Assembly: GCA_014377845.1 (NCBI GenBank)
Contig: JACMOV010000039.1
Coordinates: 1-64,000, forward strand
Origin: Herminiimonas sp.
Lineage (GTDB): Bacteria > Pseudomonadota > Gammaproteobacteria > Burkholderiales > Burkholderiaceae_D
Length of the DNA: 64,000 nucleotides
Reading direction: 5' to 3'
The translations under genes were made by a program, and so were the position numbers. Positions 1-64,000 of this stretch are shown here, piece after piece (position 1 is the stretch's first letter; every line of letters starts with the position of its first letter). The notes beneath the pieces are model-generated. The model did not search any database. It saw nothing but the letters and a program-made list of their open reading frames with translations, and was not told the origin of the DNA.

Positions 1-2
1 CA

Positions 3-248
3 GGGGCTGGCGATATGACAGAACAGGCGCTTCGTGATGCATCAAAGCACTCCAATGCTGTCCTCTCGCAAATGAGTCCAGACATCCAATGGGTTCATAG
101 TTATGTTGCCGGTGACAAAATCTATTGCGTGTACAACGCACCAACTGAGGAACTGATTCGCGAGCACGCCGAGAAGTCAGGATTTCCCGCAAACAAGATT
201 ACTCCGGTTAGTGCCGTAATCAGTCCGGCTACGGCTGATGGCAAGTAA
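3..248 (+). CDS. DUF4242 family protein, 5'-truncated by window edge
   Basis: The reading frame is open to the first base, and residues encoded before the first in-frame ATG (GAGD) fit the DUF4242 pattern, so the real start lies upstream of the window. The visible part carries the family's hallmarks: a segment QWVHSYV, then DKIYCVY, then an IREHA helix followed by GFPANKI. DUF4242 proteins are small ferredoxin-like-fold proteins; a nickel-binding Streptomyces member is known, but the function here is not established. It is on the same strand as the hydrolase that starts 276 bases downstream. It is probably cargo of the integrative element because no intact target tRNA is seen between it and the integrase. 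Confidence 0.75.
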   Translation, partial: GAGDMTEQALRDASKHSNAVLSQMSPDIQWVHSYVAGDKIYCVYNAPTEELIREHAEKSGFPANKITPVSAVISPATADGK

Positions 249-452
249 GAGCATACGATTTATTTAAGCCTAATCCGTTCCGTACTTCAAACCGCGATAA
301 GGTCCCAGGGCTAATTGGCCAAATTCAGGCGTCGAGAACACGTTCAGAAAAAATGTGTACGGCTGATTCGGGTCGCGTCTGGTCGTTCGACACTGGCGGT
401 ATCGGCCATGAGCCGACCGTCGAGTGTGGAGGCAATTCGGTGATATTAGGAA

Positions 453-470
453 ACTTTTCTTTAGAAAAGT
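453..470. promoter_or_regulatory. Perfect 8+8 bp inverted repeat upstream of the hydrolase gene
   Basis: ACTTTTCT and AGAAAAGT are separated by two bases, in an AT-rich patch 54 bases before the hydrolase start. The size and symmetry fit an operator for a dimeric repressor. No regulator gene is adjacent in the window, so the link is an inference. The rest of the 276-base gap (249-524) shows nothing else I can support. Confidence 0.35.
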
Positions 471-524
471 ACGTATCTTTAGCAATTCGTTAGGCTGCGC
501 AACCGTTACCGCGAGGACATCGAC

Positions 525-1322
525 ATGCCAATCGCTCACCCATATGTCCGAGAAGCTGGGAAGGGACCAGGAGTAGTCTGCATACATGCAAATGCCAGCA
601 GTTCAGCGCAATGGCGCGACCTCATCGAACTGCTATCCGGGAACCATCGGGTGCTTGCTCCCGACTCGTACGGCGCAGGCAAGAGCCCCGATTGGCACTC
701 TGATCGCGAAATCGCCCTGCAGGATGAGGTCAACTTTATTGAACCAGTATTCGAGCTTGCCGGTTCACCTTTTACCCTGGTCGGACACTCCTACGGCGCG
801 GCTGTCGCGTTGATTGCGGCTCTGGCCAATCCGGGGCGTATCCGCGCTCTTGCGATGTATGAGCCGACGCTATTTGCGCTTGTGGACGGGCAGAGCCCCC
901 CGCCCAACGGTGTGGATGGCATCCGCAATGCCGTGTACGCCGCAGTCGAAGCGTTGGACGTCGGGGACAGTGATGCCGCAGCCGGACATTTCATCGACTT
1001 CTGGATGGGCACTGGCAGTTGGAGTGCCACTCCGTCCCAGCGCAAGCCGGCAATAGCCGAGTCGATGGCAAACGTTCGCCGGTGGTCCCATGCGCTGCTA
1101 GCGGAGCCCACCACAGTCGATGCTTTTGCCGCACTGGACATCCCAATACTGTACATGCTTGGTGGATCGTCTCCCGAATCAGCACATGCAGTAGCACGGG
1201 TTTTGCTCCCTGTTCTGCGCGGCGCACGGGTTGTAGAGTTTCCCGGCCTTGGCCACATGGCCCCGGTTACCCATCCTCAAGTCATCAATGCTGAGATCGC
1301 AAAATTTCTCAACGAGGTCTAA
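525..1322 (+). CDS. Alpha/beta-fold hydrolase
   Basis: The 265-residue protein has the canonical single-domain alpha/beta hydrolase layout. The oxyanion segment IHANASS lies near residues 20-27, the nucleophile elbow GHSYG at 87-91 (Ser89), and the catalytic-histidine motif GLGHM at 241-245 (His244). The acid residue normally found after strand beta-6 or beta-7 is not obvious: the expected GxxD position reads GGSSPES. No signal peptide is present, so a cytosolic esterase, epoxide hydrolase-like or C-C hydrolase role is possible; the substrate cannot be inferred. It runs opposite to the element's core genes and looks like cargo. The ATG start fits the family N-terminus. Confidence 0.8.
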   Translation: MPIAHPYVREAGKGPGVVCIHANASSSAQWRDLIELLSGNHRVLAPDSYGAGKSPDWHSDREIALQDEVNFIEPVFELAGSPFTLVGHSYGAAVALIAALANPGRIRALAMYEPTLFALVDGQSPPPNGVDGIRNAVYAAVEALDVGDSDAAAGHFIDFWMGTGSWSATPSQRKPAIAESMANVRRWSHALLAEPTTVDAFAALDIPILYMLGGSSPESAHAVARVLLPVLRGARVVEFPGLGHMAPVTHPQVINAEIAKFLNEV

Positions 1323-1452
1323 TTTACTGCTCAACCCGGTCTGTTGATCGACTGCTTCTATACTTCCGACAGGCCGCTTTGGGTCGAACTGCGACATTTA
1401 CGAGTGGAACGCCGTTGGGCTACAGCCCCCTAAACATCAATCGTATCCTGCA

Positions 1453-2226
1453 TTAATGCGGCGTAGGACCCTGTTCGTTCGGCAATGATGGTGCTAGCGC
1501 CCAATTTCGTGCCATGTGTTCCTTTAGGGTTGCCAGCCGTTCTTTTTCGATCCCGAAATATCCCCACCCGGGGAATAAAGCCCTAGCCATTCCGGCGCCG
1601 GTAAGATTCCGTTGACGAATAAGAAGCCAGTCTGCAATGTCATGCGGCGTGCTGTAATCGGCAGAAAAACCGTAGTTAGCGATATCAAACGCATCTATCG
1701 GCCTAGCCAAGTCGAGCAAGTCACAAACCGACTCCGCACAAGCGCGGCGAACCGATTGCAACCGACTATGCTTTATTCCAGCTTCTACCAACCAATGGAG
1801 GACCATCAGTTCTTCTACTCGGTGACGGGCAAGGCCATCTTCGATTGCAGGGATGTTCAGCACTACTCCGGTGCCCTGTGGGGTCTGCTGCTCGGCACTG
1901 CTTGCCGGGATGTTCACAGTAATTGCGCCGTTAGAAAGCGATACCCCTTCAATGGCTACACGCGCCGTCTTAAACGCTTTGTCTAGAAGCTGCTGGGTCG
2001 CATCCTCGCCGAAGTCGAAGAACAAGAGGTGCAATTGTGCAGTGGCACGCATGACATAAATTTCAATCAGGCGTTGCTCGGCTGCGGCGCACACCTCGTT
2101 GTCGTTCGGCACCTTGCCAGTTGTGCCGTTAGCGCGTTGGATGGTGTCAAGAATCAGCCTCGTGGCCGGGGTGCAGACAGGCAGGACTTTGCGCAGCGAT
2201 GGGGCCGATACTGTAGCTATGTACAT
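1453..2226 (-). CDS. Hypothetical protein of the integrative element
   Basis: This 257-residue protein matches no family I recognise. The start at 2226 is chosen because an AAAGGAAA ribosome-binding site lies just upstream; an in-frame extension to 2370 would overlap the preceding gene. The N-terminal half is helical. The C-terminal half contains HRVEELMVLHWLVEAG and a segment rich in Trp and Arg (DIADWLLIRQRN). It has no signal peptide or membrane segment. It begins 26 bases after the 96-residue gene and is probably co-transcribed with the primase gene. Confidence 0.6.
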   Translation of the reverse strand: MYIATVSAPSLRKVLPVCTPATRLILDTIQRANGTTGKVPNDNEVCAAAEQRLIEIYVMRATAQLHLLFFDFGEDATQQLLDKAFKTARVAIEGVSLSNGAITVNIPASSAEQQTPQGTGVVLNIPAIEDGLARHRVEELMVLHWLVEAGIKHSRLQSVRRACAESVCDLLDLARPIDAFDIANYGFSADYSTPHDIADWLLIRQRNLTGAGMARALFPGWGYFGIEKERLATLKEHMARNWALAPSLPNEQGPTPH

Positions 2227-2252
2227 ATTTTTCCTTTTCGGTAAGGTTGGGA

Positions 2253-2543
2253 TCAGGTAGCGCCGAGACAGATTGATGCCAGGGACGGGCGACCACGGGC
2301 GAGCTTTGGGGATTTCCCGAATGGTTTGGGCGGCACCCAGATAACTGACGGCGTGCCGGATAGTCGGCACACATCACGGGTCCACCCGGCTAGACGCAGC
2401 GGCAGTGCAATTTCAGCCATTGGCAGGTGCAGTGCGATTTCGAGATCCTTGGGCCTGATAAACAGCGGGCGACGTTCATTCGGCACTGATGCCCACCACA
2501 AAGCTACTTGGGTTGACCGCCTTGCTAGCATGCTGATGTTCAT
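2253..2543 (-). CDS. Small hypothetical protein of the integrative element (96 aa)
   Basis: The start at 2543 is supported by an AAGGAAG ribosome-binding site. The same frame is open further upstream through the repeat region, but that extension translates into low-complexity His/Gly/Thr sequence and is rejected. The product is basic and rich in Arg and Pro at the C-terminus, with a central amphipathic stretch (LEIALHLPMAEIALPLRLAGW). I do not recognise the family. It lies directly downstream of the repeat-rich gap following the primase gene, so a role in replication or copy control is possible but unproven. Confidence 0.5.
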   Translation of the reverse strand: MNISMLARRSTQVALWWASVPNERRPLFIRPKDLEIALHLPMAEIALPLRLAGWTRDVCRLSGTPSVIWVPPKPFGKSPKLARGRPSLASICLGAT

Positions 2544-2878
2544 GTTGCTTCCTTTACTTCGCTGTTTAGTTTCTTGGGGTAATCCGTCCACTTTGCCCCA
2601 CTGTAAATATGCTTTACCGTGGACGGATTTTGGAGGGTGAAACCTAGCATTCATGCGGGTTCCGAGGCGATCCGTCCACGGCGTCCACGGTAATTCCACA
2701 TTCGCGTATAAACACGGCACGCACGGCGATTTTTGTAAGTTTGCAGCCGTTACTTTTTTTATTTCTGAATAAAAAATATAGTGGCCACCGTGGCCACCGT
2801 GGCCAAACCCTGTATTCATGCGGGTTGCCGCCGTCCACGGTGTTTTTGCCACCGTGGCCACCGTGGACGCCTTGCCGC
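2544..2878. other. Candidate iteron-type replication origin next to the primase gene
   Basis: This 335-base non-coding gap is packed with short repeats. GTCCACGG occurs at 2674-2681, 2683-2690 and 2833-2840. GTGGCCACC occurs tandemly at 2781-2789 and 2790-2798 with a partial third copy, and related CCACCGTGG units lie at 2849-2866. ATTCATGCGGGTT is repeated at 2649-2661 and 2814-2826. AATCCGTCCA (2581-2590) and TGGACGGATT (2620-2629) form a perfect inverted repeat. An AT-rich tract occupies about 2751-2780. Clustered short repeats plus an AT-rich tract beside a primase-helicase gene is the layout of P4-like satellite and plasmid origins. Origin function is an inference. Confidence 0.45.
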
Positions 2879-5410
2879 TCACTCATCCGGCCAATCGGGC
2901 GATTCAATGCCCGCGTGATTGCAGAATAGGTACCGCGCCTCAGTAAGTGGCGGAACGATCCAGACATAGTGGCGACTGCCGTTGCCTCGCCGTCTCCTCG
3001 GCAACGTGCCGAAGGCCGCCTTCAGCTTGGCCGCTACGTTTTTGGCATCGGTCGGTTCGTGCCGCCGCCCATGTGCCGCGCAGTATTCCGCGTAGCTTTT
3101 CGTGACCAATTGGCACGGTGCGTCGGTTTCCCACTCATCGCCGCCCCACAAGCTACCGTCGTACAACTGGGATTCAAGCCACTTCAGAAACGGGGGCATG
3201 CTCAGCCGCTTTTGGTCGTCCAGCGCCTCAGTGTTCGGAATGTCACGGATGTTGAACTTGGACAGGTTCAGGTTTAGCAGGAAGTTGAGCGTGGCACCGC
3301 GCCCGCCGCCGTCGAGCCAGGCGTTTAGTTGCTTCCAATAGGCCCAGTCCCCGCGTTTCGTGTCGGGCACATCAACTACAAAAAACCGTCGTGAGGTTGG
3401 CCCAGCAGGCACTGCCCATTCGTTGTTAGTCGCTATCATGACTTTCAACCGATTGAGCGCCATGAATGCATCGACGCCTTTCTGCTCGATCATGATCTGA
3501 TCCTCAGTAATGAGTTGCTTTAGCACACCCTCCGCCGCCGGGTCGCCCGCCCAATACCCCTCATCGACGAACAAGAACAGGGCTAGGCGCAGGTGAGCAT
3601 TGAAGTTGCCGGTCAGGTGCCGCCCGTTGGAGATATGCAACGCATGCGGGCCGAATATGGAAGTCAGTAGCCTTGCATTGGTGCCCTTGCCGGTTCCCTC
3701 AGCACCGCGAAATACCACTACGGTTTCTGTACGGTCACCGGGACGTTGCACGCAGAAGGCCATCCACTGCACCAGGTATCGGAAAGACTTTGAATCATTT
3801 CCCACGGTCGCTCGCAGGTGCCGAAGGAAGCGCCCTGCGCTTGCTGAATTGACCTCAACAGCTAGCCCTTTGTACAGGTTGTAAAACCCCGCTGGCGACT
3901 GACCGTCGAAACAAAACCCCATACCGGAATACTCCCGCCGATAAGGTGACGCCCTCCAATACGCAGCCAAGTTCACCTGCTTCACGCCGCCGTCGCGTTG
4001 AACTATCGGCACCGACTGATTTGCATACTCCAGCCGGAACGCACCATCTGAAACTTGCTTCATGCCGGGTTGCCCTGTCTCCGTGTCCGTGAATTCGACG
4101 AACAACTTGCACTCTCCGCCCTCTGGCGCGACAAAGTACCTACCGTTCACCCTCTCGACCTGGTCGGCGATTTCCTTTGGCAGTGCTTGCAATGCCGCCG
4201 TCGGATTTTCCCGTCGTTCCAGTAGCTGCGCCGCGTGAATCGGGGTCGATGCTCTGCCCTTGAATTGGCACTCACCACACCGCGCACCAGGCACCTGCGC
4301 TGCAATGGTCGAGCACCGGGGTGGCCCACCTGTCAGGCTTGCCATTTTTCGCATTGTTGCTGCACTGTCGTAGCCCGGGTAGGTACCGAACAACACGTCC
4401 GCCGCTTCCTGGGGGTCGCTGGTGTGAGATGCAACGCCCATAAAAAGCAGGTAGTTCCCGTATTCATTGCTTCCTGTTAGCGCTGGATCGCGGATTGTTG
4501 GGCAGGCCCTCCGCGATTGCGAGATAGACGGCTCGACTCGCTTTTCCAAATCGCCAAGCAGTACCGTCGCCTGGCTCTTTTGAGTAGCTGGGCTAGATTT
4601 CACCGCACCGTTAGCCAGCCCAGCCCGTGCCTCACATTGTTGAAGCTGGGCCAGTGTGATATCTCCAGACTCTCGGATCACATGGACTCGATTGCCGTTG
4701 TTGTGCAGCGAACCAACCGGGCGCAATATCCGTGCGCTATCCGTCGTAACCGTGGTGTCGATTTTTAGACCGTAGTGCAGTGTTATGCGGTGCAGCAGCT
4801 CTGCCGCCGCCTGCCACCTGGGCATGTCGGTAATGTCTTCCGCGAACGTGTAGTACAGGTGCAAGCCGTTGCCAGATTTCACGATCAACGATGCAATGAG
4901 ACCGGACCGGTCCTCGAACGTCGCAACCGCTGCAAGCGCATCTGTTACCGACGCGTAGACCTTATCGCCATGCATCGCCACTTTCTCAGGCCCGGCGTCG
5001 ATGTCGAGCCGTAAAGCCTTACCGGCAACCACGTTCACTTGGCGTCGTTGCTCCCTGTCGTCAAACCCCATCGTGCCGCAATAAACGTCAGGGGTTCTCG
5101 ATCGCTGCTCGGTGGCTGTAACGACAGCCGCCTGGGAGTTATGCCACGTGTGCTTCATCCCATAGTGCTTTTTTTCGACAAGGCAAAACCGTCCGACACT
5201 TGGCAGAATCCGCTCGTAGAACCGCGCTACACCCATGCCGGTGTCAGTCTGGGGAATTACAACGATTTCGCGTGGTCCAGCCTCGTATACAGTGCTTTTC
5301 TCCGCCTCAACGGCGGGTTCATCGAACAGCAGTACGTTACCTGGAGCATCGTTGGTGAGGCCCGCCATGGCCCCGACTAACCATGCATCGACGTTGAGAT
5401 CGTCACTCAT
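2879..5410 (-). CDS. Primase-helicase (AEP-like primase plus DUF5906-type ATPase)
   Basis: The 843-residue protein has two recognisable parts. The N-terminal part resembles an archaeo-eukaryotic-type primase: acid pair LDID (136-138) and SGNGLH with His184. The C-terminal part is a superfamily-3-like/D5-type ATPase: Walker A GAEGTGKGT at 569-577, Walker B-like FLFVDE near 612-617, and TNNEWAVP with a following Arg pair near 661-675. Such fusions start and unwind replication of phage satellites, prophages and plasmids. The start at 5410 follows GGAGG and overlaps the upstream stop by 8 bases; an ATG at 5425 lacks this signal. It ends directly at the repeat-rich candidate origin. Confidence 0.85.
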   Translation of the reverse strand: MSDDLNVDAWLVGAMAGLTNDAPGNVLLFDEPAVEAEKSTVYEAGPREIVVIPQTDTGMGVARFYERILPSVGRFCLVEKKHYGMKHTWHNSQAAVVTATEQRSRTPDVYCGTMGFDDREQRRQVNVVAGKALRLDIDAGPEKVAMHGDKVYASVTDALAAVATFEDRSGLIASLIVKSGNGLHLYYTFAEDITDMPRWQAAAELLHRITLHYGLKIDTTVTTDSARILRPVGSLHNNGNRVHVIRESGDITLAQLQQCEARAGLANGAVKSSPATQKSQATVLLGDLEKRVEPSISQSRRACPTIRDPALTGSNEYGNYLLFMGVASHTSDPQEAADVLFGTYPGYDSAATMRKMASLTGGPPRCSTIAAQVPGARCGECQFKGRASTPIHAAQLLERRENPTAALQALPKEIADQVERVNGRYFVAPEGGECKLFVEFTDTETGQPGMKQVSDGAFRLEYANQSVPIVQRDGGVKQVNLAAYWRASPYRREYSGMGFCFDGQSPAGFYNLYKGLAVEVNSASAGRFLRHLRATVGNDSKSFRYLVQWMAFCVQRPGDRTETVVVFRGAEGTGKGTNARLLTSIFGPHALHISNGRHLTGNFNAHLRLALFLFVDEGYWAGDPAAEGVLKQLITEDQIMIEQKGVDAFMALNRLKVMIATNNEWAVPAGPTSRRFFVVDVPDTKRGDWAYWKQLNAWLDGGGRGATLNFLLNLNLSKFNIRDIPNTEALDDQKRLSMPPFLKWLESQLYDGSLWGGDEWETDAPCQLVTKSYAEYCAAHGRRHEPTDAKNVAAKLKAAFGTLPRRRRGNGSRHYVWIVPPLTEARYLFCNHAGIESPDWPDE

Positions 5411-5909
5411 CGCGCGCCTCCACAACTTCTACCAGCTCAATATCAGCAGGCTCCCGCAGCGCCCGGTTGACCTGAACGGGGTTGGTGTTGATGATGATTT
5501 GCACAGTGCCGCTGCTCTCCGCTGGCTGATCCCGTTTTACCTGTGCTTCGTCTCGCCGGTCCATCAGTGCAAGCGCCTTCAGGATCGTCTCGGCAAATTT
5601 CACCAGGTCGGTATTGCTGACGCCCTGTTCGCCGTTCAGTCGCTCGCTGATCTGCGTGACTACGTTCTTTAACTCGCGTTGCGCCTGGGCTTTGATGCCG
5701 ACGCCTGCACGCTCCAGGTCGACGGTGTGGCGCTTTACTTCCAGCATGAATGATGGGTCTGTCTTGTATGCCTGCATCTCCGCACCGGTCATCCCGAGCA
5801 GGGCAAGGGTGTTTGGCATGTCGCGGCCTTCCATATATGCCTGGGCAAGTTCATGGGCGATATTTTGGGCTTCGAGGGGTAGCTTGGTTTTGGTAGCTGG
5901 TAGGGTCAC
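5403..5909 (-). CDS. Hypothetical element protein, small-terminase/HTH-like
   Basis: The protein has 168 residues with an N-terminal helical region (YMEGRDMPNTLALLGMTGAEM) that could be a helix-turn-helix, then a long charged helical stretch (about 50-125), then a short beta-like tail. The shape recalls small terminase subunits or other phage DNA-binding proteins, but I cannot assign a family. Its stop overlaps the primase start by 8 bases, so the two are translationally coupled. No large terminase gene is in the window, which argues against a simple packaging role. Confidence 0.55.
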   Translation of the reverse strand: MTLPATKTKLPLEAQNIAHELAQAYMEGRDMPNTLALLGMTGAEMQAYKTDPSFMLEVKRHTVDLERAGVGIKAQAQRELKNVVTQISERLNGEQGVSNTDLVKFAETILKALALMDRRDEAQVKRDQPAESSGTVQIIINTNPVQVNRALREPADIELVEVVEARDE

Positions 5910-5921
5910 TGTGTACCCCGC

Positions 5922-6176
5922 TCAAACAGGGGCAGGGAAAGTAACCCGGTTACTTGCTAACCAGGCGTCGAGATCGGCCTTGAGGTAATAAACCCGTCTG
6001 CCGACTTTCACGTAAGGGATGTTGTGGCGCTTGCTGACGTTGTTGGATCTCAGGAATTGATCCGATGCACCGATGTAGAGGGCAGCGTCCGCCGTCGTAA
6101 AACGGTCGCGCTGGAAGTTAAACGTACCAATGCCGTCTTCGACTGGAAGTGCAGGGATTGTTAAGCTGGTTTGCAT
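5922..6176 (-). CDS. AlpA/excisionase-like helix-turn-helix protein
   Basis: The 84-residue protein contains a MerR-type winged-helix DNA-binding domain as found in excisionases and AlpA regulators: RFTTADAALYIGAS (helix 1 and turn), a recognition helix region ending NIPYVKVGRRVYY, then LKADLDAWLAS. In related elements such proteins control integrase expression or directionality of recombination. It sits 12 bases before the next gene of the primase transcription unit. A perfect inverted repeat lies about 63 bases upstream, which could be its autoregulatory operator. Confidence 0.8.
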   Translation of the reverse strand: MQTSLTIPALPVEDGIGTFNFQRDRFTTADAALYIGASDQFLRSNNVSKRHNIPYVKVGRRVYYLKADLDAWLASNRVTFPAPV

Positions 6177-6238
6177 GTCTGTATATCTCCGTAGCCCCGA
6201 TAGTTTCGGTATGGACGAAGTGTGCAGACAACATGCAA

Positions 6239-6256
6239 TTACCGGAATCGCGGTAA
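6239..6256. promoter_or_regulatory. Inverted repeat upstream of the HTH gene
   Basis: TTACCG and CGGTAA are separated by six bases. The surrounding 131-base gap (6177-6307) is the most AT-rich stretch of this part of the element and must hold the promoter of the replication genes. An operator for the HTH protein is the simplest reading, but it is an inference. Confidence 0.35.
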
Positions 6257-6307
6257 ATCGTATTTATTTAGGTAATTTGACCTCGTCGTTTATCACGGGC
6301 TTAGCAC

Positions 6308-6913
6308 CTACCACCGTCGCTTTGTCCTAGCCACGTCGCTAATACGACGCTGCAGATTTCCCACCCACTTACTATACGGTTCTGAATCGGCTGACAGGCC
6401 ATGCAGCCGCGCTTCACGCTTTGCAGCAGTCTTGGCGCTGAACTTTTCCCCGCATGCTCTGGAAATCATCAGTTCGGTTTCGTATGCCGACTCGGCGTGG
6501 GTTTTTACTTGGTTTGGCAGCGGTATCTGGCGTGGCGCCCCGGGACCAGGGCCTGCTTGTTGTCTTTCGGGCCAGCCCGGTACGTGTAGCCCACGACGCT
6601 TAACCAGAGCATGCCTTCCTTTCACTGGGTATTGCGGATTCGGCGGCTTGTCGCTCTCCAGAAGCGCCTTGATCTCCCGTACTCGCGCGTCGGCGCGGGA
6701 TCGGCTTTCGGCGACTAGCCGAATTTCCTCTAAACCCGCCTCTGCCTTGTAACGTCCCTGGCTTTGGGCGATATATTGTTTCAGCGCAGTACGTGCTAGT
6801 AGTTCGGCGTCTCCGACTCTAGCGTCGAGCATCCGTTCGTAAAGCTCATCGCCTCCATACCCGGCGCTAACCAGGTACCGGTACATTGCCTCAAATTCAG
6901 CGTCGTCTATCAT
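6308..6913 (-). CDS. Hypothetical element protein (201 aa)
   Basis: This highly charged, mainly helical protein has no signal peptide or membrane segment. Residues about 1-85 are acidic and alanine-rich (DAEFEAMYRYLVSAGYGGDELYERML), a central Pro/Gly linker follows (PGWPERQQAGPGPGAPRQ), and the C-terminus is very basic (TAAKREARLHG ... RTKRRW), consistent with nucleic-acid contact. I do not recognise a family. Its ATG overlaps the integrase TGA in an ATGA junction, so it is translated from the integrase transcript and may take part in recombination. Confidence 0.55.
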   Translation of the reverse strand: MIDDAEFEAMYRYLVSAGYGGDELYERMLDARVGDAELLARTALKQYIAQSQGRYKAEAGLEEIRLVAESRSRADARVREIKALLESDKPPNPQYPVKGRHALVKRRGLHVPGWPERQQAGPGPGAPRQIPLPNQVKTHAESAYETELMISRACGEKFSAKTAAKREARLHGLSADSEPYSKWVGNLQRRISDVARTKRRW

Positions 6914-8148
6914 GCCGCACCCGCCGACCTAAGGGTTACGACTACGTCCTCTGGATCAGTCGCGACAACTCGCTGCATGTGCGCGTCGTATTTGTCACAC
7001 CAGGGGCGCAGCCGTTCAGGCGCGATCACAATGTAATGCCCGTTGGTAACATCACGGCCAAGGCTATGCCCTAGCAACGCCTTGAGTGGTGTCATTGGAC
7101 AGTCCATACTTTCGAGTGTCGTGGCGTAAGTGCGCCGCAGGTCGTGTACCGTAACCTCTGTCCCTGCCGCCTTGTTTGCCCGTGCCAGCGCCTTGCGTGG
7201 CTCGGTCACGTGCGCCGGTTTGCCGTTTTTGTCGATCGATGGGAACACGTATTCCCCGGCTTTGATTGCCGTCATTGCATCCAGGAGTTCGCCGATCCGT
7301 TTCGTGATCGGCACCGTGCGCGGCTCGTTATCTTGTTTAGTTTCGGTGAAGGTCAAGACGCCCGACTGTCGGTTTACGTCCTTCCACTTCAGCCGTGCCG
7401 CTTCGCTACGCCGTGCCCCGGTAAACAGTATAAATTCCAGGTATGCCGCCAGAACACGATTGGGAACGGCACGCAGCGCCCGGACGAATGGCCGTATCTC
7501 ATGTGTATGCAGGTGGCCGCGCCGACGATTCGCCTTGACCCATGAGCGGCGACTGGTAAGGGTTGCCACCGGGTTAGTGCAATCCAGGTCGTAGGACTCG
7601 ATAGCAAAGTTCAATACGCTGCGCAGCACCCGCATTGCCGACGATGCTTGTGCGGTGCCGCGTGGCCCGGACTTCAATTGTGCATACCTGGCGGCGATCA
7701 TGTCGCCCGTTATTTCCGTGATCGGCTTGCCCTGCCAGTCTTGAAAGAATCCAGCAGTGCCGGGCTTTGGTTCGTTTGTCATGTACCGCAGGTAGTCGTA
7801 CCTGGTACGTGGCTTCAATTCCCTTTCGTTTAAGAAACGCTCGAATGCCAAACCCAATTTAATGCCGTCGCTTGCGGCCTTGCTTGCAACCTGTCTAGGA
7901 TCAATTCCTTTATCCATTTCAACGGTCAATCGGCTTGCCTCTTTGCGTGCCAGATCCACTGACCAGGCAGGGTATCTACCAATCGTCAAGCGCACAGATT
8001 TGCCATTGAACTTGCGGTCCAGGATGAAGGCCTTTGCCTTGGCGGTTGTGCGTACACCGAACCCCTTTAGCTCATCGTCCCAGTGCAGTGTCTGGCCAGT
8101 GGCCTGTGCAGGCAGGTTGTCTACAGTGCGTTTGGTCAGCTTCGGCAT
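6910..8148 (-). CDS. int: Tyrosine recombinase / integrase
   Basis: The 412-residue P4-type integrase has an N-terminal arm-binding domain of DUF4102 type (residues 1-85, with WDDELKGFGVR), a SAM-like core-binding domain (about 95-190) and a catalytic domain with Arg246 (TGARRSE), Lys271, His335/Arg338 (HDLRR), His361 (LLGHS) and the nucleophile Tyr372. The start at 8148 is preceded by TAGGAACG; an in-frame extension to 8232 is AT-rich promoter DNA. It lies about 180 bases from a tRNA-Thr fragment, the expected arrangement for an integrase acting at its own attachment site. Its stop overlaps the next gene by 4 bases. Confidence 0.93.
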   Translation of the reverse strand: MPKLTKRTVDNLPAQATGQTLHWDDELKGFGVRTTAKAKAFILDRKFNGKSVRLTIGRYPAWSVDLARKEASRLTVEMDKGIDPRQVASKAASDGIKLGLAFERFLNERELKPRTRYDYLRYMTNEPKPGTAGFFQDWQGKPITEITGDMIAARYAQLKSGPRGTAQASSAMRVLRSVLNFAIESYDLDCTNPVATLTSRRSWVKANRRRGHLHTHEIRPFVRALRAVPNRVLAAYLEFILFTGARRSEAARLKWKDVNRQSGVLTFTETKQDNEPRTVPITKRIGELLDAMTAIKAGEYVFPSIDKNGKPAHVTEPRKALARANKAAGTEVTVHDLRRTYATTLESMDCPMTPLKALLGHSLGRDVTNGHYIVIAPERLRPWCDKYDAHMQRVVATDPEDVVVTLRSAGAA

Positions 8149-8153
8149 GGTCG

Positions 8154-8211
8154 TTCCTACAAAATAAAATCGGGTCGCAATAATTATAACTTGTAGGAAG
8201 AATGTAGTAAA
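8154..8211 (-). promoter_or_regulatory. Integrase promoter with flanking inverted repeat
   Basis: Reading the minus strand, TTTACT (8211-8206) and TATAAT (8188-8183) are spaced by 17 bases, a good sigma-70 promoter 35 bases before the integrase ATG. TTGTAGGAA (8191-8199) and TTCCTACAA (8154-8162) form a perfect 9-bp inverted repeat around the -10 element; the proximal arm contains the integrase ribosome-binding site. GTAGTAAAT is directly repeated at 8204-8212 and 8244-8252. The layout suggests repression by integrase or the HTH protein. Confidence 0.5.
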
Positions 8212-8255
8212 TGTAGGTGCATACGGCTGCAAAGCTATGCAACGTAGTAAATAAG

Positions 8256-8324
8256 AAATCCCTTTGTATTCAATGCTTATGCATCTGTATATCTTCTGGT
8301 AAACATCTGTACATCAAGGGATTT
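8256..8324. repeat. Inverted and direct repeats flanking the att core
   Basis: AAATCCCTT (8256-8264) and AAGGGATTT (8316-8324) are a perfect 9-bp inverted repeat ending 4 bases before the tRNA-identical core. Between them CATCTGTA occurs twice (8282-8289 and 8304-8311). Such repeats beside a core are typical arm-type integrase or excisionase sites; that role is an inference. Confidence 0.4.
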
Positions 8325-8328
8325 AGAA

Positions 8329-8373
8329 TTCGTAATCAGTAGGTCGGACGTTCGATTCGTCTCATCAGCACCA
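8329..8373 (+). other. attR: 3' fragment of tRNA-Thr (anticodon CGU)
   Basis: The stretch reads as the 3' part of a tRNA: anticodon loop TTCGTAA with CGT at positions 34-36, anticodon 3' stem TCAGT, variable loop, a T arm with stem GGACG/CGTCT around TTCGATT, acceptor 3' strand CATCAGC, discriminator A and encoded CCA ending at 8373. The 5' half is absent: the preceding bases do not form D arm or acceptor strand. This is the usual outcome of integration into the anticodon-loop region of a tRNA gene, with the intact tRNA recreated at the far (left) end, outside the window. Confidence 0.8.
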
Positions 8374-8381
8374 TTAATTTC

Positions 8382-8417
8382 AAAAGCCAGCACTCGCGAG
8401 AGTCCTGGCTTTTTGTT
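8382..8417 (+). terminator. Rho-independent terminator of the tRNA-Thr gene
   Basis: The arms GCCAG and CTGGC, extended by an inner stem ACTC-GCGA-GAGT with one C-C mismatch, are preceded by AAAA and followed by TTTTT. It begins 9 bases after the tRNA CCA end, so it is the native terminator of the target tRNA gene displaced by the element. Confidence 0.85.
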
Positions 8418-8617
8418 TGGAGGCGCACGTCATGTCGGCGTACCAGCGTCACAAGCACCCCATCGACTTCGCGCAATACCCGCGCCAGATTTCGGGATAT
8501 TATTTAGCTCAAACCTACTCATGGCATCAATGACAACGTACTATAAGACTGGGTCTATGGCATGTCATAGTCTTATTACAGACCCCAATACAGGGCAAAA
8601 AATTTTAGGAGATCACA

Positions 8618-9793
8618 ATGGATGACATCGTAATTGTCGCGGCTCAAAGAACCGCGGTTGGCAAATTTGGCGGCTCGATTGCCAAGGTTTCGGCAGCCGA
8701 CCTGGGCGCGCACGTGATCAAGGGCTTGCTTGCCAAAACGGGTGTCAATCCGGAGCTTGTCAGTGAAGTCATATTAGGACAGGTACTGACCGCCGGCTGC
8801 GGTCAGAATCCGGCGCGGCAAGCGGTCATCAAATCCGGCCTGCCGGACATGGTGCCAGCCTTCACGGTCGGCAAGGTCTGCGGCAGCGGTCTGAAGGCGA
8901 CGCATCTGGCCGCGCAGGCGCTGAAGTGCGGCGATGCGAACATCATCATCGCAGGTGGCCAGGAGAGCATGAGTTCATCGCCACACGTATTGAATGGCTC
9001 GCGCGATGGCTTCCGCATGGGCGACGCGAAGCTGGTCGACACGATGATCGTCGATGGACTGTGGGACGTCTATAACCAATACCACATGGGTGTCACTGCA
9101 GAGAACGTCGCGAAGAAATACAACATCTCGCGTCAGGAGCAGGACGAGTTCGCCGTCGCGTCGCAAAACAAGGCGGAAGCTGCCCAGAAGGCTGGCAAGT
9201 TCAAGGATGAGATCCTGCCTTTCGAGATCGTTCAGAAAAAAGGCTCCACCATCTTCGATACCGATGAATTCATCAAGCACGGTACTACCCTGGAATCACT
9301 GTCAGGTCTGCGCCCGGCATTTGCCAAGGATGGTACCGTCACCGCCGGAAATGCCTCTGGCCTGAATGACGGCGCTGCGGCTGTTGTTATGATGACTGCG
9401 ACGATGGCACGTGATCTGGGACTGACGCCTCTTGCAAAGATCAAGGCTTACGCTTCGGCCGGTCTCGATCCTTCCATCATGGGCATGGGTCCGGTCCCGG
9501 CCACTCAGCGCTGCCTGCAAAAAGCGGGATGGACGCATGCGGATCTCGACCTCATGGAAATCAATGAAGCCTTCGCCGCCCAAGCGATCGCGGTGAACAA
9601 GGAAATGGGCTGGGACACCAGCAAAATCAACGTCAATGGCGGTGCGATTGCAATCGGCCATCCGATCGGTGCATCCGGTTGCCGTATCCTGGTCTCATTG
9701 ATCCACGAAATGATCCGACGTGACGCGAAACGCGGTTTGGCCAGCCTGTGTATTGGCGGCGGAATGGGAGTTGCGCTCGCAATCGAACGTTAG
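8618..9793 (+). CDS. phaA: Acetyl-CoA C-acetyltransferase (beta-ketothiolase)
   Basis: The 391-residue thiolase condenses two acetyl-CoA to acetoacetyl-CoA (or the reverse). Hallmarks are the nucleophilic Cys in KVCGSGLKA near residue 88, NEAFAAQ near 316, the catalytic His in [14 protein letters not shown] near 347, and the C-terminal Cys in LCIGGGMG near 378. The length matches biosynthetic thiolases such as PhaA. A TAGGAGATC ribosome-binding site precedes the ATG. Acetoacetyl-CoA reductase follows 105 bases later, the classic first two steps of polyhydroxybutyrate synthesis; no PHA synthase gene is in the window. Confidence 0.93.
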
Positions 9794-9801
9794 AATGATC
9801 T

Positions 9802-9822
9802 TGCTGCGCCCCGTGCGCAGCA
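9802..9822. other. Perfect hairpin between phaA and phaB
   Basis: TGCTGCGC and GCGCAGCA surround a 5-base loop, 8 bases after the phaA stop. No T tract follows on the plus strand. It could stabilise or partly terminate the phaA message, giving unequal phaA/phaB expression; the function is an inference. Confidence 0.4.
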
Positions 9823-9898
9823 TCGTTGGACAATAAAAACAGATGAGACAAACCTCAAGTAGTACCTTGTCCCCAATTACAAATAAAAGAGGCGAATC

Positions 9899-10639
9899 AT
9901 GGCACGAGTAGCATTGGTAACAGGCGGTATGGGCGGACTTGGCGAAGCAGTTTGCATCAAGCTTGCGGCATTGGGTTATCGAGTAGTGACGACGTACTCG
10001 CCAGGGAACACGAAGTCGGAGGCATGGCTGCATTCGATGAAAAATCTCGGATTCGATTTTCGGGCGTATGAATGTGACGTTGCCGACTATGATTCTGCAC
10101 AAGCATGCGTCAAGAAGATCCAGGAAGAAATTGGGCCGGTCGATGTTCTGATCAACAACGCCGGTATCACGCGCGACATGACGTTCAAGAAGATGGACAA
10201 GCCGAACTGGGATGCGGTGATGGCGACTAACCTGGACTCCGTGTTCAACATGACCAAGCCAGTCTGCGACGGCATGGTCGAGCGGGGCTGGGGCCGCATC
10301 ATCAACATCTCGTCGGTCAATGGTCAGAAGGGTGCTTTCGGCCAGACCAACTACTCGGCTGCCAAGGCCGGCATGCACGGCTTCACCAAGGCGCTCGCCC
10401 TCGAAGTCGCCCGCAAGCAGGTCACGGTCAATACCATCTCGCCAGGCTACATCGGTACGAAGATGGTGATGGCGATTGCACAGGAAGTGCTCGACACGAA
10501 AATCATTCCGCAAATCCCGATGGCGCGCCTGGGCAAGCCTGAGGAAGTCGCGGGTCTGGTGGCATATCTGGCCTCGGACGAGGCGGCATTCCTGACCGGT
10601 GCAAACATCGCGATTAACGGTGGTCAGCACATGTCGTAG
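9899..10639 (+). CDS. phaB: Acetoacetyl-CoA reductase (NADPH)
   Basis: The 246-residue short-chain dehydrogenase reduces acetoacetyl-CoA to (R)-3-hydroxybutyryl-CoA. It shows the TGGMGGLG cofactor loop (residues 8-15), NNAG near residue 86, and the catalytic Ser-Tyr-Lys set: ISSVNGQKGAFGQTNYSAAKAG near 137-157. The C-terminal INGGQHMS is typical of PhaB. A GAGGCG ribosome-binding site precedes the ATG. It is transcribed with or just after phaA and followed by a terminator. Confidence 0.93.
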   Translation: MARVALVTGGMGGLGEAVCIKLAALGYRVVTTYSPGNTKSEAWLHSMKNLGFDFRAYECDVADYDSAQACVKKIQEEIGPVDVLINNAGITRDMTFKKMDKPNWDAVMATNLDSVFNMTKPVCDGMVERGWGRIINISSVNGQKGAFGQTNYSAAKAGMHGFTKALALEVARKQVTVNTISPGYIGTKMVMAIAQEVLDTKIIPQIPMARLGKPEEVAGLVAYLASDEAAFLTGANIAINGGQHMS

Positions 10640-10669
10640 GAAAGATGTGTGGTTGCGCTTCGCAAAGGT

Positions 10670-10698
10670 GGCGTCCTGTGGTTCAGGGCGCCATTTTT
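10670..10698 (+). terminator. Rho-independent terminator after phaB
   Basis: GGCGTCCT and AGGGCGCC (one G-T pair) enclose a 7-base loop and are followed by ATTTTT, 30 bases after the phaB stop. Confidence 0.75.
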
Positions 10699-10816
10699 CG
10701 TTTGCGTGACAAGTTCAGATGAGGGTGACGAAAGCGGTGTGAGGCCGTCTTCTTTGGCATTGGTCCGTGTTCGCTGATCCACGTGTGTCGCGACAGCAAT
10801 CGTTGTCCGACCCCCG

Positions 10817-10847
10817 TTCGGTGTAAGCCAGAAGGCGCAGCTATAAT
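10817..10847 (+). promoter_or_regulatory. Candidate bufABC promoter
   Basis: A consensus TATAAT lies at 10842-10847, 43 bases before the bufA ATG. A -35 hexamer is weak (TTCGGT at 10817-10822 with a long 19-base spacing), so an activator or an alternative sigma factor could be needed. In Caulobacter, bufferin genes are under an ECF sigma factor; I see no clear ECF motif pair here. Confidence 0.35.
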
Positions 10848-10889
10848 TGCGCAATCACAAACCGGCTCATCAATGAAAGGGACTCACTC

Positions 10890-11153
10890 ATGAACAAGCG
10901 TCAAGCAATGCTGGCATCCGCACTGGCCGTCGTTTGCGGCACGGGATTGAGCAGCATGCACCTTGCGCAGGCAGCGGAAGAAGCCAAGGATAAATGCTAT
11001 GGCATCGCCAAGGCGGGCCAAAACGATTGCGCAACCGATAACAACACCCATTCCTGCGCCGGCCAGGCAAAAAAGGACATGGACAGGAACGAGTGGAAAT
11101 ACGTCGCCAAAGGCACGTGTGAAAAACTCGGCGGCAAGCTCACATCGAAATAA
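10890..11153 (+). CDS. bufA1: DUF2282 bufferin precursor peptide (BufA1-type)
   Basis: The 87-residue protein has a Sec signal peptide (basic MNKR, hydrophobic core, cleavage likely after AQA near residue 28) and a mature domain with four conserved cysteines at 36, 47, 56 and 77, in the DUF2282 pattern [14 protein letters not shown] and [12 protein letters not shown]. Bufferins are ribosomal peptides whose core cysteines are converted by an MNIO enzyme to thiooxazole-type groups that bind copper, and they are exported to the periplasm. An AAAGGG site precedes the ATG. The modifying enzyme and its partner follow directly. Confidence 0.88.
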
Positions 11154-11176
11154 GCTTGTCTGAAAAACTTGTTGGC

Positions 11177-12019
11177 ATGAGTGATTCCAGTGTCGGGATT
11201 GGTCTGCGCGCAGCGCACTACCGACACTTTCTGGCCGACCGACCCGCAGTCGACTGGATCGAAGTACATACCGAGAATTATCTCAATCCGGGCACCTGGG
11301 ATGCACACGTGCTTGACTCGTTGCGCCGCGATTATCCGGTCAGCTTGCATGGGGTCGGTCTTGGCATCGGTTCGGCAGATGGCTTCTCCGAAACTCACCT
11401 TCAACGAGTCGCCGATGTAGTGAGGCGCATCGAACCCATCCTGGTATCCGAGCATCTCTGCTGGGCAGCGACGGCGCAGCATCATCTCAACGACCTGTTG
11501 CCGATGGCCCTGACGAAGGAGGCCCTCGCGCTTGTCTGCGATCGGGTCGACCGGATACAGGCGCGGCTAAAACGCAAGATATTGCTGGAAAACGTCTCGA
11601 CCTTCCTGCGTTTCGATGCAGATACCATGACTGAGTCGGATTTCCTGGCGGCCGTCGCAAACCGCACCGGTTGCGGCATTCTTCTGGACGTCAATAATCT
11701 GTTCGTCAACCAATGCAATCATGACGAAGATGCCCTTGCGGCGATCGCCGCGCTACCAGTCGAGGCGGTGGGCGAGATACATCTTGCGGGCCATCTGGTC
11801 ACTCCCGATGTCGTCATCGACCACCACGGTAGCCGCGTCGCCGAGCCGGTCTGGCAGCTCTACGAGGCTGCTGTGCGCAAGTTCGGGCCGGTTGCATCAC
11901 TGATCGAATGGGATACCGACCTGCCAGCAATCGAGGTCCTGCTTGATGAAGCAGCTCTTGCTCGTCAGCGCCAATGTAAGGCCATGACAAATCAGGCTGG
12001 GCTCCATGGATTTGCGTGA
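11177..12019 (+). CDS. bufB: MNIO (DUF692) peptide-modifying oxidase
   Basis: The protein has 280 residues, or 287 if a TTG at 11156 (2 bases after the bufA stop) is used; neither start has a clear ribosome-binding site, and the ATG is preferred. The TIM-barrel multinuclear iron enzyme motifs are all present: [69 protein letters not shown] and [10 protein letters not shown], which supply the Glu, His, Asp and Asn iron ligands. Enzymes of this family oxidise Cys residues of partner peptides. It lies between bufA and bufC, overlapping bufC by 14 bases. Confidence 0.9.
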
Positions 12020-12806
12020 ATCCCAGGCAGCGATGGCAGCCGCGCTGTTCGACGTCACCAACCTGGCGCCGGCGCTGCCGCTGTTCAAGGGTGACCCGCA
12101 TGTCGTTGCCCAGCGGCTGGCACAGTATCGGGGCACGCTCGGCGCGAATCGAGAAAAGGCGCTGGCGGCAGCGTACCCGGTCTTGCAAACGCTGGTGGGG
12201 CCGGAATTTTTTGCGGCATTAAGCGATGCCTACGGCAGCGCGCATCCATCGACCTCGGGCGACCTGAATCGCTTCGGTAGCGCATTCGAAACATTCCTGC
12301 GGGCTTTCCCGCATGTGGCTGCCTATCCGTATTTTCCGGCAGTAGCGCGCCTCGAATGGCTGCTGCATTGCGTGCATCATGCACCTGCGACACCGGCCCT
12401 TGATGCTGCCGAATTGTCAGAATTGTCGCTGGCGGAGATCGATGCATTGCGATTGACACTGCGTCCCGTCAGCCGCCTGTATTGCGCATCGACTGCCGCG
12501 GTGTCGGTATGGCAGGCGCATCAAACCGAATCGCACGCGACGTTCCCCGAATCGGTCGATCATCCTGAATGGGCGGTCGTGGCCCGCCCGCAGTGGAAGC
12601 CGCTGGTGTTATCGCTTTCCGAAGCCGGATTCACCATCCTGGATGCGGTCCATCAGGGTTACTGCCTTGGAGACGCGCTGGATCGCGGCCTGGAGATTCA
12701 CCCGGATTACGATTTCGCGGTGAATCTGAAAGCGTGGCTGGAAGCCGGACTTTTCGCGGCGACCGGTTCCAGCGGAGCGATCGCGGCGGCGTCCTTCAGG
12801 ACTTGA
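12006..12806 (+). CDS. bufC: DUF2063 RiPP partner protein (BufC/HvfC-type)
   Basis: The 266-residue protein starts with the DUF2063 domain (residues about 8-100: [14 protein letters not shown], then [23 protein letters not shown] and [19 protein letters not shown]). This family partners MNIO enzymes and is thought to recruit the precursor peptide. The C-terminal half (about 110-255) carries the usual second domain with [14 protein letters not shown]. It is translationally coupled to bufB by a 14-base overlap. Its 3' end overlaps the convergent unknown gene by 11 bases. No DoxX-like membrane gene follows, unlike many buf operons. Confidence 0.88.
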
Positions 12807-13494
12807 CCCAGGTGCTCATCCGCGGCTGTGAAGAAGTGCGGAATTCCATGTTGGTGATGCCGATCGAGCCGACCGGCCCGCTCACGAAATTCAAGCCGGG
12901 CTTCACGGGGAACAAAAAATTATCCCGCAAAAAAATATCGGTGTGGCAGTTGGCGCTGGCGTTGTTCAGCTGCGGTTTGATCTCGTCCCAAAGGCCGTCC
13001 GTGATCCAGCCGTACAGAAAAAGCTGGTTCGGGTAGAGCGAGCTGTCGGCGTCGAGATATCCCTTCTGTTGTTCTTGCAATGCCGGGTGCTGCGGCGGCG
13101 CCTTGCCCACGTACAGGTCGATCCAGCCTTCGCTGATGGAATAGGCATCTTCTTTCTGGTAGGCGCTGTCCTTGAGCAGCAACTGCCATTTGCAACTCAG
13201 TTCGATGCGTTTTTCGAGGCCCCATTTTTCGGTCCACATCGATTGGCCGTCGCTCACCGTCAGCTGGGTGCGGATGATCTGCCCGATCAGCACCGGCTCC
13301 ATCGCCCGCAACTCGTCGAGCCGCTCATGCAGGTTCCAGAAAAGCCACTTGGTGCGTTCGCTGTCGCTCATGTCGGGCAACTCGCTGATGCGTCGTGCAC
13401 CGTAGGGCTCCAGACCGCGCATCACGTCGCGCCGCATTTTTTCATGCATTTCATCCGAGTCGATACTGTATTTTCCACTGCTGACCGCTTGCAT
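12796..13494 (-). CDS. Hypothetical protein (232 aa)
   Basis: I do not recognise this family. The start at 13494 is chosen for the GGAGG site 4 bases upstream; the frame extends to 13647 without such a signal. The protein is acidic to neutral, lacks a signal peptide or membrane segment, and contains several Trp-rich strands (WLFWNLHERLDELRAMEPV, ISEGWIDLYVG, FLYGWITDGLWDEI). It ends inside the 3' end of bufC on the opposite strand, so the two converge with no terminator space between them. Confidence 0.6.
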   Translation of the reverse strand: MQAVSSGKYSIDSDEMHEKMRRDVMRGLEPYGARRISELPDMSDSERTKWLFWNLHERLDELRAMEPVLIGQIIRTQLTVSDGQSMWTEKWGLEKRIELSCKWQLLLKDSAYQKEDAYSISEGWIDLYVGKAPPQHPALQEQQKGYLDADSSLYPNQLFLYGWITDGLWDEIKPQLNNASANCHTDIFLRDNFLFPVKPGLNFVSGPVGSIGITNMEFRTSSQPRMSTWVKS

Positions 13495-13651
13495 GAGACC
13501 TCCGAGTGGTTCGATTCCATCGCCGGGGCGTGCCGTCCGGTGAGTGGACTGACGTGAAAAAACGTCAAACCATTTCCTGAGGCAAATTGGCGAAGTCCGG
13601 TTTGACACCGCTACCGCCGCCGAAATCCCGCACGGTCGAAATATCATCCGA

Positions 13652-15313
13652 CTACCGATGATCGGTCAGCCAGTGCATCGGACCCGGCATGAACAGGCGC
13701 GGATCCATCTGCCGCAGGTTGGCGGCCACGACGACGGGTGTGGCGCACTGGTCGAGTACGTCGCGTTGCAAGTCGATACCGGGTGCGATCTCGATCAGAG
13801 TCAGGCATCCATCGCGCATGGCGAAAACCGCACGCTCAGTGACATACAGGACCGGTATGCCAAGGCTGGCGACATAAGGCCCGTTGAAACTCAAGTGCGC
13901 CACGTGCGCGACGATCTTTTTCAAGCGGCCTTCAGTGAGGATTTTCAGCGTGCCCTCGCGCGCTTCGATCTGCAGCCCGCCGGCCGTCAGTGTGCCCATG
14001 AACACCAGCGCCTTGGCGGACTGCGTGATGTTGATGAAGCCGCCCACACCTGCGATCAGCATCTTGCCCTCTTCGCCGAACTTGCTGACATTGACGTTGC
14101 CATGCGCATCGAGTTCGGCCAGTCCGAGGAAGGCGAGATCGATGCCGCCACCGTCGTAGAAATCGAATTGTGCCGGCTGATCGATCACGGCTTCCGGATA
14201 GTGCGACGCGCCGAAGGACAGCCCGTCGGCAGGCGTGCCCCCGATCGGGCCGGCTTCGACAGTCAGCGTGAAGCCGTCGATGTTTTCGGCGGCGGCCAGG
14301 GTGGCGACACCCGCCGGCATACCGACCCCGAGGTTGACGACGCGCGGCCCGCGCGCCACCACTTCCATCAGCGCACGCCGTTGCACGATGGTTCGCGCAT
14401 CCAGCACTGCCGGCGGTAACGGCGGCGACGGCATCGCGCGCTCGCCGGCCGCGGCTTGGCGGCCGCGATAGGCCGTGAAGTAGGACGGATTGAACGCTTC
14501 GCCGAAGGTCATTTGATGCTCGTGCGGATCGGCGCACACCACGACGGCATCGACCAGGATGCCGGGCACGTGGATCGCCTGCAGGTTGTCATGGTGATCG
14601 ACGAGGCGCTTGACCTGGGCGATCACGATGCCGCCGGAATTGCGGGCTGCCTGGGCGATCGAGAGCAATTCATGATGAAAGGCTTCTTCGTGGGTGCTCA
14701 GATTGCCGTTGGCATCGGCTGCAGTCGCGCGGATCAGGGCGCAATGGATCGGAAAGGAGGCGTAGAACAGGTAGTCCTCGCCGCGAAATTGCATTGCTTC
14801 GACCCAGCGTGGGCCGCCAGTTGCGGCTGCCGCGCGGGTAGCCGCGACCGCCGTGGCGTTGATTGCACCGCCATGAAAACGCGGATCCAGTTCCGTGCGG
14901 GGATCGACAAAGGTATTGAGGCCGATTTTCGTCAGCACGCCCGGCTTGCCGCCGGCAATGGCGCGATACAGATGCGTCATCACGCCTTGCGGCAGGTTGT
15001 AGCCTTCGCACTCTTCGTCCAGGGCGAGTTGCCCTAGCCGGGTGGCGGAGCGCCAGTGGCCGCCGACCACGCGGCGCGTCATGCCCGGATTGCCGAAGTG
15101 GTTGACGCCGCGCGTGGCGCGATCGCCCTGTCCAGCAGAGTAGACCAAGGTCAGGTCACGCGGCAGGCCGGTTTCAAGGAAGCGCCGCTCGAGCGCATTG
15201 GTGATTGCTTCGGCATGGCCGGCGCCGACGAAACCGGCGCTGGCGACGGTCCAGCCTGACTGCACCAGCGCTGCGGCCTGGGCCTCGGTGAGGATTTTCA
15301 TGATCGACGGCAT
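13652..15313 (-). CDS. Acyl-CoA:acetate/3-ketoacid CoA-transferase (YdiF-type fusion)
   Basis: At 553 residues the protein fuses the alpha and beta CoA-transferase halves, as in YdiF and propionate CoA-transferases. The alpha half has SAGFVGAGHAEAI near the N-terminus and GLNTFVDPR near 131. The beta half has VNLGVGMPAGV near 326-337 and the catalytic Glu353 in EAGPIGG. It moves CoA between short-chain acyl-CoA and acetate or 3-keto acids, in the cytosol. It starts 51 bases after the zinc-peptidase gene ends. A second ATG at 15301 is possible. With phaAB nearby, a link to short-chain or PHB metabolism is plausible but inferred. Confidence 0.88.
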   Translation of the reverse strand: MPSIMKILTEAQAAALVQSGWTVASAGFVGAGHAEAITNALERRFLETGLPRDLTLVYSAGQGDRATRGVNHFGNPGMTRRVVGGHWRSATRLGQLALDEECEGYNLPQGVMTHLYRAIAGGKPGVLTKIGLNTFVDPRTELDPRFHGGAINATAVAATRAAAATGGPRWVEAMQFRGEDYLFYASFPIHCALIRATAADANGNLSTHEEAFHHELLSIAQAARNSGGIVIAQVKRLVDHHDNLQAIHVPGILVDAVVVCADPHEHQMTFGEAFNPSYFTAYRGRQAAAGERAMPSPPLPPAVLDARTIVQRRALMEVVARGPRVVNLGVGMPAGVATLAAAENIDGFTLTVEAGPIGGTPADGLSFGASHYPEAVIDQPAQFDFYDGGGIDLAFLGLAELDAHGNVNVSKFGEEGKMLIAGVGGFINITQSAKALVFMGTLTAGGLQIEAREGTLKILTEGRLKKIVAHVAHLSFNGPYVASLGIPVLYVTERAVFAMRDGCLTLIEIAPGIDLQRDVLDQCATPVVVAANLRQMDPRLFMPGPMHWLTDHR

Positions 15314-15364
15314 CTCGCAGGTGATAAGTTGCCGCCGAGTATACCTGTCGGGTTACGGATCAGC

Positions 15365-16249
15365 TCACAGCTGCTTGCTTTCGAACGTGTTGCAGCTCGC
15401 CATCTGGCCGGAGTCGATACCCTTCTTGAACCAGCGTACGCGTTGCTCCGACGTGCCGTGGGTGAAGGAATCCGGCACCACGTAGCCCTGTGCCTGCTTT
15501 TGCAGTGCATCGTCGCCGATCGCAGTCGCTGCCGCGAGCGCGCTTTCGACGTCGCCCGACTCCAGGATGTGGCGCGACTGGTTGGCGTGAAATGCCCAGA
15601 CGCCCGCGTAGCAGTCGGCCTGCAGTTCGACCCGCACCGAGAGTGCGTTTGCCTGCGTTTTCGATGCCCGCTCGCGCGCGGCATCGACCTTGCCCATGGT
15701 GCCGACCAGGTTCTGTACGTGGTGACCCACTTCATGGGCGATCACATAGGCTTCGGCGAAATCGCTGGAGACGTGAAAACGCTCCTGCATCAGCTTGTAG
15801 AACGCCAGATCGATGTAGACCTTCTGGTCGCCCGGGCAGTAGAAGGGACCGGCAGCCGTCTGGCCGGTGCCGCAGGCCGTCGGTGTACTGCCGGAGAAAA
15901 TCCGCAGCTTCGGCTTGATGTAGGTGGCATTGCGCTCGGCGAAGAGCTGGGTCCAGGTGTCTTCGGTATCGGCCAGGACTGTGGAAACCAGCTTCGTCGT
16001 TCGATCGGTCGCCGGTGCATGCGGTGCGGGCGCGGATTGCACCGGCGCGCTGCCGCCACCGCCGTTCAGCAAGCTCAGGACCGTCATCGGATTGATGCCG
16101 AAGAAGTAGGAGGCCACCAGGGCGATCGCGATCGAGCCGATGCCGATCGAACCCCCGCCGAGGTTGAAGCCGCCACCGCCGCCGCCGCCACCGCCGTCAC
16201 CGCGCACATCCTCGACGTTGTCGCTCTCGCGATTGCCTTCCCATTTCAT
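15365..16249 (-). CDS. ypfJ: YpfJ-like neutral zinc metallopeptidase
   Basis: The 294-residue protein begins with a family-typical start MKWEGNRES-DNVEDVR, followed by a glycine run (about 19-33) and one transmembrane helix (about 36-60). A Pro/Ala linker leads to the peptidase domain with zinc-binding HEVGH at 172-176 inside IAHEVGHHVQNL. Conserved Cys pairs occur at CGTGQT and YCPGD. The domain probably faces the periplasm. The substrate of this family is unknown. The poly-Gly tract is encoded by a GCC-rich run near 16168-16200. Confidence 0.88.
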   Translation of the reverse strand: MKWEGNRESDNVEDVRGDGGGGGGGGGFNLGGGSIGIGSIAIALVASYFFGINPMTVLSLLNGGGGSAPVQSAPAPHAPATDRTTKLVSTVLADTEDTWTQLFAERNATYIKPKLRIFSGSTPTACGTGQTAAGPFYCPGDQKVYIDLAFYKLMQERFHVSSDFAEAYVIAHEVGHHVQNLVGTMGKVDAARERASKTQANALSVRVELQADCYAGVWAFHANQSRHILESGDVESALAAATAIGDDALQKQAQGYVVPDSFTHGTSEQRVRWFKKGIDSGQMASCNTFESKQL

Positions 16250-16431
16250 ACGATCACCCGATAAGGTTGTGCCGGCACAGTGTTGTGCCGGTCTTCATGA
16301 GTTTGCAGCACTTGCCACGCGGTTCGTCGATGCCGACCGGTGAATACAGGCGCCGTGCCGCGTGAGTGTAGCTGATCGAACAGCAGTCGTTACGCTTCCT
16401 GCCGCACTTTGGCAGGGTTGAAAAAACCTGC

Positions 16432-16650
16432 TCAAGGCGCAACGACGCGAATCCGGATGTCGCCAATCCGCACTGTCTGACCCGCGCGGATCTTGCACGT
16501 CTTGCGCAGCTCGGACTGGCCATCGACCGCGACCACGCCGGAGGCGACCAATGCCTTGCCGGCGCCGCCGCTGTCGCAGATGCCGACCAGCTTGAGCAGC
16601 TGGTTCAATTCGACGTAGTCGTCGTTGAGGCTGAATGTCACTTGTTCCAT
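16432..16650 (-). CDS. S4-type RNA-binding protein (YbcJ-like)
   Basis: The 72-residue protein is a free S4 domain: ELNQLLKLVGICDSGGAGKALVASG forms the paired helices, then VAVDGQSELRKTCKIRAGQTV the RNA-binding strands. Length and sequence match the YbcJ family, which is thought to bind structured RNA. It begins 4 bases from the end-to-start junction with the S9 peptidase gene (stop 16654), so both belong to one transcript. Confidence 0.85.
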   Translation of the reverse strand: MEQVTFSLNDDYVELNQLLKLVGICDSGGAGKALVASGVVAVDGQSELRKTCKIRAGQTVRIGDIRIRVVAP

Positions 16651-16653
16651 GAA

Positions 16654-18657
16654 TCAGTCGATATCCTTCGGCAGGTTCATTATCTCGACGACCTCTGGTG
16701 CGTCGCCGCCGGCGAAGCCGAACACCCGGCTGTAAAAGTACAGCTCGGCCTGCAATGCGCGCTTGATGTTCTCGGCCTTGCGAAAGCCATGCTGTTCGCC
16801 GGCGAAGGTGATGTAGGCGACCGGCAGGCCCTTGTCGTCGAGGGCGTCGAACATCGCCTGCGACTGGTTCGGCGGCACCACCTTGTCATCGAGTCCCTGG
16901 AACAGGATCAGCGGCACTGCCAGCCGGTCGATGAAATGGATCGGCGAGCGGGCGCGGTACAGCGCCTTCTGCTCGGGATAGGGTCCCACGAGGTGATCGA
17001 GATAGCGCGATTCGAACTTGTGGCAGTCGCGCGCCAGCGCTTCGAGATCGCTCACGCCGTAGTAACTGGCCCCGGCCTTGAAATAATCATGGAAGGTCAG
17101 CGCCGCCAGCGTGGTGTAGCCGCCCGCGCTGCTGCCGCGGATCGCGATTCGGTCGGCATCGACGTCGCCACGCCCGACCAGGAAGCGGGCAGCGGCGATC
17201 GCGTCGTCCACATCGACCACGCCCCATTGCCCGTACAGACGTTCGCGATATGCGCGGCCGTAGCCAGTGCTACCGCCATAGTTCACATCCACTACTGCAA
17301 AGCCGCGGCTGGTCCAGTACTGGATCGACAGGTTCAGCGTGGCGGTGGCGGTGGCGGTCGGGCCGCCATGGCTGATGACGACCAGCGGCGGCCGTTCGCC
17401 GGGCAGCCCGGTAAAGGCGCAGTTTTGCGGCGCGTAGAAAAACGCATGCGCGCTCAGGCCATGTGTGGTCGGAAATTCGATTGCCTGCGGGATCGATACG
17501 TCGCCGGTATCGACCACCAGGCTGACGGCGCGACGCAATACGGTCCATGCCTGTGTTGCCAGGTCGAGGCGCACGATACTGGCCGGCGTGTCCGGCGCGC
17601 CGCCGATGAAGACCGCGATCCCGGCGCCGACCTTCACGTCGCTGATGGTGTGGAACGGCAAAGGGAAGGTCGTCAGTGCGCGGCTGTCGGGATCCAGCCG
17701 CGCCAGATGCCAGATGCCCTCTTGCACGTAGCTGCAGATCAGATTGCCGTCTGCTTCAAAGCCGTAGGTCGACGTGCCGAAGTTCCATTGCGCACGGCCG
17801 AACTCGGCTGCCATCGGATGCAGGGCGTCGATTGCAGCCGCGGCGCCAGATGTGCCAAATTCACCAGGCTCGCCACGCCGGCGATACAGATTCCACCAGC
17901 CGCTGCGGTCGGAGACAAAGTGCAGTTCGCCGGCTGGCGACCAGGATGGCTGGAAAATCGATTCGCGTCGGCCCCCGGCCACCAGGACCGGGGTGTCGAG
18001 CGCGCCATCGGCATGCACGTCTGCCAGCCACAGGCAGGTGCCATCCCACGGCATCTCGGGATGGTCCCACGACAGCCAGGCGAGCTGACTCCCATCCGGA
18101 CTCAGCCGGGGCGATGCATAGAAGTCAGCGCCGGCCGCCAAGGTCACGATCGCGTTCGTCTCACCGAGGCCGATGGCCACCAGCGTGTTGACCGGTTCAT
18201 GCGTGCCGGCACGGTGATCCTCGCAAACGGCGATCAGGCGCCTGCGCTGCGCGTCGACGACGCCGTCGGCAACGCGCCTGCCATCGGCTGGCGTCAGGGC
18301 CTGGAGCAGGCCGGCCTTGGACGCCGACGGGTCGAGCCGGTAGAGCGCCTGGTCGGAGAAATTCGAAAACAGCAGCGTGCCGCGGTCGATCGCATACGCA
18401 CCGCCGCCGTATTCATGCACCCGGGTGCGCACGTTCCACGGTGTCGGCGTGACATCCGCAGTCACGCCGTCGCGATGACGCACCAGGACGCAACGGCCCT
18501 GCTCGCGCGCGCGGCCCTCGATCCAGAATATGTCGCTGCCGGCAATCGCCACCTGGTCGAGCGCAACCGTGTCGGCCACGATCGCCTCCGGCGTGATCGG
18601 CGACTCCCAGGTACCGAAGCGGGCAGGGCGGGGGTGCGGCAAAGGGAAGTTCGTCAT
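16654..18657 (-). CDS. S9 family prolyl oligopeptidase-like peptidase
   Basis: The 667-residue protein has an N-terminal beta-propeller (about 30-400, repeated blades such as SPRLSPDGSQLAWLSWDHP) and a C-terminal alpha/beta hydrolase domain. The catalytic triad is Ser510 (GSSAGGY), Asp590 or 591 (GLDDKVVPP) and His623 (GEQHGF). HGGPTATA supplies the oxyanion hole. No signal peptide is seen, so it is probably a cytosolic dipeptidyl or acylaminoacyl peptidase. Its ATG overlaps the exonuclease I stop in an ATGA junction. Confidence 0.9.
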   Translation of the reverse strand: MTNFPLPHPRPARFGTWESPITPEAIVADTVALDQVAIAGSDIFWIEGRAREQGRCVLVRHRDGVTADVTPTPWNVRTRVHEYGGGAYAIDRGTLLFSNFSDQALYRLDPSASKAGLLQALTPADGRRVADGVVDAQRRRLIAVCEDHRAGTHEPVNTLVAIGLGETNAIVTLAAGADFYASPRLSPDGSQLAWLSWDHPEMPWDGTCLWLADVHADGALDTPVLVAGGRRESIFQPSWSPAGELHFVSDRSGWWNLYRRRGEPGEFGTSGAAAAIDALHPMAAEFGRAQWNFGTSTYGFEADGNLICSYVQEGIWHLARLDPDSRALTTFPLPFHTISDVKVGAGIAVFIGGAPDTPASIVRLDLATQAWTVLRRAVSLVVDTGDVSIPQAIEFPTTHGLSAHAFFYAPQNCAFTGLPGERPPLVVISHGGPTATATATLNLSIQYWTSRGFAVVDVNYGGSTGYGRAYRERLYGQWGVVDVDDAIAAARFLVGRGDVDADRIAIRGSSAGGYTTLAALTFHDYFKAGASYYGVSDLEALARDCHKFESRYLDHLVGPYPEQKALYRARSPIHFIDRLAVPLILFQGLDDKVVPPNQSQAMFDALDDKGLPVAYITFAGEQHGFRKAENIKRALQAELYFYSRVFGFAGGDAPEVVEIMNLPKDID

Positions 18658-20087
18658 TGGCGCTCCGGTGCAATCATCTCTGCGTAGTCGTACAGCGCGC
18701 CGAGGATCTGTTCGCCGCGTTCATCGATCTCTTCCGAGAGCTGGTCGATTTCATTGAACAGGGCGTCTACCGTGCGGGCCTTGCCCTCGCCGTCGAACAG
18801 ACGTGCGGCACGCTGGTGATTCCAGCGTTCCCGATCGGCGGCGTCGAGGGTCTCGGGAAAATTGCGGGCGCGGTAGCGAAACACCAGTTCCTCCAGCCGC
18901 ATGTCGTCGAAAGCGGCATCGGCCTTGGCGAGTTTGTCCGCCGGCAGTGTGCGCAGGCGCGTCAGGATGCGCCGGTCGCCAGTGCCGACAAAACCGCCGT
19001 AGAGATCTTCATCGATGTCGCACGGCGCTTCGGCCGGACGATGGAAAACCTGCTGCCAGATCGCGTCGGTAACCGGCCTGGCGCACGCATCGTCGGCAAA
19101 GCGCAGTGCCTGATCGAGGTCGATGCCCCAGCGCTGCGCCATTTCCGGCGACAGGATCTTCAGGTTGCGAATCACGATCGGGGACTTGTTGAGATGGATG
19201 GTCTTGATCGGCAAGCGAGCGACACCCTCGGGCAGCGCATCGGATTTTGAAAACATCCGCTGCCGGATCGTGTCCGCATCCAGTCCATCGAGCAGTGCCG
19301 GGTCGTGTGCAAGGTCCCAGACGATCAACTCGTTGCGGTTGGTCGGATGGACCGCGAGCGGCCATACCAGCGCGATGCAGCCGCGTTCGGCCGGCACCAT
19401 GCCGGTAACGTGCAGGAACGGCTGCTGCTGCGGCCAGCCAATTTCCTCGCTGACACGATCCTTCTTGTGCAGGGCCATGCAGAAATCGAACAGCTTCGGC
19501 TGCCGTTCGCGGATCAATCGCGCCAGGGCGATCGTCGCCCGGACATCCGACAGGGCATCGTGCGCGCTCTCATGCAGCAGGCCATTGGCGGCCGCCAGGC
19601 GTTCCAGCTTGAAGCTCGGTCGGCCGTCTTCCTGCCTCGGCCATTCGATGCCTTCCGGGCGCAGCGCGTAGGCAGTACGCACCATGTCGAGGATGTCCCA
19701 GCGGCCACAGTTGTTCTGCCACTCGCGAGCGTAGGGATCGATCAGGTTACGCCAGAACATGAATCGGGTGACTTCATCGTCGAAGCGAATCGTGTTGTAG
19801 CCGACCCCGATCGTACCCGGCTTCGAAAACGCCTGTTCGATCGTTTCGGCAAACTTGTATTCAGGCACGCCGTGCGCGAAGCAGAACTGTGGCGTGATTC
19901 CGGTGATCAGGCAGGCCTGCGGATCCGGCAGATAGTCCGGCGCCGGCTGGCAGTACAGCATCAGCGGATCGCCGATTTCATTGAGTTCGGCATCGGTGCG
20001 GATCGCGGCGAATTGCGCCGGACGATCACGTCGCGGCTGCACGCCGAAGGTTTCATAGTCGTGCCAGAGAAAGGTATGCGGTGCCAT
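18654..20087 (-). CDS. sbcB: Exodeoxyribonuclease I
   Basis: The 477-residue protein matches the size of E. coli ExoI (475). The DEDDh exonuclease domain starts with FLWHDYETFG (Asp10, Glu12), continues with GYNTIRFDDEVTRFMFWRNL, and has HDALSDVRATIALARL (third and fourth acids). The SH3-like and C-terminal helical domains follow. It degrades single-stranded DNA 3' to 5' in mismatch repair and recombination. The start at 20087 aligns with the family; an open extension to 20435 overlaps the HDOD gene in another frame and is rejected. It follows the HDOD gene by 22 bases. Confidence 0.93.
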   Translation of the reverse strand: MAPHTFLWHDYETFGVQPRRDRPAQFAAIRTDAELNEIGDPLMLYCQPAPDYLPDPQACLITGITPQFCFAHGVPEYKFAETIEQAFSKPGTIGVGYNTIRFDDEVTRFMFWRNLIDPYAREWQNNCGRWDILDMVRTAYALRPEGIEWPRQEDGRPSFKLERLAAANGLLHESAHDALSDVRATIALARLIRERQPKLFDFCMALHKKDRVSEEIGWPQQQPFLHVTGMVPAERGCIALVWPLAVHPTNRNELIVWDLAHDPALLDGLDADTIRQRMFSKSDALPEGVARLPIKTIHLNKSPIVIRNLKILSPEMAQRWGIDLDQALRFADDACARPVTDAIWQQVFHRPAEAPCDIDEDLYGGFVGTGDRRILTRLRTLPADKLAKADAAFDDMRLEELVFRYRARNFPETLDAADRERWNHQRAARLFDGEGKARTVDALFNEIDQLSEEIDERGEQILGALYDYAEMIAPERQ

Positions 20088-20109
20088 GGGGATTTCGTGG
20101 ACGATGTGA

Positions 20110-20979
20110 TCAGTCCAGCAAGGCCTGGCTGACGGCTTCGTATTGCATTTCGGTTTCGCGGAAGATGCGGGCGTAATCGTCTTCCAGGATGCCGAGGCTG
20201 TCCCATGCGACCTGCGAGACCGGCGCCACGAGGTCGTCCTCGGTTGCGCCGAGGTCGAGGCCTTGCACGATCGAATTGGCGACGTGCACGATCGAGGCGA
20301 TCGACGCATGGCCGAATGTCTCCGGCGCGTGATGGCCGGCAATCGCCTTCTGGATGGTTTCGGAAAAATTCCAGTGCGCTGCCAGCGCCAACCCAGTGAC
20401 CACATGGTCGGTGCCGAGGACGGTGCGCTCGGCATCGAGCAGGCTACAGTCGACGCGGGCGCGCCAGGCGAGCACGGCCGCGTATTCGCGCGGAAAGCGG
20501 CTGACCAACACCAGCCGGCCGATGTCGTGCAACAGGCCTGCCGTGAAGGCGAAATCCTGGTTCAGCTTCAGGTGCATCGCCAGCACCTTGCAGCACACGG
20601 CGGTGGCAATCGAGTGCTTCCAGAACGTGATCGACTCGAACCCCTCGCAGTCACCTTCCGGGAAACTGCCGGTCAGCGCGGTTGCCGTGATCAGGTGCCG
20701 CACGCTCTGCACACCCAACAGGGAAATCGCCTGCTGGATGGTGGTGACCTTGGACTGGCTGCCGAAGAATGACGAGTTGGCGAACCGCAGCGTCTTGGCC
20801 GTCAGCGCCTGGTCGTAGGAGACCTTGCGCGCCAGCGTACCGATGTCGATGTCTTCCTGGTCGATGCAGTTGAACATGTCGACCACCACTGCCGAGAGCG
20901 TCGGCAGGTTCTGCAATTGCCGAACGACGTCATCCGGATCGATTTTCTGGGAGCCTGGCGCCGGCAGGTCGATGCTCAT
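20110..20979 (-). CDS. HDOD domain protein
   Basis: The 289-residue cytosolic protein is one HDOD domain, an HD-GYP relative used in signalling. It has LPTLSAVVVDMFNCIDQEDIDI near the N-terminus, a KTLRFANSSFFG segment, and an intact-looking GLLHDIGRLVL motif near 168. C-terminal residues GHHAPETF follow. Catalytic activity is usually absent in the family. The gene's ATG overlaps the preceding 116-residue gene by 4 bases, so the two proteins are probably made together. Confidence 0.88.
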   Translation of the reverse strand: MSIDLPAPGSQKIDPDDVVRQLQNLPTLSAVVVDMFNCIDQEDIDIGTLARKVSYDQALTAKTLRFANSSFFGSQSKVTTIQQAISLLGVQSVRHLITATALTGSFPEGDCEGFESITFWKHSIATAVCCKVLAMHLKLNQDFAFTAGLLHDIGRLVLVSRFPREYAAVLAWRARVDCSLLDAERTVLGTDHVVTGLALAAHWNFSETIQKAIAGHHAPETFGHASIASIVHVANSIVQGLDLGATEDDLVAPVSQVAWDSLGILEDDYARIFRETEMQYEAVSQALLD

Positions 20980-21326
20980 GACATCACCCCCGAGCGGAAA
21001 TTGAGGATGTACCCGTGCAGCAGGTCGGTATTCTCCAGGGCGGGCGCAGCCGGATCCGGCGCGGCGATCATGCCGGGTTTGCGAAAGAGCCGCTCGACCC
21101 GGGCGATCTGCCGGTCGCGCTCGGCATCGGCGTCGGCCTGCGAAACGAGCGCAGCGGTGATGGCGATGGTATCGATTTGATGCCGCTGCAGGGAGGCCAG
21201 CAGGGCCGTCGTCAGGGTCGCGCCGCCCGGCAGCAGGATGTTTCCCTTCGTGTCCAGCACCGGGTCGGAGAGGGTCATGCCTGGCGTGGCATCGGTCAAG
21301 GCGATCTGCGTGTGACGTGTAGGCAT
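20976..21326 (-). CDS. Small hypothetical protein coupled to HDOD
   Basis: The 116-residue protein starts with a short beta-rich segment (LTDATPGMTLSDPVLDTKGNILLPGGATLT), which resembles the N-terminal motif found before HD-GYP domains, followed by a helix (LLASLQRHQIDTIAI) and a charged helix. It overlaps the HDOD gene by 4 bases. It may act as a detached regulatory N-terminus for the HDOD protein; this is an inference from sequence resemblance and coupling. Confidence 0.65.
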   Translation of the reverse strand: MPTRHTQIALTDATPGMTLSDPVLDTKGNILLPGGATLTTALLASLQRHQIDTIAITAALVSQADADAERDRQIARVERLFRKPGMIAAPDPAAPALENTDLLHGYILNFRSGVMS

Positions 21327-21413
21327 CGGATATCAGTCAAAAACAGGCGTAACCTGCATGTTACGCCAACGGGTGGAAATTCGACCATCGCCATGCAAAT
21401 GCTGGCGGCGGCC

Positions 21414-21737
21414 TCACGCTTGCCAGACGCCGTAGCCCAGTTCGCGCAGGCCGATGGCGGGCTCCACTTCCATCTCGCGCGCTGCCTGGTACGGCATCGG
21501 GTTGTAGATCTCGTAGAGCGCCGGCAGCAGGCGCAGGCCGAACTCCAGCACGTACCGATTCGACTGAATGCCGGCCTTGTGCTTGTCGAATCGCAGGTCG
21601 GGGTTGAGTCCCGTCATGCCCACGTAGACGCAGGGCTTGCCGCGCACATGGTCGGGATTGGCCTTGCGAAAGCGCGCCTCGTAGATCACGTCCGGTGACA
21701 GTTCAACGACGTAGACGTGATGATGGTGGCGCGGCAT
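21414..21737 (-). CDS. GIY-YIG-like small protein
   Basis: The 107-residue protein has HVYVVEL near the N-terminus, CVYVGMTG at about 36-43, then PDLRFDKHKAG and a C-terminal AREMEVEPAIGLRELGYGVWQ containing a conserved Glu. This order (two strands, Arg/His helix, Glu helix) recalls GIY-YIG nuclease domains, although the first motif is degenerate, so catalytic activity is uncertain. It starts 28 bases downstream of glnS on the same strand. Confidence 0.6.
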   Translation of the reverse strand: MPRHHHHVYVVELSPDVIYEARFRKANPDHVRGKPCVYVGMTGLNPDLRFDKHKAGIQSNRYVLEFGLRLLPALYEIYNPMPYQAAREMEVEPAIGLRELGYGVWQA

Positions 21738-21764
21738 GGGGCGCAGGCAAGTGCAGGGGCGGGC

Positions 21765-23528
21765 CTATTTGGCCCAAGTGTCCTTGAGCCCGACAATGCG
21801 GTTGAACACCGGCTTGCCCACCTGCGAGTCGACCCGGTCGGCGACGAAGTAACCGTGGCGCTCGAACTGGAAACGCTGCTCCGGCGCGGCGCTGGACAGA
21901 CCCGGTTCCAGGTAGGCGTGCACCACTTCCTTGGCTTTCGGATTGAGCGCGGCGATGAAGTCGCGCCCGCCGGCATCCGGTTGCGGTTCTGTGAAGAGTC
22001 GATCGAACAGGCGCACTTCGGCCTGGAGTGCATTGGCGCTGCTGACCCAGTGGATGTTGCCCTTGACCTTGTAGGAAGCCGATCCCTCGGTGCCGGATTT
22101 GCTGTCGGCAAAATACTGGCAGTGCACCGCGATGACCTTGCCGTCGGCGTCCTTGTCGCAGCCGGTGCATTCGACCACGTAGCCGTAGCGCAGGCGCACC
22201 TTGTTGCCGGGATAGAGACGGAAATAGCCCTTGCTCGGCGTCTCCATGAAGTCCTCTTCCTCGATCCACAGCGTGCTCGAAATCGGGAAGGTGCGCACAC
22301 CGCGCTCGGGATGATGCGGATGGACCGGCGCGGTACAGTCGACCGTCTCGCCCGCCGGGAAATTGTCGATGATCAGTTTCAGCGGACGCAGGACGGCAGT
22401 GGCGCGCGGCGCCTTGTCGTCGAGGTCGTCGCGCAATGCGCCTTCGAGTACGCCGTAGTCGGTCCATCCATCCGACTTGGTAGTGCCGGTACGGTCGCAA
22501 AACAGCTGGATCGATTCCGGGGTAAAGCCGCGGCGCCGTATGCCGACGATGGTGGGCATGCGCGGATCGTCCCAGCCGTCGACGATGCGTTCGTCGACCA
22601 ATTGGCGCAGCTTGCGCTTGCTGGTAACGACGTAGGTGACATTGAGACGGGCGAATTCATACTGATGCGGCAACGGCCTGGTGAAAAACCCGCCTTCTGC
22701 CAGGCGCTCCAGCACCCACTCGTAGAAAGGCCGGTGATCCTGGAATTCGAGCGTGCAGATCGAATGCGAGATCTGCTCGATCGCATCCTCGATCGGATGT
22801 GCGTAGTCGTACATCGGATAGACGCACCAGGCGTCGCCGGTGCGATGATGATGCGCATGCCGGATGCGGTAGATCGCCGGATCGCGCAGGTTCATGTTCG
22901 GCGACGCCATGTCGATTTTTGCGCGCACGATATGTTCGCCGTCGATGAACTCGCCGGCCTTCATGCGGCGAAACAGCGCCAGCGATTCTGCCGCCGGTCG
23001 AGTACGGAAACGGGAGTCCTTGCCCGGCTCGCCGAAGTTGCCCCGGTTCGCCGCCATCTCGTCGGCGGTCTGGCTGTCTACATAGGCATGGCCGGCGCCG
23101 ATGAGGTATTCGGCCATCTGGTAGAGGCGGTCGAAGTAATCGCTGGCGTAGTACAGGTGCGGATTGCCGGCCGCGTCATGCCAGTCGAAGCCGAGCCATT
23201 TCACCGACTCGATGATGGTGTCGACGTATTCCTGCTCTTCCTTGGTCGGATTGGTGTCGTCGAAGCGCAGGTGGGCGCGGCCGCCGTAGTCCCGCGCCAG
23301 TCCGAAATTGAGGCAGATGGATTTTGCATGACCGATATGGAGATAGCCGTTCGGCTCGGGCGGGAATCGCGTCACCAGCGGTGGCAAAGGCCGGCCACCG
23401 GTATCGGTGCGTCCAGCGTAGCGGCCTTGGGCCAGATCGTCTTCAATGATGGCGCGCAGGAAGTTCGAAGGCAGCGCCGCGATCGGCGGTGTGGCGGTAG
23501 ATGCAGGATTTTTCGGAGTGGTGCTCAT
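21765..23528 (-). CDS. glnS: Glutaminyl-tRNA synthetase
   Basis: The 587-residue class I synthetase charges tRNA-Gln. The HIGH motif is at 64-67 within RFPPEPNGYLHIGHAKS, the KMSKS-like loop is VTSKRKL in the catalytic domain, and the C-terminal anticodon-binding beta barrels contain TLWIEEEDFME and DKDADGKVIAVHCQYF. A short N-terminal extension (about 20 residues, Ala/Pro/Thr-rich) precedes the conserved NFLRAIIEDDL. The length fits bacterial GlnRS. Confidence 0.96.
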   Translation of the reverse strand: MSTTPKNPASTATPPIAALPSNFLRAIIEDDLAQGRYAGRTDTGGRPLPPLVTRFPPEPNGYLHIGHAKSICLNFGLARDYGGRAHLRFDDTNPTKEEQEYVDTIIESVKWLGFDWHDAAGNPHLYYASDYFDRLYQMAEYLIGAGHAYVDSQTADEMAANRGNFGEPGKDSRFRTRPAAESLALFRRMKAGEFIDGEHIVRAKIDMASPNMNLRDPAIYRIRHAHHHRTGDAWCVYPMYDYAHPIEDAIEQISHSICTLEFQDHRPFYEWVLERLAEGGFFTRPLPHQYEFARLNVTYVVTSKRKLRQLVDERIVDGWDDPRMPTIVGIRRRGFTPESIQLFCDRTGTTKSDGWTDYGVLEGALRDDLDDKAPRATAVLRPLKLIIDNFPAGETVDCTAPVHPHHPERGVRTFPISSTLWIEEEDFMETPSKGYFRLYPGNKVRLRYGYVVECTGCDKDADGKVIAVHCQYFADSKSGTEGSASYKVKGNIHWVSSANALQAEVRLFDRLFTEPQPDAGGRDFIAALNPKAKEVVHAYLEPGLSSAAPEQRFQFERHGYFVADRVDSQVGKPVFNRIVGLKDTWAK

Positions 23529-23734
23529 TGGGGCCGGGAGTGGGAAAAGTCGTCGGCCATTTTACCGTAGCGCCTGCCTGACGGAATTCCGTTTCATCGG
23601 CGATCTTGATGATCGTAAAGCTTCATGCCGGGAAAGGCGCTTCGTACGCCGTCAAAGGCCTTCGTACGTCAGGCTCAAACGGAAACGGCTCGACATTCCC
23701 AGCGCATGTTTTCGCCGACCTGCTCCTATGTTGT

Positions 23735-25321
23735 TCAGGCGGCTGCCAGCGCCGGTACATCGCGGGTCCGGAAGACGCTGACCAGGTGCGACAAGCCATC
23801 GGCTTGATCCTGCAGGGACCCGGCGGCCGCTGCAGCCTCTTCGACAAGGGCGGCGTTCTGCTGCGTGACTTCATCCATTTGCGTGATGGCGCTGTTGATC
23901 TGGTCGATGCCGGCAGTCTGTTCGTGGCTGGCAATGGCAATCTGGCCCATGATCGTGGTGACCTGTCCGACGCTGGCCAGGATATCGTCCATCGTGTTTC
24001 CGGCCTGCTGGACCAGCGCGCTGCCAGCGGTGACCTGGCCGACCGAGTCCGTGATCAGGATCTTGATTTCCCGGGCTGCGCTTGCAGAGCGCTGGGCCAG
24101 ATTGCGGACCTCGGCCGCCACGACCGCGAAGCCGCGCCCCTGTTCGCCGGCGCGCGCCGCCTCTACCGCGGCATTGAGCGCCAGGATATTGGTCTGGAAC
24201 GCGATGGAGTCGATCACGCCGATGATGTCGGCGATCTTTTTTGCCGATGCGTTGATCGAGCCCATCGTGTCGACTACTTGGGCTACGACGGTGCCGCCTT
24301 TTTGGGCGACCTGCGATGCGGAGACGGCCAGCGTGTTGGCTTCCCGCGCACTATCTGAATTCTGCTTGATGGTCGATGCCAGCTGCGCCATCGATGCTGC
24401 GGTTCTCTGCAGTGCGATCGCCTGCTGTTCGGTGCGCTGGGACAGGTCGAGGTTGCCGGTTGCGATCTGGTGCGAACCAGTGCTGACACCCTCGACCGCC
24501 TGCTTGATTTCACTGGTAGTGCGAATCATCATGTCCTGCATGCTGCGGATCGCCGACAGCAGGCTACCCTCGCTATTACTGCCGACTGCGATTTCCGAGC
24601 GCAGGTCGCCTTCGGCCATGCGCCGGGTCATGCTGGCGGCATAGTCCGGCTCGCCGCCGAGACTTTTCAGCACGCCACGGATAATCAGAATCGCCGCCAT
24701 CACACCGGCGCTGATCACGGTCAGCAGGATCAACACCATTTGCAGGTTGCCGGATGCGATCTTCGATTTGGCCAGCGCTTCATCGGCTTCCGTGCGTTTC
24801 GTCATGATCTGCACCACCTGGTCGATCAGCTTGCGGTGCGCTTCGTAATCCGGCTTCATTTTTGCCAGCGCCGCCTTGGTCGCCGTTGCATCGTCGCGCT
24901 GGGCTGCCGGTATCAGGACGTTCAATGCCGTGTCGTAGAATTCAAGCGCTGGTGCATGGGCTTGTTTCAGGAAGAGGTCTTCCAGTCCATCATCCAGGTG
25001 TTCGTTGAGCCAGAACGCATGCCGCGTATCGTAGTCCGCCTTGAGGCTGACCAGGCGGGTCACGAGCGCATCGCGTTCGGTCTTGTTGGTCGCCGCCCCG
25101 AGCTGGAGACTGACGAGATAGGATTCGAGAATGTATTCCGGGGGCGGCAGGATATCGGCAATCAAGTCCTTGCCCTGGACGATGCGCTGATACAGCGGGC
25201 CGTTGACCTTGAGGTCGTTGAGCGTCTTGAATGACCAGCCACCGAATACCAGGAAGCCACAGACGAACAGGGCGATCATCAGCGCAAATCGCTGTGACAA
25301 CCGGAAATTGCTGAATTTCAT
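23735..25321 (-). CDS. Methyl-accepting chemotaxis protein
   Basis: The 528-residue inner-membrane receptor has TM1 at about 11-30, a periplasmic helical sensor domain (about 31-188), TM2 at about 190-215, a HAMP domain (about 215-268) and a signalling domain with the hairpin tip [22 protein letters not shown]. Glu/Gln-rich methylation helices are visible ([18 protein letters not shown]). The C-terminus ends in PALAAA and lacks the NWETF-like CheR-docking pentapeptide. The ligand is unknown. No che genes are in the window. A strong nested inverted repeat lies immediately upstream. Confidence 0.93.
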
Positions 25322-25329
25322 GCGTGCCT

Positions 25330-25372
25330 CTGCAAGGGATCGATCGAGAAACCGGCTAGCCGGTCCTTGCAG
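25330..25372. promoter_or_regulatory. Nested inverted repeat upstream of the chemotaxis receptor
   Basis: CTGCAAGG (25330-25337) and CCTTGCAG (25365-25372) are perfect inverted arms. Inside, next to the right arm, lies the 14-bp perfect palindrome ACCGGCTAGCCGGT (25351-25364). The structure starts 9 bases before the receptor ATG, so it lies in the leader and could be an operator or an mRNA hairpin covering the start. The palindrome is the right size for a dimeric regulator. Confidence 0.45.
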
Positions 25373-25416
25373 TTATAGGACTGTAATTTCTATGTGGCAA
25401 TTGTTTTTGGCGACCA

Positions 25417-25448
25417 CAGTAACAAGTTGAGCGATTCTGTTGTTGGTC
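25417..25448 (+). repeat. 32-base direct repeat, copy 1
   Basis: This stretch matches 27307-27338 at 27 of 32 positions in the same orientation (core GTTGAGCGAT, then CTGTTGTT). The two copies lie on either side of the haloperoxidase-like gene, 1.9 kb apart. Confidence 0.5.
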
Positions 25449-25527
25449 CTGTCAGGCCTGGCAAGGACAGGTTCGCCACCGGTCTCGATCAAACGCACGA
25501 CCGGCTTCCGGCCCGTCAGCGATTTCT

Positions 25528-27045
25528 TCAATTGCCTGCCGATAATGCAGCAACACCCCGAAAATAATCTTGAGCCTTGCGAAATGCAATGTTTCCAATC
25601 AGTTCGCCCAGTCGCTGACCGATCGTGTTGTCGTCCGTAAAATGGATGCCGGCGTAAAACCGCGACAGCCCCGCTTCGTCGGCGGCATCGCTGAAAGTCG
25701 CGAAGCGCAGCGTGGTCGGAATCAGGGGGACGCCGGGTTCAACGCGTCCGAACCCCGGCGCGATTATCGTCGTGTAGCCCAAATGATCGCTCCCGGTAAA
25801 CAAGGTGAGGACGGTTGCGCTGGCGCGTGAAAAAATGGAATGACCGGAGACGAAGCCGGGAAATGACGGCGTCAGGTTACTGCCGGGATTGTAGGGTGTC
25901 CATTTTTCTGCGGGTATTGGCTCGACCGGCCTGCCCGGTCCGCCCCAGCCAAGGACAATGCTGCCTTTTTTTAACAGGCGAATTGCCGTGATTGGCCGCA
26001 CACCGTCATATTTGCGTTTCAAATGCCATCCGACGATACCTGCGTCGAACGAGGCGTTATGCATCGCAAAGAACATCTTGGCATCCTGATCGATGTCGTG
26101 ATGATCGCGTTGCGAAACGAATTGGGCGAACAGGCCCCAGTGTCCCGGTGGCAGTTCACTGTGAGGTCCGTCGGCCCAATACTCGACAATCAATTTTTTT
26201 GCTTCGTTCAGTTCACGGGTGAACTGCAGGAGTTCATCGACGTTCTTTTCGTAGGCCAGCGACCCCGGCCGCTGAATGTCGGGTGGCGCCATCCAGGGCA
26301 GCAAATCGAATTGCCCGGCCGATGCCAGCGCGAACGGCCGCACGCGCTCCCAATGAGGCGAAATGAATTGCTGGACCGTGCCGTTTTCAGCGACCAGCGG
26401 CTGCCAGTGCAGGGGATCGTCGATCACGAGTGGCGCACAGGTTTCCATCTGCGGCATGCAATACGGCAGCGGCAGGTTGCGCGGCGCGTAACCGGTGTAG
26501 TCCTTGTAGGCCCCGGGTGCGAGATCGCCATTTTGATTGGCGCCATCATTGCGGCGCGCGGCGATGACGGCATTGGCGGCCAGATTGCCCGCTTCGACCG
26601 CGGCGACGACGTTCTCCGGTATCTGGTCAGGGTCATGATCGAGGCTGGTCAGGGCGGATTTCAAACGCTTTCCAGCTCCGGGATAGAGGTCAAGCAGGCA
26701 GCGATAGGCTGCCTGGCTGATTGCGGCGGCCTTGTTGCGATCGGTTCGCTCTGCTACCGGACGGCGCAGGCTGTGGCCGAGTTCAGTGCCAATGGCAACG
26801 GAATCATAGGCAGCCCAGGCATCGTAAATGCAGGTGTGGACGATCGCCAGTGCCCGCGCCGCGACTGGCGGCCCTTGGTTCGACGAGCGCACCTCGGCCA
26901 GGGCGACCTCGTTCCAGTCGGAGACAACGGTGGCGCCAGCGGGAGGTACTTCGAAACAGAATGCGGCGACCAGCAAGCCTGACGCGGCGGACAGACACAG
27001 GCGTACCGATTTTGGAACACAAGAAAATTTATCCATGCCGCTCAT
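25528..27045 (-). CDS. Secreted vanadium-dependent haloperoxidase/PAP2-like protein
   Basis: The 505-residue protein has an N-terminal signal peptide (about 1-39, ending PPAGA) and the three PAP2/vanadate-binding motifs: K-x6-RP (Lys343, Arg350-Pro351), SGH (400-402) and SR-x5-H (461-468). The long helical N-terminal domain is typical of bacterial vanadium haloperoxidase relatives. The cofactor-anchoring histidine (His468) and the acid-base histidine (His402) are both present, so it could be a haloperoxidase or an acid phosphatase. It is periplasmic or exported. Start choice between 27045 and 27036 is open. It is not in an operon. Confidence 0.85.
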   Translation of the reverse strand: MSGMDKFSCVPKSVRLCLSAASGLLVAAFCFEVPPAGATVVSDWNEVALAEVRSSNQGPPVAARALAIVHTCIYDAWAAYDSVAIGTELGHSLRRPVAERTDRNKAAAISQAAYRCLLDLYPGAGKRLKSALTSLDHDPDQIPENVVAAVEAGNLAANAVIAARRNDGANQNGDLAPGAYKDYTGYAPRNLPLPYCMPQMETCAPLVIDDPLHWQPLVAENGTVQQFISPHWERVRPFALASAGQFDLLPWMAPPDIQRPGSLAYEKNVDELLQFTRELNEAKKLIVEYWADGPHSELPPGHWGLFAQFVSQRDHHDIDQDAKMFFAMHNASFDAGIVGWHLKRKYDGVRPITAIRLLKKGSIVLGWGGPGRPVEPIPAEKWTPYNPGSNLTPSFPGFVSGHSIFSRASATVLTLFTGSDHLGYTTIIAPGFGRVEPGVPLIPTTLRFATFSDAADEAGLSRFYAGIHFTDDNTIGQRLGELIGNIAFRKAQDYFRGVAALSAGN

Positions 27046-27106
27046 GTCCCGGAAAGAAGTTTTTTTGTAGAGAACTGCGGCCGGCTAGCAAGCGTAGCGG
27101 GACAAC

Positions 27107-27152
27107 GTCCTTCGGCTGATTCGGTACCTGTCCTTCGGCTGATTCAGTACCC
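27107..27152. repeat. Two tandem 23-bp repeats
   Basis: Two adjacent 23-base units (27107-27129 and 27130-27152; common part GTCCTTCGGCTGATTC) differ at two positions. They lie in the 356-base gap 27046-27401, between the divergent haloperoxidase-like and phosphodiesterase genes. The rest of that gap holds the second 32-base direct repeat and presumably both promoters. Confidence 0.6.
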
Positions 27153-27306
27153 CCAACCCACGCTTGAACGTTTCTGTTATGGCCACCCATGCCATTTCGA
27201 AAAGCCATGGTTTGCGCACGAATTTCCGGCGCCGCGACGATTGACCTGCACGGCTCTAGTTTTTATAGTGCAATGATTGCCAGATGCCAATATTCTTCAG
27301 GCGTGT

Positions 27307-27338
27307 CAGAAAAAGGTTGAGCGATACTGTTGTTTGTC
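27307..27338 (+). repeat. 32-base direct repeat, copy 2
   Basis: Second copy of the repeat at 25417-25448 (27 of 32 identical, same orientation). It lies about 64 bases before the phosphodiesterase start. Confidence 0.5.
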
Positions 27339-27401
27339 TGGCGCGTGGGCAGGCAGCGTTTGCGGCACGAATCGATTCAATGCAATGAAAGGGCACCGCC
27401 A

Positions 27402-28154
27402 ATGTGGCCATATCCGAAAATCCTCGCGCATCGCGGTGCCGGCATCTTCGCGCCGGAAAACACGCTCGCAGCAATGCGGCATGCTTTTACTCATGGTTAC
27501 CGGGGTGTCGAGTTCGATGTGATGTTGTCCCGTGACGCGGTACCGGTGCTGATGCACGATCCGGCATTTGGGCGCACGATTGCGGGGGCCGGTAACGTCG
27601 CCGACCACAGCGCCACTGAATTGGAAGGCATGGATGCAGGCAGCTGGATGGGGCCGACATTCGCTGATGAACCGGTGCCGACGTTCGAGGCCGTGGCGCA
27701 GTTCTGCCGCGCCCACGCCATCTGGATGAATGTCGAAATCAAACCGGCTCCGGGTTTCGACAGCCTTACCGGCGCGGTCGTCGCCGAGGCGGCCCGGCGA
27801 CTGTTCGTCTCGCCCGAGGATGCGGTGGCGGACGGGGCAGTCGTGCCTCTGTTGTCTTCTTTTTCTGTTGCCGCGCTGCTGGCTGCGCGTAGCGCGGCGC
27901 CCGACGTGCCACGCGCCTACCTCGTCGACAAGCTGCCTGAGGACTGGCAGTCAAACTGCGAGGCAGTCGCAGCTTTTTCCGTGCATCTCAATCAGAAGCA
28001 CCTGACGCGGGACACCGTCGATTGCCTCCGGCACGCCGGCTATGGGGTCTTCTGCTACACGGTCAACGATCCCGAGCGTGGGAGGAGGCTGCTCGACTGG
28101 GGCGTCGATGGGTTCTGTACCGACCGCCTCGATCTGATCGGGCCGGATTTCTGA
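27402..28154 (+). CDS. ugpQ: Glycerophosphodiester phosphodiesterase
   Basis: The 250-residue TIM-barrel enzyme hydrolyses glycerophosphodiesters to glycerol-3-phosphate and an alcohol. Conserved motifs are [14 protein letters not shown] (residues 8-21), [19 protein letters not shown] (about 41-59) and VEIKPAP near 112, which supply the metal and catalytic residues. The C-terminus has the usual [14 protein letters not shown]. No signal peptide, so it is the cytosolic UgpQ type. The ATG at 27402 follows AAAGGG; the open frame upstream is not conserved. Confidence 0.92.
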
Positions 28155-28236
28155 AGCCTGCCGCGGGGGTGTCCAACCCAGCGGCGGGAACCCGGCGCGA
28201 TGTATCTCCCGGCGGCAATCCCGAAGGCGGATCACG

Positions 28237-28242
28237 TATAAT
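28237..28242 (+). promoter_or_regulatory. Candidate alaS -10 element
   Basis: TATAAT lies 62 bases before the alaS ATG, in the short gap after the phosphodiesterase gene. No good -35 hexamer is visible at the expected distance. Confidence 0.35.
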
Positions 28243-28303
28243 CGGAGATCGCCGCGCTTGCCGCATTCTTCTTCGCCCGCACTCCTTTCTCCTGCTAAAA
28301 AAC

Positions 28304-30913
28304 ATGAACTCGTCAGAAATTCGCGATAAATTCCTTCAGTTTTTCGAGTCCAAGGGACACACGATCGTTCGCTCGTCGAGCCTGGTGCCCGGCAACGACC
28401 CGACCCTGCTGTTTACCAACTCGGGGATGGTGCAATTCAAGGATGTGTTCCTCGGCCAGGACAAACGCGCCTACAGCCGCGCCACCTCGTCGCAAAGAAG
28501 CCTGCGCGCCGGCGGCAAGCACAACGATCTGGAAAATGTCGGCTACACCGCCCGGCATCACACCTTCTTCGAAATGCTGGGCAATTTCTCGTTCGGCGAT
28601 TACTTCAAGCGCGACGCGATCCATTTTGCCTGGGAGCTGTTGACCGGGGTGTACAACCTGCCGAAGGAAAAACTCTGGGTCACGGTGTATCACGAGGATG
28701 ATGAAGCCTACGGCATCTGGCAGAACGAGATCGGGGTTCCACCCGAGCGCATCGTGCGTATCGGCGACAACAAGGGCGCGCGTTACGCCTCCGATAATTT
28801 CTGGCAGATGGCCGACACCGGTCCGTGCGGCCCCTGCTCGGAGATTTTCTACGACCACGGTCCGGATGTCTGGGGTGGGCCGCCGGGCAGCGCCGAGGAA
28901 GACGGCGACCGCTACATCGAGATCTGGAACCTGGTGTTCATGCAGTTCAACCGGGATGAGGCCGGCAACATGAATCCGCTGCCGAGTCCTTGCGTCGATA
29001 CCGGCATGGGGCTCGAGCGCATCGCCGCCGTCCTGCAGCATGTGCATTCGAATTACGACATCGACCTGTTCCAGCACCTGATCAAGGCGGCCGCGCGTGC
29101 GACCGGGGCGACTGACCTGTCGAACAATTCGCTGAAAGTGATCGCCGACCATATTCGCGCCTGTTCTTTCCTGATCGTCGATGGCATCTTGCCCGGCAAT
29201 GAAGGCCGCGGCTACGTGCTGCGCCGGATCATCCGCCGCGCCCTGCGCCATGGCCACAAGCTTGGCCAGACCAGGCCGTTCTTCTACCAGATCGTTGGCG
29301 ACCTGGTGCAGCAGATGGGCACCGCCTATCCGGAGCTGGCGCAGGCGGCGACGCGGGTCGAGCAGGTCTTGAAGCAGGAAGAGGAACGCTTTGGCGAAAC
29401 CCTCGAACACGGCATGAAAATCCTCGAGGTCGCTTTGGCAAAAAATGCCGAGCGGCTCGATGGCGAGACTGCCTTCACGCTGTACGACACGTTTGGTTTT
29501 CCGCTCGATTTGACCGCCGATATCTGCCGTGAACGCAACGTCGCGCTCGACGAGGCCGGTTTCGAGGCGGCAATGGAGCGCCAGCGCACCACGGCGCGCG
29601 CAGCCGGCAAGTTCAAGATGGCCGCAGGCGTCGAATACAAGGGCGAGAAAACCCGCTTCGTCGGCTACGACGCCCTGCAGCAGGCGGCGCGCGTGATTGC
29701 CCTGTATGTCGATGGCGCAGCCGTGCCTCAAGTGGTCGCCGGGCAGGATGCGGTGGTGGTGCTCGACACCACGCCTTTCTATGCAGAGTCGGGCGGGCAG
29801 GCAGGTGACATTGGGGTACTGCAGGCAGATGGCGCGGTATTCAACGTCAACGACACGCTGAAGATCCAGCCGGATGTATTTGGTCATCACGGGCGTCTTG
29901 CCAACGGCACGCTCAAGATCGGCGATGCAATCGAAGCTCGCGTCGATGCAATCAACCGCCAGCATACGATTCGCAATCACTCCGCAACCCACCTGATGCA
30001 CAAGGCCCTGCGCGAAGTGCTGGGCAGTCACGTCTCGCAAAAGGGTTCGCTTGTCGATGCGGGCAAGACCCGTTTCGACTTCAGTCACAACGCGCCGCTG
30101 TCGGCCGACGAGATCCGCGAGGTCGAAGGCATCGTCAACCACGAGATTCTTGCCAATGCCGCAACCGAAGCGAACGTGATGCCATACGACGACGCGGTCA
30201 AGCATGGCGCGATGGCGCTGTTCGGTGAAAAATACGGCGACGAAGTCCGCGTGCTCGCCATCGGCACATCGAAGGAATTGTGTGGCGGCACCCACGTCGG
30301 CCGGACCGGCGATATCGGCCTCTTCAAGATCGTGTCGGAGGGTGGCGTTGCAGCTGGAATCCGGCGGGTCGAAGCCGTCACCGGCGAAAACGCCTTGTCA
30401 CTGGTGCAGTCGCTGACCGGGCAGGTGCAGGACGCGGCCGCTGCGCTGAAGGCGCAACCGGAAGAAATCACCCAGCGCATCGCCCAGGTCCAGGATCATG
30501 TGAAGGCGCTGGAACGCGAACTGGCCTCCCTGAAATCGAAGGTGGCAGCCTCCCAGGGCGATGCCTTGTCCAGCCAGGCGGTTGATGTCAACGGCATCAA
30601 GGTGCTGGCGGCGACACTCGAAGGCGCGGATGTCGCGACCTTGCGGCAGACGATGGATCTGCTCAAGGACAAACTCAGGACGGCAGCGATCGTTCTGGCA
30701 GCGGTCAACGGTGGCAAGGTCAGCCTGATCGCTGGCGTAACCGCCGACGCCACCGCAAAGGTGAAAGCGGGCGAACTGGTCAATTTCGTGGCGCAGCAGG
30801 TCGGCGGCAAGGGCGGTGGCCGGGCAGACATGGCGCAGGCCGGCGGCACCGACCCGAGCGGATTGCCGGAAGCCTTGCGCGCCGTCGTCGCCTGGATTGC
30901 TGCGAAAGCATAG
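28304..30913 (+). CDS. alaS: Alanyl-tRNA synthetase
   Basis: The 869-residue class II synthetase matches E. coli AlaRS in length (876). Visible are the N-terminal catalytic domain beginning [17 protein letters not shown], motif 2 region [20 protein letters not shown], the editing-domain zinc site HSATHL (about 565) and [10 protein letters not shown] (about 663), and the C-terminal coiled coil plus DHHA1-like domain ending [15 protein letters not shown]. It charges tRNA-Ala and edits Ser and Gly. The start at 28304 is the conserved one; the frame is open further upstream without homology. Confidence 0.97.
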
Positions 30914-31105
30914 CGTACAAGACCCGGCCGGCGTGCGGTGCCATGTGGGCGCACCGCCGGTACTGTCGAGCGTGGAACGGATTGTGATGCAGTCGCCGAA
31001 GCGCAATATCCGCATTCGGCCCGCATTGACGTTGTTGCAATGCATCACTGGCGATTGCAGGCTTTTGAATCGAGAGTATGATGATCGGCTCGCGAACTTG
31101 AAAGC

Positions 31106-31339
31106 ATGAAAATGGACTACAACAAGGAACTGGATGCGCGGGGCTTGAACTGTCCGCTGCCGATTCTGAAAACGAAGAAAGCGCTGGCCGACATGCTCAG
31201 TGGCGAGATCCTGCGTGTCATCGCAACCGATCCCGGCGCCGTCCGGGATTTCCAGGCATTTGCGAAACAGACCGGCAACGAATTGCTTTCACATGCGGAA
31301 GAAGAGAAGGAATTCACCTTCTTCATGAAACGCAAGTAA
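31106..31339 (+). CDS. TusA/SirA-family sulfur carrier protein
   Basis: The 77-residue protein has the family's CPLPILK motif (Cys about 16, Pro at +1 and +3) following ELDARGLNC, the persulfide-carrying site, and the usual beta-alpha fold with VIATDPGAVRDFQAF and a C-terminal FTFFMKRK strand. It hands sulfur to tRNA thiolation, molybdenum cofactor synthesis or other targets. The start may be at 31106 or 31112. It lies downstream of alaS and ends in its own terminator. Confidence 0.9.
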   Translation: MKMDYNKELDARGLNCPLPILKTKKALADMLSGEILRVIATDPGAVRDFQAFAKQTGNELLSHAEEEKEFTFFMKRK

Positions 31340-31449
31340 ATGCGCTAGGCAGTGTCGGCGGCTACTCGCGCGCAGCAGCAGGATCAATTCGAGCTCGCCG
31401 GGACAGGTTCTACAGGTGTTCCCCGCAAACGCGGCATCAAATTCATATG

Positions 31450-31479
31450 AACGACATCGGGTTTCCCGGTGTCGTTTTG
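31450..31479 (+). terminator. Rho-independent terminator after the TusA-like gene
   Basis: AACGACATCGGG and CCCGGTGTCGTT pair with one T-G wobble around a short T loop and run into TTTTGT. It separates the TusA-like gene from the etf cluster. Confidence 0.8.
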
Positions 31480-31539
31480 TAGTTAGGGCGACAAATCGCA
31501 CGATCGTGCTAAAATCCGGGGGCCCCTTCGGTTCTTCTT

Positions 31540-31545
31540 TATAAT
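31540..31545 (+). promoter_or_regulatory. Candidate etfB -10 element
   Basis: TATAAT lies 50 bases before the etfB ATG, downstream of the preceding terminator, so a promoter is required here. No convincing -35 hexamer is visible. Confidence 0.35.
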
Positions 31546-31594
31546 CAGGCGTGCATTTACCGAGACGTCCCATGTTTATCCCAAAGGCAAACTT

Positions 31595-32344
31595 ATGAAA
31601 GTTCTGGTTCCAGTCAAGCGCGTGGTGGACTACAACGTCAAGGTACGCGTCAAGTCGGATGGCTCCGGCGTCGACATCGCCAACGTCAAGATGTCGATGA
31701 ATCCGTTCGACGAGATCGCCGTCGAAGAAGCCATGCGTCTGAAGGAAGCCGGCAAGGTCACCGAAGTGATCGCGGTGTCGTGCGGCGTGACCCAGTGCCA
31801 GGAAACGCTGCGCACTGCGATGGCGATCGGCGCCGACCGCGGCATCCTGGTGGAGACCGATGTCGAACTGCAGCCGCTGGCCGTGGCCAAGCTGCTGAAG
31901 GCAGTGGCCGACAAGGAGCAGCCGCAATTGATCATTCTCGGCAAGCAGGCGATCGACGATGATTGCAACCAGACTGGTCAGATGCTGGCAGCGTTGCTCG
32001 GCTGGCCGCAGGCGACCTTCGCCTCGAAAGTGGTGATCGAGGGTGGCAAGGCGACGGTGACCCGGGAAGTCGATGGCGGGCTGGAGACCATCGCCCTGAC
32101 GCTGCCGGCGATCGTCACGACTGACCTGCGTCTGAATGAACCACGCTACGTCACGCTGCCCAACATCATGAAGGCGAAGAAAAAGACGCTCGATGTCTTC
32201 AAGCCGGCCGACCTCGGTGTCGACCCTGCGCCGCGCCTGAAAACCCTGAAAGTCGTCGAGCCGGCAAAGCGCTCGGCCGGCATCAAGGTTCCGGACGTGG
32301 CCACACTGGTCAGCAAACTGAAGACGGAAGCGAAGGTAATCTGA
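31595..32344 (+). CDS. etfB: Electron transfer flavoprotein beta subunit
   Basis: The 249-residue EtfB has the family start [20 protein letters not shown], the AMP-binding region [31 protein letters not shown] near 109-140, and the signature-like [31 protein letters not shown]. With EtfA it takes electrons from acyl-CoA dehydrogenases and passes them to ETF:quinone oxidoreductase. etfA follows after 99 bases and an acyl-CoA dehydrogenase after that, so the cluster serves beta-oxidation. Confidence 0.96.
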
Positions 32345-32443
32345 GCCGGTGCAGAAGAACCGATTACGGCTCGCAGTTACTCCCCAATCTGACACTTTCA
32401 TTCATGGCGGCCGAACCGGGCGCGCCAGCACAAAGGAACCATC

Positions 32444-33373
32444 ATGGCTGCATTAGTCGTTGCTGAACACGATAACGCTTCGCTCAAGGGAAGCACTCTC
32501 AACACCATCACTGCAGCGCTCGCCTGCGGTGGCGAAGTACACGTGCTGGTGGCCGGTCACAACTGCGCAGTTGCCGCGCAAGCTGCCGCTGCGGCGGCGG
32601 GCGTGACCAAGGTACTGGTCGCTGATGCCGCGCCATTTGCGGATGGCCTGGCCGAAAATATCGCCGCACAGGTCTTGGCGCTGGCGTCCGCTTATTCGCA
32701 CATCCTCGCGCCTGCCACCGCCTATGGCAAGAACATCCTGCCGCGCGTGGCGGCAACCCTCGACGTCGGCCAGATTTCGGAAATCACCAAGGTCGATTCG
32801 CCGGACACGTTCGAGCGGCCGATCTATGCCGGCAATGCGATCGCGACCGTGCAATCGTCGGATGCCATCAAGGTCATCACGGTTCGCACAACGGGTTTCG
32901 ATGCTGCCGCCTCGGGCGGGTCGGCTGCAATCGAAAACATCGCGGCAGTGGCCGAGACCGGACAATCAGCCTTCGTCTCGCGCGAACTGGCCAAGTCGGA
33001 CCGGCCGGAGCTGACTGCTGCCAAGATCATCGTCTCCGGTGGTCGCGGCATGGGCTCGGGCGACAACTTCAAGATCCTGGAGCCGCTGGCCGATCGTCTC
33101 GGTGCGGCGATGGGTGCATCGCGGGCGGCAGTCGATGCCGGCTACGTGCCAAATGACTGGCAGGTCGGGCAGACCGGCAAGATCGTCGCGCCGTCGCTCT
33201 ACATTGCGGTCGGTATTTCGGGTGCGATCCAGCATCTGGCCGGCATGAAGGACTCGAAAACCATCGTGGCCATCAACAAGGATGCCGAAGCGCCGATCTT
33301 TTCGGTGGCAGACTATGGCCTGGTGGCCGACCTGTTCGAAGCCGTGCCACAGCTGGTGGCCGAACTGCACTGA
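32444..33373 (+). CDS. etfA: Electron transfer flavoprotein alpha subunit
   Basis: The 309-residue EtfA has an N-terminal domain ([23 protein letters not shown]) and the C-terminal FAD-binding domain with [10 protein letters not shown] near 196 and [26 protein letters not shown] near 245-270, followed by [17 protein letters not shown]. It binds FAD and pairs with EtfB. The ATG follows AAAGGAACC. Confidence 0.96.
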
Positions 33374-33404
33374 TCGCGATACCGCGAGACGTCGCGCAGG
33401 CAGG

Positions 33405-33442
33405 GGCACCGGATCGGCATGGAATTGCCGGCCGGTGCCTTT
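33405..33442 (+). terminator. Probable terminator after etfA
   Basis: GGCACCGG and CCGGTGCC form the outer stem, CGGCA and TGCCG an inner stem around TGGAAT, followed by TTTAT. The T tract is short, so some read-through into the acyl-CoA dehydrogenase gene is likely. Confidence 0.6.
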
Positions 33443-33474
33443 ATGATTTCAAGATAACGTTTTCGGAGACAACC

Positions 33475-35265
33475 ATGACATATCGCGCACCCCTGAAGGA
33501 CATGCTGTTTGTAATGAACGAACTGGCCGGTCTGGAGGCCGTCAACGCACTGCCCGGTTGCGAGGACGCGACGCTTGAAACGGTCGAAGCTGTACTCGAA
33601 GAAAACGCGAAATTCTGCAGCGAGGTGGTCGCGCCGCTGAACTGGCCGGGCGACCAGCAGCCGAGCTTCTGGCGCGAAGGCACAGTGACCACCACCAAGG
33701 GTTTCAAGGAAGCCTTCAAGGCGTTCGGCGATGCGGGCTGGCAGGGCGTGCAGCATCCGGCCGAATTCGGAGGACAAGGCTTGCCGAAGCTGGTGGCGAC
33801 ACCGTGCATCGAGATGCTCAATTCGGCCAATCTGTCGTTCGCGTTGTGCCCGTTGCTGACCGACGGCGCGATCGAGGCCCTGATGACGGCGGGCAGCGAT
33901 GCGCAGAAGACGACCTTCCTCGGCAACCTGATCTCCGGCAAATGGACCGGCACCATGAACCTGACCGAGCCGCAGGCCGGTTCGGACTTGGCGATGGTGC
34001 GCTCGCGCGCCGTGCCGCAGGGTGACGGCACCTATCGCGTGTTCGGCACCAAGATCTACATCACGTACGGCGAACACGACATGGCCGAGAACATCGTCCA
34101 CCTGGTGCTGGCGCGCACGCCGGATGCGCCGGAGGGCGTCAAGGGCATCTCCCTGTTCGTGGTGCCGAAGTTCCTGGTCAACGCCGACGGGTCGCTCGGT
34201 GCCCGCAACGACGTGCAGTGCGTCTCGATCGAACACAAGCTCGGCATCAAGGCCAGCCCGACCGCTGTGCTGCAGTTCGGCGACCACGGCGGTGCGATCG
34301 GCACCATGATCGGCGAGGAGAACCGTGGTCTCGAATACATGTTCATCATGATGAATGCAGCGCGTTTCGCGGTCGGCATGCAGGGTGTCGGCGTGGCGGA
34401 ACGGGCCTACCAGAAGGCGGTCGGCTACGCCAGGGAACGGGTGCAGTCGCGCGACCTGTCGGGCTCGGCCGGTCCGGTGACGATCATCCATCAGCCGGAC
34501 GTGCGCCGCATGCTGATGTCGATGCGGGCCCAGATCGAGGCGGCGCGTGCGCTGGCCTACGTGACGGCTGCCGCCTTCGACGCTGCGCACCATGCACCAG
34601 ACGCCGAAAGTCGCAAGACCAACCAGGCTTTCTATGAATTCCTGGTGCCGGTCGTCAAGGGCTGGGCCACCGAGATGTCGATCGACGTCGCCTCGACAGG
34701 CGTCCAGATCCACGGCGGCATGGGATTCATCGAAGAGACCGGCGCTGCACAGTTCTACCGCGACGCCCGGATCCTGACGATCTACGAAGGGACCACCGCG
34801 ATCCAGGCCAATGACCTGGTGGGCCGCAAGACGGCACGCGATGGCGGCGCCACTGCACGCGGCATCATTGCCCAGGTGCGTGCAACCGAAGCCGCGCTGG
34901 ACGGTCATGCCGGTGGCGATCTGGCGGCGATCCGCAATCAGCTCGCTGCGGGGTCTGCCGCCCTGGAGGAAGTCGTCGACTATATCGTCGCCAACATGAA
35001 AAGCGACATCAAGGGCGTGTTCGCCGGCAGCGTGCTGTACCTCAAGATGGCCGGGATCGTTCTCGGTGGCTGGCAGATGGCACGCGCCGCGCTTGCGGCC
35101 GAACGGCATCTGCAGGCGGGCGACGGCGACGCCGCGTTTTATCAGGCCAAGATCGGTACCGCGCGCTTTTTTGCCGATCACATCCTGTCGCAGGCAAGTG
35201 GCATGCGGCAGGCCATCGTGCAGGGCAGCACGGGCGTGATGGCGCTGAGCGAAGACCAGTTCTGA
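33475..35265 (+). CDS. Acyl-CoA dehydrogenase (long, C-terminal-extended type)
   Basis: The 596-residue flavoprotein is of the larger acyl-CoA dehydrogenase type with an extra C-terminal domain. FAD and substrate motifs are MNLTEPQAGSDLAMVR near 160, GIKASPTAVLQFGD near 258, and the active-site region RDARILTIYEGTTAIQANDLVGRK near 427-450, holding the catalytic Glu. It introduces a trans-2 double bond into acyl-CoA and passes electrons to EtfAB, encoded just upstream. The C-terminal part (about 470-590) is the family's extension. Substrate chain length cannot be read from sequence. Confidence 0.93.
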   Translation: MTYRAPLKDMLFVMNELAGLEAVNALPGCEDATLETVEAVLEENAKFCSEVVAPLNWPGDQQPSFWREGTVTTTKGFKEAFKAFGDAGWQGVQHPAEFGGQGLPKLVATPCIEMLNSANLSFALCPLLTDGAIEALMTAGSDAQKTTFLGNLISGKWTGTMNLTEPQAGSDLAMVRSRAVPQGDGTYRVFGTKIYITYGEHDMAENIVHLVLARTPDAPEGVKGISLFVVPKFLVNADGSLGARNDVQCVSIEHKLGIKASPTAVLQFGDHGGAIGTMIGEENRGLEYMFIMMNAARFAVGMQGVGVAERAYQKAVGYARERVQSRDLSGSAGPVTIIHQPDVRRMLMSMRAQIEAARALAYVTAAAFDAAHHAPDAESRKTNQAFYEFLVPVVKGWATEMSIDVASTGVQIHGGMGFIEETGAAQFYRDARILTIYEGTTAIQANDLVGRKTARDGGATARGIIAQVRATEAALDGHAGGDLAAIRNQLAAGSAALEEVVDYIVANMKSDIKGVFAGSVLYLKMAGIVLGGWQMARAALAAERHLQAGDGDAAFYQAKIGTARFFADHILSQASGMRQAIVQGSTGVMALSEDQF

Positions 35266-35289
35266 CGACGCGGGTAAGCAGCGGTCGAA

Positions 35290-35315
35290 GGCAGCCTGCG
35301 GGCTGCCATTTTTTT
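35290..35315 (+). terminator. Rho-independent terminator after the acyl-CoA dehydrogenase gene
   Basis: GGCAGCC and GGCTGCC enclose a 4-base loop, followed by A and seven T. It starts 25 bases after the stop. Confidence 0.88.
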
Positions 35316-35432
35316 GCCGGTCCGGGATGGCACCGATCGCCGAGATCAAGTGGCGAGGCGGCGGCGCGCCGATCCCGCCGATTTCGCCTACACTGGAAAA
35401 ACTCTGCTGAAATCATCGACCAAGGGGATGCC

Positions 35433-35894
35433 ATGACCGATTTTTCAATCCGTTCGTTGCGGTCTAGCCTGCCCGGCCTGCTGCTGCAGGGCGTACTGCT
35501 GTTGGGCCTGTGGAGCGGCGCGGCCCGGGCCGAGGTGATTTCTCGCACCGAATCCAGGGCGATCCAGGCGGCGGTGCAGCGCCAGTTCGATGCTTTCGAG
35601 CGCGACGATGCGGCAGCCGCCTTTGCCATTGCCAGCACGGCGACGCGCGCCCAGTTCGGCAGTGCTGAAAAGTTCATGTTGATCGTCAAGGAGCAGTACC
35701 GCGCGGTCTACCGCCATCGGATTGCCTTCTTCGCCGTTGCCGAGCGCATCGAAGGTGCCGTACTGCAGACCGTACGGCTGACCGATGCCGACGATCGGGT
35801 CTGGGAAGCCGTCTACCAGTTGCAGCGCGAAGCCGACGGTCAGTGGCACATCGTCGGCTGCCAGCTCGTGGAAACGAAAAACGTTTCTACCTGA
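35433..35894 (+). CDS. DUF4864 domain secreted protein
   Basis: The 153-residue protein has a signal peptide (about 1-33: basic start, GLLLQGVLLLGLWSG core, cleavage near ARA-E) and a DUF4864 domain: AIQAAVQRQFDAFERDDAAAAFAIAS, then FMLIVKEQYRAVYR and a C-terminal beta sheet ending GQWHIVGCQLVE. The fold is related to the NTF2/SnoaL-like group. Function is unknown. It converges with the TM2 gene. Confidence 0.8.
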   Translation: MTDFSIRSLRSSLPGLLLQGVLLLGLWSGAARAEVISRTESRAIQAAVQRQFDAFERDDAAAAFAIASTATRAQFGSAEKFMLIVKEQYRAVYRHRIAFFAVAERIEGAVLQTVRLTDADDRVWEAVYQLQREADGQWHIVGCQLVETKNVST

Positions 35895-35923
35895 GGAATT
35901 CAGGCGGGCCTGAAACGCAGGGC

Positions 35924-36274
35924 TCAGCCGTAGGCGCCGCCGGTGTACAGCAGGTCGAAAGTCCGGGCGATGGCCGCGATCAGCAGGCCGGTACCAATGC
36001 CGAAGGTGGCAATGACGATCAGGATCACCAGCCAGCCCGAGTCTGACGGCGTGCCCGAGATTGCATTGTGAGTCGCATCCCATTTTTCATCCGGGGTCAG
36101 GCCGATCATCAGAGCTGCAATGAAGCCGGCGAACACAGACAAAGGGAAGAACAGGACATACAGCCAGGCGCGGCGATCCTTGCTGCCATAAAGGTAGAAG
36201 CGGTGTGCGCCGAAACCGCCCAGTACGGCGGCCAGCAGTGTGGCAAGGGTCTTGTTCTTGTGCGCGACAGTCAT
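35924..36274 (-). CDS. TM2 domain membrane protein
   Basis: The 116-residue protein has the TM2 motif: a helix (LATLLAAVLGGFGAHRFYLYG) and a second helix (WLYVLFFPLSVFAGFIAALMIG), with the GGFGAHRFY turn, plus a third membrane helix near the C-terminus (WLVILIVIATFGIGTGLLIAA). Function of bacterial TM2 proteins is unknown. The start at 36274 follows AGAAGAA; the upstream frame is not conserved. Confidence 0.82.
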   Translation of the reverse strand: MTVAHKNKTLATLLAAVLGGFGAHRFYLYGSKDRRAWLYVLFFPLSVFAGFIAALMIGLTPDEKWDATHNAISGTPSDSGWLVILIVIATFGIGTGLLIAAIARTFDLLYTGGAYG

Positions 36275-36424
36275 CGTTCTTCTGATCCGGGTAAGCATTT
36301 GAAAACAGGGAAAGGCGCGCCAGTGTGCATCAGCGCCACGGCCGATGCAATGCCCGGCAAATTCGCAGGTCGTGATGGCCCGCCTTGGACGCCGAGGCAG
36401 GCACACCACGCGCGGTGATCAAAG

Positions 36425-36454
36425 TTGCAGGCGCAGGTGGTTTTGCGCTATAAT
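36425..36454 (+). promoter_or_regulatory. Promoter of the rpsP-rimM-trmD-rplS operon
   Basis: A consensus TATAAT lies at 36449-36454, 42 bases before rpsP, with TTGCAG at 36425-36430 as a partial -35 hexamer (18-base spacing). A small hairpin (GCGG-CTTTTT-CCGC) lies in the leader. Confidence 0.55.
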
Positions 36455-36495
36455 TTGCGGCTTTTTCCGCCTTAGCATACTTTTTTGGACACATC

Positions 36496-36750
36496 ATGGT
36501 CGTTATTCGTTTAGCCCGGGGAGGCGCCAAAAAGCGCCCGTTTTTCAATATCGTCGCCACCGATTCGCGTAATCGCCGCGACGGCCGCTTCATCGAGCGC
36601 ATCGGTTTCTACAATCCGGTCGCGTCGGGTGCGGAAGAAAGCTTCCGGATCGTGCAGGACCGCCTGGCGTACTGGGAAGGCGTTGGCGCGCAGTTGTCGC
36701 CAACCGTCGCTCGCCTGGTCAATGCATCGGCCAAGAAGGCTGCCGCCTGA
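36496..36750 (+). CDS. rpsP: 30S ribosomal protein S16
   Basis: The 84-residue protein has the complete S16 sequence: [20 protein letters not shown] start, [19 protein letters not shown] centre and a C-terminal [16 protein letters not shown]. It belongs to the 30S subunit and is the first gene of the conserved operon with rimM, trmD and rplS. Confidence 0.97.
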
Positions 36751-36799
36751 TTTCATGCAGCTTGCGGCAGTTTGCACAATGCCGCTGCAGGAGCGTCTG

Positions 36800-37378
36800 A
36801 TGGCCACGACTTCATCCGGTGTAGTGATCCCCGGTGATCTGGTTCTCGTCGGCTACGTGGCCGGCGCCTATGGCCTGAACGGCTGGATTCGCATCAAGCC
36901 CTATGCCAGTGATGCCGACGCATTGTTGTCGGCAAAGACCTGGTGGCTGGACAAGCCCGAACTGCACGACGTCGACATGATGCAGGCAAAAATGCACAGC
37001 GGCGACGTGGTCGCCCAGTTGATGGGCGTGGTGGGTCGGGATGCGGCGGAAGCCTTGCGCGGTACTGCGGTGCACATCTCGCGGGCGCATTTCCCGGCGC
37101 TGTCGGACGGTGAATTTTACTGGGTCGATCTGATCGGCCTCGCAGTCGAAAACCTGCAGGGCGAATCGCTCGGCAAGGTGGCCGACATGATGGACAACGG
37201 TGCGCACCCGATCTTGCGCGTTGCCGGACGCGCTGCTGATGCAGTCGGCGACACCGGCAGCGAAGGCGGGCCAGGCGACGTGGCGGCTGAAATCCTGATT
37301 CCTTTCGTTGACCAGTTCGTCAAGCAGGTCGATCAGGCAAGCAGGAAGGTCATTGTCGACTGGGGCCTGGATTATTGA
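36800..37378 (+). CDS. rimM: 16S rRNA processing protein RimM
   Basis: The 192-residue protein has the RimM N-terminal domain (LVLVGYVAGAYGLNGWIRIKPYASDAD) and the C-terminal PRC-barrel (FYWVDLIGLAVENLQGESLGKVADMMDNGAHPIL, ending EILIPFVDQFVKQVDQASRKVIVDW). It helps mature the 30S head with S19. The start at 36800 has an AGGAG site; upstream in-frame ATGs lie in the rpsP 3' region. A short acidic Gly-rich insertion (about 142-160) is present. Confidence 0.95.
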   Translation: MATTSSGVVIPGDLVLVGYVAGAYGLNGWIRIKPYASDADALLSAKTWWLDKPELHDVDMMQAKMHSGDVVAQLMGVVGRDAAEALRGTAVHISRAHFPALSDGEFYWVDLIGLAVENLQGESLGKVADMMDNGAHPILRVAGRAADAVGDTGSEGGPGDVAAEILIPFVDQFVKQVDQASRKVIVDWGLDY

Positions 37379-37422
37379 CAGGCGCTGCAGGGATTCGGTA
37401 GTGCTGGTGTGAGGACGGAACA

Positions 37423-38172
37423 ATGCAATTCGATGTCGTCACGCTGTTTCCGGAAATGTTTGCGGCACTGACGCAGTCCGGCGTAACGAGACGCGCGTTC
37501 GAGCAGCAGAAGTGCAGCGTGACGCTGTGGAATCCTCGGGATTTCACCACCGACAATCACCGCACCGTCGATGACCGGCCCTATGGCGGTGGTCCCGGCA
37601 TGGTGATGATGGCGCGGCCGCTGGAAGCTGCGATCGGTGCGGCGAAAGCCCGCCAGGTGGGGGCGGAATTGCCGCCGCCGCGGGTGGTGTACCTGTCGCC
37701 GCAGGGTAAGCCGCTGACGCACGAACGGGTGATGGCATTGCGTGACGAACCCGGTCTGGTGCTGTTGTGCGGCCGCTATGAAGCAGTCGACCAGCGCTTG
37801 ATCGCGCGTTGCGTGGATGAAGAAATCAGCCTCGGCGATTTCGTGCTCTCTGGCGGTGAATTGCCCGCCATGGCGCTGATGGATGCAGTGATCCGGCAAT
37901 TGCCGGGCGTATTGAATGATGAAGCATCCGCAGTCGAAGACAGTTTCGTCAACGGCTTGCTGGATTGTCCGCACTACACGCGGCCCGAGGTCTACGAGGG
38001 TGCGGCAGTGCCGGCGGTGCTGATGGGCGGGCACCATGCGGAAATCGGAAAGTGGCGTAGGCAGCAGGTGTTGTTGGTAACCGCAGTCAAGCGCCCTGAT
38101 CTGATCGCGAAAATACGGTCGGCAGGCGGGCTCAGCAGTGCGGATGAAAAGTTTTTAAGCAGTCTCTCGTGA
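37423..38172 (+). CDS. trmD: tRNA (guanine-37-N1)-methyltransferase
   Basis: The 249-residue SPOUT enzyme methylates G37 of tRNAs using AdoMet. Motifs are [14 protein letters not shown] near 47-60, [14 protein letters not shown] near 109-122 and the knot region [14 protein letters not shown] near 138-151, followed by the linker and C-terminal domain ([16 protein letters not shown]). It lies 44 bases after rimM. Confidence 0.97.
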
Positions 38173-38288
38173 ATCGAGATTTTTGGGCAGCGATCAACTG
38201 AGCGATCCTGCATGGTAAATCCCATCCTCTGGCGGGCAACAAGGTGCGATCGCACCGGGCGCCGTCAAGATGGTTTCTGGAGTAGAAA

Positions 38289-38675
38289 ATGGATCTGATC
38301 CAAATACTGGAACAAGAAGAAATCGCACGGCTGGGAAAGAATATTCCTGACTTTGCACCGGGCGACACCGTGATCGTCAGCGTCAACGTGGTCGAGGGCA
38401 CCCGCAAGCGCGCCCAGGCATACGAAGGCGTCGTCATTTCGCGTCGCAACCGCGGTCTGAATTCAAACTTCATCGTTCGCAAGATCTCGTCGGGCGAAGG
38501 CGTGGAGCGTACGTTCCAGCTGTATTCGCCGATGATCGCCTCGATCGAAGTCAAGCGTCGCGGTGATGTCCGTCGCGCAAAACTGTATTATCTGCGTGAG
38601 CGTTCGGGTAAATCTGCGCGTATCAAGGAAAAGCTGCCTAACCGCCGGGTCGCTGCAAAGCAGGCTGCACAATAA
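38289..38675 (+). CDS. rplS: 50S ribosomal protein L19
   Basis: The 128-residue protein has the full L19 sequence: [29 protein letters not shown] and [21 protein letters not shown], then [19 protein letters not shown]. It closes the rpsP operon and is followed by a strong terminator. Confidence 0.97.
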
Positions 38676-38700
38676 TCCAGCCAGCATGCATCGAAAAGAA

Positions 38701-38723
38701 GGGCACCCCGCGGTGCCCTTTTT
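38701..38723 (+). terminator. Rho-independent terminator of the rplS operon
   Basis: GGGCACC and GGTGCCC enclose CCGC and are followed by five T; an A-rich stretch precedes the stem. Confidence 0.93.
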
Positions 38724-38866
38724 GCATTTGGCAGTGTCTCGCCGAATAATTTGTGAGAACGCGGTGATGCTTACCGGATACGCTCCAAGGTCGTGCGGGG
38801 ACATGCAACCCGTTCTGCGTCGGGGCAAAGGCCCGCGTCAATCGCAATCATGTTTCAGGAACCGCC

Positions 38867-39538
38867 GTGTCAAAACTGTCGTTCGATCCAGAACTCCTGC
38901 CGGTGGAGTCATTCGCCGGTGAAGCCGCCGTCGCGTCGCATCATCTGACGGCCGAGGCATTGCGGGAGCGCTTCCTGAGTCCGCCGCAATGGGCACCCGA
39001 GAGGATGGCGGAGCATTTGCTGCATGACCTCGCCACGCCTCTGACGCCGGCCTCGGTGCTGCTGCCGGTGGTCGTCCGCGACGCCGGCCTGACCTTGCTT
39101 TTTACCCAGCGCACCGCCCATCTCACCGATCATGGCGGCCAGGTCAGTTTTCCGGGCGGACGCGCCGAAGCCTACGACACGTCCGCGATCGACACCGCAT
39201 TGCGCGAAACCGAGGAAGAGGTGGGTCTGGACCGCACCCACGTCGAGGTGCTCGGCATCTTGCCCGAATATCGCACCGGCACCGGCTATCGGATCACGCC
39301 GGTGGTTGGCCTCGTGCAGCCGCCATTTTCGCTGCGGCCGGATCCGCGCGAAGTGGCGGAGATATTCGAGGTACCGCTGCAGTTCCTGATGGATGGTGCG
39401 AACCACCAGACGCGCAGCGCCGAGTTTCCGAACGGACGCGGACGGCGCAGTTTCTATGCAATGCCCTACGAGCGGTTCTTCATCTGGGGTGCAACCGCAG
39501 GCATGTTGCGCAACCTGTTTCACTTTTTACGGGCCTGA
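38867..39538 (+). CDS. CoA pyrophosphatase (NUDIX)
   Basis: The 223-residue protein carries a NUDIX box of the CoA-pyrophosphatase type: GGQVSFPGGRAEAYDTSA then ALRETEEEVGL (about 93-124). These enzymes cleave CoA or its derivatives to 4'-phosphopantetheine and 3',5'-ADP. The start is GTG at 38867 with AGGAA upstream. It stands between the rplS operon and the CobD/CbiB-like gene, an arrangement common in Burkholderiales. Confidence 0.9.
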   Translation: MSKLSFDPELLPVESFAGEAAVASHHLTAEALRERFLSPPQWAPERMAEHLLHDLATPLTPASVLLPVVVRDAGLTLLFTQRTAHLTDHGGQVSFPGGRAEAYDTSAIDTALRETEEEVGLDRTHVEVLGILPEYRTGTGYRITPVVGLVQPPFSLRPDPREVAEIFEVPLQFLMDGANHQTRSAEFPNGRGRRSFYAMPYERFFIWGATAGMLRNLFHFLRA

Positions 39539-39614
39539 TGCTGCCGCAGCGAGTGTTTGATTCTCATAGTTCCCTGCGGTATTGTTTGGGCTGACAGACT
39601 TTCAAGGCAGTCCG

Positions 39615-40571
39615 ATGACTTTTCTTTCGATTCTGTTCGCGCTGCTGGCGGAGCAACTGCAGCCGCTGCGCGCTGACAATCCTGTGTACGCGGCGATCAA
39701 GGTGTTCGGCTTGCGCATGGAAGGCTGGTTCAATGCGGGTCATCCGAGCGACGGCCGTCTTGCCTGGTTCCTGACGATCGCTGCGTTGATGCTGCCGACG
39801 GCGTTCCTGTACTGGCTATGCATCCGCATCAGTCCGTTTCTCGCCGTCGCCTGTAACGTGGCAATCCTGTACCTGACGCTGGGCTTCCGGCATTACAGCC
39901 ACCATTTCACCTCGATTCAGCTCGCCCTCAACGCCGGCGACGACGCCACCGCGCGCATCTTGTTGGCGGAGTGGACCGGAACCGATACCGCCGCGCTCGA
40001 CGTGCCCGACATCGCGCGCCTGGCGGTCGAGAAGGCGCTGGTCACGACCCATCGCAATGTTTTCGGCGTGTTCTTCTGGTTCCTCATGCCGGTCGGGCCG
40101 GCCTGCGCGGTCATGTATCGCGTCGCCGAACATCTCGCGCGCGCCTGGAACGAGCCGGATCACATGCAGAATGAGGCCTTCGGCCGCTTCGCCGCCCGCG
40201 CCTTCTACTGGATCGACTGGATCCCGGCGCGGTTGACTGCGGTTGCCTTCGCAATTGTCGGCAACTTCGAGGATGCGATCTATGCGTGGCGTAACTTCGC
40301 CTCGCGCTGGCAGGACGAGGCAGTCGGCATCATTCTGTCGGCGGGAAGTGGCGCCATGGGCATCCGCCTCGGCACTGCCGGCCAGACCACCGCCGACAGT
40401 GTGCTGGCAGATGCCGTGGCGCTCGACCCGAGTGGCATGGATGCCGAAGGCCCGCTGGGCGAAGAGGCCACCGCGCGTGCCTTGCAGAGCACGGTCGGAC
40501 TGGTGTGGCGCGCATTGCTGTTATGGATGCTGCTGTTGCTGCTGCTGTCGATCGCGGTCTGGCTGGGCTGA
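39615..40571 (+). CDS. CobD/CbiB-family membrane protein
   Basis: The 318-residue integral membrane protein has about four to five hydrophobic segments (near 1-12, 55-95, 155-180 and the C-terminal 298-318) and resembles the CobD/CbiB-AmpE superfamily, with FLSILFALLAEQLQPLR at the N-terminus and ALVTTHRNVFGVFFWFLMPVGP. No other cobalamin genes are nearby, so an AmpE-like or other regulatory role is as likely as cobinamide synthesis. The start at 39615 follows AAGGCAG. Confidence 0.8.
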   Translation: MTFLSILFALLAEQLQPLRADNPVYAAIKVFGLRMEGWFNAGHPSDGRLAWFLTIAALMLPTAFLYWLCIRISPFLAVACNVAILYLTLGFRHYSHHFTSIQLALNAGDDATARILLAEWTGTDTAALDVPDIARLAVEKALVTTHRNVFGVFFWFLMPVGPACAVMYRVAEHLARAWNEPDHMQNEAFGRFAARAFYWIDWIPARLTAVAFAIVGNFEDAIYAWRNFASRWQDEAVGIILSAGSGAMGIRLGTAGQTTADSVLADAVALDPSGMDAEGPLGEEATARALQSTVGLVWRALLLWMLLLLLLSIAVWLG

Positions 40572-40710
40572 ATCCGGTTCCGGGTCTGGACGCGCCCGGG
40601 TACGATCGTTCGGTGCAAGTCTTCTATAAGTTATAATACGCAAGACTGCTTCGCGTCGGCCGCCACACGATGACGGCCGACCCGCCAATGTTTTGCAACC
40701 TGCCGATCAC

Positions 40711-41067
40711 ATGGCCGAACCCGCTTCGCATCCTTCCGTCCCGGTCCCGGGCGGCGAATGCATCATCCAGGGCCTCACCAGCAACGGTCAGCCGTTCCGG
40801 CCGAGCGACTGGGCCGAACGTCTGTGCGGCGCGATGTCGTGCTTCCGGCCCGAAGGTTATGCCGGGCGCAACGCCCACCTGCGCTATTCTCCCTACGTGC
40901 GTCCAACCGTGCTCGGCGGCGTCAAATGCGTCGTGGTCGACCAGGCACTGCGGGCGCTGCAACCGCTGGCCTATCATTTCGTGATGGATTTCGCGCGTGA
41001 CAATGATCTGCAAGTCATCGCAGCCTGCATCCTGCCTGAGCCCGGCGCTGATGCATCGCAGGCCTGA
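40711..41067 (+). CDS. DUF3579 domain protein
   Basis: The 118-residue protein matches the DUF3579 family of beta-proteobacteria: CIIQGLTSNGQPFRPSDWAERLCG, then YSPYVRPTVLGGVKCVVVD and a C-terminal FVMDFARDNDLQVIAACILP. It is cytosolic; function is unknown. The ATG at 40711 is preferred over an upstream TTG. A TATAAT-like element lies about 75 bases upstream (40632-40637). Confidence 0.88.
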   Translation: MAEPASHPSVPVPGGECIIQGLTSNGQPFRPSDWAERLCGAMSCFRPEGYAGRNAHLRYSPYVRPTVLGGVKCVVVDQALRALQPLAYHFVMDFARDNDLQVIAACILPEPGADASQA

Positions 41068-41314
41068 GCTGACTTGCAACCCCGGCCAATGAACTCAAGC
41101 CGATTCTTCACTGCTTCATTACAGATGCCCGACTGCTTCTCGACAGATGCGCGACTGATTTTCAGAGCGTCGCGAGGCGCTCCCGAGACGATTGCGCGCC
41201 GCTTGTAGATTCGGCTGCACGCGGTCCCTGTGCATTTACCGGGAATGCGCGCCGGCTTCGGCGTAGGCTAGTGGTATTCCGTGCGCGCTGGCGCCGCCAT
41301 CCCGAGAGCAGATC

Positions 41315-42709
41315 ATGCAGACCACCCGAACCGAACACGACTCCTTCGGCGCAATCGATGTGCCTGCCGAGCGCCTGTGGGGCGCGCAGACGCAGCGCTC
41401 GCTGCAGTATTTCCATATCTCGACCGAGCGGATGCCGGTCGAACTGATTACGGCACTGGCGATCGTCAAACGTGCCTGCGCCTTGGTCAACCTGGACCTG
41501 TTGCGGCTCGATCCGGCACGCGCCGGGGCCATCGTGGCCGCGGCCGACGAGGTCATCGCCGGCAGGCATCCGGCGGAGTTTCCCCTGGCTGTCTGGCAGA
41601 CCGGCTCCGGCACCCAGACCAACATGAACATGAATGAAGTCCTCGCCAATCGTGGCTCCGAACTGATGGGCGGCGTGCGCGGGGATGGCCGCCTCCTGCA
41701 TCCGAACGACGACGTCAATCGCGGCCAATCGTCGAACGATATTTTTCCGACCGCAATGCACGTGGCGGCCGTGCAGGCAATTGGCGAGCGGCTGCTGCCC
41801 GCATTGCGGGAGCTGGAGTCGACGCTGCACCGCAAATCGCACACGTTCGACCGGATCGTCAAGATTGGCCGGACGCACTTGCAGGACGCGACACCGCTGA
41901 CGCTCGGACAGGAGTTTTCCGGGTATGTCGCTCAGCTCTCGCATGCCTACGCGCTGCTGTCGATCGCGCTGGTGCCGCTGCATGAGCTGGCGGTCGGTGG
42001 CACGGCCGTCGGGACCGGCATGAACACGCACGCCGAGTTCGGTGACCGGGTCGCCAGCCTGCTTGCGAAGCAGTGCAACGTACCGTTCCGCAGCGCGACC
42101 AACAAGTTCGCGGCGCTGGCCTCCCACGATGCAATGGTAGCGGCGCACGGTGCGCTCAAGACGCTGGCGGTCGCACTGATGAAAATCGCCAACGACATCC
42201 GATGGCTGGCTTCCGGTCCGCGCTCGGGACTCGGCGAAATCCGGATACCTGAAAACGAGCCAGGCAGCTCGATCATGCCGGGCAAGGTCAATCCGACGCA
42301 GTGCGAAGCGATGACAATGCTGTGTTGCCAGGTGTTCGGCAATGACGTCGCCATTACCTTCGGCGGCGCTTCGGGCAATTTCGAATTGAATGTGTTCAAG
42401 CCGCTGATCGCGCATGCGTTCCTGCAAAGCGTGCGTCTGCTGGCCGATGGCGTCACGAGTTTCGATGCCCATTGCGTGCAGGGCATCGAGGCAGACGAGG
42501 CGCGCATCGCCGAACTGATGGCGCGTTCTCTGATGCTGGTGACGGCATTGGCGCCCCATATCGGCTACGACAATGCCGCGCGTATCGCTAAAGCCGCCCA
42601 TCACGACGGCACCACATTGAAGGAAGCGGCACAGGCGCTCGGCCTGGTGCAGCCCGGGGACTTCGACCGCTGGGTGCAACCGCTCGACATGACCGGGCCC
42701 GACGCGTAG
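41315..42709 (+). CDS. fumC: Class II fumarate hydratase
   Basis: The 464-residue enzyme interconverts fumarate and malate in the TCA cycle without an iron-sulfur cluster. Motifs are [21 protein letters not shown] near 9-29, [19 protein letters not shown] near 95-113, [12 protein letters not shown] near 187-198 and the fumarase/lyase signature [11 protein letters not shown] near 317-327. Length and motifs match FumC. It stands alone in a 247-base upstream gap with no clear promoter visible. Confidence 0.96.
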
Positions 42710-42811
42710 TGCCCGATTGCGGGTCGCCGCACCCGGCTTCCGCGCCACCGATGGCTGCAGTGGATGCGTTATCATCGGCTTCCGAGCAACGGAGGAAATG
42801 CAGCGCAGATC

Positions 42812-43561
42812 ATGGGACAAATATTATTGGTGCGGCACGGCCAGGCATCGTTTGGCAGCACTAACTACGACCAGTTGTCGGCACGCGGCGAAGAACAGGC
42901 GCGCCTGCTCGGACAGTGGTTCGCTGACCGCGGTCAACGCTTCGACCGCATCGTCACGGGCAGCATGGTGCGGCATCGGCAAACGGCGCAGGCCTGCATT
43001 GGTGCATTATCCGATGCAGCCGATGCAGGTACTTGGTCGGAAGATAGCGGCTTCAATGAATACGATCATGACGCCGTGCTGCATCGGTATCGCCCGGAAT
43101 TTGCCGAGCCCGGCGAAGTACGGCGTTTCATCGCGGCGACCGACAACGGCAATCGTGTGTTCCAGCAGATCTTCCAGGATGCGATGGCGCGCTGGATGGG
43201 CGGCCAGCATGATGCCGAATACCAGGAGCCCTGGCCGGCATTTCGCCAGCGCTGCGTGGCCGCCCTGCAGCGGCTAGCAGCGTCCGCTGGCGCCTCGCAG
43301 ACGGCCATCGTGTTCACCTCGGGCGGCACGATCGCAACCTTGTGCCAGCATGTGCTGCACATGCCGGACCCGCAGATGTTTGCGCTGAACTGGACCTTGG
43401 TCAACAGCGCCGTCACCAAGCTTTATTATCGGACCCCTGCCGTGACGGCGCTGGCATCAGATACGGAAGCCAGCACAACACCGCATCTCACCCTCGGCTA
43501 TCTGAATAATTATGCCCATCTCGAGATAGTCGGCGACGCACAGGCGGTGACCTACCGCTGA
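42812..43561 (+). CDS. Histidine phosphatase family protein
   Basis: The 249-residue protein begins with the phosphohistidine motif LLVRHGQASFG (His9), has IVTGSMVRHRQTAQAC near 49-64, and the second catalytic His region FTSGGTIATL. It belongs to the phosphoglycerate-mutase-like branch; the substrate is unknown. A GGAGGAAATG sequence at 42791-42800 is better placed for an out-of-frame ATG than for the conserved start at 42812, so initiation may be weak or the start may be elsewhere. Confidence 0.87.
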   Translation: MGQILLVRHGQASFGSTNYDQLSARGEEQARLLGQWFADRGQRFDRIVTGSMVRHRQTAQACIGALSDAADAGTWSEDSGFNEYDHDAVLHRYRPEFAEPGEVRRFIAATDNGNRVFQQIFQDAMARWMGGQHDAEYQEPWPAFRQRCVAALQRLAASAGASQTAIVFTSGGTIATLCQHVLHMPDPQMFALNWTLVNSAVTKLYYRTPAVTALASDTEASTTPHLTLGYLNNYAHLEIVGDAQAVTYR

Positions 43562-43602
43562 CCGCAGCAGGAGGCGTGGGTACCGGACGCTTGCGCGATT
43601 TT

Positions 43603-43872
43603 TCAGCGTGGCGTTCCGCGGCGCAGGAGATTCACCACCGCCAGCAAGATGATCGCGCCCAAGAGCGACACCAGCAGTGAACCGACGCTGAAGTCGTTCT
43701 GGTTGATCGTGCCGGTAGCGAACAATGGCGCCAGCAGCCATCCTCCTAGCAGCGCTCCGACCACACCCACCACCACGTTGAGCAGCATGCCTTGTTGCGC
43801 GTTGGTTTTCATGACGATGCTCGCGATCCAGCCGAGTACGCCGCCGACGACGATCCAGATAATGAAATTCAT
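43603..43872 (-). CDS. GlsB/YeaQ/YmgE family stress-response membrane protein
   Basis: The 89-residue protein has three hydrophobic segments: IIWIVVGGVLGWIASIVM, LLNVVVGVVGALLGGWLLAPLF and SLLVSLLGAIILLAVVNLL, with the glycine spacing typical of the family (transglycosylase-associated protein). A GGAGGG site precedes the ATG. Expression of relatives rises in envelope or acid stress. Confidence 0.92.
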   Translation of the reverse strand: MNFIIWIVVGGVLGWIASIVMKTNAQQGMLLNVVVGVVGALLGGWLLAPLFATGTINQNDFSVGSLLVSLLGAIILLAVVNLLRRGTPR

Positions 43873-44205
43873 TGTCTACCCTCCAAGACGACCAGACCAC
43901 CTGTGTTGACCCGACACCCGTTGTATCGATTTCCCTCTTTTGAGCAGGGCAGCGGAGATCCGGTTCCGCGTGCCAAAGCGGCCGGATGACTTTTTTTTAA
44001 GGTCGCGCATCAAATCCCGGTTGCATGTGCACAGTTGCACCGGAACCTTTCATATCTCCAATTGTCTGTCAGCTAACACCCTACAAAAGCCATCGGGGCC
44101 CGTTGCATAACGCCCCGGAGACGGCACCGGCCTCGCGAGCCTCTTGATGCGAGTCGTTGCAGGAACGGCCTTCGAGCCGGTCGTAGCATTGATCTGGAGT
44201 TTCGC
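43873..44205. other. 333-base intergenic region between divergent genes
   Basis: This gap separates the GlsB-like gene from the sensor kinase and must hold both promoters. A run of eight T lies near 43991-43998. I see no clear hairpin terminator, operator or small gene in it. Confidence 0.4.
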
Positions 44206-45657
44206 TTGAACCACGACGGTGATTGGAAATCAGTCGGCCAAGGCAACCGTGCGGTCGAACGGCGCACGGGCCGCTCCGACGCTTTGTTCAACCGGATCGC
44301 GTTGTCGAACGCATTCCTGTTGCTGGCGACAAGCGCAACCCTGCTGCTCGGCCTGTACCTGCTGGTCGAGTGGGGTGCCCGCAGCGGGTACTACGCCCAT
44401 GAGCGGGTAGCGCCGGTATTCATCCTTGTCAGCTGCGGCTGGCTGTCGGTTCTGTTCTGGCGCGCTGCGACATTGCTGAAGCGGGAGCATGCAGTGCGCC
44501 GGCAAGGCGAGGCGGTATTGTTCCAAACTAGCGCCTTGCTGCGCGCCGTGAGCGACAACACGCCGGACGGCATCTTCATCCGCGATCGTGATGGCCGCTT
44601 CCTGTTCGCCAATCCGGCACTGGCAGCCGTGTTCGGCAAGGCGGTGTCGGATGTGATCGGCCACACCATCGGCGACATCCTTGCCGCCGCCGATGCCGAA
44701 GCGGTTGCTGCCAGCGACCATGCCGTTCTCGCGGCCGGAACACCGATGGCCGTGGAAGAGACCTTCCATCTCGACAGCGGTGTGCGCACTTTTCATTCGA
44801 CCAAGGCGCCGTGGATCGGCTATCGCGGGGAGGTGCTCGGTGTGGTGGGTATCCATACCGACATTACCGAACGCAAGCGCATCGAGGATGCATTACGGGC
44901 GCATGAAACCCAGCTTGAAGACCTGGTCGCCGCTCGCACCGCTGAAGTCAGCGAATTGATCGGCCACCTGGAAACCACCCGCGAGGAAGAAAAACGGGCG
45001 ATTGCGCGTGAACTCCATGATGAAATGGGAGCGGCCCTGACGGCACTCGGGATGCACTTGCCCCAACTGTTCCAGCAACTGCCCCATACGCCGGCCAACG
45101 AGGAACGCACCGGGCACGTACGCGCGCTGCTGGCAGCGATCGTGCAGACCACACGGCGCATCCAGCGCGGTCTGCGGCCCGACAAGCTCGATGTTTTCGG
45201 CCTCAAGACGGCCATTGGCGACCAGGTCCAGGAGTTCGCGGAGTATGCCGGCGTCGCCTGCAAGGTCAGCCTGCCGGATGAGGAACTGGCGTACTCGGCG
45301 GCGATCGATATTGCGTTGTTCCGGATGGTGCAGGAATCGCTGAACAACATTGCCAAGCATGCCCAGGCGCGGCATGTCACCGTGGTGCTCGATGACACGG
45401 ACGACATGGTGATGCTGACAGTGCGCGACGACGGCGTTGGCATCCCGGTGAGCGCGATCAGCGCAACCGCCACCCATGGCCTGCGCGGCATGCGCGAACG
45501 CGCCGGTTACCTGGGCGGCACTGTCAGTGTGATCAGCCGGCCCGGACACGGCACCACGATTCGCGTCCATCTTCCCAAGACCGCAGAACGACGCGCCGCA
45601 AGCACGACGGCGGCCAAGGGTGCGCTGGCAGCACATGCCGCGCTGAATCCTGCCTAG
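44206..45657 (+). CDS. PAS-domain sensor histidine kinase (NarL/HisKA_3 type)
   Basis: The 483-residue kinase starts at TTG with GGAG 7 bases upstream. Two membrane helices (about 34-54 and 67-90) are joined by a short loop, then a PAS domain (about 108-225, DNTPDGIFIRDRDGRFLFANPAL), a linking coiled coil, the HisKA_3 dimerisation helix with phospho-His271 (AIARELHDEMGAALTA), and a HATPase domain (ESLNNIAKHAQA, DDGVGI, GLRGMRERAGYLGG). No response regulator gene lies next to it, so its partner is encoded elsewhere. Confidence 0.9.
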   Translation: MNHDGDWKSVGQGNRAVERRTGRSDALFNRIALSNAFLLLATSATLLLGLYLLVEWGARSGYYAHERVAPVFILVSCGWLSVLFWRAATLLKREHAVRRQGEAVLFQTSALLRAVSDNTPDGIFIRDRDGRFLFANPALAAVFGKAVSDVIGHTIGDILAAADAEAVAASDHAVLAAGTPMAVEETFHLDSGVRTFHSTKAPWIGYRGEVLGVVGIHTDITERKRIEDALRAHETQLEDLVAARTAEVSELIGHLETTREEEKRAIARELHDEMGAALTALGMHLPQLFQQLPHTPANEERTGHVRALLAAIVQTTRRIQRGLRPDKLDVFGLKTAIGDQVQEFAEYAGVACKVSLPDEELAYSAAIDIALFRMVQESLNNIAKHAQARHVTVVLDDTDDMVMLTVRDDGVGIPVSAISATATHGLRGMRERAGYLGGTVSVISRPGHGTTIRVHLPKTAERRAASTTAAKGALAAHAALNPA

Positions 45658-45880
45658 CCTGCCGCCAGTTCGTTCAGCGTAACCGGTAGCGCCGCACGTT
45701 GCTGCCGATCCGGCCGCATTGCCGGGTACGGCACGCACGACACCGGTCGTCCAATGCTCGCTAGCGCACAGTGCACCGGGACCGCTGCTGCCATAGTCGG
45801 GCACCGTGCAGTACCGAACGGGTTTAGTGCCGCGCAGTTCAGCCAGACCCAGTCTAGCCTCATACAAGCAGGAGAATTTT

Positions 45881-46174
45881 ATGTCCCAGGCACACAAGCA
45901 TCCGAGCAAACCGGTCACCAAGGCGGGCGAAAAAGCGGCCTATCTCGCCCGTACCGGCAAAGAAGCACAGCACGAGGAAGCGCTGCTCGACAGCGCGGTG
46001 GAAGACACTTTTCCCGCGAGCGACCCGGTCGCCGAAATGCCGACCGCGACCGCGTCGACGAAAGTCATCGACAGCGAGGACGTCCAGCTCGACCAGGCGA
46101 TCGAAGCCACTTTTCCTGCCAGTGATCCGGTTGCCGGGTCGCACATCACGAAAGTCGTGCCGGAGAAAAAATAA
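45881..46174 (+). CDS. Small protein with duplicated TFPASDP motif
   Basis: The 97-residue hydrophilic protein holds two 15-residue repeats, D37-A51 and D71-A85, each ending TFPASDPVA and sharing the pattern D-x-A-(V/I)-E-x-T-F-P-A-S-D-P-V-A. Similar motifs occur in small uncharacterised proteobacterial proteins, but I know no function. A CAGGAG site precedes the ATG. It ends 17 bases before the PHB-depolymerase-like gene, so the two may be co-transcribed. Confidence 0.75.
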   Translation: MSQAHKHPSKPVTKAGEKAAYLARTGKEAQHEEALLDSAVEDTFPASDPVAEMPTATASTKVIDSEDVQLDQAIEATFPASDPVAGSHITKVVPEKK

Positions 46175-46191
46175 CACCGGCTGACGAACAA

Positions 46192-47430
46192 ATGATCAAC
46201 GCCTTTGGCAAGCTTTGGCTGAAAGGCGCAAAGCGGCTGACCAAAGCCAGCGCGACACAGCTCAAGAAGCAACAGAAGAAACTGCAGAAGACGGTCGTCA
46301 AGACAGTCGTGAAGTCGATTTCGGACAGTCTCAAGCCCGCCGGCAGCAAGCCGCGCGCGACAGCCGCCAGGCGGTCCGCAACCGGCGCAGCCAGGGCGGC
46401 GACAAGGCGCACGGCAGGGAGTGCGGTCCGCAAGCCAGCCACCGGCCTGCATGCCCCGCCGGAAGCGCTCTCGGCTGGCGGGGCGTGGACGCGTTCCTAC
46501 CATTCGGATTCCGGCGCCGGCAGCACGGCACGCCGGATGACGTACTGGTTATATGTGCCGTACCGGATCGCAGGCACCGCTGATGCCGGACACTTGCTAC
46601 CCACCGCCAGCCAGCCAAAGCACATCGCACCGAAACCCATCCCGCTCGTCATCATGCTGCACGGTTGCGACCAGACTGCACCGGACTTCGCCGCGGGCAC
46701 GCGGATGAACCGGCTTGCGGCGCGCCACGGGTTCGCCGTCCTCTATCCGCAGCAATCGATCAGCGCGCATGCGCAGCGCTGCTGGCCCTGGTACAAGCGA
46801 TCGCTGCAACAAGGGGGAGATGAAATTGCCCTGATCGCAGGCATGACCCTGAAGGCGATCGAACGGCATGGCTTTGATCGCAGCCGCGTCTATGCCGCCG
46901 GTCTGTCCGCCGGTGCGGCGCTGGCGCAAACGCTCGCCGTGCGCCACCCCGATCTGTTTGCCGCGGTCGGCTCGCATTCGGGGCCGGCCTATGGCGTAGC
47001 CTCTTCGCGCATGAGTGCATTTTCCGTGATGCAGAACGGTGGCCAGCAGGTCGAGCAGCCGATCGTGCACGTGCTACAGGCACGGCCAGATTTTCCGGAG
47101 ATGCCGATGATGATCCTGCAGGGCGCCATGGATCATGTGGTGCGGCCGGTCAACGCACGGCGCCTGGTCAAGCAGTTTCGCAGCCTGAACCGGCTTGCCG
47201 ATGCACCCACCGCAGAGCCGCTTTCGAAGCCGGCCCGCGGTGCGAACGATGCCTACCGCCTGACCGATTATCGGCGAGGCCGCAAGACGTTGGTGCGTCT
47301 GTGCGAGGTCGCGCATCTCGCCCATGCCTGGAGCGGCGGCGACCCGTCGCTGCGCTACAATGCCGCGCAGGGTCCGGATGCCAGTGCGCTACTGTGGGAT
47401 TTCTTCAAGCGCCATCGACGACGAATCTGA
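46192..47430 (+). CDS. PHB depolymerase-family esterase
   Basis: The 412-residue protein has a basic Lys/Ala/Arg-rich N-terminal region (about 8-85) without a clear signal peptide, then an alpha/beta hydrolase domain of the PHB-depolymerase esterase family: PLVIMLHGCDQTA (oxyanion hole, about 151-163), the segment with RCWPWY near 196-201, the lipase box GLSAG with Ser239, and a C-terminal Asp/His region (ILQGAMDHVVRP, HLAHAWSGG). It probably hydrolyses short-chain polyhydroxyalkanoates or related esters. The basic N-terminus resembles a phasin- or granule-binding segment, but this is an inference. Confidence 0.85.
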   Translation: MINAFGKLWLKGAKRLTKASATQLKKQQKKLQKTVVKTVVKSISDSLKPAGSKPRATAARRSATGAARAATRRTAGSAVRKPATGLHAPPEALSAGGAWTRSYHSDSGAGSTARRMTYWLYVPYRIAGTADAGHLLPTASQPKHIAPKPIPLVIMLHGCDQTAPDFAAGTRMNRLAARHGFAVLYPQQSISAHAQRCWPWYKRSLQQGGDEIALIAGMTLKAIERHGFDRSRVYAAGLSAGAALAQTLAVRHPDLFAAVGSHSGPAYGVASSRMSAFSVMQNGGQQVEQPIVHVLQARPDFPEMPMMILQGAMDHVVRPVNARRLVKQFRSLNRLADAPTAEPLSKPARGANDAYRLTDYRRGRKTLVRLCEVAHLAHAWSGGDPSLRYNAAQGPDASALLWDFFKRHRRRI

Positions 47431-47459
47431 TCACCTTCGCCTTCCACCCGATCGCCGCC

Positions 47460-48059
47460 ATGAGCAAACCGTTTTCCCCCGCATGTGAACGTAACAGCGC
47501 ATCGATCCTGGCGGTGCTGCGTGGCGTGCTGCGCAATGCCACCAGCGTCCTCGAAATCGGTAGCGGCACCGGCCAGCATGCGGTGCACTTCGCCAGCCAC
47601 CTGCCGCACCTGCAGTGGCACACCAGCGACCTTCCCGAGAATCATCCGGGTATCCATGCATGGCTGGACGAAGCCAAACTTCATAACGTCATGCCGCCGA
47701 TCGCGCTCGACATGCAGTCGCCAGTGTGGCCAGGCATCGCGTTCGATGCGGTATTCACCGCCAATACCGCCCACATCATGTCGTGGCCGCAGGTCGGGAC
47801 GATGATCGCGGGCGTGGCGGCACGGCTGCCGCCCGATGGCCTGTTCTGCATCTACGGACCAATCAATTACGAAGGCCGGTTCACGGGGCAGGGCAATGCC
47901 GACTTCGATGCCGCGCTCAAGGCTGCCGTGCCGCATCGCGGCCTGCGCGACTTCGAAGCGGTCGTGACGGTGGCCGCTGCCCACGGCATGGCGCTGCAAG
48001 CCGATAACGCGATGCCCGCGGATAACCGGTTGCTGGTGTTCGTGCGCACCGCCGATTGA
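47460..48059 (+). CDS. DUF938 family SAM-dependent methyltransferase-like protein
   Basis: The 199-residue protein has the DUF938 pattern: FSPACERNSASILAVL near the N-terminus, VLEIGSGTGQHAVHFA (motif I, about 29-44), LQWHTSDLPE, and a mid-section AVFTANTAHIMSWPQV. The fold is a class I methyltransferase; no substrate is known. The start at 47460 follows the esterase gene by 29 bases. Confidence 0.88.
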   Translation: MSKPFSPACERNSASILAVLRGVLRNATSVLEIGSGTGQHAVHFASHLPHLQWHTSDLPENHPGIHAWLDEAKLHNVMPPIALDMQSPVWPGIAFDAVFTANTAHIMSWPQVGTMIAGVAARLPPDGLFCIYGPINYEGRFTGQGNADFDAALKAAVPHRGLRDFEAVVTVAAAHGMALQADNAMPADNRLLVFVRTAD

Positions 48060-48162
48060 CAGAGAACGATGCTGTATCCGGCAGAACGCAATTGAGGCTT
48101 CGCAAGGCAGAATGACCTGACGCAGTTACCGTCGATGGAAGTTCATCACGGAATCGGACAAC

Positions 48163-49296
48163 GTGCATCTGATCGACATGACCATGTTTTATGCGATGGA
48201 GGGGGGCGGTGTCCGGACCTACCTGACGGCGAAGTCGAGATGGCTGGCGCAGCGCCCGCAGATCCGGCACACGCTGGTCGCCTCGGCCCTTCGCAAGCCC
48301 GGCGACTGTGCATTCGTCGCGGTACCGAGTGCGCCACTGCTCGCTTTTGGCGGCTACCGGTTTCCGCGGTCGATCGGCGCGACGACGCGTACCGTGAACA
48401 TGTTGGGTCCCAGCCTGATCGAGGTCGGCGATCCTTACCAGTTCGCCTGGGTGGCGGCGCGGATCAAGCGCGCCACCGGTATTCCGATCGTGGCCTACTA
48501 TCATTCCGATATCCCGTGCGTGCTGGGCAGTCGCTTCGGCCGGCTCGCACGCGGCGCGGCGCAAAGATACCTGCAGATGGTGTACCGCCATTTCGACCTG
48601 GTGCTGGCGCCCAGCCGGCGCATGACGGACTACCTGCGCGGTCTGGGAATCCGGCGCGTGCTGCATCAGCCGCTGGGTGTCGACACGACGCAATTCTCGC
48701 CTGTGTATCGGGATACCACGTTGCGGCAACGGCTCGGCCTCGCGCCCGGAACTCGCCTGCTGGTCTATGCCGGGCGCTTCACAGCCGAGAAAAATCTTCC
48801 GCTGCTGATCGATGCCGTGCATGCACTTGGCGCGCCCTATCATCTGCTGTTGATCGGCAGCGGTGGCGACACCGCCGTCTCGTCGCAGATTAGCCATCTG
48901 CCGTTCCAGCATGACAGCCGCATCCTCTCGGGGCTCATCGGCGCCTGCGACCTGCTGGTGCATCCGGGCGACCACGAAACCTTTGGCCTGGTCGTGCTCG
49001 AGGCGATGGCCTCCGGCGTTCCGGTGCTCGGTGTGGCCGCCGGCGGTGTCGCCGAACTTGTCGACAAGCGCAATGGCCTGCTGGTGGCGCCCGGCAGCAG
49101 CGCCACCCTGGCTGCAGGCATTCGTACGCTATTCACACAGGATCTGACGCAGCTCGGTCGCCAGGCGCGCATCGGCGTGTGCCAGCACTATGACTGGAAC
49201 CGGATCATCCCGCAGATCATGCAGCATTACGCGCGGATGTTCGCCGATCAGCAACGGGCCGATCTTGCCGCCCGGCTCGCCGCGAGTGACAAGTAG
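48163..49296 (+). CDS. GT4-type glycosyltransferase
   Basis: The 377-residue protein is a GT-B fold retaining glycosyltransferase. N-terminal domain: MFYAMEGGGVRTYLTAK (glycine-rich acceptor loop), VAYYHSDIPC; linker; C-terminal domain: RLLVYAGRFTAEKNLPLLIDAV, then the donor motif GDHETFGLVVLEAMASGVPVLG near 269-290 with the EX7E glutamates. The acceptor is unknown; no other polysaccharide genes are adjacent. A GTG start at 48163 is used; the ribosome-binding site is weak and an ATG at 48178 is an alternative. Confidence 0.88.
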   Translation: MHLIDMTMFYAMEGGGVRTYLTAKSRWLAQRPQIRHTLVASALRKPGDCAFVAVPSAPLLAFGGYRFPRSIGATTRTVNMLGPSLIEVGDPYQFAWVAARIKRATGIPIVAYYHSDIPCVLGSRFGRLARGAAQRYLQMVYRHFDLVLAPSRRMTDYLRGLGIRRVLHQPLGVDTTQFSPVYRDTTLRQRLGLAPGTRLLVYAGRFTAEKNLPLLIDAVHALGAPYHLLLIGSGGDTAVSSQISHLPFQHDSRILSGLIGACDLLVHPGDHETFGLVVLEAMASGVPVLGVAAGGVAELVDKRNGLLVAPGSSATLAAGIRTLFTQDLTQLGRQARIGVCQHYDWNRIIPQIMQHYARMFADQQRADLAARLAASDK

Positions 49297-49486
49297 AACG
49301 TACAGCGAATCGGCGGCGGGGCTGCCCTGCCCGGGAATTGCCGCGGCCGAATTGTGTGCGTTAGCCAGCAGACAAGCTTTCTGCAAAGGCATATGCTGTA
49401 CCCGGCGCAAGAAAACAAAGGCGCACAGCACTTCCCGCCCTGTTCCCACTTGTTTCTACTTATTTCTACTTATTCGGAGAATGACA

Positions 49487-49702
49487 ATGAAAACCATCCA
49501 ACAAATCGCCACCACCGCCGGCATGATTGCCCTCGTTACCGCCCTGTCCGCATGCAGCGGCATGTCGACGCGTGACAAAGACACCGCAATCGGCGCTGGC
49601 GTCGGCGGTGTTGCAGGCGCAGTCCTGACCGGTGGCAGCGCAGCCGGCACCGTCGGTGGCGCTGCAGTCGGCGGCGTGATTGGCAACCAGGTCGGCAAGT
49701 AA
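49487..49702 (+). CDS. Glycine-zipper lipoprotein
   Basis: The 71-residue precursor has a lipoprotein signal peptide (MKTIQQIATT start, lipobox LSAC with Cys at 23) and a glycine-zipper domain with repeated small residues (IGAGVGGVAGAVLTGG, GTVGGAAVGGVIGNQVG), as in OsmB/SlyB-like outer-membrane lipoproteins. It is probably anchored in the outer membrane and stress related. GGAGA lies 8 bases before the ATG at 49487; an ATG at 49481 is less well spaced. Confidence 0.87.
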   Translation: MKTIQQIATTAGMIALVTALSACSGMSTRDKDTAIGAGVGGVAGAVLTGGSAAGTVGGAAVGGVIGNQVGK

Positions 49703-49753
49703 CTCTTGCGACGGGGTCTGGTCGGCATCGGCGGCGGACCTCGACGGCATGAC

Positions 49754-49789
49754 GGCATGACGGCGCGCAGCGATGCGCGCCGTCATGCC
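49754..49789. other. Perfect 15-bp inverted repeat in the 310-base gap 49703-50012
   Basis: GGCATGACGGCGCGC and its exact complement enclose a 6-base loop (49769-49774). It is the only notable structure in this gap between the lipoprotein and the ferritin-like gene. No T tract follows on either strand, so it is not a standard terminator; it may stabilise the upstream mRNA or be a site for a DNA-binding protein. The left arm overlaps a tandem GACGGCAT pair. Confidence 0.65.
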
Positions 49790-50012
49790 ATTGATCGGAA
49801 CTCGCATCACCCAGCGCATCTCGAAGTCAGATGCACGCAACAGCAGGAGACGATGTTCTTGCTGCCGCCGTCGCTTGCGGATGATAGCGAACCTGCCTGA
49901 CCTAATCCTGCCCCCGCTTGAGCGCCGGCCCCTGCTGCGGGCCGATTGCGCTTGCGAAGGCGCTCGCAAATGCGATTGTATTTCTTCCAATGAACATCCA
50001 CAGGAGTCAGAC

Positions 50013-50579
50013 ATGACAGACCATATTTCGCCCGACACGTCCAACGGACGCCCCCGCATGACCGATATCGCCGTGCTGCGCCAGCGTGCCCGCCAGCATA
50101 TCGAGGAAGGCGCCGTTACCGACGGCTACGCTGCCAACCGCGAAGCCGTGATCCATATGCTCAATGGCGCACTGGCGACCGAACTGGTCTGCGTGCTGCG
50201 TTACAAGCGGCACTACTTCATGGCCGCCGGTATCCACTCCGAGCCCGTCGCTGCCGAGTTCCTCGAACATGCGAACGAAGAAATGGGGCATGCCGACCAG
50301 CTCGCCAAGCGCATCGTGCAGTTGCAAGGCGAGCCGAATTTTTCGCCGGACGGCCTGTCCGCCCGCAGTCATGCAGAATACGTGCCCGGCACGACGTTGC
50401 GTGAAATGATCAAGGAAGACCTGATCGCCGAGCGCATCGCCATCGAAAGCTATCGCGAAATGATCGCCTATCTCGGCCAGGACGACCCGACCACGCGGCG
50501 CATCCTGGTCGACATCCTGGCAGTTGAGGAAGAGCATGCCGATGAATTGTCCGCGCTTCTGGCGGGCATGAAAGACTAG
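50013..50579 (+). CDS. Ferritin-like diiron protein (bacterioferritin-related)
   Basis: The 188-residue protein is a four-helix ferritin-like domain. Probable diiron ligands are Glu57 (ATELVCVLRYKRHYF), Glu90 and His93 (ANEEMGHADQLAKRI), Glu140 (EDLIAERIAIESYREM), and Glu173 with nearby His175 (VEEEHADEL). The N-terminal 40 residues are an extension relative to bacterioferritin. It may store iron or protect DNA, Dps-like. A CAGGAG site precedes the ATG. Confidence 0.88.
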   Translation: MTDHISPDTSNGRPRMTDIAVLRQRARQHIEEGAVTDGYAANREAVIHMLNGALATELVCVLRYKRHYFMAAGIHSEPVAAEFLEHANEEMGHADQLAKRIVQLQGEPNFSPDGLSARSHAEYVPGTTLREMIKEDLIAERIAIESYREMIAYLGQDDPTTRRILVDILAVEEEHADELSALLAGMKD

Positions 50580-50608
50580 TTTTTTGCGCCGTCCGGACAT
50601 ACCTGCAG

Positions 50609-50636
50609 AGGCCGCTTTCGCGGTCTTTGTGTTTTT
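50609..50636 (+). terminator. Probable rho-independent terminator after the ferritin-like gene
   Basis: AGGCCGC and GCGGTCT (one G-T pair) enclose TTTC, followed by TTGTGTTTTT. Confidence 0.65.
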
Positions 50637-50756
50637 CGGAGCGGCTGAGTCTTGCGGCCCTTGATTTGCAGGAAATCCGCTTTCTTCGGTACCATGCCCC
50701 AACCCGTCGCGCCACTTCTGGCCGGCGGCATTCTTGACGGATGCTGAACTCACCTC

Positions 50757-51776
50757 ATGCTCAAACGCTACGACGCTGCCGGCCCGGTCGATATCGCCTC
50801 TTATGTGCTCGCCGGACTGGCCTTGCTGGTCGTTCTGCTAAAGGGCCTGCTGGTGGCGCTGCTGTCGGGATTGCTGGTGTATTCGCTGGTACATTTGATT
50901 GCACCGCGCCTCGGACGCAGGCTCAGCAACCGACGCGCCAGGATCATCGCCATCGCGGGTCTCGGCATCGTGATCGTGGCACTGCTGTCGGCAGTGATCT
51001 GGGGTGCGATCGTGTTTTTCCAGAGCGATGCCGGCAGCGTGCATCGCCTGATGCGCCGCATGGCCGACATTCTCGAATCATCGCGTGATCAGATTCCCGC
51101 CTGGATGAAGGATCATCTGCCGGAAAATGTCGACCAGATGCGCATCATGGCAAGCGAGTGGCTGCGCACCCACGCCATCGAGGCGAAATCGTTTGGGGAA
51201 CAGGCAGGCAGGGTCGCGCTGCACCTCTTGCTGGGCATGATCATCGGCGCCATGGTGGCGCTGCATGACTCGACCGACGAGCCGCATCTGTTACGCCCCC
51301 TCGCGGTGGCGTTGCGCGAACGGCTTCTGCATTTGCATGAAGCATTCCAGCGCATCGTATTCGCGCAAGTGCAAATCGCGAGCATCAATGCGGCCCTGAT
51401 GGCGCTTTATCTGCTGGTGGTGTTGCCGCTGGCCGGCATCTCTCTCCCGCTGAGCAAGAGCCTGATCGTCATCACGTTCCTTGCCGGCATGATCCCGGTA
51501 GCTGGCAACCTGATTTCGAATTCAATTCTGGTGATCGTCGCCTTATCGGTGTCGCTGCAGGTGGCCGCCATGTCGCTGGTGTTCATGATGGTGGTGCACA
51601 AGCTCGAATACTTCCTCAATGCGCGTATCGTCGGTGCCCGAATTCACGCCCGCCCCTGGGAGCTGCTGGTGGCGATCCTGGTGATGGAAACCGTATTCGG
51701 CGTGCCGGGCCTGGTGGCCGCGCCGGTGTTCTATGCGTATGTGAAGAAAGAACTGATCGATCGCGACCTGATCTGA
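50757..51776 (+). CDS. AI-2E family transporter (PerM-like)
   Basis: The 339-residue inner-membrane protein has the family's topology: two to three N-terminal helices (about 13-75), a soluble middle domain (about 95-150, MADILESSRDQIPAWMKDHLPENVDQM), then a C-terminal bundle of about five helices including ALMALYLLVVLPLAGISLPL and the conserved PVAGNLISN. The AI-2 exporter name applies to one E. coli member; the substrate here is unknown. It converges with the CDF gene, 13 bases apart. Confidence 0.9.
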   Translation: MLKRYDAAGPVDIASYVLAGLALLVVLLKGLLVALLSGLLVYSLVHLIAPRLGRRLSNRRARIIAIAGLGIVIVALLSAVIWGAIVFFQSDAGSVHRLMRRMADILESSRDQIPAWMKDHLPENVDQMRIMASEWLRTHAIEAKSFGEQAGRVALHLLLGMIIGAMVALHDSTDEPHLLRPLAVALRERLLHLHEAFQRIVFAQVQIASINAALMALYLLVVLPLAGISLPLSKSLIVITFLAGMIPVAGNLISNSILVIVALSVSLQVAAMSLVFMMVVHKLEYFLNARIVGARIHARPWELLVAILVMETVFGVPGLVAAPVFYAYVKKELIDRDLI

Positions 51777-51789
51777 CGATCGCGACTGT

Positions 51790-52827
51790 TCAGACGATGT
51801 GATCGGGCGCCAGCTTGCAGGGCGCGGCGGCATCGCCGGTTTCCACCTGTACGGTGGCATGGCCGATCGAAAAACGGTGCTGGAGTTCGTCGGCGACCGC
51901 GCAATGAAATGCATCCCCCGGATGACCCGCCGGCATCACCAGGTGTACCGTCAGCGCCGTATCGGTCGTACTCATGCCCCAGATGTGCAGGTCGTGAATG
52001 GCCGTCACGCCAGGCAATGCCTGCAGGTAGGTGCGGACGTTTTCGACCGGCAGTCCCTGTGGCACCGCCTGCAACGCGAGGTGGAGCGAATCGCGCAACA
52101 ACCCCCAGGTGCCGGCCACGATCAGCAATGCGATCACCAGGCTTACCGCAGGATCGAGCCAGACCCAGCCGGTATAGAGGATCACCACGCCGGCGATCAC
52201 GACACCCAGTGAAATCACGGCGTCGCCCGCCATGTGCAGGAAGGCGCCCCGGATATTGAGGTCGTCGTCACCGCCGCGCATGAACATCAGCGCCGTCGCG
52301 GTATTGATCACCACGCCGATCGCAGCGATCACGATCACGGTCATGCTCTGGACCGCATCGGGCTTGCCGAAGCGGCCGATCGCCTCCCAGGCGATGCCGC
52401 CGGTAACCGTCAGCAGCAGCACCGCATTGATCACCGCTGCAAGAATCGAGGTGCTGCGCAACCCGTAGGTAAAGCGCGACGAGGGCAGGCGCCGCGCCAG
52501 CACGCTCGCGCCCCATGCCAGCAGCAGCCCCAGCACATCCGACAGGTTATGGCCGGCATCGGCCAGCAGCGCCAGCGAATGCGACAGCACCCCATAGATC
52601 ACTTCCGCAATCACAAAGCCGGTGTTGAGCGTCACGCCGACCGCGAACGCCATGCCGAAGTCCTTCGGCGCATGCACGTGGCCGTGGCCGTGCGCATGGG
52701 AGTGGCCGTGATCATCGTGATCATCGTGATCATGCTTGCCGTGCCGATGCGAATCCTTTGCCGGCACTGCAGGCTTGTGATCGTGACCGGGGTCGTCGTG
52801 TGGTGAATGCTGATGCGGATGCGCCAT
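51790..52827 (-). CDS. Cation diffusion facilitator (zinc/cadmium/cobalt exporter)
   Basis: The 345-residue CDF exporter has a histidine-rich N-terminus (about 1-54, His and Asp repeats) and six membrane helices with metal-site motifs LLADAGHNLSDVLG (TM2) and FLHMAGDAVISLG (TM5), followed by the cytosolic C-terminal domain (AIHDLHIWGMSTTDTALTVHLVMP). It exports divalent metals by proton exchange. It follows the zinc importer genes on the same strand after 83 bases that contain a GC hairpin (52858-52875), so import and export genes are placed together. Confidence 0.92.
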   Translation of the reverse strand: MAHPHQHSPHDDPGHDHKPAVPAKDSHRHGKHDHDDHDDHGHSHAHGHGHVHAPKDFGMAFAVGVTLNTGFVIAEVIYGVLSHSLALLADAGHNLSDVLGLLLAWGASVLARRLPSSRFTYGLRSTSILAAVINAVLLLTVTGGIAWEAIGRFGKPDAVQSMTVIVIAAIGVVINTATALMFMRGGDDDLNIRGAFLHMAGDAVISLGVVIAGVVILYTGWVWLDPAVSLVIALLIVAGTWGLLRDSLHLALQAVPQGLPVENVRTYLQALPGVTAIHDLHIWGMSTTDTALTVHLVMPAGHPGDAFHCAVADELQHRFSIGHATVQVETGDAAAPCKLAPDHIV

Positions 52828-52910
52828 GGAACGATGCTCTGAAAAGTCGGTTTAACGGGCCGGGTGACCCCGGCCGACATTGTAGACGTGAACGACCATC
52901 CGACGTTCGT

Positions 52911-53684
52911 TCATGCGAGGACGGCGCGATCGCGTGCCGGCCCGAAGGCATGCACGACGATCGCCAGCAGCGCCAGGCACCAGACGATCAGCGCACCCGA
53001 CGGCAGGTCGAACAGTGTCGAGAGCACCAGCCCGACCGCGTAGCCGCCGAGTCCGATCAGGTAGGCCAGCGGCAGCCGGCGGCGTTCCGGATAATTGCGC
53101 ACGCCCAAGCTGGGCACGATCAGGCTGGCGAACACCAGGTAGACGCCGACCAGTTGCACCGACACCGTCACCGCCAATGCGAACACGAGGTAGAAGCCGA
53201 GCCGGCCGATGCGCTCGCCCAGCATGCCCAGCAGGCCGATGATCAGCACCGCCGCAATCGCCGGAAACAGCAACTGGTCGTAGCGCACCCACAGGATCTG
53301 GCCCGCGAGCAGGTCGCGCAGGTGTTCGCCACCATGCGGATTATGCGCCAGCAGCAGCAGGCCGCCGGTGGCCGCCAGGATGAACAGCACGCCGATCTGG
53401 GCTTCCTGCACTTCCGGCCAGCGCTTCTCGGTCCAGGTCAGCAGGAAGGCGCCCAGCATCGCCGCGATGCCGGCCGCCGCCTGCACCATCCAGCCCTGCG
53501 GATCGAGGTCGGACATGCCGGCCACGATCACGCCGAGTGCGGCGATCTGGGCGATCGCCAGGTCGATGAAGACGATCCCGCGTTTCAACACCTGCGCCCC
53601 AAGCGGCACATGGGTGGCCAGGACCAGGATCCCGGCCACGAACGCCGGCAGCACGATCAGCAGGTCGCTCATCTGCGACGTCAT
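52911..53684 (-). CDS. znuB: Zinc/manganese ABC transporter permease
   Basis: The 257-residue permease of the ABC-3 family has about seven membrane helices, with the family segment GIVFIDLAIAQIAALGVIVAG near 35-55 and the conserved LLFPAIAAVLII and LYLVFASLIVPSL-like stretch. Its start overlaps the ZnuA stop in an ATGA junction. The ATPase partner (ZnuC) is not in this operon or window. Confidence 0.9.
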   Translation of the reverse strand: MTSQMSDLLIVLPAFVAGILVLATHVPLGAQVLKRGIVFIDLAIAQIAALGVIVAGMSDLDPQGWMVQAAAGIAAMLGAFLLTWTEKRWPEVQEAQIGVLFILAATGGLLLLAHNPHGGEHLRDLLAGQILWVRYDQLLFPAIAAVLIIGLLGMLGERIGRLGFYLVFALAVTVSVQLVGVYLVFASLIVPSLGVRNYPERRRLPLAYLIGLGGYAVGLVLSTLFDLPSGALIVWCLALLAIVVHAFGPARDRAVLA

Positions 53685-54601
53685 TTGGCTGCCTCGAGCA
53701 GACGCGCGACGGTGTCGTCGAACAGGCTGTAGAGATCGGTGGCGCGGTCATCTCCGCCGATGGTGAAGGGCAGCATCACCGCCGGGATCTTCGCGTGCTG
53801 GGAAAGCCATTCCGACGCGCGCCCGTCCTGATAGGCGGCGCGGATCACCATCTTCGCCGGTTGCTTTTGCAATTGCGTCAGCAAGTCATTGAGATGCGCG
53901 GCGCTCGGCTCGACGCCCGGCTTCGGCTCCAGCGTGCCGACCTGCCGCAGGCCGACCCAGTTCATCAGGTATTCCATGTTCTTGTGATGCTCGACCACGG
54001 CTGCGCCCTTGAGCGGTGCAAGTTGTTGCTCCCACTTCTGCATCGCGGTGTTCCAGCGCGTGGCGAAGGCGCCGTAGCGCGACTGGTAGAAGGCGGCATT
54101 CGGCGGATCGATCTGCGCCAGGCGCTTGGTCATCGCATCGGCCACCTTCAGAATATTGCGCGGATCCTGCTGGATGTGTGGATTGCCTGCAGCGTGGACA
54201 TCGCCGTCGCTGCGGTCGAGGCGGCCCGGTACGTCCAGGCGCGCCACGAAGCTGCCGGCCTCGAAGTTACCCGGCTGTCCAGGCGCGATCTTTGGATTGC
54301 CCGATTGCTGCAGCAGGATCGGCAGCCAGCCGACTTCCAGTTCGAGTCCCGTGCAGGCCAGCAGATCGGCATTGCGGGTGCGGGCGATCAGGCTCGGCCG
54401 CGCTTCGATCCGGTGCGGGTCCTGCAGACCGGTGGTGGCGCTCGATACCTTGACGCGGTCGCCGCCGATTTCGGTGGCGAGCGATGCCCATTCCGGTTCG
54501 CAGGCAAAGACGTTGACTGCCGCCTGCGCGGAGGCTGCACCGAACAGCAGGGGGGCGGCGAGCAGGGTGGTTTTCAGGAGGGTGGAGAGGGTGATGTTCA
54601 A
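53681..54601 (-). CDS. znuA: Zinc ABC transporter substrate-binding protein
   Basis: The 306-residue periplasmic protein has a signal peptide (about 1-28, ending ASAQA-A) and the cluster 9 fold. Probable ligands are His in QDPHRIEARPS (near 63), GNPHIQQDP (near 140) and VEHHKNMEYL (near 205), and a late acidic residue. The His-rich loop of many ZnuA proteins is absent. The start is TTG at 54601 with an excellent AGGAG site whose sequence overlaps the porin gene's TAG stop, indicating tight coupling to the upstream outer-membrane protein. Confidence 0.9.
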   Translation of the reverse strand: MNITLSTLLKTTLLAAPLLFGAASAQAAVNVFACEPEWASLATEIGGDRVKVSSATTGLQDPHRIEARPSLIARTRNADLLACTGLELEVGWLPILLQQSGNPKIAPGQPGNFEAGSFVARLDVPGRLDRSDGDVHAAGNPHIQQDPRNILKVADAMTKRLAQIDPPNAAFYQSRYGAFATRWNTAMQKWEQQLAPLKGAAVVEHHKNMEYLMNWVGLRQVGTLEPKPGVEPSAAHLNDLLTQLQKQPAKMVIRAAYQDGRASEWLSQHAKIPAVMLPFTIGGDDRATDLYSLFDDTVARLLEAAK

Positions 54602-54610
54602 GGCTTGCTC

Positions 54611-56086
54611 CTAGAAAGTGTGTGCGCCATGGGCGCCCAGACTCATGATGTATTGCAGGAAAATCTGGTGATCAGTGACCGTTGGCTGGCTGCGCTCCTG
54701 CGCATACTGCAGGCGGAAGCGGCTGAATTCCGACGGCGAATAATCGAGCATGGCTGTCGCCCGGTGCGGGTCGTAGGAAGCCAGTCGCGCGAAATTGGCC
54801 GGATCGAGACCGGCCCCGATCGCGCCGTTGCCCGAATCGAGGCGGTCGTAGCGGATGCCGGCGCGCCAGCCGGCGGTAAACTGGTAGACGCCCTGCAGGT
54901 ACCAGCCCGATTGCGCCGCCCGGTAGCCACCGGACGCCGCAGCCTGCCCGGATGGATCGAGGTTGTAGGCGAGGGCGCCGCGGTCGGTGCGGCGGAAGTA
55001 TTCGCCCTGCAGTTTCAGGTTGGTCTGCACCGGATTGCCGTTGGGCGACCACTTGTAGATCGCGTCGGCAATCCAGGTACCGCTGTTGCCGGTGAAGGCG
55101 TTGACCACGGTTGCGCCGGTGCGATCGGTGTCGTCGAACGCACGTTGCGCGGCGCTGGTGCGCAGGTACGACAGGCCGGCACGGTAGCTGGCCGATTCAC
55201 CGATGTCATCGCCGACGTGAGCGAAAGCGGCGGTCGAGCCGATGCCGTTCTTGTTGCGGTCATTGCCGGGGAAGGTGCCGCCGCGCCCGAGTTCGACGCC
55301 GAGCTCGACGAAGCGGTCGGTCGGGGCCAACCAGCGCAGCTGCGCGCCTTCGGGTTTGTACTGACCGCCGAAGAACGCCTGGTAGGCCAGCGGCGCATCG
55401 ACGAAGTCCCAGGTGTGCGCATGATGCGCATTCAGATAGCCGATCGAAGACAGAAAACGCCCGGCCTTGAGGCTCAGGCCATCCGACAGGCCGTGGGTTT
55501 CGAACAGCGCTTCCTCGACACTGATCTGGTTGTCCGGCGTTAGCGACAACGTGAGGCGGCCGGCGAATCGCGGATCGATGCTGGCGGCGAGCGTCAATTC
55601 CGATTCGCCCAGGTTGAAGCCGCGCTTGCCGGGTCCGAGCTCGTCGCCGCCTGGAATGAAGCCTTGCAGGCGGTAGCGGTTCGGATCTTGCGACAGGTTG
55701 GTGAAACCGCCGCCGAGGATCAGCGATACCGCGGGATTGAAGCTGTTACCGGCGCCGGCGGCAGGCGGTGGCGCGGCGGCATAAGGCTCGGCTGCGGTCG
55801 ACACTTGCGTTGCGGCGGCCGGCAGTGGATTGTCCGGGACGGGCGCCGCAGCGGCCGCCGCGCTGGCCGCTGCCTTCGCCGTAGCCATTGTCGTTTGCCT
55901 GGCCTCGCTCTCGTGCAGGCGCTGCTCCAGCGCATGGATGCGGGCTTCGTACTGCGACCTCATATCCTTGATCTCGGCGCGGATCTGCGCCAGCGCGGCA
56001 TTGTCGGCGGCGGTCGCCGCCATCACCGCATGCGGTGCGCCCAGCACGGCGCACAGCGCCGTTGCCAGGACGGTTTTCTTGAACAT
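54611..56086 (-). CDS. Outer-membrane beta-barrel protein, zinc-operon porin candidate
   Basis: The 491-residue protein has a signal peptide (MFKKTV start, cleavage near VMA-A, about 24), a periplasmic coiled coil (about 26-62, ALAQIRAEIKDMRSQYEARI), an Ala/Pro linker, then a long beta-barrel region (about 115-491) with alternating polar and aromatic strands and a C-terminal strand ending in Phe, typical of porins. It is the gene before znuA with 9 bases between them, so it probably lets zinc or a zinc chelate cross the outer membrane. It has no TonB box or plug domain. Confidence 0.8.
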   Translation of the reverse strand: MFKKTVLATALCAVLGAPHAVMAATAADNAALAQIRAEIKDMRSQYEARIHALEQRLHESEARQTTMATAKAAASAAAAAAPVPDNPLPAAATQVSTAAEPYAAAPPPAAGAGNSFNPAVSLILGGGFTNLSQDPNRYRLQGFIPGGDELGPGKRGFNLGESELTLAASIDPRFAGRLTLSLTPDNQISVEEALFETHGLSDGLSLKAGRFLSSIGYLNAHHAHTWDFVDAPLAYQAFFGGQYKPEGAQLRWLAPTDRFVELGVELGRGGTFPGNDRNKNGIGSTAAFAHVGDDIGESASYRAGLSYLRTSAAQRAFDDTDRTGATVVNAFTGNSGTWIADAIYKWSPNGNPVQTNLKLQGEYFRRTDRGALAYNLDPSGQAAASGGYRAAQSGWYLQGVYQFTAGWRAGIRYDRLDSGNGAIGAGLDPANFARLASYDPHRATAMLDYSPSEFSRFRLQYAQERSQPTVTDHQIFLQYIMSLGAHGAHTF

Positions 56087-56151
56087 GGAATTTCCTCTGG
56101 AACGTGAAAAGGCACATCGATACGGCCGGGCCGCATCGTCGTTACACGGAT

Positions 56152-56487
56152 CTAGATGAATTCTGGCGGTGCGCGCGAGAGAAAGGCGGTGAAGCAGGCG
56201 ACCGGTGCATTGCGCGACAGGGCAAGCGGCGCATCGCATGGCTGCAGCGTATCGGCGAAGAACGCAAACGGCGCACGGTCCAGCGCGGAGGCGATCTGCG
56301 CAAAGGCCAGACACTGCTCGCACACCCTTTCCGCCGGAGGCTGTTCGAGCTTCTGCCTTGACGTTGTGGTTGCAGCACTCCGGCTCGCAACGCCCAAGTG
56401 GGAAAGCGCATGCACCCATCCCATCTGCTGCGAACCAAGCAGCAGAATGGACAGTAGCAGCGGCAGAAAGTGTTTGCGCAGGTTCAC
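56152..56487 (-). CDS. Small DUF2946-like membrane-anchored protein
   Basis: The 111-residue protein has an N-terminal hydrophobic helix (FLPLLLSILLLGSQQMGW) with His residues soon after (VHALSHLG), and a CEQCLAFAQIASAL segment with a CxxC motif, which resembles DUF2946. The start is GTG. It is the first gene of the porin-znuA-znuB unit, 65 bases upstream of the porin. A metal-binding or metal-responsive role is suggested by the Cys/His content and context only. Confidence 0.6.
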   Translation of the reverse strand: MNLRKHFLPLLLSILLLGSQQMGWVHALSHLGVASRSAATTTSRQKLEQPPAERVCEQCLAFAQIASALDRAPFAFFADTLQPCDAPLALSRNAPVACFTAFLSRAPPEFI

Positions 56488-56726
56488 GATAGGCGGATTC
56501 TAGCCCATTTGAGAGGCTTGCCGCGCCGGATGGGCTGATCCCTGAGAGCGGCAGCGCGCATGACTTGCGCCGTCGCGGCCGAATAGTTCAGGGATATGTA
56601 CGCGAACGTACAGAACCGTGCCCGGTGCCGCAACGACAATGGTGTCCATACGCGGCGAGACGGCATTTCCTTCGCCAGGTCGATGCGACGACAATGGTGT
56701 CGGCGCCTGTCCATTCGGGAGTCATC

Positions 56727-56990
56727 ATGTTCGTCGTTGCGCGAAGCTACTTCAGTCCCAGGTATCTCGTTGCCGGAATCATGCTGATGCTGACCGTCTC
56801 CCTGGCGACCGCCGCGATTGCGATGTACTTGCCCGACTCGCCGCTCGCGGTCGCGGACAATGGCGCAAGCAAGCGCACCACCGCCAGCGCACCGGCCCGT
56901 AACATCAGCGAATACCGACGCCTGCATGCGGCCCGCACCGCAGTCGTGCCAACCTACATGCGAGTGACGGCAGAGTCGCTTGACCGTTAA
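56727..56990 (+). CDS. Hypothetical single-pass membrane protein (87 aa)
   Basis: The protein has one transmembrane segment (about 14-34, LVAGIMLMLTVSLATAAIAM) and a basic, Thr/Ala-rich exterior part. I do not recognise a family. GGGAG precedes the ATG at 56727. The next small gene follows 10 bases later, so they are probably one transcript. Confidence 0.6.
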   Translation: MFVVARSYFSPRYLVAGIMLMLTVSLATAAIAMYLPDSPLAVADNGASKRTTASAPARNISEYRRLHAARTAVVPTYMRVTAESLDR

Positions 56991-57000
56991 AGGACATTCC

Positions 57001-57165
57001 ATGCGAAATACCGATGAAAACGTCGCTTTGCTCAAGGATCTCATGAAGGTGCCGCCGATGAGCGCGTCCCAACATGCGTTGATCATGCGTAAGCGAATCG
57101 AAGGTCGGCGGCTTGCCGAGGACGTTCGTGAAGCCTCTCGCCAGCGATCGCGGGACTTAAGCTAG
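57001..57165 (+). CDS. Hypothetical small basic protein (54 aa)
   Basis: The 54-residue protein is charged and helical (VALLKDLMKVPPMSASQHALIM). AAAGGA precedes the ATG. Its last codons and stop fall inside a tandem 13-bp repeat (57152-57197), so the natural C-terminus could vary with repeat number. No family is recognised. Confidence 0.5.
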   Translation: MRNTDENVALLKDLMKVPPMSASQHALIMRKRIEGRRLAEDVREASRQRSRDLS

Positions 57166-57197
57166 GGACTTAAGCTAGGGGCTAGGGACTTGGGCTA
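57152..57197 (+). repeat. Tandem 13-bp repeat at the end of the 54-aa gene
   Basis: GGGACTTAAGCTA occurs at 57152-57164 and 57165-57177, then a 7-base partial unit and a variant copy at 57185-57197 with GGG in place of AAG. Each copy carries a TAAGCTAG stop-containing sequence. It lies between the gene end and a GC-rich 150-base leader of the next gene. Confidence 0.65.
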
Positions 57198-57351
57198 GCC
57201 ACTTCCAAGCGAGCGGGCTACCCGCTGAACCACAATTTCGAGCTCCACATTTTCTTTTTCATGTAGTCCCCTTTGCGCCTGGAGCACGCCTTCATGGCGT
57301 GGCAGGCGCTACACCGAATCCCCTATCCCGGCAAGCAACGAGACCGACAAT

Positions 57352-57648
57352 ATGACGACAAGCACCGACCCATCCAACAGTTCAACCACCGCATCAACCA
57401 CCGCGTCAGCCACCGCATCAGCCACCGCGTCAACCACCGCGTCAACCACCTATTACGTTCTGCGCAGCCGTACCACCACGATGGGCGACGGCCCCTACGT
57501 CGGACTGGCAGCCGACGGTGCGCACGCCGTCGTGCCCGACGTGATGCAAGCCAGACGCTTTGCTTCGCTGGCCGAGGCCGAATCCTATGCCGGCGCAATG
57601 GGCGAGACGTTCGGCGACTTCGAACTCGAAGTCCGCACGGCAGCGTAG
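57352..57648 (+). CDS. Hypothetical protein with Thr/Ser/Ala repeat N-terminus
   Basis: The 98-residue protein has residues about 11-33 made of a Thr-Ala-Ser-(Thr/Ala) repeat, encoded by a 12-bp minisatellite, then a compact domain (YYVLRSRTTTMGDGPYVGLAADG ... FGDFELEVRTA). The repetitive start could be a variable linker. No signal peptide or membrane helix. It is followed after 72 bases by the next stress-like gene. Unknown function. Confidence 0.6.
   Translation: MTTSTDPSNSSTTASTTASATASATASTTASTTYYVLRSRTTTMGDGPYVGLAADGAHAVVPDVMQARRFASLAEAESYAGAMGETFGDFELEVRTAA
57388..57447 (+). repeat. In-frame 12-bp minisatellite (five units)
   Basis: Five consecutive units of ACCGCRTCARCC (R = A or G) encode a four-residue repeat, so changes in copy number keep the frame. 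A degenerate sixth unit precedes it. Confidence 0.75.
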
Positions 57649-57720
57649 AAACAGGTTTCTTCGGAACACCGGACCGCCGGATTCGTCCAATCAGCCTTCC
57701 AAAATCACATCGAGAACGCC

Positions 57721-58347
57721 ATGGCCCACATCATCGCAGGACACTTCCAGGAACAATCTCAGGTCGACCAAGTGATCGAGGCGATCCGGGAAATCGGCAT
57801 CCGGCAAGAGCAGATCAGCAGTTTTTACGTGAACCCGCCCGGCCAGCACAACCTGTATTCGATCGGCGGCGATCGTGACGAGTCGCCGGGCGCGCACGAC
57901 AGTAGCGCCGGCGTTGTTCGTGGCGCCGCAACCGGAGGGGCAATCGGTGCAGCCGCAGGCTTGACCGGCGCGCCGGTGTTCGGCCCTGTGGGACCCGCAG
58001 TCGGTGCGCTCGTCGGCGCGCACATCGGGGGCTTGATCGGCAGCTTGTCACAGATGACCGAGGATAAACAACCCGACGAAAGTGCGATTGACGTCGCCAA
58101 GCGCAATGTCGAACCACACCAGCGCAGTTCTGGCCTGATGGTTGCCGTCAGTGTCGATGACGCAGCGCCTTTGGATACCTCAGGTGTCGGGCGTAACCCG
58201 CAGCGAGAAATCGTCGATGTGCTGAACCGGTTCGGTGTGCGTGACCTGGAGGAAGCAGATGGCACCATCGTCGATGGCGATTGGCAGGATTTCAACCCGT
58301 TGGCGGTGCCACGCCTGATTGACCCGGCAACCTTGCGCGCCATCTGA
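57721..58347 (+). CDS. Glycine-zipper stress-type protein (208 aa)
   Basis: The protein has an N-terminal alpha/beta segment (IIAGHFQEQSQVDQVIEAIREIGI), a central Gly/Ala-rich membrane-active zipper (about 65-105, GAATGGAIGAAAGLTG, GPVGPAVGALVGAHIGGLIG) and a C-terminal soluble part with QREIVDVLNRFGVRDLEEADGTIVDGDWQDF. It resembles general-stress proteins that alternate a soluble domain with a glycine-rich helix hairpin, but I cannot name the family. It converges with the oxidoreductase genes. Confidence 0.7.
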   Translation: MAHIIAGHFQEQSQVDQVIEAIREIGIRQEQISSFYVNPPGQHNLYSIGGDRDESPGAHDSSAGVVRGAATGGAIGAAAGLTGAPVFGPVGPAVGALVGAHIGGLIGSLSQMTEDKQPDESAIDVAKRNVEPHQRSSGLMVAVSVDDAAPLDTSGVGRNPQREIVDVLNRFGVRDLEEADGTIVDGDWQDFNPLAVPRLIDPATLRAI

Positions 58348-58396
58348 TCGGCGTTTTGGGCGACGTTTTCCGTTTCGCTATTCAGAACAGCAAACA

Positions 58397-58430
58397 GCGG
58401 ATCGCCCGGCGTTCCTGCCAGGCGATCCGC
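58397..58430. terminator. Symmetrical hairpin between convergent genes
   Basis: GCGGATCGCC and GGCGATCCGC are perfect 10-bp arms around a 14-base loop, in the 90-base gap between two genes that end towards each other. No long T tract on either strand, so it is a possible bidirectional terminator of the GC-rich type. Confidence 0.5.
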
Positions 58431-58437
58431 GTCCGAT

Positions 58438-60693
58438 TCAGATCAGCTTGTCGAGCGTGATCGGCAGATCCCGCACCCGCACGCCGGTGGCGTGGTGGAC
58501 CGCATTCGCAATCGCCGCCGCGACACCGGTGATGCCGATTTCACCGATGCCCTTTGCCCCCAGCGCATTGATGTACGGATCGTCTTCATCGACCACGATG
58601 ATCTCGATATCGCCGATATCGGCGTTGACCGGAACATGATATTCGCCCAGGTTGGCATTGATCGCGCGCCCGGTCAGCCGGTCCATCTCGGTCTTTTCCT
58701 GCAGCGCCATGCCGATGCCCCACACGACACCGCCCATCAACTGGCTGTGACCGGTCTTGCGGTTCATCAGCTTGCCGATACCGTAGGCGCCCACGACGCG
58801 CGGCACCGTCACGGTCCCGAGCTCCGGATCGACATGCACTTCGACGAAGACAGCGCCGAACGAATGCATCGAAAACTGTTTTTTTTCATCGCCCGGCTTG
58901 GTTTCGCTGGTCGCTTCGATCGGCGCGCCGCCGTTGCGCTCGATGAGCCGTGCGATCGGCTCGCGCCGGGCCGGCAGCGTGCGCAGAAACAGCCATCCCG
59001 CTTCGATGCCGATCTCGTCTGCATTCATGCCGTGCAGGAGTGATGCCGCATCGCCGATTGCCATTGCGATCAGCTTGGCGCGCACCGAAGTGGCAGCGGC
59101 ATGCACCGCCGGTCCGACGCTGGCGACCGTCTGCGATCCGCCTGAGACGGGCGCGTGCGGCTGGTTGGTGTCGCCGAGTTCGAATCGCACTTTCTCGAGC
59201 GGCAAGCCGAGTGCGTCTGCAGCAATCTGTGTCATTACCGTGTAGGTGCCGGTGCCGAGATCTTGCGAACCGCTGCACACGACCGCGCTGCCATCGGACA
59301 GGATCGTGGCCGATGCGCTCGCCGCCTGGCGGTTGGCCGGATACGCGGCGGTGGCCATGCCCCAGCCGACCAGCAGGTCGCCGTGCCGCATCGAGCGCGG
59401 CTCCGGGTTGCGTTGTGCCCATCCGAACCGCTGCGCGCCCTGTTCATAACACTGGCGCAGCGATTTGCTCGACCAGGGCAACCCCTTCTCGGGCTCCCGT
59501 TCTGCATGATTCTGCATGCGAAGCGCAATCGGGTCGATCCGCGCGGCACACGCCAGCTCGTCGATCGCGGATTCGAGCGCGAAGCTGCCGCTGGCTTCGC
59601 CCGGCGCCCGCATGAAAGTGGGTACCCCGTAGTGCATCCGCGCCAGCCGATGCGTGGTGTGCTGGCTATCGCTGTCGTAGAGCATGCGGGTCACGATCGC
59701 TGATGGCTCGATCCACGGCTCCTGAAAGGCGCTGCCGGAGATCACATGGTGACGCACCGCGGTCAGCCGGCCGTCGGCCGCCGCGCCCAGTTGCAGGCGC
59801 TGCTCGGTCTGTGGACGATGCCCGACCATGCCGAACATCTGGGGGCGCGTCAGCACCAGCTTCACCGGCTGCCCGGCGGCACGCGCGGCCATCGCGGCCA
59901 GCACCACATGCGACCAGGTCGAGCCCTTGGAACCAAAACCGCCGCCGACGAAAGGACAGATCACGCGGACCTGGTCGGGCGACATTCCCAATGTCTTGGC
60001 CACCGCGGTGCGGTCGCCGCTCACGTACTGGGTCGAGTCGAACAGTGTCAGGTGCTCGCCGTTCCACGTTGCCACGGTCGCATGCGGCTCCAGCGGGTTG
60101 TGGTTTTCCACGGGGGTGGTGTAGGTAGCGTCGATCCGGCTGCTGGCATCGCGCCAGCCGGCATCATGATCGCCGCGCGACGAATCGGGAGTCGAGCCCT
60201 GGACCTTGTCGGGCGTGACCAGGTCGGCTTTGGCCAGTTCGAAATCGAGCACCGCGGCCTTGGCGTCGTAAGTAATGCGTACCGTCCGGGCGGCATCCTG
60301 CGCCTGCTCCAGTGTCTCGGCCACGACGATTGCAACCGGTTGGTTGTTGTACAGGACCTGGTCGTCCTGCAGCAGGTTCAGTACGCGTCCGGCGGGCGGG
60401 TTGCCGGCGCCGGCGCGTCCCTTTTCGGGCAATGCGGGTGCGTTATGGTGACTCATTGCCAGCCTGACCCCGCGCATGCGCTCGGCGTCGCCGGTATCGA
60501 TGTTGGCAATCCGGCCATGGGCGATCGTGCTGGTGACGATGACCGCATGCAGGAGTCCCGGCAGCGCATGCTCGGCAGCGTATATCGCTGCGCCGGTGAC
60601 TTTAGCGTGACCATCGGTCCGGTTGAGCGGTTGGCCGATCAGCGGCGCGCCAATGAGCGGCATGCCGCTTGCAGATTCCGCGAGGGGATTCAT
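58438..60693 (-). CDS. paoC: Aldehyde oxidoreductase, molybdopterin-binding subunit (PaoC-like)
   Basis: The 751-residue protein is of the xanthine-oxidase family large subunit, slightly longer than E. coli PaoC (732). Motifs: [19 protein letters not shown] near 35-53, the Mo-domain stretches [13 protein letters not shown] near 265-277 and [11 protein letters not shown] near 370, and the active-site [12 protein letters not shown] near the C-terminus with the catalytic Glu. It oxidises aldehydes to acids using molybdopterin-cytosine dinucleotide. The start at 60693 has AGGAG and overlaps the FAD-subunit stop. Confidence 0.9.
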
Positions 60694-61700
60694 GTGGATT
60701 CTCCTGTCGATGCGGCGGCCAGCCGTAGTGCGCGAACGATCGCCCGGCGTGCGAGCGGTATCTTGAACCGGTTGTCCCGCAGGCCGACGGCGCCGGCCAG
60801 CAGCTGGTCGGCGACCCTGGCCGCAGCATCCTCGAAGGCGGATGTGCCGATGCGCTGACCGAGCAGCGGTGCTTCTGCATCCGCGACGCGCCACGGCTTG
60901 TGGGCAACGCCGCCGAGCGCGACGGTCGCCTGCTCGACGATGCCATCGCGTAGCCCCAGTCCTGCGGCCACCGATACCAGCGCAAACGCATAGCTGGCAC
61001 GGTCGCGTACCTTCAGATAATGCGCATTGGCGGCGAAGGGCGAGGGCGGCAGGTCGACTGCCGTGATCAGTTCGTGTGCGCCGAGTACCGTATCGGATTG
61101 CGGTCGATCGCCGGGCAGGCGATGGAATTCGGCGATCGGAATCCGCCGCTCGCCATCCTCGCCACGCACGGTCACCACTGCATCGAGCGCCGCCAGGGCG
61201 ACATTCATGTCGGACGGGTTGGTGGCGATGCAGGCGTCGCTGGCGCCGAGGATCGCATGGATACGATGGAAGCCGTCGCGCGCGGCGCATCCCGAACCGG
61301 GGATACGCTTGTTGCATCGATCGAATCCGGTATCGTTAAAGTAGTAGCAACGGGGGCGCTGCATCAGGTTGCCGCCGGTGGTCGCCATGTTGCGCAATTG
61401 GGCTGATGCGCCCGATAGCAAAGCCTGCGACAGGAGCGGAAAGCGTTGCCGCACCAGCGCATGATTTGCGGTATCGCTGTTGCGGGCCAGCGCGCCGATG
61501 CGCACGCCGCCAGCTTCCGTGCTCACGATGCTGTCCAGGCCACTGCGGTTCAGATCGATCAGGCGGACAGCATGCTCGACGTCGCCCTTGAGCAGGTCGA
61601 GCAGGTTGGTGCCGCCACCGAGGTATCGCGCACCCGGCTGCTGTGCGAGGCCAAATGCGTTCGCCGCGTCGGTGGCGCGGTCATAGAAAAATGGTTGCAT
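60690..61700 (-). CDS. paoB: Aldehyde oxidoreductase, FAD-binding subunit (PaoB-like)
   Basis: The 336-residue protein has the FAD-binding PCMH fold: [17 protein letters not shown] near 25-40, then [16 protein letters not shown] near 106-121. Four cysteines at 118, 129, 138 and 157 match the extra [4Fe-4S] cluster of PaoB, absent from most xanthine oxidase FAD subunits. Its stop overlaps the paoC start by 4 bases. Confidence 0.9.
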
Positions 61701-61715
61701 GAAAGCTCCTGCAGA

Positions 61716-62300
61716 TCAGGTGTTCTTGCATGAGGTGGATGCCAGGCCGGTCATGACGCTCTGGATGGCCGCCACGATGTTCGGATACGCGCCACAGCGG
61801 CAGAGGTTGCCGCTCATGCGCTCGCGGATGTCGGCTGCGCTCGCGGCGTGTTGCGGCTGGCGTACATCGCCCGAAACCGTGCTGGCGTCGCCGGCCCGGA
61901 ATTCATTGAGCAGCGCCGTTGCCGAGCACAGCTGTCCCGGTGTGCAGTAACCGCACTGGAATGCATCGTGGGCGATGAAGGCGGTCTGGAGCGGGGTGAG
62001 CTGCGCATCGATTTCGAGGCCCTCCACGGTCGTGATTTCCTGCTCGTCATGCATGATCGCCAGTGTCAGGCAGGCATTGATGCGGCGGCCATCGATCAGC
62101 ACCGTGCAGGCCCCGCACTGTCCGCGGTCGCAGCCTTTCTTGGTGCCCGTCATGCCGAGGGTTTCACGCAGGGCGTCGAGCAGCGTGACACGGGGTTCGA
62201 TCGTCAGCGCATGTTGCGTGCCGTTGATGCGCAATGTGAGTGGTACCGGTTCGGCGAACCGGGCCGTGGGTTGTGCGCCCGTCGCAGGAGAGTCGCTCAT
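61716..62300 (-). CDS. paoA: Aldehyde oxidoreductase, [2Fe-2S] subunit (PaoA-like)
   Basis: The 194-residue protein carries both [2Fe-2S] sites: Cys57, 62, 65 and 77 (CDRGQCGAC) and Cys116, 119, 167 and 169 (CGYC, CRC). E. coli PaoA begins with a twin-arginine signal of about 50 residues; here the protein starts with a short MSDSPATGAQ region and no RR motif, so the complex may be cytosolic or exported by another route. A GAGGC site precedes the ATG. paoB follows after 15 bases. Confidence 0.9.
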   Translation of the reverse strand: MSDSPATGAQPTARFAEPVPLTLRINGTQHALTIEPRVTLLDALRETLGMTGTKKGCDRGQCGACTVLIDGRRINACLTLAIMHDEQEITTVEGLEIDAQLTPLQTAFIAHDAFQCGYCTPGQLCSATALLNEFRAGDASTVSGDVRQPQHAASAADIRERMSGNLCRCGAYPNIVAAIQSVMTGLASTSCKNT

Positions 62301-62480
62301 TTGCTGCCTCGTTAAGTGGCGGCATGCGCCTGCATGCGCAATCGGATGCGGTACGGCGGTGGCTGCATGACGCGGATGGGTCGTCGCCCACGATGAACGC
62401 GACGCTTCAATGAAGCGTGGAACCGGCGTGAGCCAGATGCCTCAGCATGCCGCAAACAGGGTGGAGATTGTGTGCGCGAC

Positions 62481-63722
62481 CTAGCGTAGCGGCGTAGATT
62501 GACTCGCGAAAACCGGCATCGTCGCGGCAGGCTCGGAAGCGCCGGTCCAGACCACGTCTTCATCGATGGCGTACACCTTGCAAGGCTGACCGGTCGTGCG
62601 TTGGCAGGTCGCCAGCACCCGCTCGACCGGGTCGTCACCGTCTTCGGCCCAGCTCCAGCCGCCGCTGCTGGAGACTGCAAATGCCCGCGGCGCCGGTTTG
62701 CTCAGGAAGATCCGGTACTGCTCGCGCCCCTGTGATTGCAGATACGGAATCGCATTGACATTATCGATTGCGGCAAATGTCGTCTTCGGCAGGCGCGGTT
62801 GCTGGACCAGGGTGAGGACTTCGTCGGTCGGCATGCCGATCTGTTTCAAAAAGCGTTCCGTTTCGGGCCACCAGATCCGTACGCCGTCGCGGCTGCCGCT
62901 CAACTGATGCGCATCGTGCTTGAAGTCACCGAACGCGATCAGACGCGCGACGCCCCCGGCGTTGACGAACGCAGCATGCAAGGTAACTGCGAAGGCGGCA
63001 TTGAAATAACTGTCGTTGGCGCCGTAGAACCAGAGGGATGGAATCCGGCTTTTCGCGCCATAGTCTGCAAAGGCGGTTACCAGTGCCGCCTTCCATTGGC
63101 ATGGGCCGCTGTCGGTTTTCAGGCCGCCGGCAAAATTGATCAGGCCGCGTACGCCGGCGACGGTGCGGGTGCCCAAGGCCAATGCCGTCAGTCCGCCGTG
63201 CGACTGACCTGCGACCAGCAATCGTTCACGATCGACCCAGGGTTGCTGCACCAGGTAATCGACGACGCCCTGGACATCGTTTGCCTGCGTCTGGCCGTTC
63301 GCTTCGAGGTTGCAGCCGTCGTCGATGTACCTGCCGCCGGAGTGGGCAAAGCCGGTGCGCATCGGGATTACCACGGCATAGCCGCGCTTGACGAACTCGC
63401 GGCTGATGGCAATGAAACGGTCGCGTTCCTGCAGGCGTGGATTACCGCGCGCCTTGCCGTGATTCATGATCAATACGGGAAAGGGACCGTCGCCTGGCGG
63501 TTTGAACAACGTGGTTTCGAGTTCGACCACACTTCTGGCGGAGGTCACTGGAATCCGGATCACCTGTTCGATGAGACGTGCATCCGAGAGGGCTGATGCA
63601 GCCGTGGCGATGGCAGGAATGAAGAAGATGAGCGTCAGCGCGCAACGTATCAGCAACGTGAGCACGCACTGGCGGCCAGACCGCACCGGCTTGCCGAAAC
63701 ACCCTGTATCCCATCGAAACAT
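62481..63722 (-). CDS. Secreted alpha/beta hydrolase (dienelactone-hydrolase-like)
   Basis: The 413-residue protein has a signal peptide (hydrophobic core CALTLIFFIPAIATAASA, about 27-44) and an alpha/beta hydrolase domain with the oxyanion segment LIMNHG near 83-88, nucleophile elbow GQSHGG near 166-171, an Asp near GANDS and His in FKHDAHQ. A C-terminal extension (about 300-413) is unusual for the family and lacks a recognised fold. It is probably a periplasmic or extracellular esterase. A GTG at about 63665 is an alternative start giving a standard-length signal. Confidence 0.82.
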   Translation of the reverse strand: MFRWDTGCFGKPVRSGRQCVLTLLIRCALTLIFFIPAIATAASALSDARLIEQVIRIPVTSARSVVELETTLFKPPGDGPFPVLIMNHGKARGNPRLQERDRFIAISREFVKRGYAVVIPMRTGFAHSGGRYIDDGCNLEANGQTQANDVQGVVDYLVQQPWVDRERLLVAGQSHGGLTALALGTRTVAGVRGLINFAGGLKTDSGPCQWKAALVTAFADYGAKSRIPSLWFYGANDSYFNAAFAVTLHAAFVNAGGVARLIAFGDFKHDAHQLSGSRDGVRIWWPETERFLKQIGMPTDEVLTLVQQPRLPKTTFAAIDNVNAIPYLQSQGREQYRIFLSKPAPRAFAVSSSGGWSWAEDGDDPVERVLATCQRTTGQPCKVYAIDEDVVWTGASEPAATMPVFASQSTPLR

Positions 63723-63948
63723 TCGCTGCTCGCATTTGACTCAGAACAATATTTCCAAGTCTAAAACACGATGTTGCTTTAATTCAAGCTTGCTTCAGGA
63801 AACTTCAGTTGGTGTCTGTTTTTCGCTTTGCTTTTTAGGCATGCCTTTCACGCAATCCGGCGCCGGTGTGCCGCAGGAAGATCTACTACCGCCTCGCCAA
63901 ATCGGTCGCGGCGGGCGAAATCGCTGGGCCAGGTTCGAGCGTCCCCAT

Positions 63949-63981
63949 AAAAAAGCCCGGCGCCACTTGCGTGGGCCGGGC
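63949..63981 (-). terminator. Terminator of a minus-strand gene beyond the right edge
   Basis: Read on the minus strand, GCCCGGC and GCCGGGC form a GC-rich stem with an inner CCAC/GTGG pairing, followed by six T. The gene it ends must lie to the right of the window. The rest of 63723-64000 shows nothing I can support. Confidence 0.75.
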
Positions 63982-64000
63982 GTTCCGGTGGACAACCCGG

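Follow-up and report, generated by a model that had tools for sequence, protein, structure and literature searches.

Near its beginning, the 64-kb stretch of DNA analysed here (hereafter, the window) carries a set of genes on one strand, ordered as a tyrosine integrase, an unknown 201-amino-acid (aa) protein, an HTH_17 protein, an unknown 168-aa protein, a primase-helicase, a gap at 2544–2878, a 96-aa gene and an unknown 305-aa protein (Table 1). The 3′ part of a tRNA-Thr(CGT) gene beside the integrase is likely the attachment site at the right end of the element: together with the next four bases, it is 98% identical over 50 bp to an intact tRNA-Thr gene and its flank in a family member. It was found at one side of the element only, with no second copy in the rest of the assembly, and a search for the empty integration site found no tRNA-Thr beside the right flank in the 8 relatives' loci that match that flank. 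The element appears to be integrated in the chromosome, in a window that begins at the contig start and is without the element's left end; genes for an SCO4226-like protein and an alpha/beta-hydrolase occupy this contig start (15–1322). Five element proteins gave no matches to defence families.

Table 1 Features of the candidate origin, the neighbouring genes and the tRNA-Thr site, in window coordinates
Feature	Position	Strand	Remark
96-aa gene	2253–2543	−	3′ of array; weak model, helices and a two-strand wing
Iteron ACCGTGGAC	2616–2624	+	Outer left
Second motif AACCCGCATGAAT, one copy	2649–2661	−	Shared with other host-family elements
Iteron GCCGTGGAC	2674–2682	−	Left inner set, tandem (9-bp) member 1
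Iteron ACCGTGGAC	2683–2691	−	Left inner set, tandem member 2
AT-rich tract	2740–2783	no strand	Separates the inverted inner sets; 75% A+T in 2744–2783, against 39% for the window
Iteron ACCGTGGCC	2787–2795	+	Right inner set
Iteron ACCGTGGCC	2796–2804	+	Right inner set
Second motif AACCCGCATGAAT, other copy	2814–2826	−	165 bp away, same strand
Iteron ACCGTGGAC	2833–2841	−	Outer right
Iteron ACCGTGGCC	2851–2859	+	Outer right
Iteron ACCGTGGAC	2860–2868	+	Outer right
Primase-helicase	2879–5410	−	843 aa; DUF5906 helicase domain; C-terminal domain a predicted winged helix
HTH_17 protein	5922–6176	−	84 aa; excisionase/AlpA-like
Tyrosine integrase	6910–8148	−	Arm-DNA-bind_3 domain
tRNA-Thr(CGT), 3′ part	8328–8373	+	Without 5′ half; beside integrase

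The repeat array and the primase-helicase

The gap is the most repetitive part of the window. It contains 51 repeated 8-mers, whereas 2000 dinucleotide-shuffled versions averaged 2.35 and never exceeded 11, and the three top-scoring 335-bp stretches among the 2547 taken window-wide in 25-bp steps all overlap it. In the second most repetitive stretch, at 57126–57460, TCAACCACCGCG-like repeats are arranged in tandem close to where ORF 57273–57878 begins. A preliminary description of this DNA had listed for the gap a set of repeats, an inverted repeat and an AT-rich tract, all immediately downstream of the primase gene; every one of these is present, and the gap indeed lies 3′ of the stop codon of that gene, which is on the − strand. 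The repeat inventory is correct in naming GTCCACGG, GTGGCCACC and ATTCATGCGGGTT and needs two amendments. Full copies of GTGGCCACC number three (2781, 2790 and 2854, with a partial copy at 2799), one above the claim, and GTCCACGG, found on the + strand at 2674, 2683 and 2833 and twice more on the − strand, is not a separate type, because the two are a single 9-bp unit, RCCGTGGMC, read from opposite strands. This unit has 10 exact copies in the window, 8 of them in the gap and 2 elsewhere.

The inner iterons (− − at 2674 and 2683; + + at 2787 and 2796) are opposed across the AT-rich tract, which is likely the melting site of a candidate origin, and perfect inverted repeats of 11–12 bp also occur in the gap (for example, 2617–2628 with 2670–2681). 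The core of the unit, CCACGGTGGCCAC, has three copies within the window and zero matches in the remainder of the 3.36-Mb assembly, in a search that apparently excluded the window; when the complete gap was used as a BLAST query against the same remainder, the matches were at chance level only (15–23 bp, best E 0.98). Although the frame of the 96-aa gene stays open across the gap (ORF 2253–2882), the array is probably non-coding, judging from related sequences, because the homologue P0027 is also 96 aa long with the same Met start, and because the frame at locus L016 is open for just five codons before the matching Met.

The 843-aa protein encoded beside the array matches the DUF5906 domain (E 2.4e-21) and also phage primases, with 423 phage records matching it, and its nearest primase relative, P0002, is 63% identical. 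Its N-terminal part, which we take from sequence motifs to be of the AEP type, has no Pfam match; residues 94–267 match a PHROG of the DNA polymerase/primase family (E 8.9e-10). The predicted structure has a mean pLDDT of 81, and Foldseek places the NrS-1 helicase, AsfvPrimPol and the SaPI5 primase-helicase (7ola, 7om0) among its best matches. For the helicase part, NrS-1 (6k9c, 6k9e, 6lrb), which unlike the window's protein comes from a phage, ranks first in the PDB in both structural and sequence comparison. Residues 762–832 are predicted to form a strand-helix-helix-strand-strand-helix arrangement (pLDDT block means 80–95), which we read as a winged helix. Among relatives, Prim-Pol, or Toprim with PriCT_2, are alternative primase domains joined to DUF5906; since the primase domains vary around DUF5906 in this way, we infer that the helicase part would be the reader of the array. 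The preliminary description had likened the locus to P4-like satellites. According to excerpts of PMC4234260, the P4 alpha protein has a Toprim domain; none was found when looked for in the 843-aa protein, and membership of the P4 group was rejected.

Homologous loci and plasmids

Our comparison covered 120 loci with a homologous gene: 7 from relatives, 25 from named genomes, 80 from IMG/VR (the best 80 of 138), 7 from plasmids (of 8 matching records) and the window. The relatives' loci came from the 6 of 101 genomes that matched, none of which belongs to the window's own genus, and on the named-genome contigs a single-protein search was without matches and an alignment-based search gave the 25 loci. 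Removal of near-duplicates left 86 non-redundant primase loci. The 500 bp 3′ or 5′ of each gene were scored against 100 shuffles, and an array was called strong when it exceeded 1.5 times the best shuffle and had at least 4 copies.

The 3′ flank beats all 100 shuffles at 21/31 genome loci, 6/7 plasmids and 10/47 IMG/VR contigs, and in the window, whereas the 5′ flank does so at 2/26 genome loci, 0/7 plasmids, 2/44 IMG/VR contigs and 0/1 window. The remaining 3′ flanks of genome loci (10/31) and IMG/VR contigs (37/47) score at or below the best shuffle. Strong 3′ arrays are present at 14 of the 31 genome loci, 4 of the 7 plasmids and 4 of the 47 IMG/VR contigs, as well as in the window. Because 3′ flanks are more often non-coding, other gaps longer than 250 bp in the same loci were tested as a control with 60 shuffles: all shuffles were beaten in 8/34 genome and 3/11 plasmid cases, and strong arrays occurred in 3/34 and 0/11, respectively, giving for the genome loci a Fisher p of 0.0014 for the 3′ flank against other gaps. 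When loci of at least 6 kb are considered, the most repetitive segment falls 0–600 bp 3′ of the gene in 9/22 genome loci (1.0 expected), 4/7 plasmids (0.38 expected) and 8/40 IMG/VR loci (2.1 expected).

The array units themselves differ by locus (ACCCTGGA, CCTGCACA, CCAGGACA, ACCTGTAA, ATTGTTCA and others). Two copies of the exact unit RCCGTGGMC within 350 bp were found in 0/112 primase loci, a result that led us to reject one conserved iteron for the whole gene family and that runs against an expectation of the preliminary description, namely the same repeats beside homologous primases. Relatives share the layout, not the exact repeat, each element having its own unit in a preserved arrangement. 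In 24 hand-picked strong loci scored with one fixed rule, the nearest iterons are inverted across the AT-rich tract in 19, and the spacing is 9 bp in 19. The window itself came out as not inverted under this rule, whose single 8-mer key does not match the GGCC variant; when RCCGTGGMC is used, its inner sets are inverted. When viral contigs were scanned for the tandem unit, at least 120 stretches were obtained, in none of which, among the matches listed, did the primase profile find a match; eight viral stretches with clustered units, again among the matches listed, are by eye coding or low-complexity DNA.

Gene content also varies between loci. At L016, which has an integrase upstream and a 96-aa homologue beyond the array, a 376-aa ORF without a Pfam match and a separate 512-aa DUF5906 helicase ORF replace the window's fused gene. 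At L325 (G030:C1:3933000-3946000), an iteron array and one copy of the second motif described below lie between a Toprim/PriCT_2/DUF5906 gene and genes for terminase, portal and prohead protease; an S24-type repressor is encoded close by, and we read this locus as a phage or a capsid-forming satellite.

Among plasmids, the circular L241 and L243 (from Roseomonas, 9720 bp, and Citrobacter, 9297 bp) carry the homologous gene with arrays 3′ of it, and their (incomplete) gene tables name no other replication protein. Like the window, the plasmid of Roseomonas sp. FDAARGOS_362 (NZ_CP024585.1) has a DUF5906 gene followed by ACCCTGGAC arrays in both orientations around an AT-rich tract, and the Roseomonas unit ACCCTGGAC differs from the window's ACCGTGGAC by one base; unlike the window, it is a circular plasmid of about 9.7 kb, with 34% identity over 52% of the protein. 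A clear array lies 3′ of the gene on pC-202212, pMP1 (7628 bp) has a 3′ array and a stronger array elsewhere, pMNOD07 has a marginal 3′ signal, and pEC224_4 has both an array and a RepB gene. The 3′ flank of pTH2c (L245) contains no repeat excess, and the most repetitive segment of the small plasmids L242 and L244 lies elsewhere than 0–600 bp 3′ of the gene.

A second motif in the host family

Besides the iterons, the gap contains ATTCATGCGGGTT at 2649–2661 and 2814–2826, and a longer form of this motif, searched with up to 2 mismatches allowed, has no further match in this genome. The form AACCCGCATGRAT occurs twice in the gap; at the corresponding position, with at most one mismatch, it also occurs in L009 (two copies), L012 and L017 (one copy each). 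In all, just 4 of the 86 primase loci carry it 3′ of the gene. The related string AAACCCGCATGRATA is strongly over-represented in the host family, being present in 103 of 393 genomes, with one match seen for the reversed control. Copies are most numerous in G159 (84), where several of those inspected are part of a longer palindromic repeat; the observation covers loci L261–L290 and genomes G159 and G333.

The surroundings of the motif are diverse. Of 30 fetched motif loci, three (L263, L264 and L268) have a DUF5906 gene by profile, and five (L262, L266, L267, L279 and L280) have a tRNA gene within 30 bp of the motif. The DUF5906 gene of L268, which Pfam also detects, stands beside an only weak array; this locus (in G204) was found via the second motif alone, and its gene is closer to the window's than that of L009 is (profile E 7.6e-109). 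A tyrosine integrase ends beside the motif in 6 of 10 open frames tested (L282, L283, L285, L288, L289 and L290). A search of 387 genomes for pairs of the motif, either 150–180 bp apart on one strand or inverted in one of the two orders, gave three loci, in G287 and G379 (DUF5906 stop) and in G313 (about 1 kb past a VapE-like gene), and G390 has a pair in the other inverted order past a Toprim/DUF927 gene.

A fixed-loop hairpin was tried as an explanation for the motif and rejected as not general: over 68 copies the mean stem is 3.28, against 3.03 for swapped arms (sd 0.11, largest 3.34), and neither copy in the window folds better than shuffled sequence (z −0.09 and −1.04). A search for the motif string in the accessible text of open papers, which is a weak test of novelty, gave one match, an unrelated E. 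coli engineering paper. The motif is found beyond primases of unlike construction (DUF5906, Toprim/DUF927), at tRNA genes and at integrase ends, and might thus serve mobile DNA generally as a signal for entry or priming. We tentatively consider, at odds well short of even, that the origins of the family's elements could be two-layered, combining private iterons for each element's own helicase with the shared AACCCGCATGRAT, which is paired 135–181 bp apart at several origins and would be read by an element-independent factor, possibly the host's. The shared motif is a separate and less explained lead.

A candidate origin and its alternatives

We interpret the gap at 2544–2878 as a candidate replication origin of the integrated element, predicted to be bound by the helicase and opened at the AT-rich tract, and give this reading a probability of about 0.85. 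An origin beside the primase-helicase had been proposed in the preliminary description, and this proposal gains, at the level of sequence, from arrays in the equivalent position next to many homologous genes, some of them on small circular plasmids, and from a genome that is otherwise without the core. The same description had called the locus a possible new replication module, a view that we do not share: published SaPI/PICI elements have the same plan of pri-rep then ori, an AT-rich region being flanked by two iteron sets, and a cloned PICI pri-ori was maintained in E. coli, according to excerpts of PMC6092414. As such origins are already published and tested, the window would hold a new member and not a new principle, a likely origin of known kind on a DUF5906 element. 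It is likely an iteron origin of the SaPI/PICI type, with the C-terminal domain of the helicase as the candidate binder. In the cycle that we envisage, excision by the integrase at the tRNA-Thr site would come first; hexamers of the helicase would then form, through their C-terminal domains, on both inverted iteron sets, the strands would separate within the AT-rich tract, and the same primase-helicase would prime synthesis for extension by a host polymerase.

A close parallel in the excerpts of PMC6092414 is the Gram-negative PICI EcCICFT073, in which an integrase, an AlpA-type regulator and a fused primase-helicase are followed by an ori; the window has the same plan, with the candidate origin in the place of the ori, and in both an AT-rich region is flanked by two iteron sets. 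The window differs in having its own iteron unit, and its helicase is of the DUF5906 family. PICIs are recognized by int, a regulator and a replication module with ori after pri-rep, and the window has int, HTH_17, primase-helicase and array in this order, with the array inverted around an AT-rich tract 3′ of the primase-helicase gene. They are also recognized by a size of about 12–15 kb without phage structural or lytic genes and by a unique att site never used by prophages; none of the ten ORFs scanned in 1–8400 was named as a phage structural or lytic gene, the element's left end being outside the contig, and PICI-type packaging genes, induction and a left end were not seen in the window. 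In SaPIs, origins lie just 3′ of rep, and in SCCmec the repeats that follow the Cch2 gene on its 3′ side are bound by the protein's C-terminal domain (excerpts of PMC7581432). These systems share with the window repeats directly 3′ of a helicase gene, but are staphylococcal, and the Cch2 site has just three 5-nt iterons in the same source. The Sulfolobus plasmid pRN1, as described in excerpts of PMC4234260, encodes a single protein with primase, SF3 helicase and winged-helix parts, a make-up like that predicted for the window's protein, and has an essential origin 3′ of its gene; that origin, unlike the candidate in the window, consists of an iteron-free stem-loop of about 100 nt. The PLE origin belongs to another system, which relies on a RepA_N protein (excerpts of PMC7145576). 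Among the papers listed in a search of the open literature, none combines DUF5906 and iterons.

The 96-aa protein might bind the iterons in place of the helicase, as a separate initiator that would load it. Its gene, which is likely real, follows the array; its single match in a protein search, P0027 (73% identical), is on a contig equal in size to that of P0002, and at L016 a distant homologue (E 5.7e-10) also follows the array. The protein, modelled as helices followed by two strands, is possibly an accessory DNA-binding protein, and its RGRP tail presumably resembles an AT-hook, but the model is of low confidence (mean pLDDT 55) and matches no solved structure. The other 118 primase loci, many of which have arrays, contain no above-threshold same-strand homologue within 2.2 kb past the gene (less in short loci), and we consider this protein an unlikely primary binder.

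Further from the origin reading, the repeats might regulate genes of the element as operators or terminators, as the self-complementary units and one terminator-like hairpin facing the primase transcript (2798–2780) could suggest. Yet terminator-like sites show no excess (2, against a shuffle mean of 1.1, sd 0.9), a search for sigma-70-like promoters was negative, no exact 9-mer occurs outside the gap within 1–8400 and the same plan is found on circular plasmids, which together make gene control in place of an origin improbable. A dispersed repeat or MITE that landed in the gap is disfavoured still more strongly and seems hardly credible. It would fit ATTCATGCGGGTT, which is part of a dispersed motif in other family genomes, and the earlier view that the repeat units are specific to the gap does not carry over to this motif in the wider family; for the 9-mer that view holds in this genome, where the core of the array is without copies outside the window, and in other elements the same position is repeat-rich with other units.

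The origin reading offers a simple rule for locating origins in uncharacterised integrative elements and small plasmids. One would search 0–600 bp 3′ of a DUF5906 primase-helicase gene for an AT-rich tract flanked by inverted arrays of about 9 bp, whatever the repeat sequence. The diversity of units among relatives opens recognition of iterons by the helicase to direct test.
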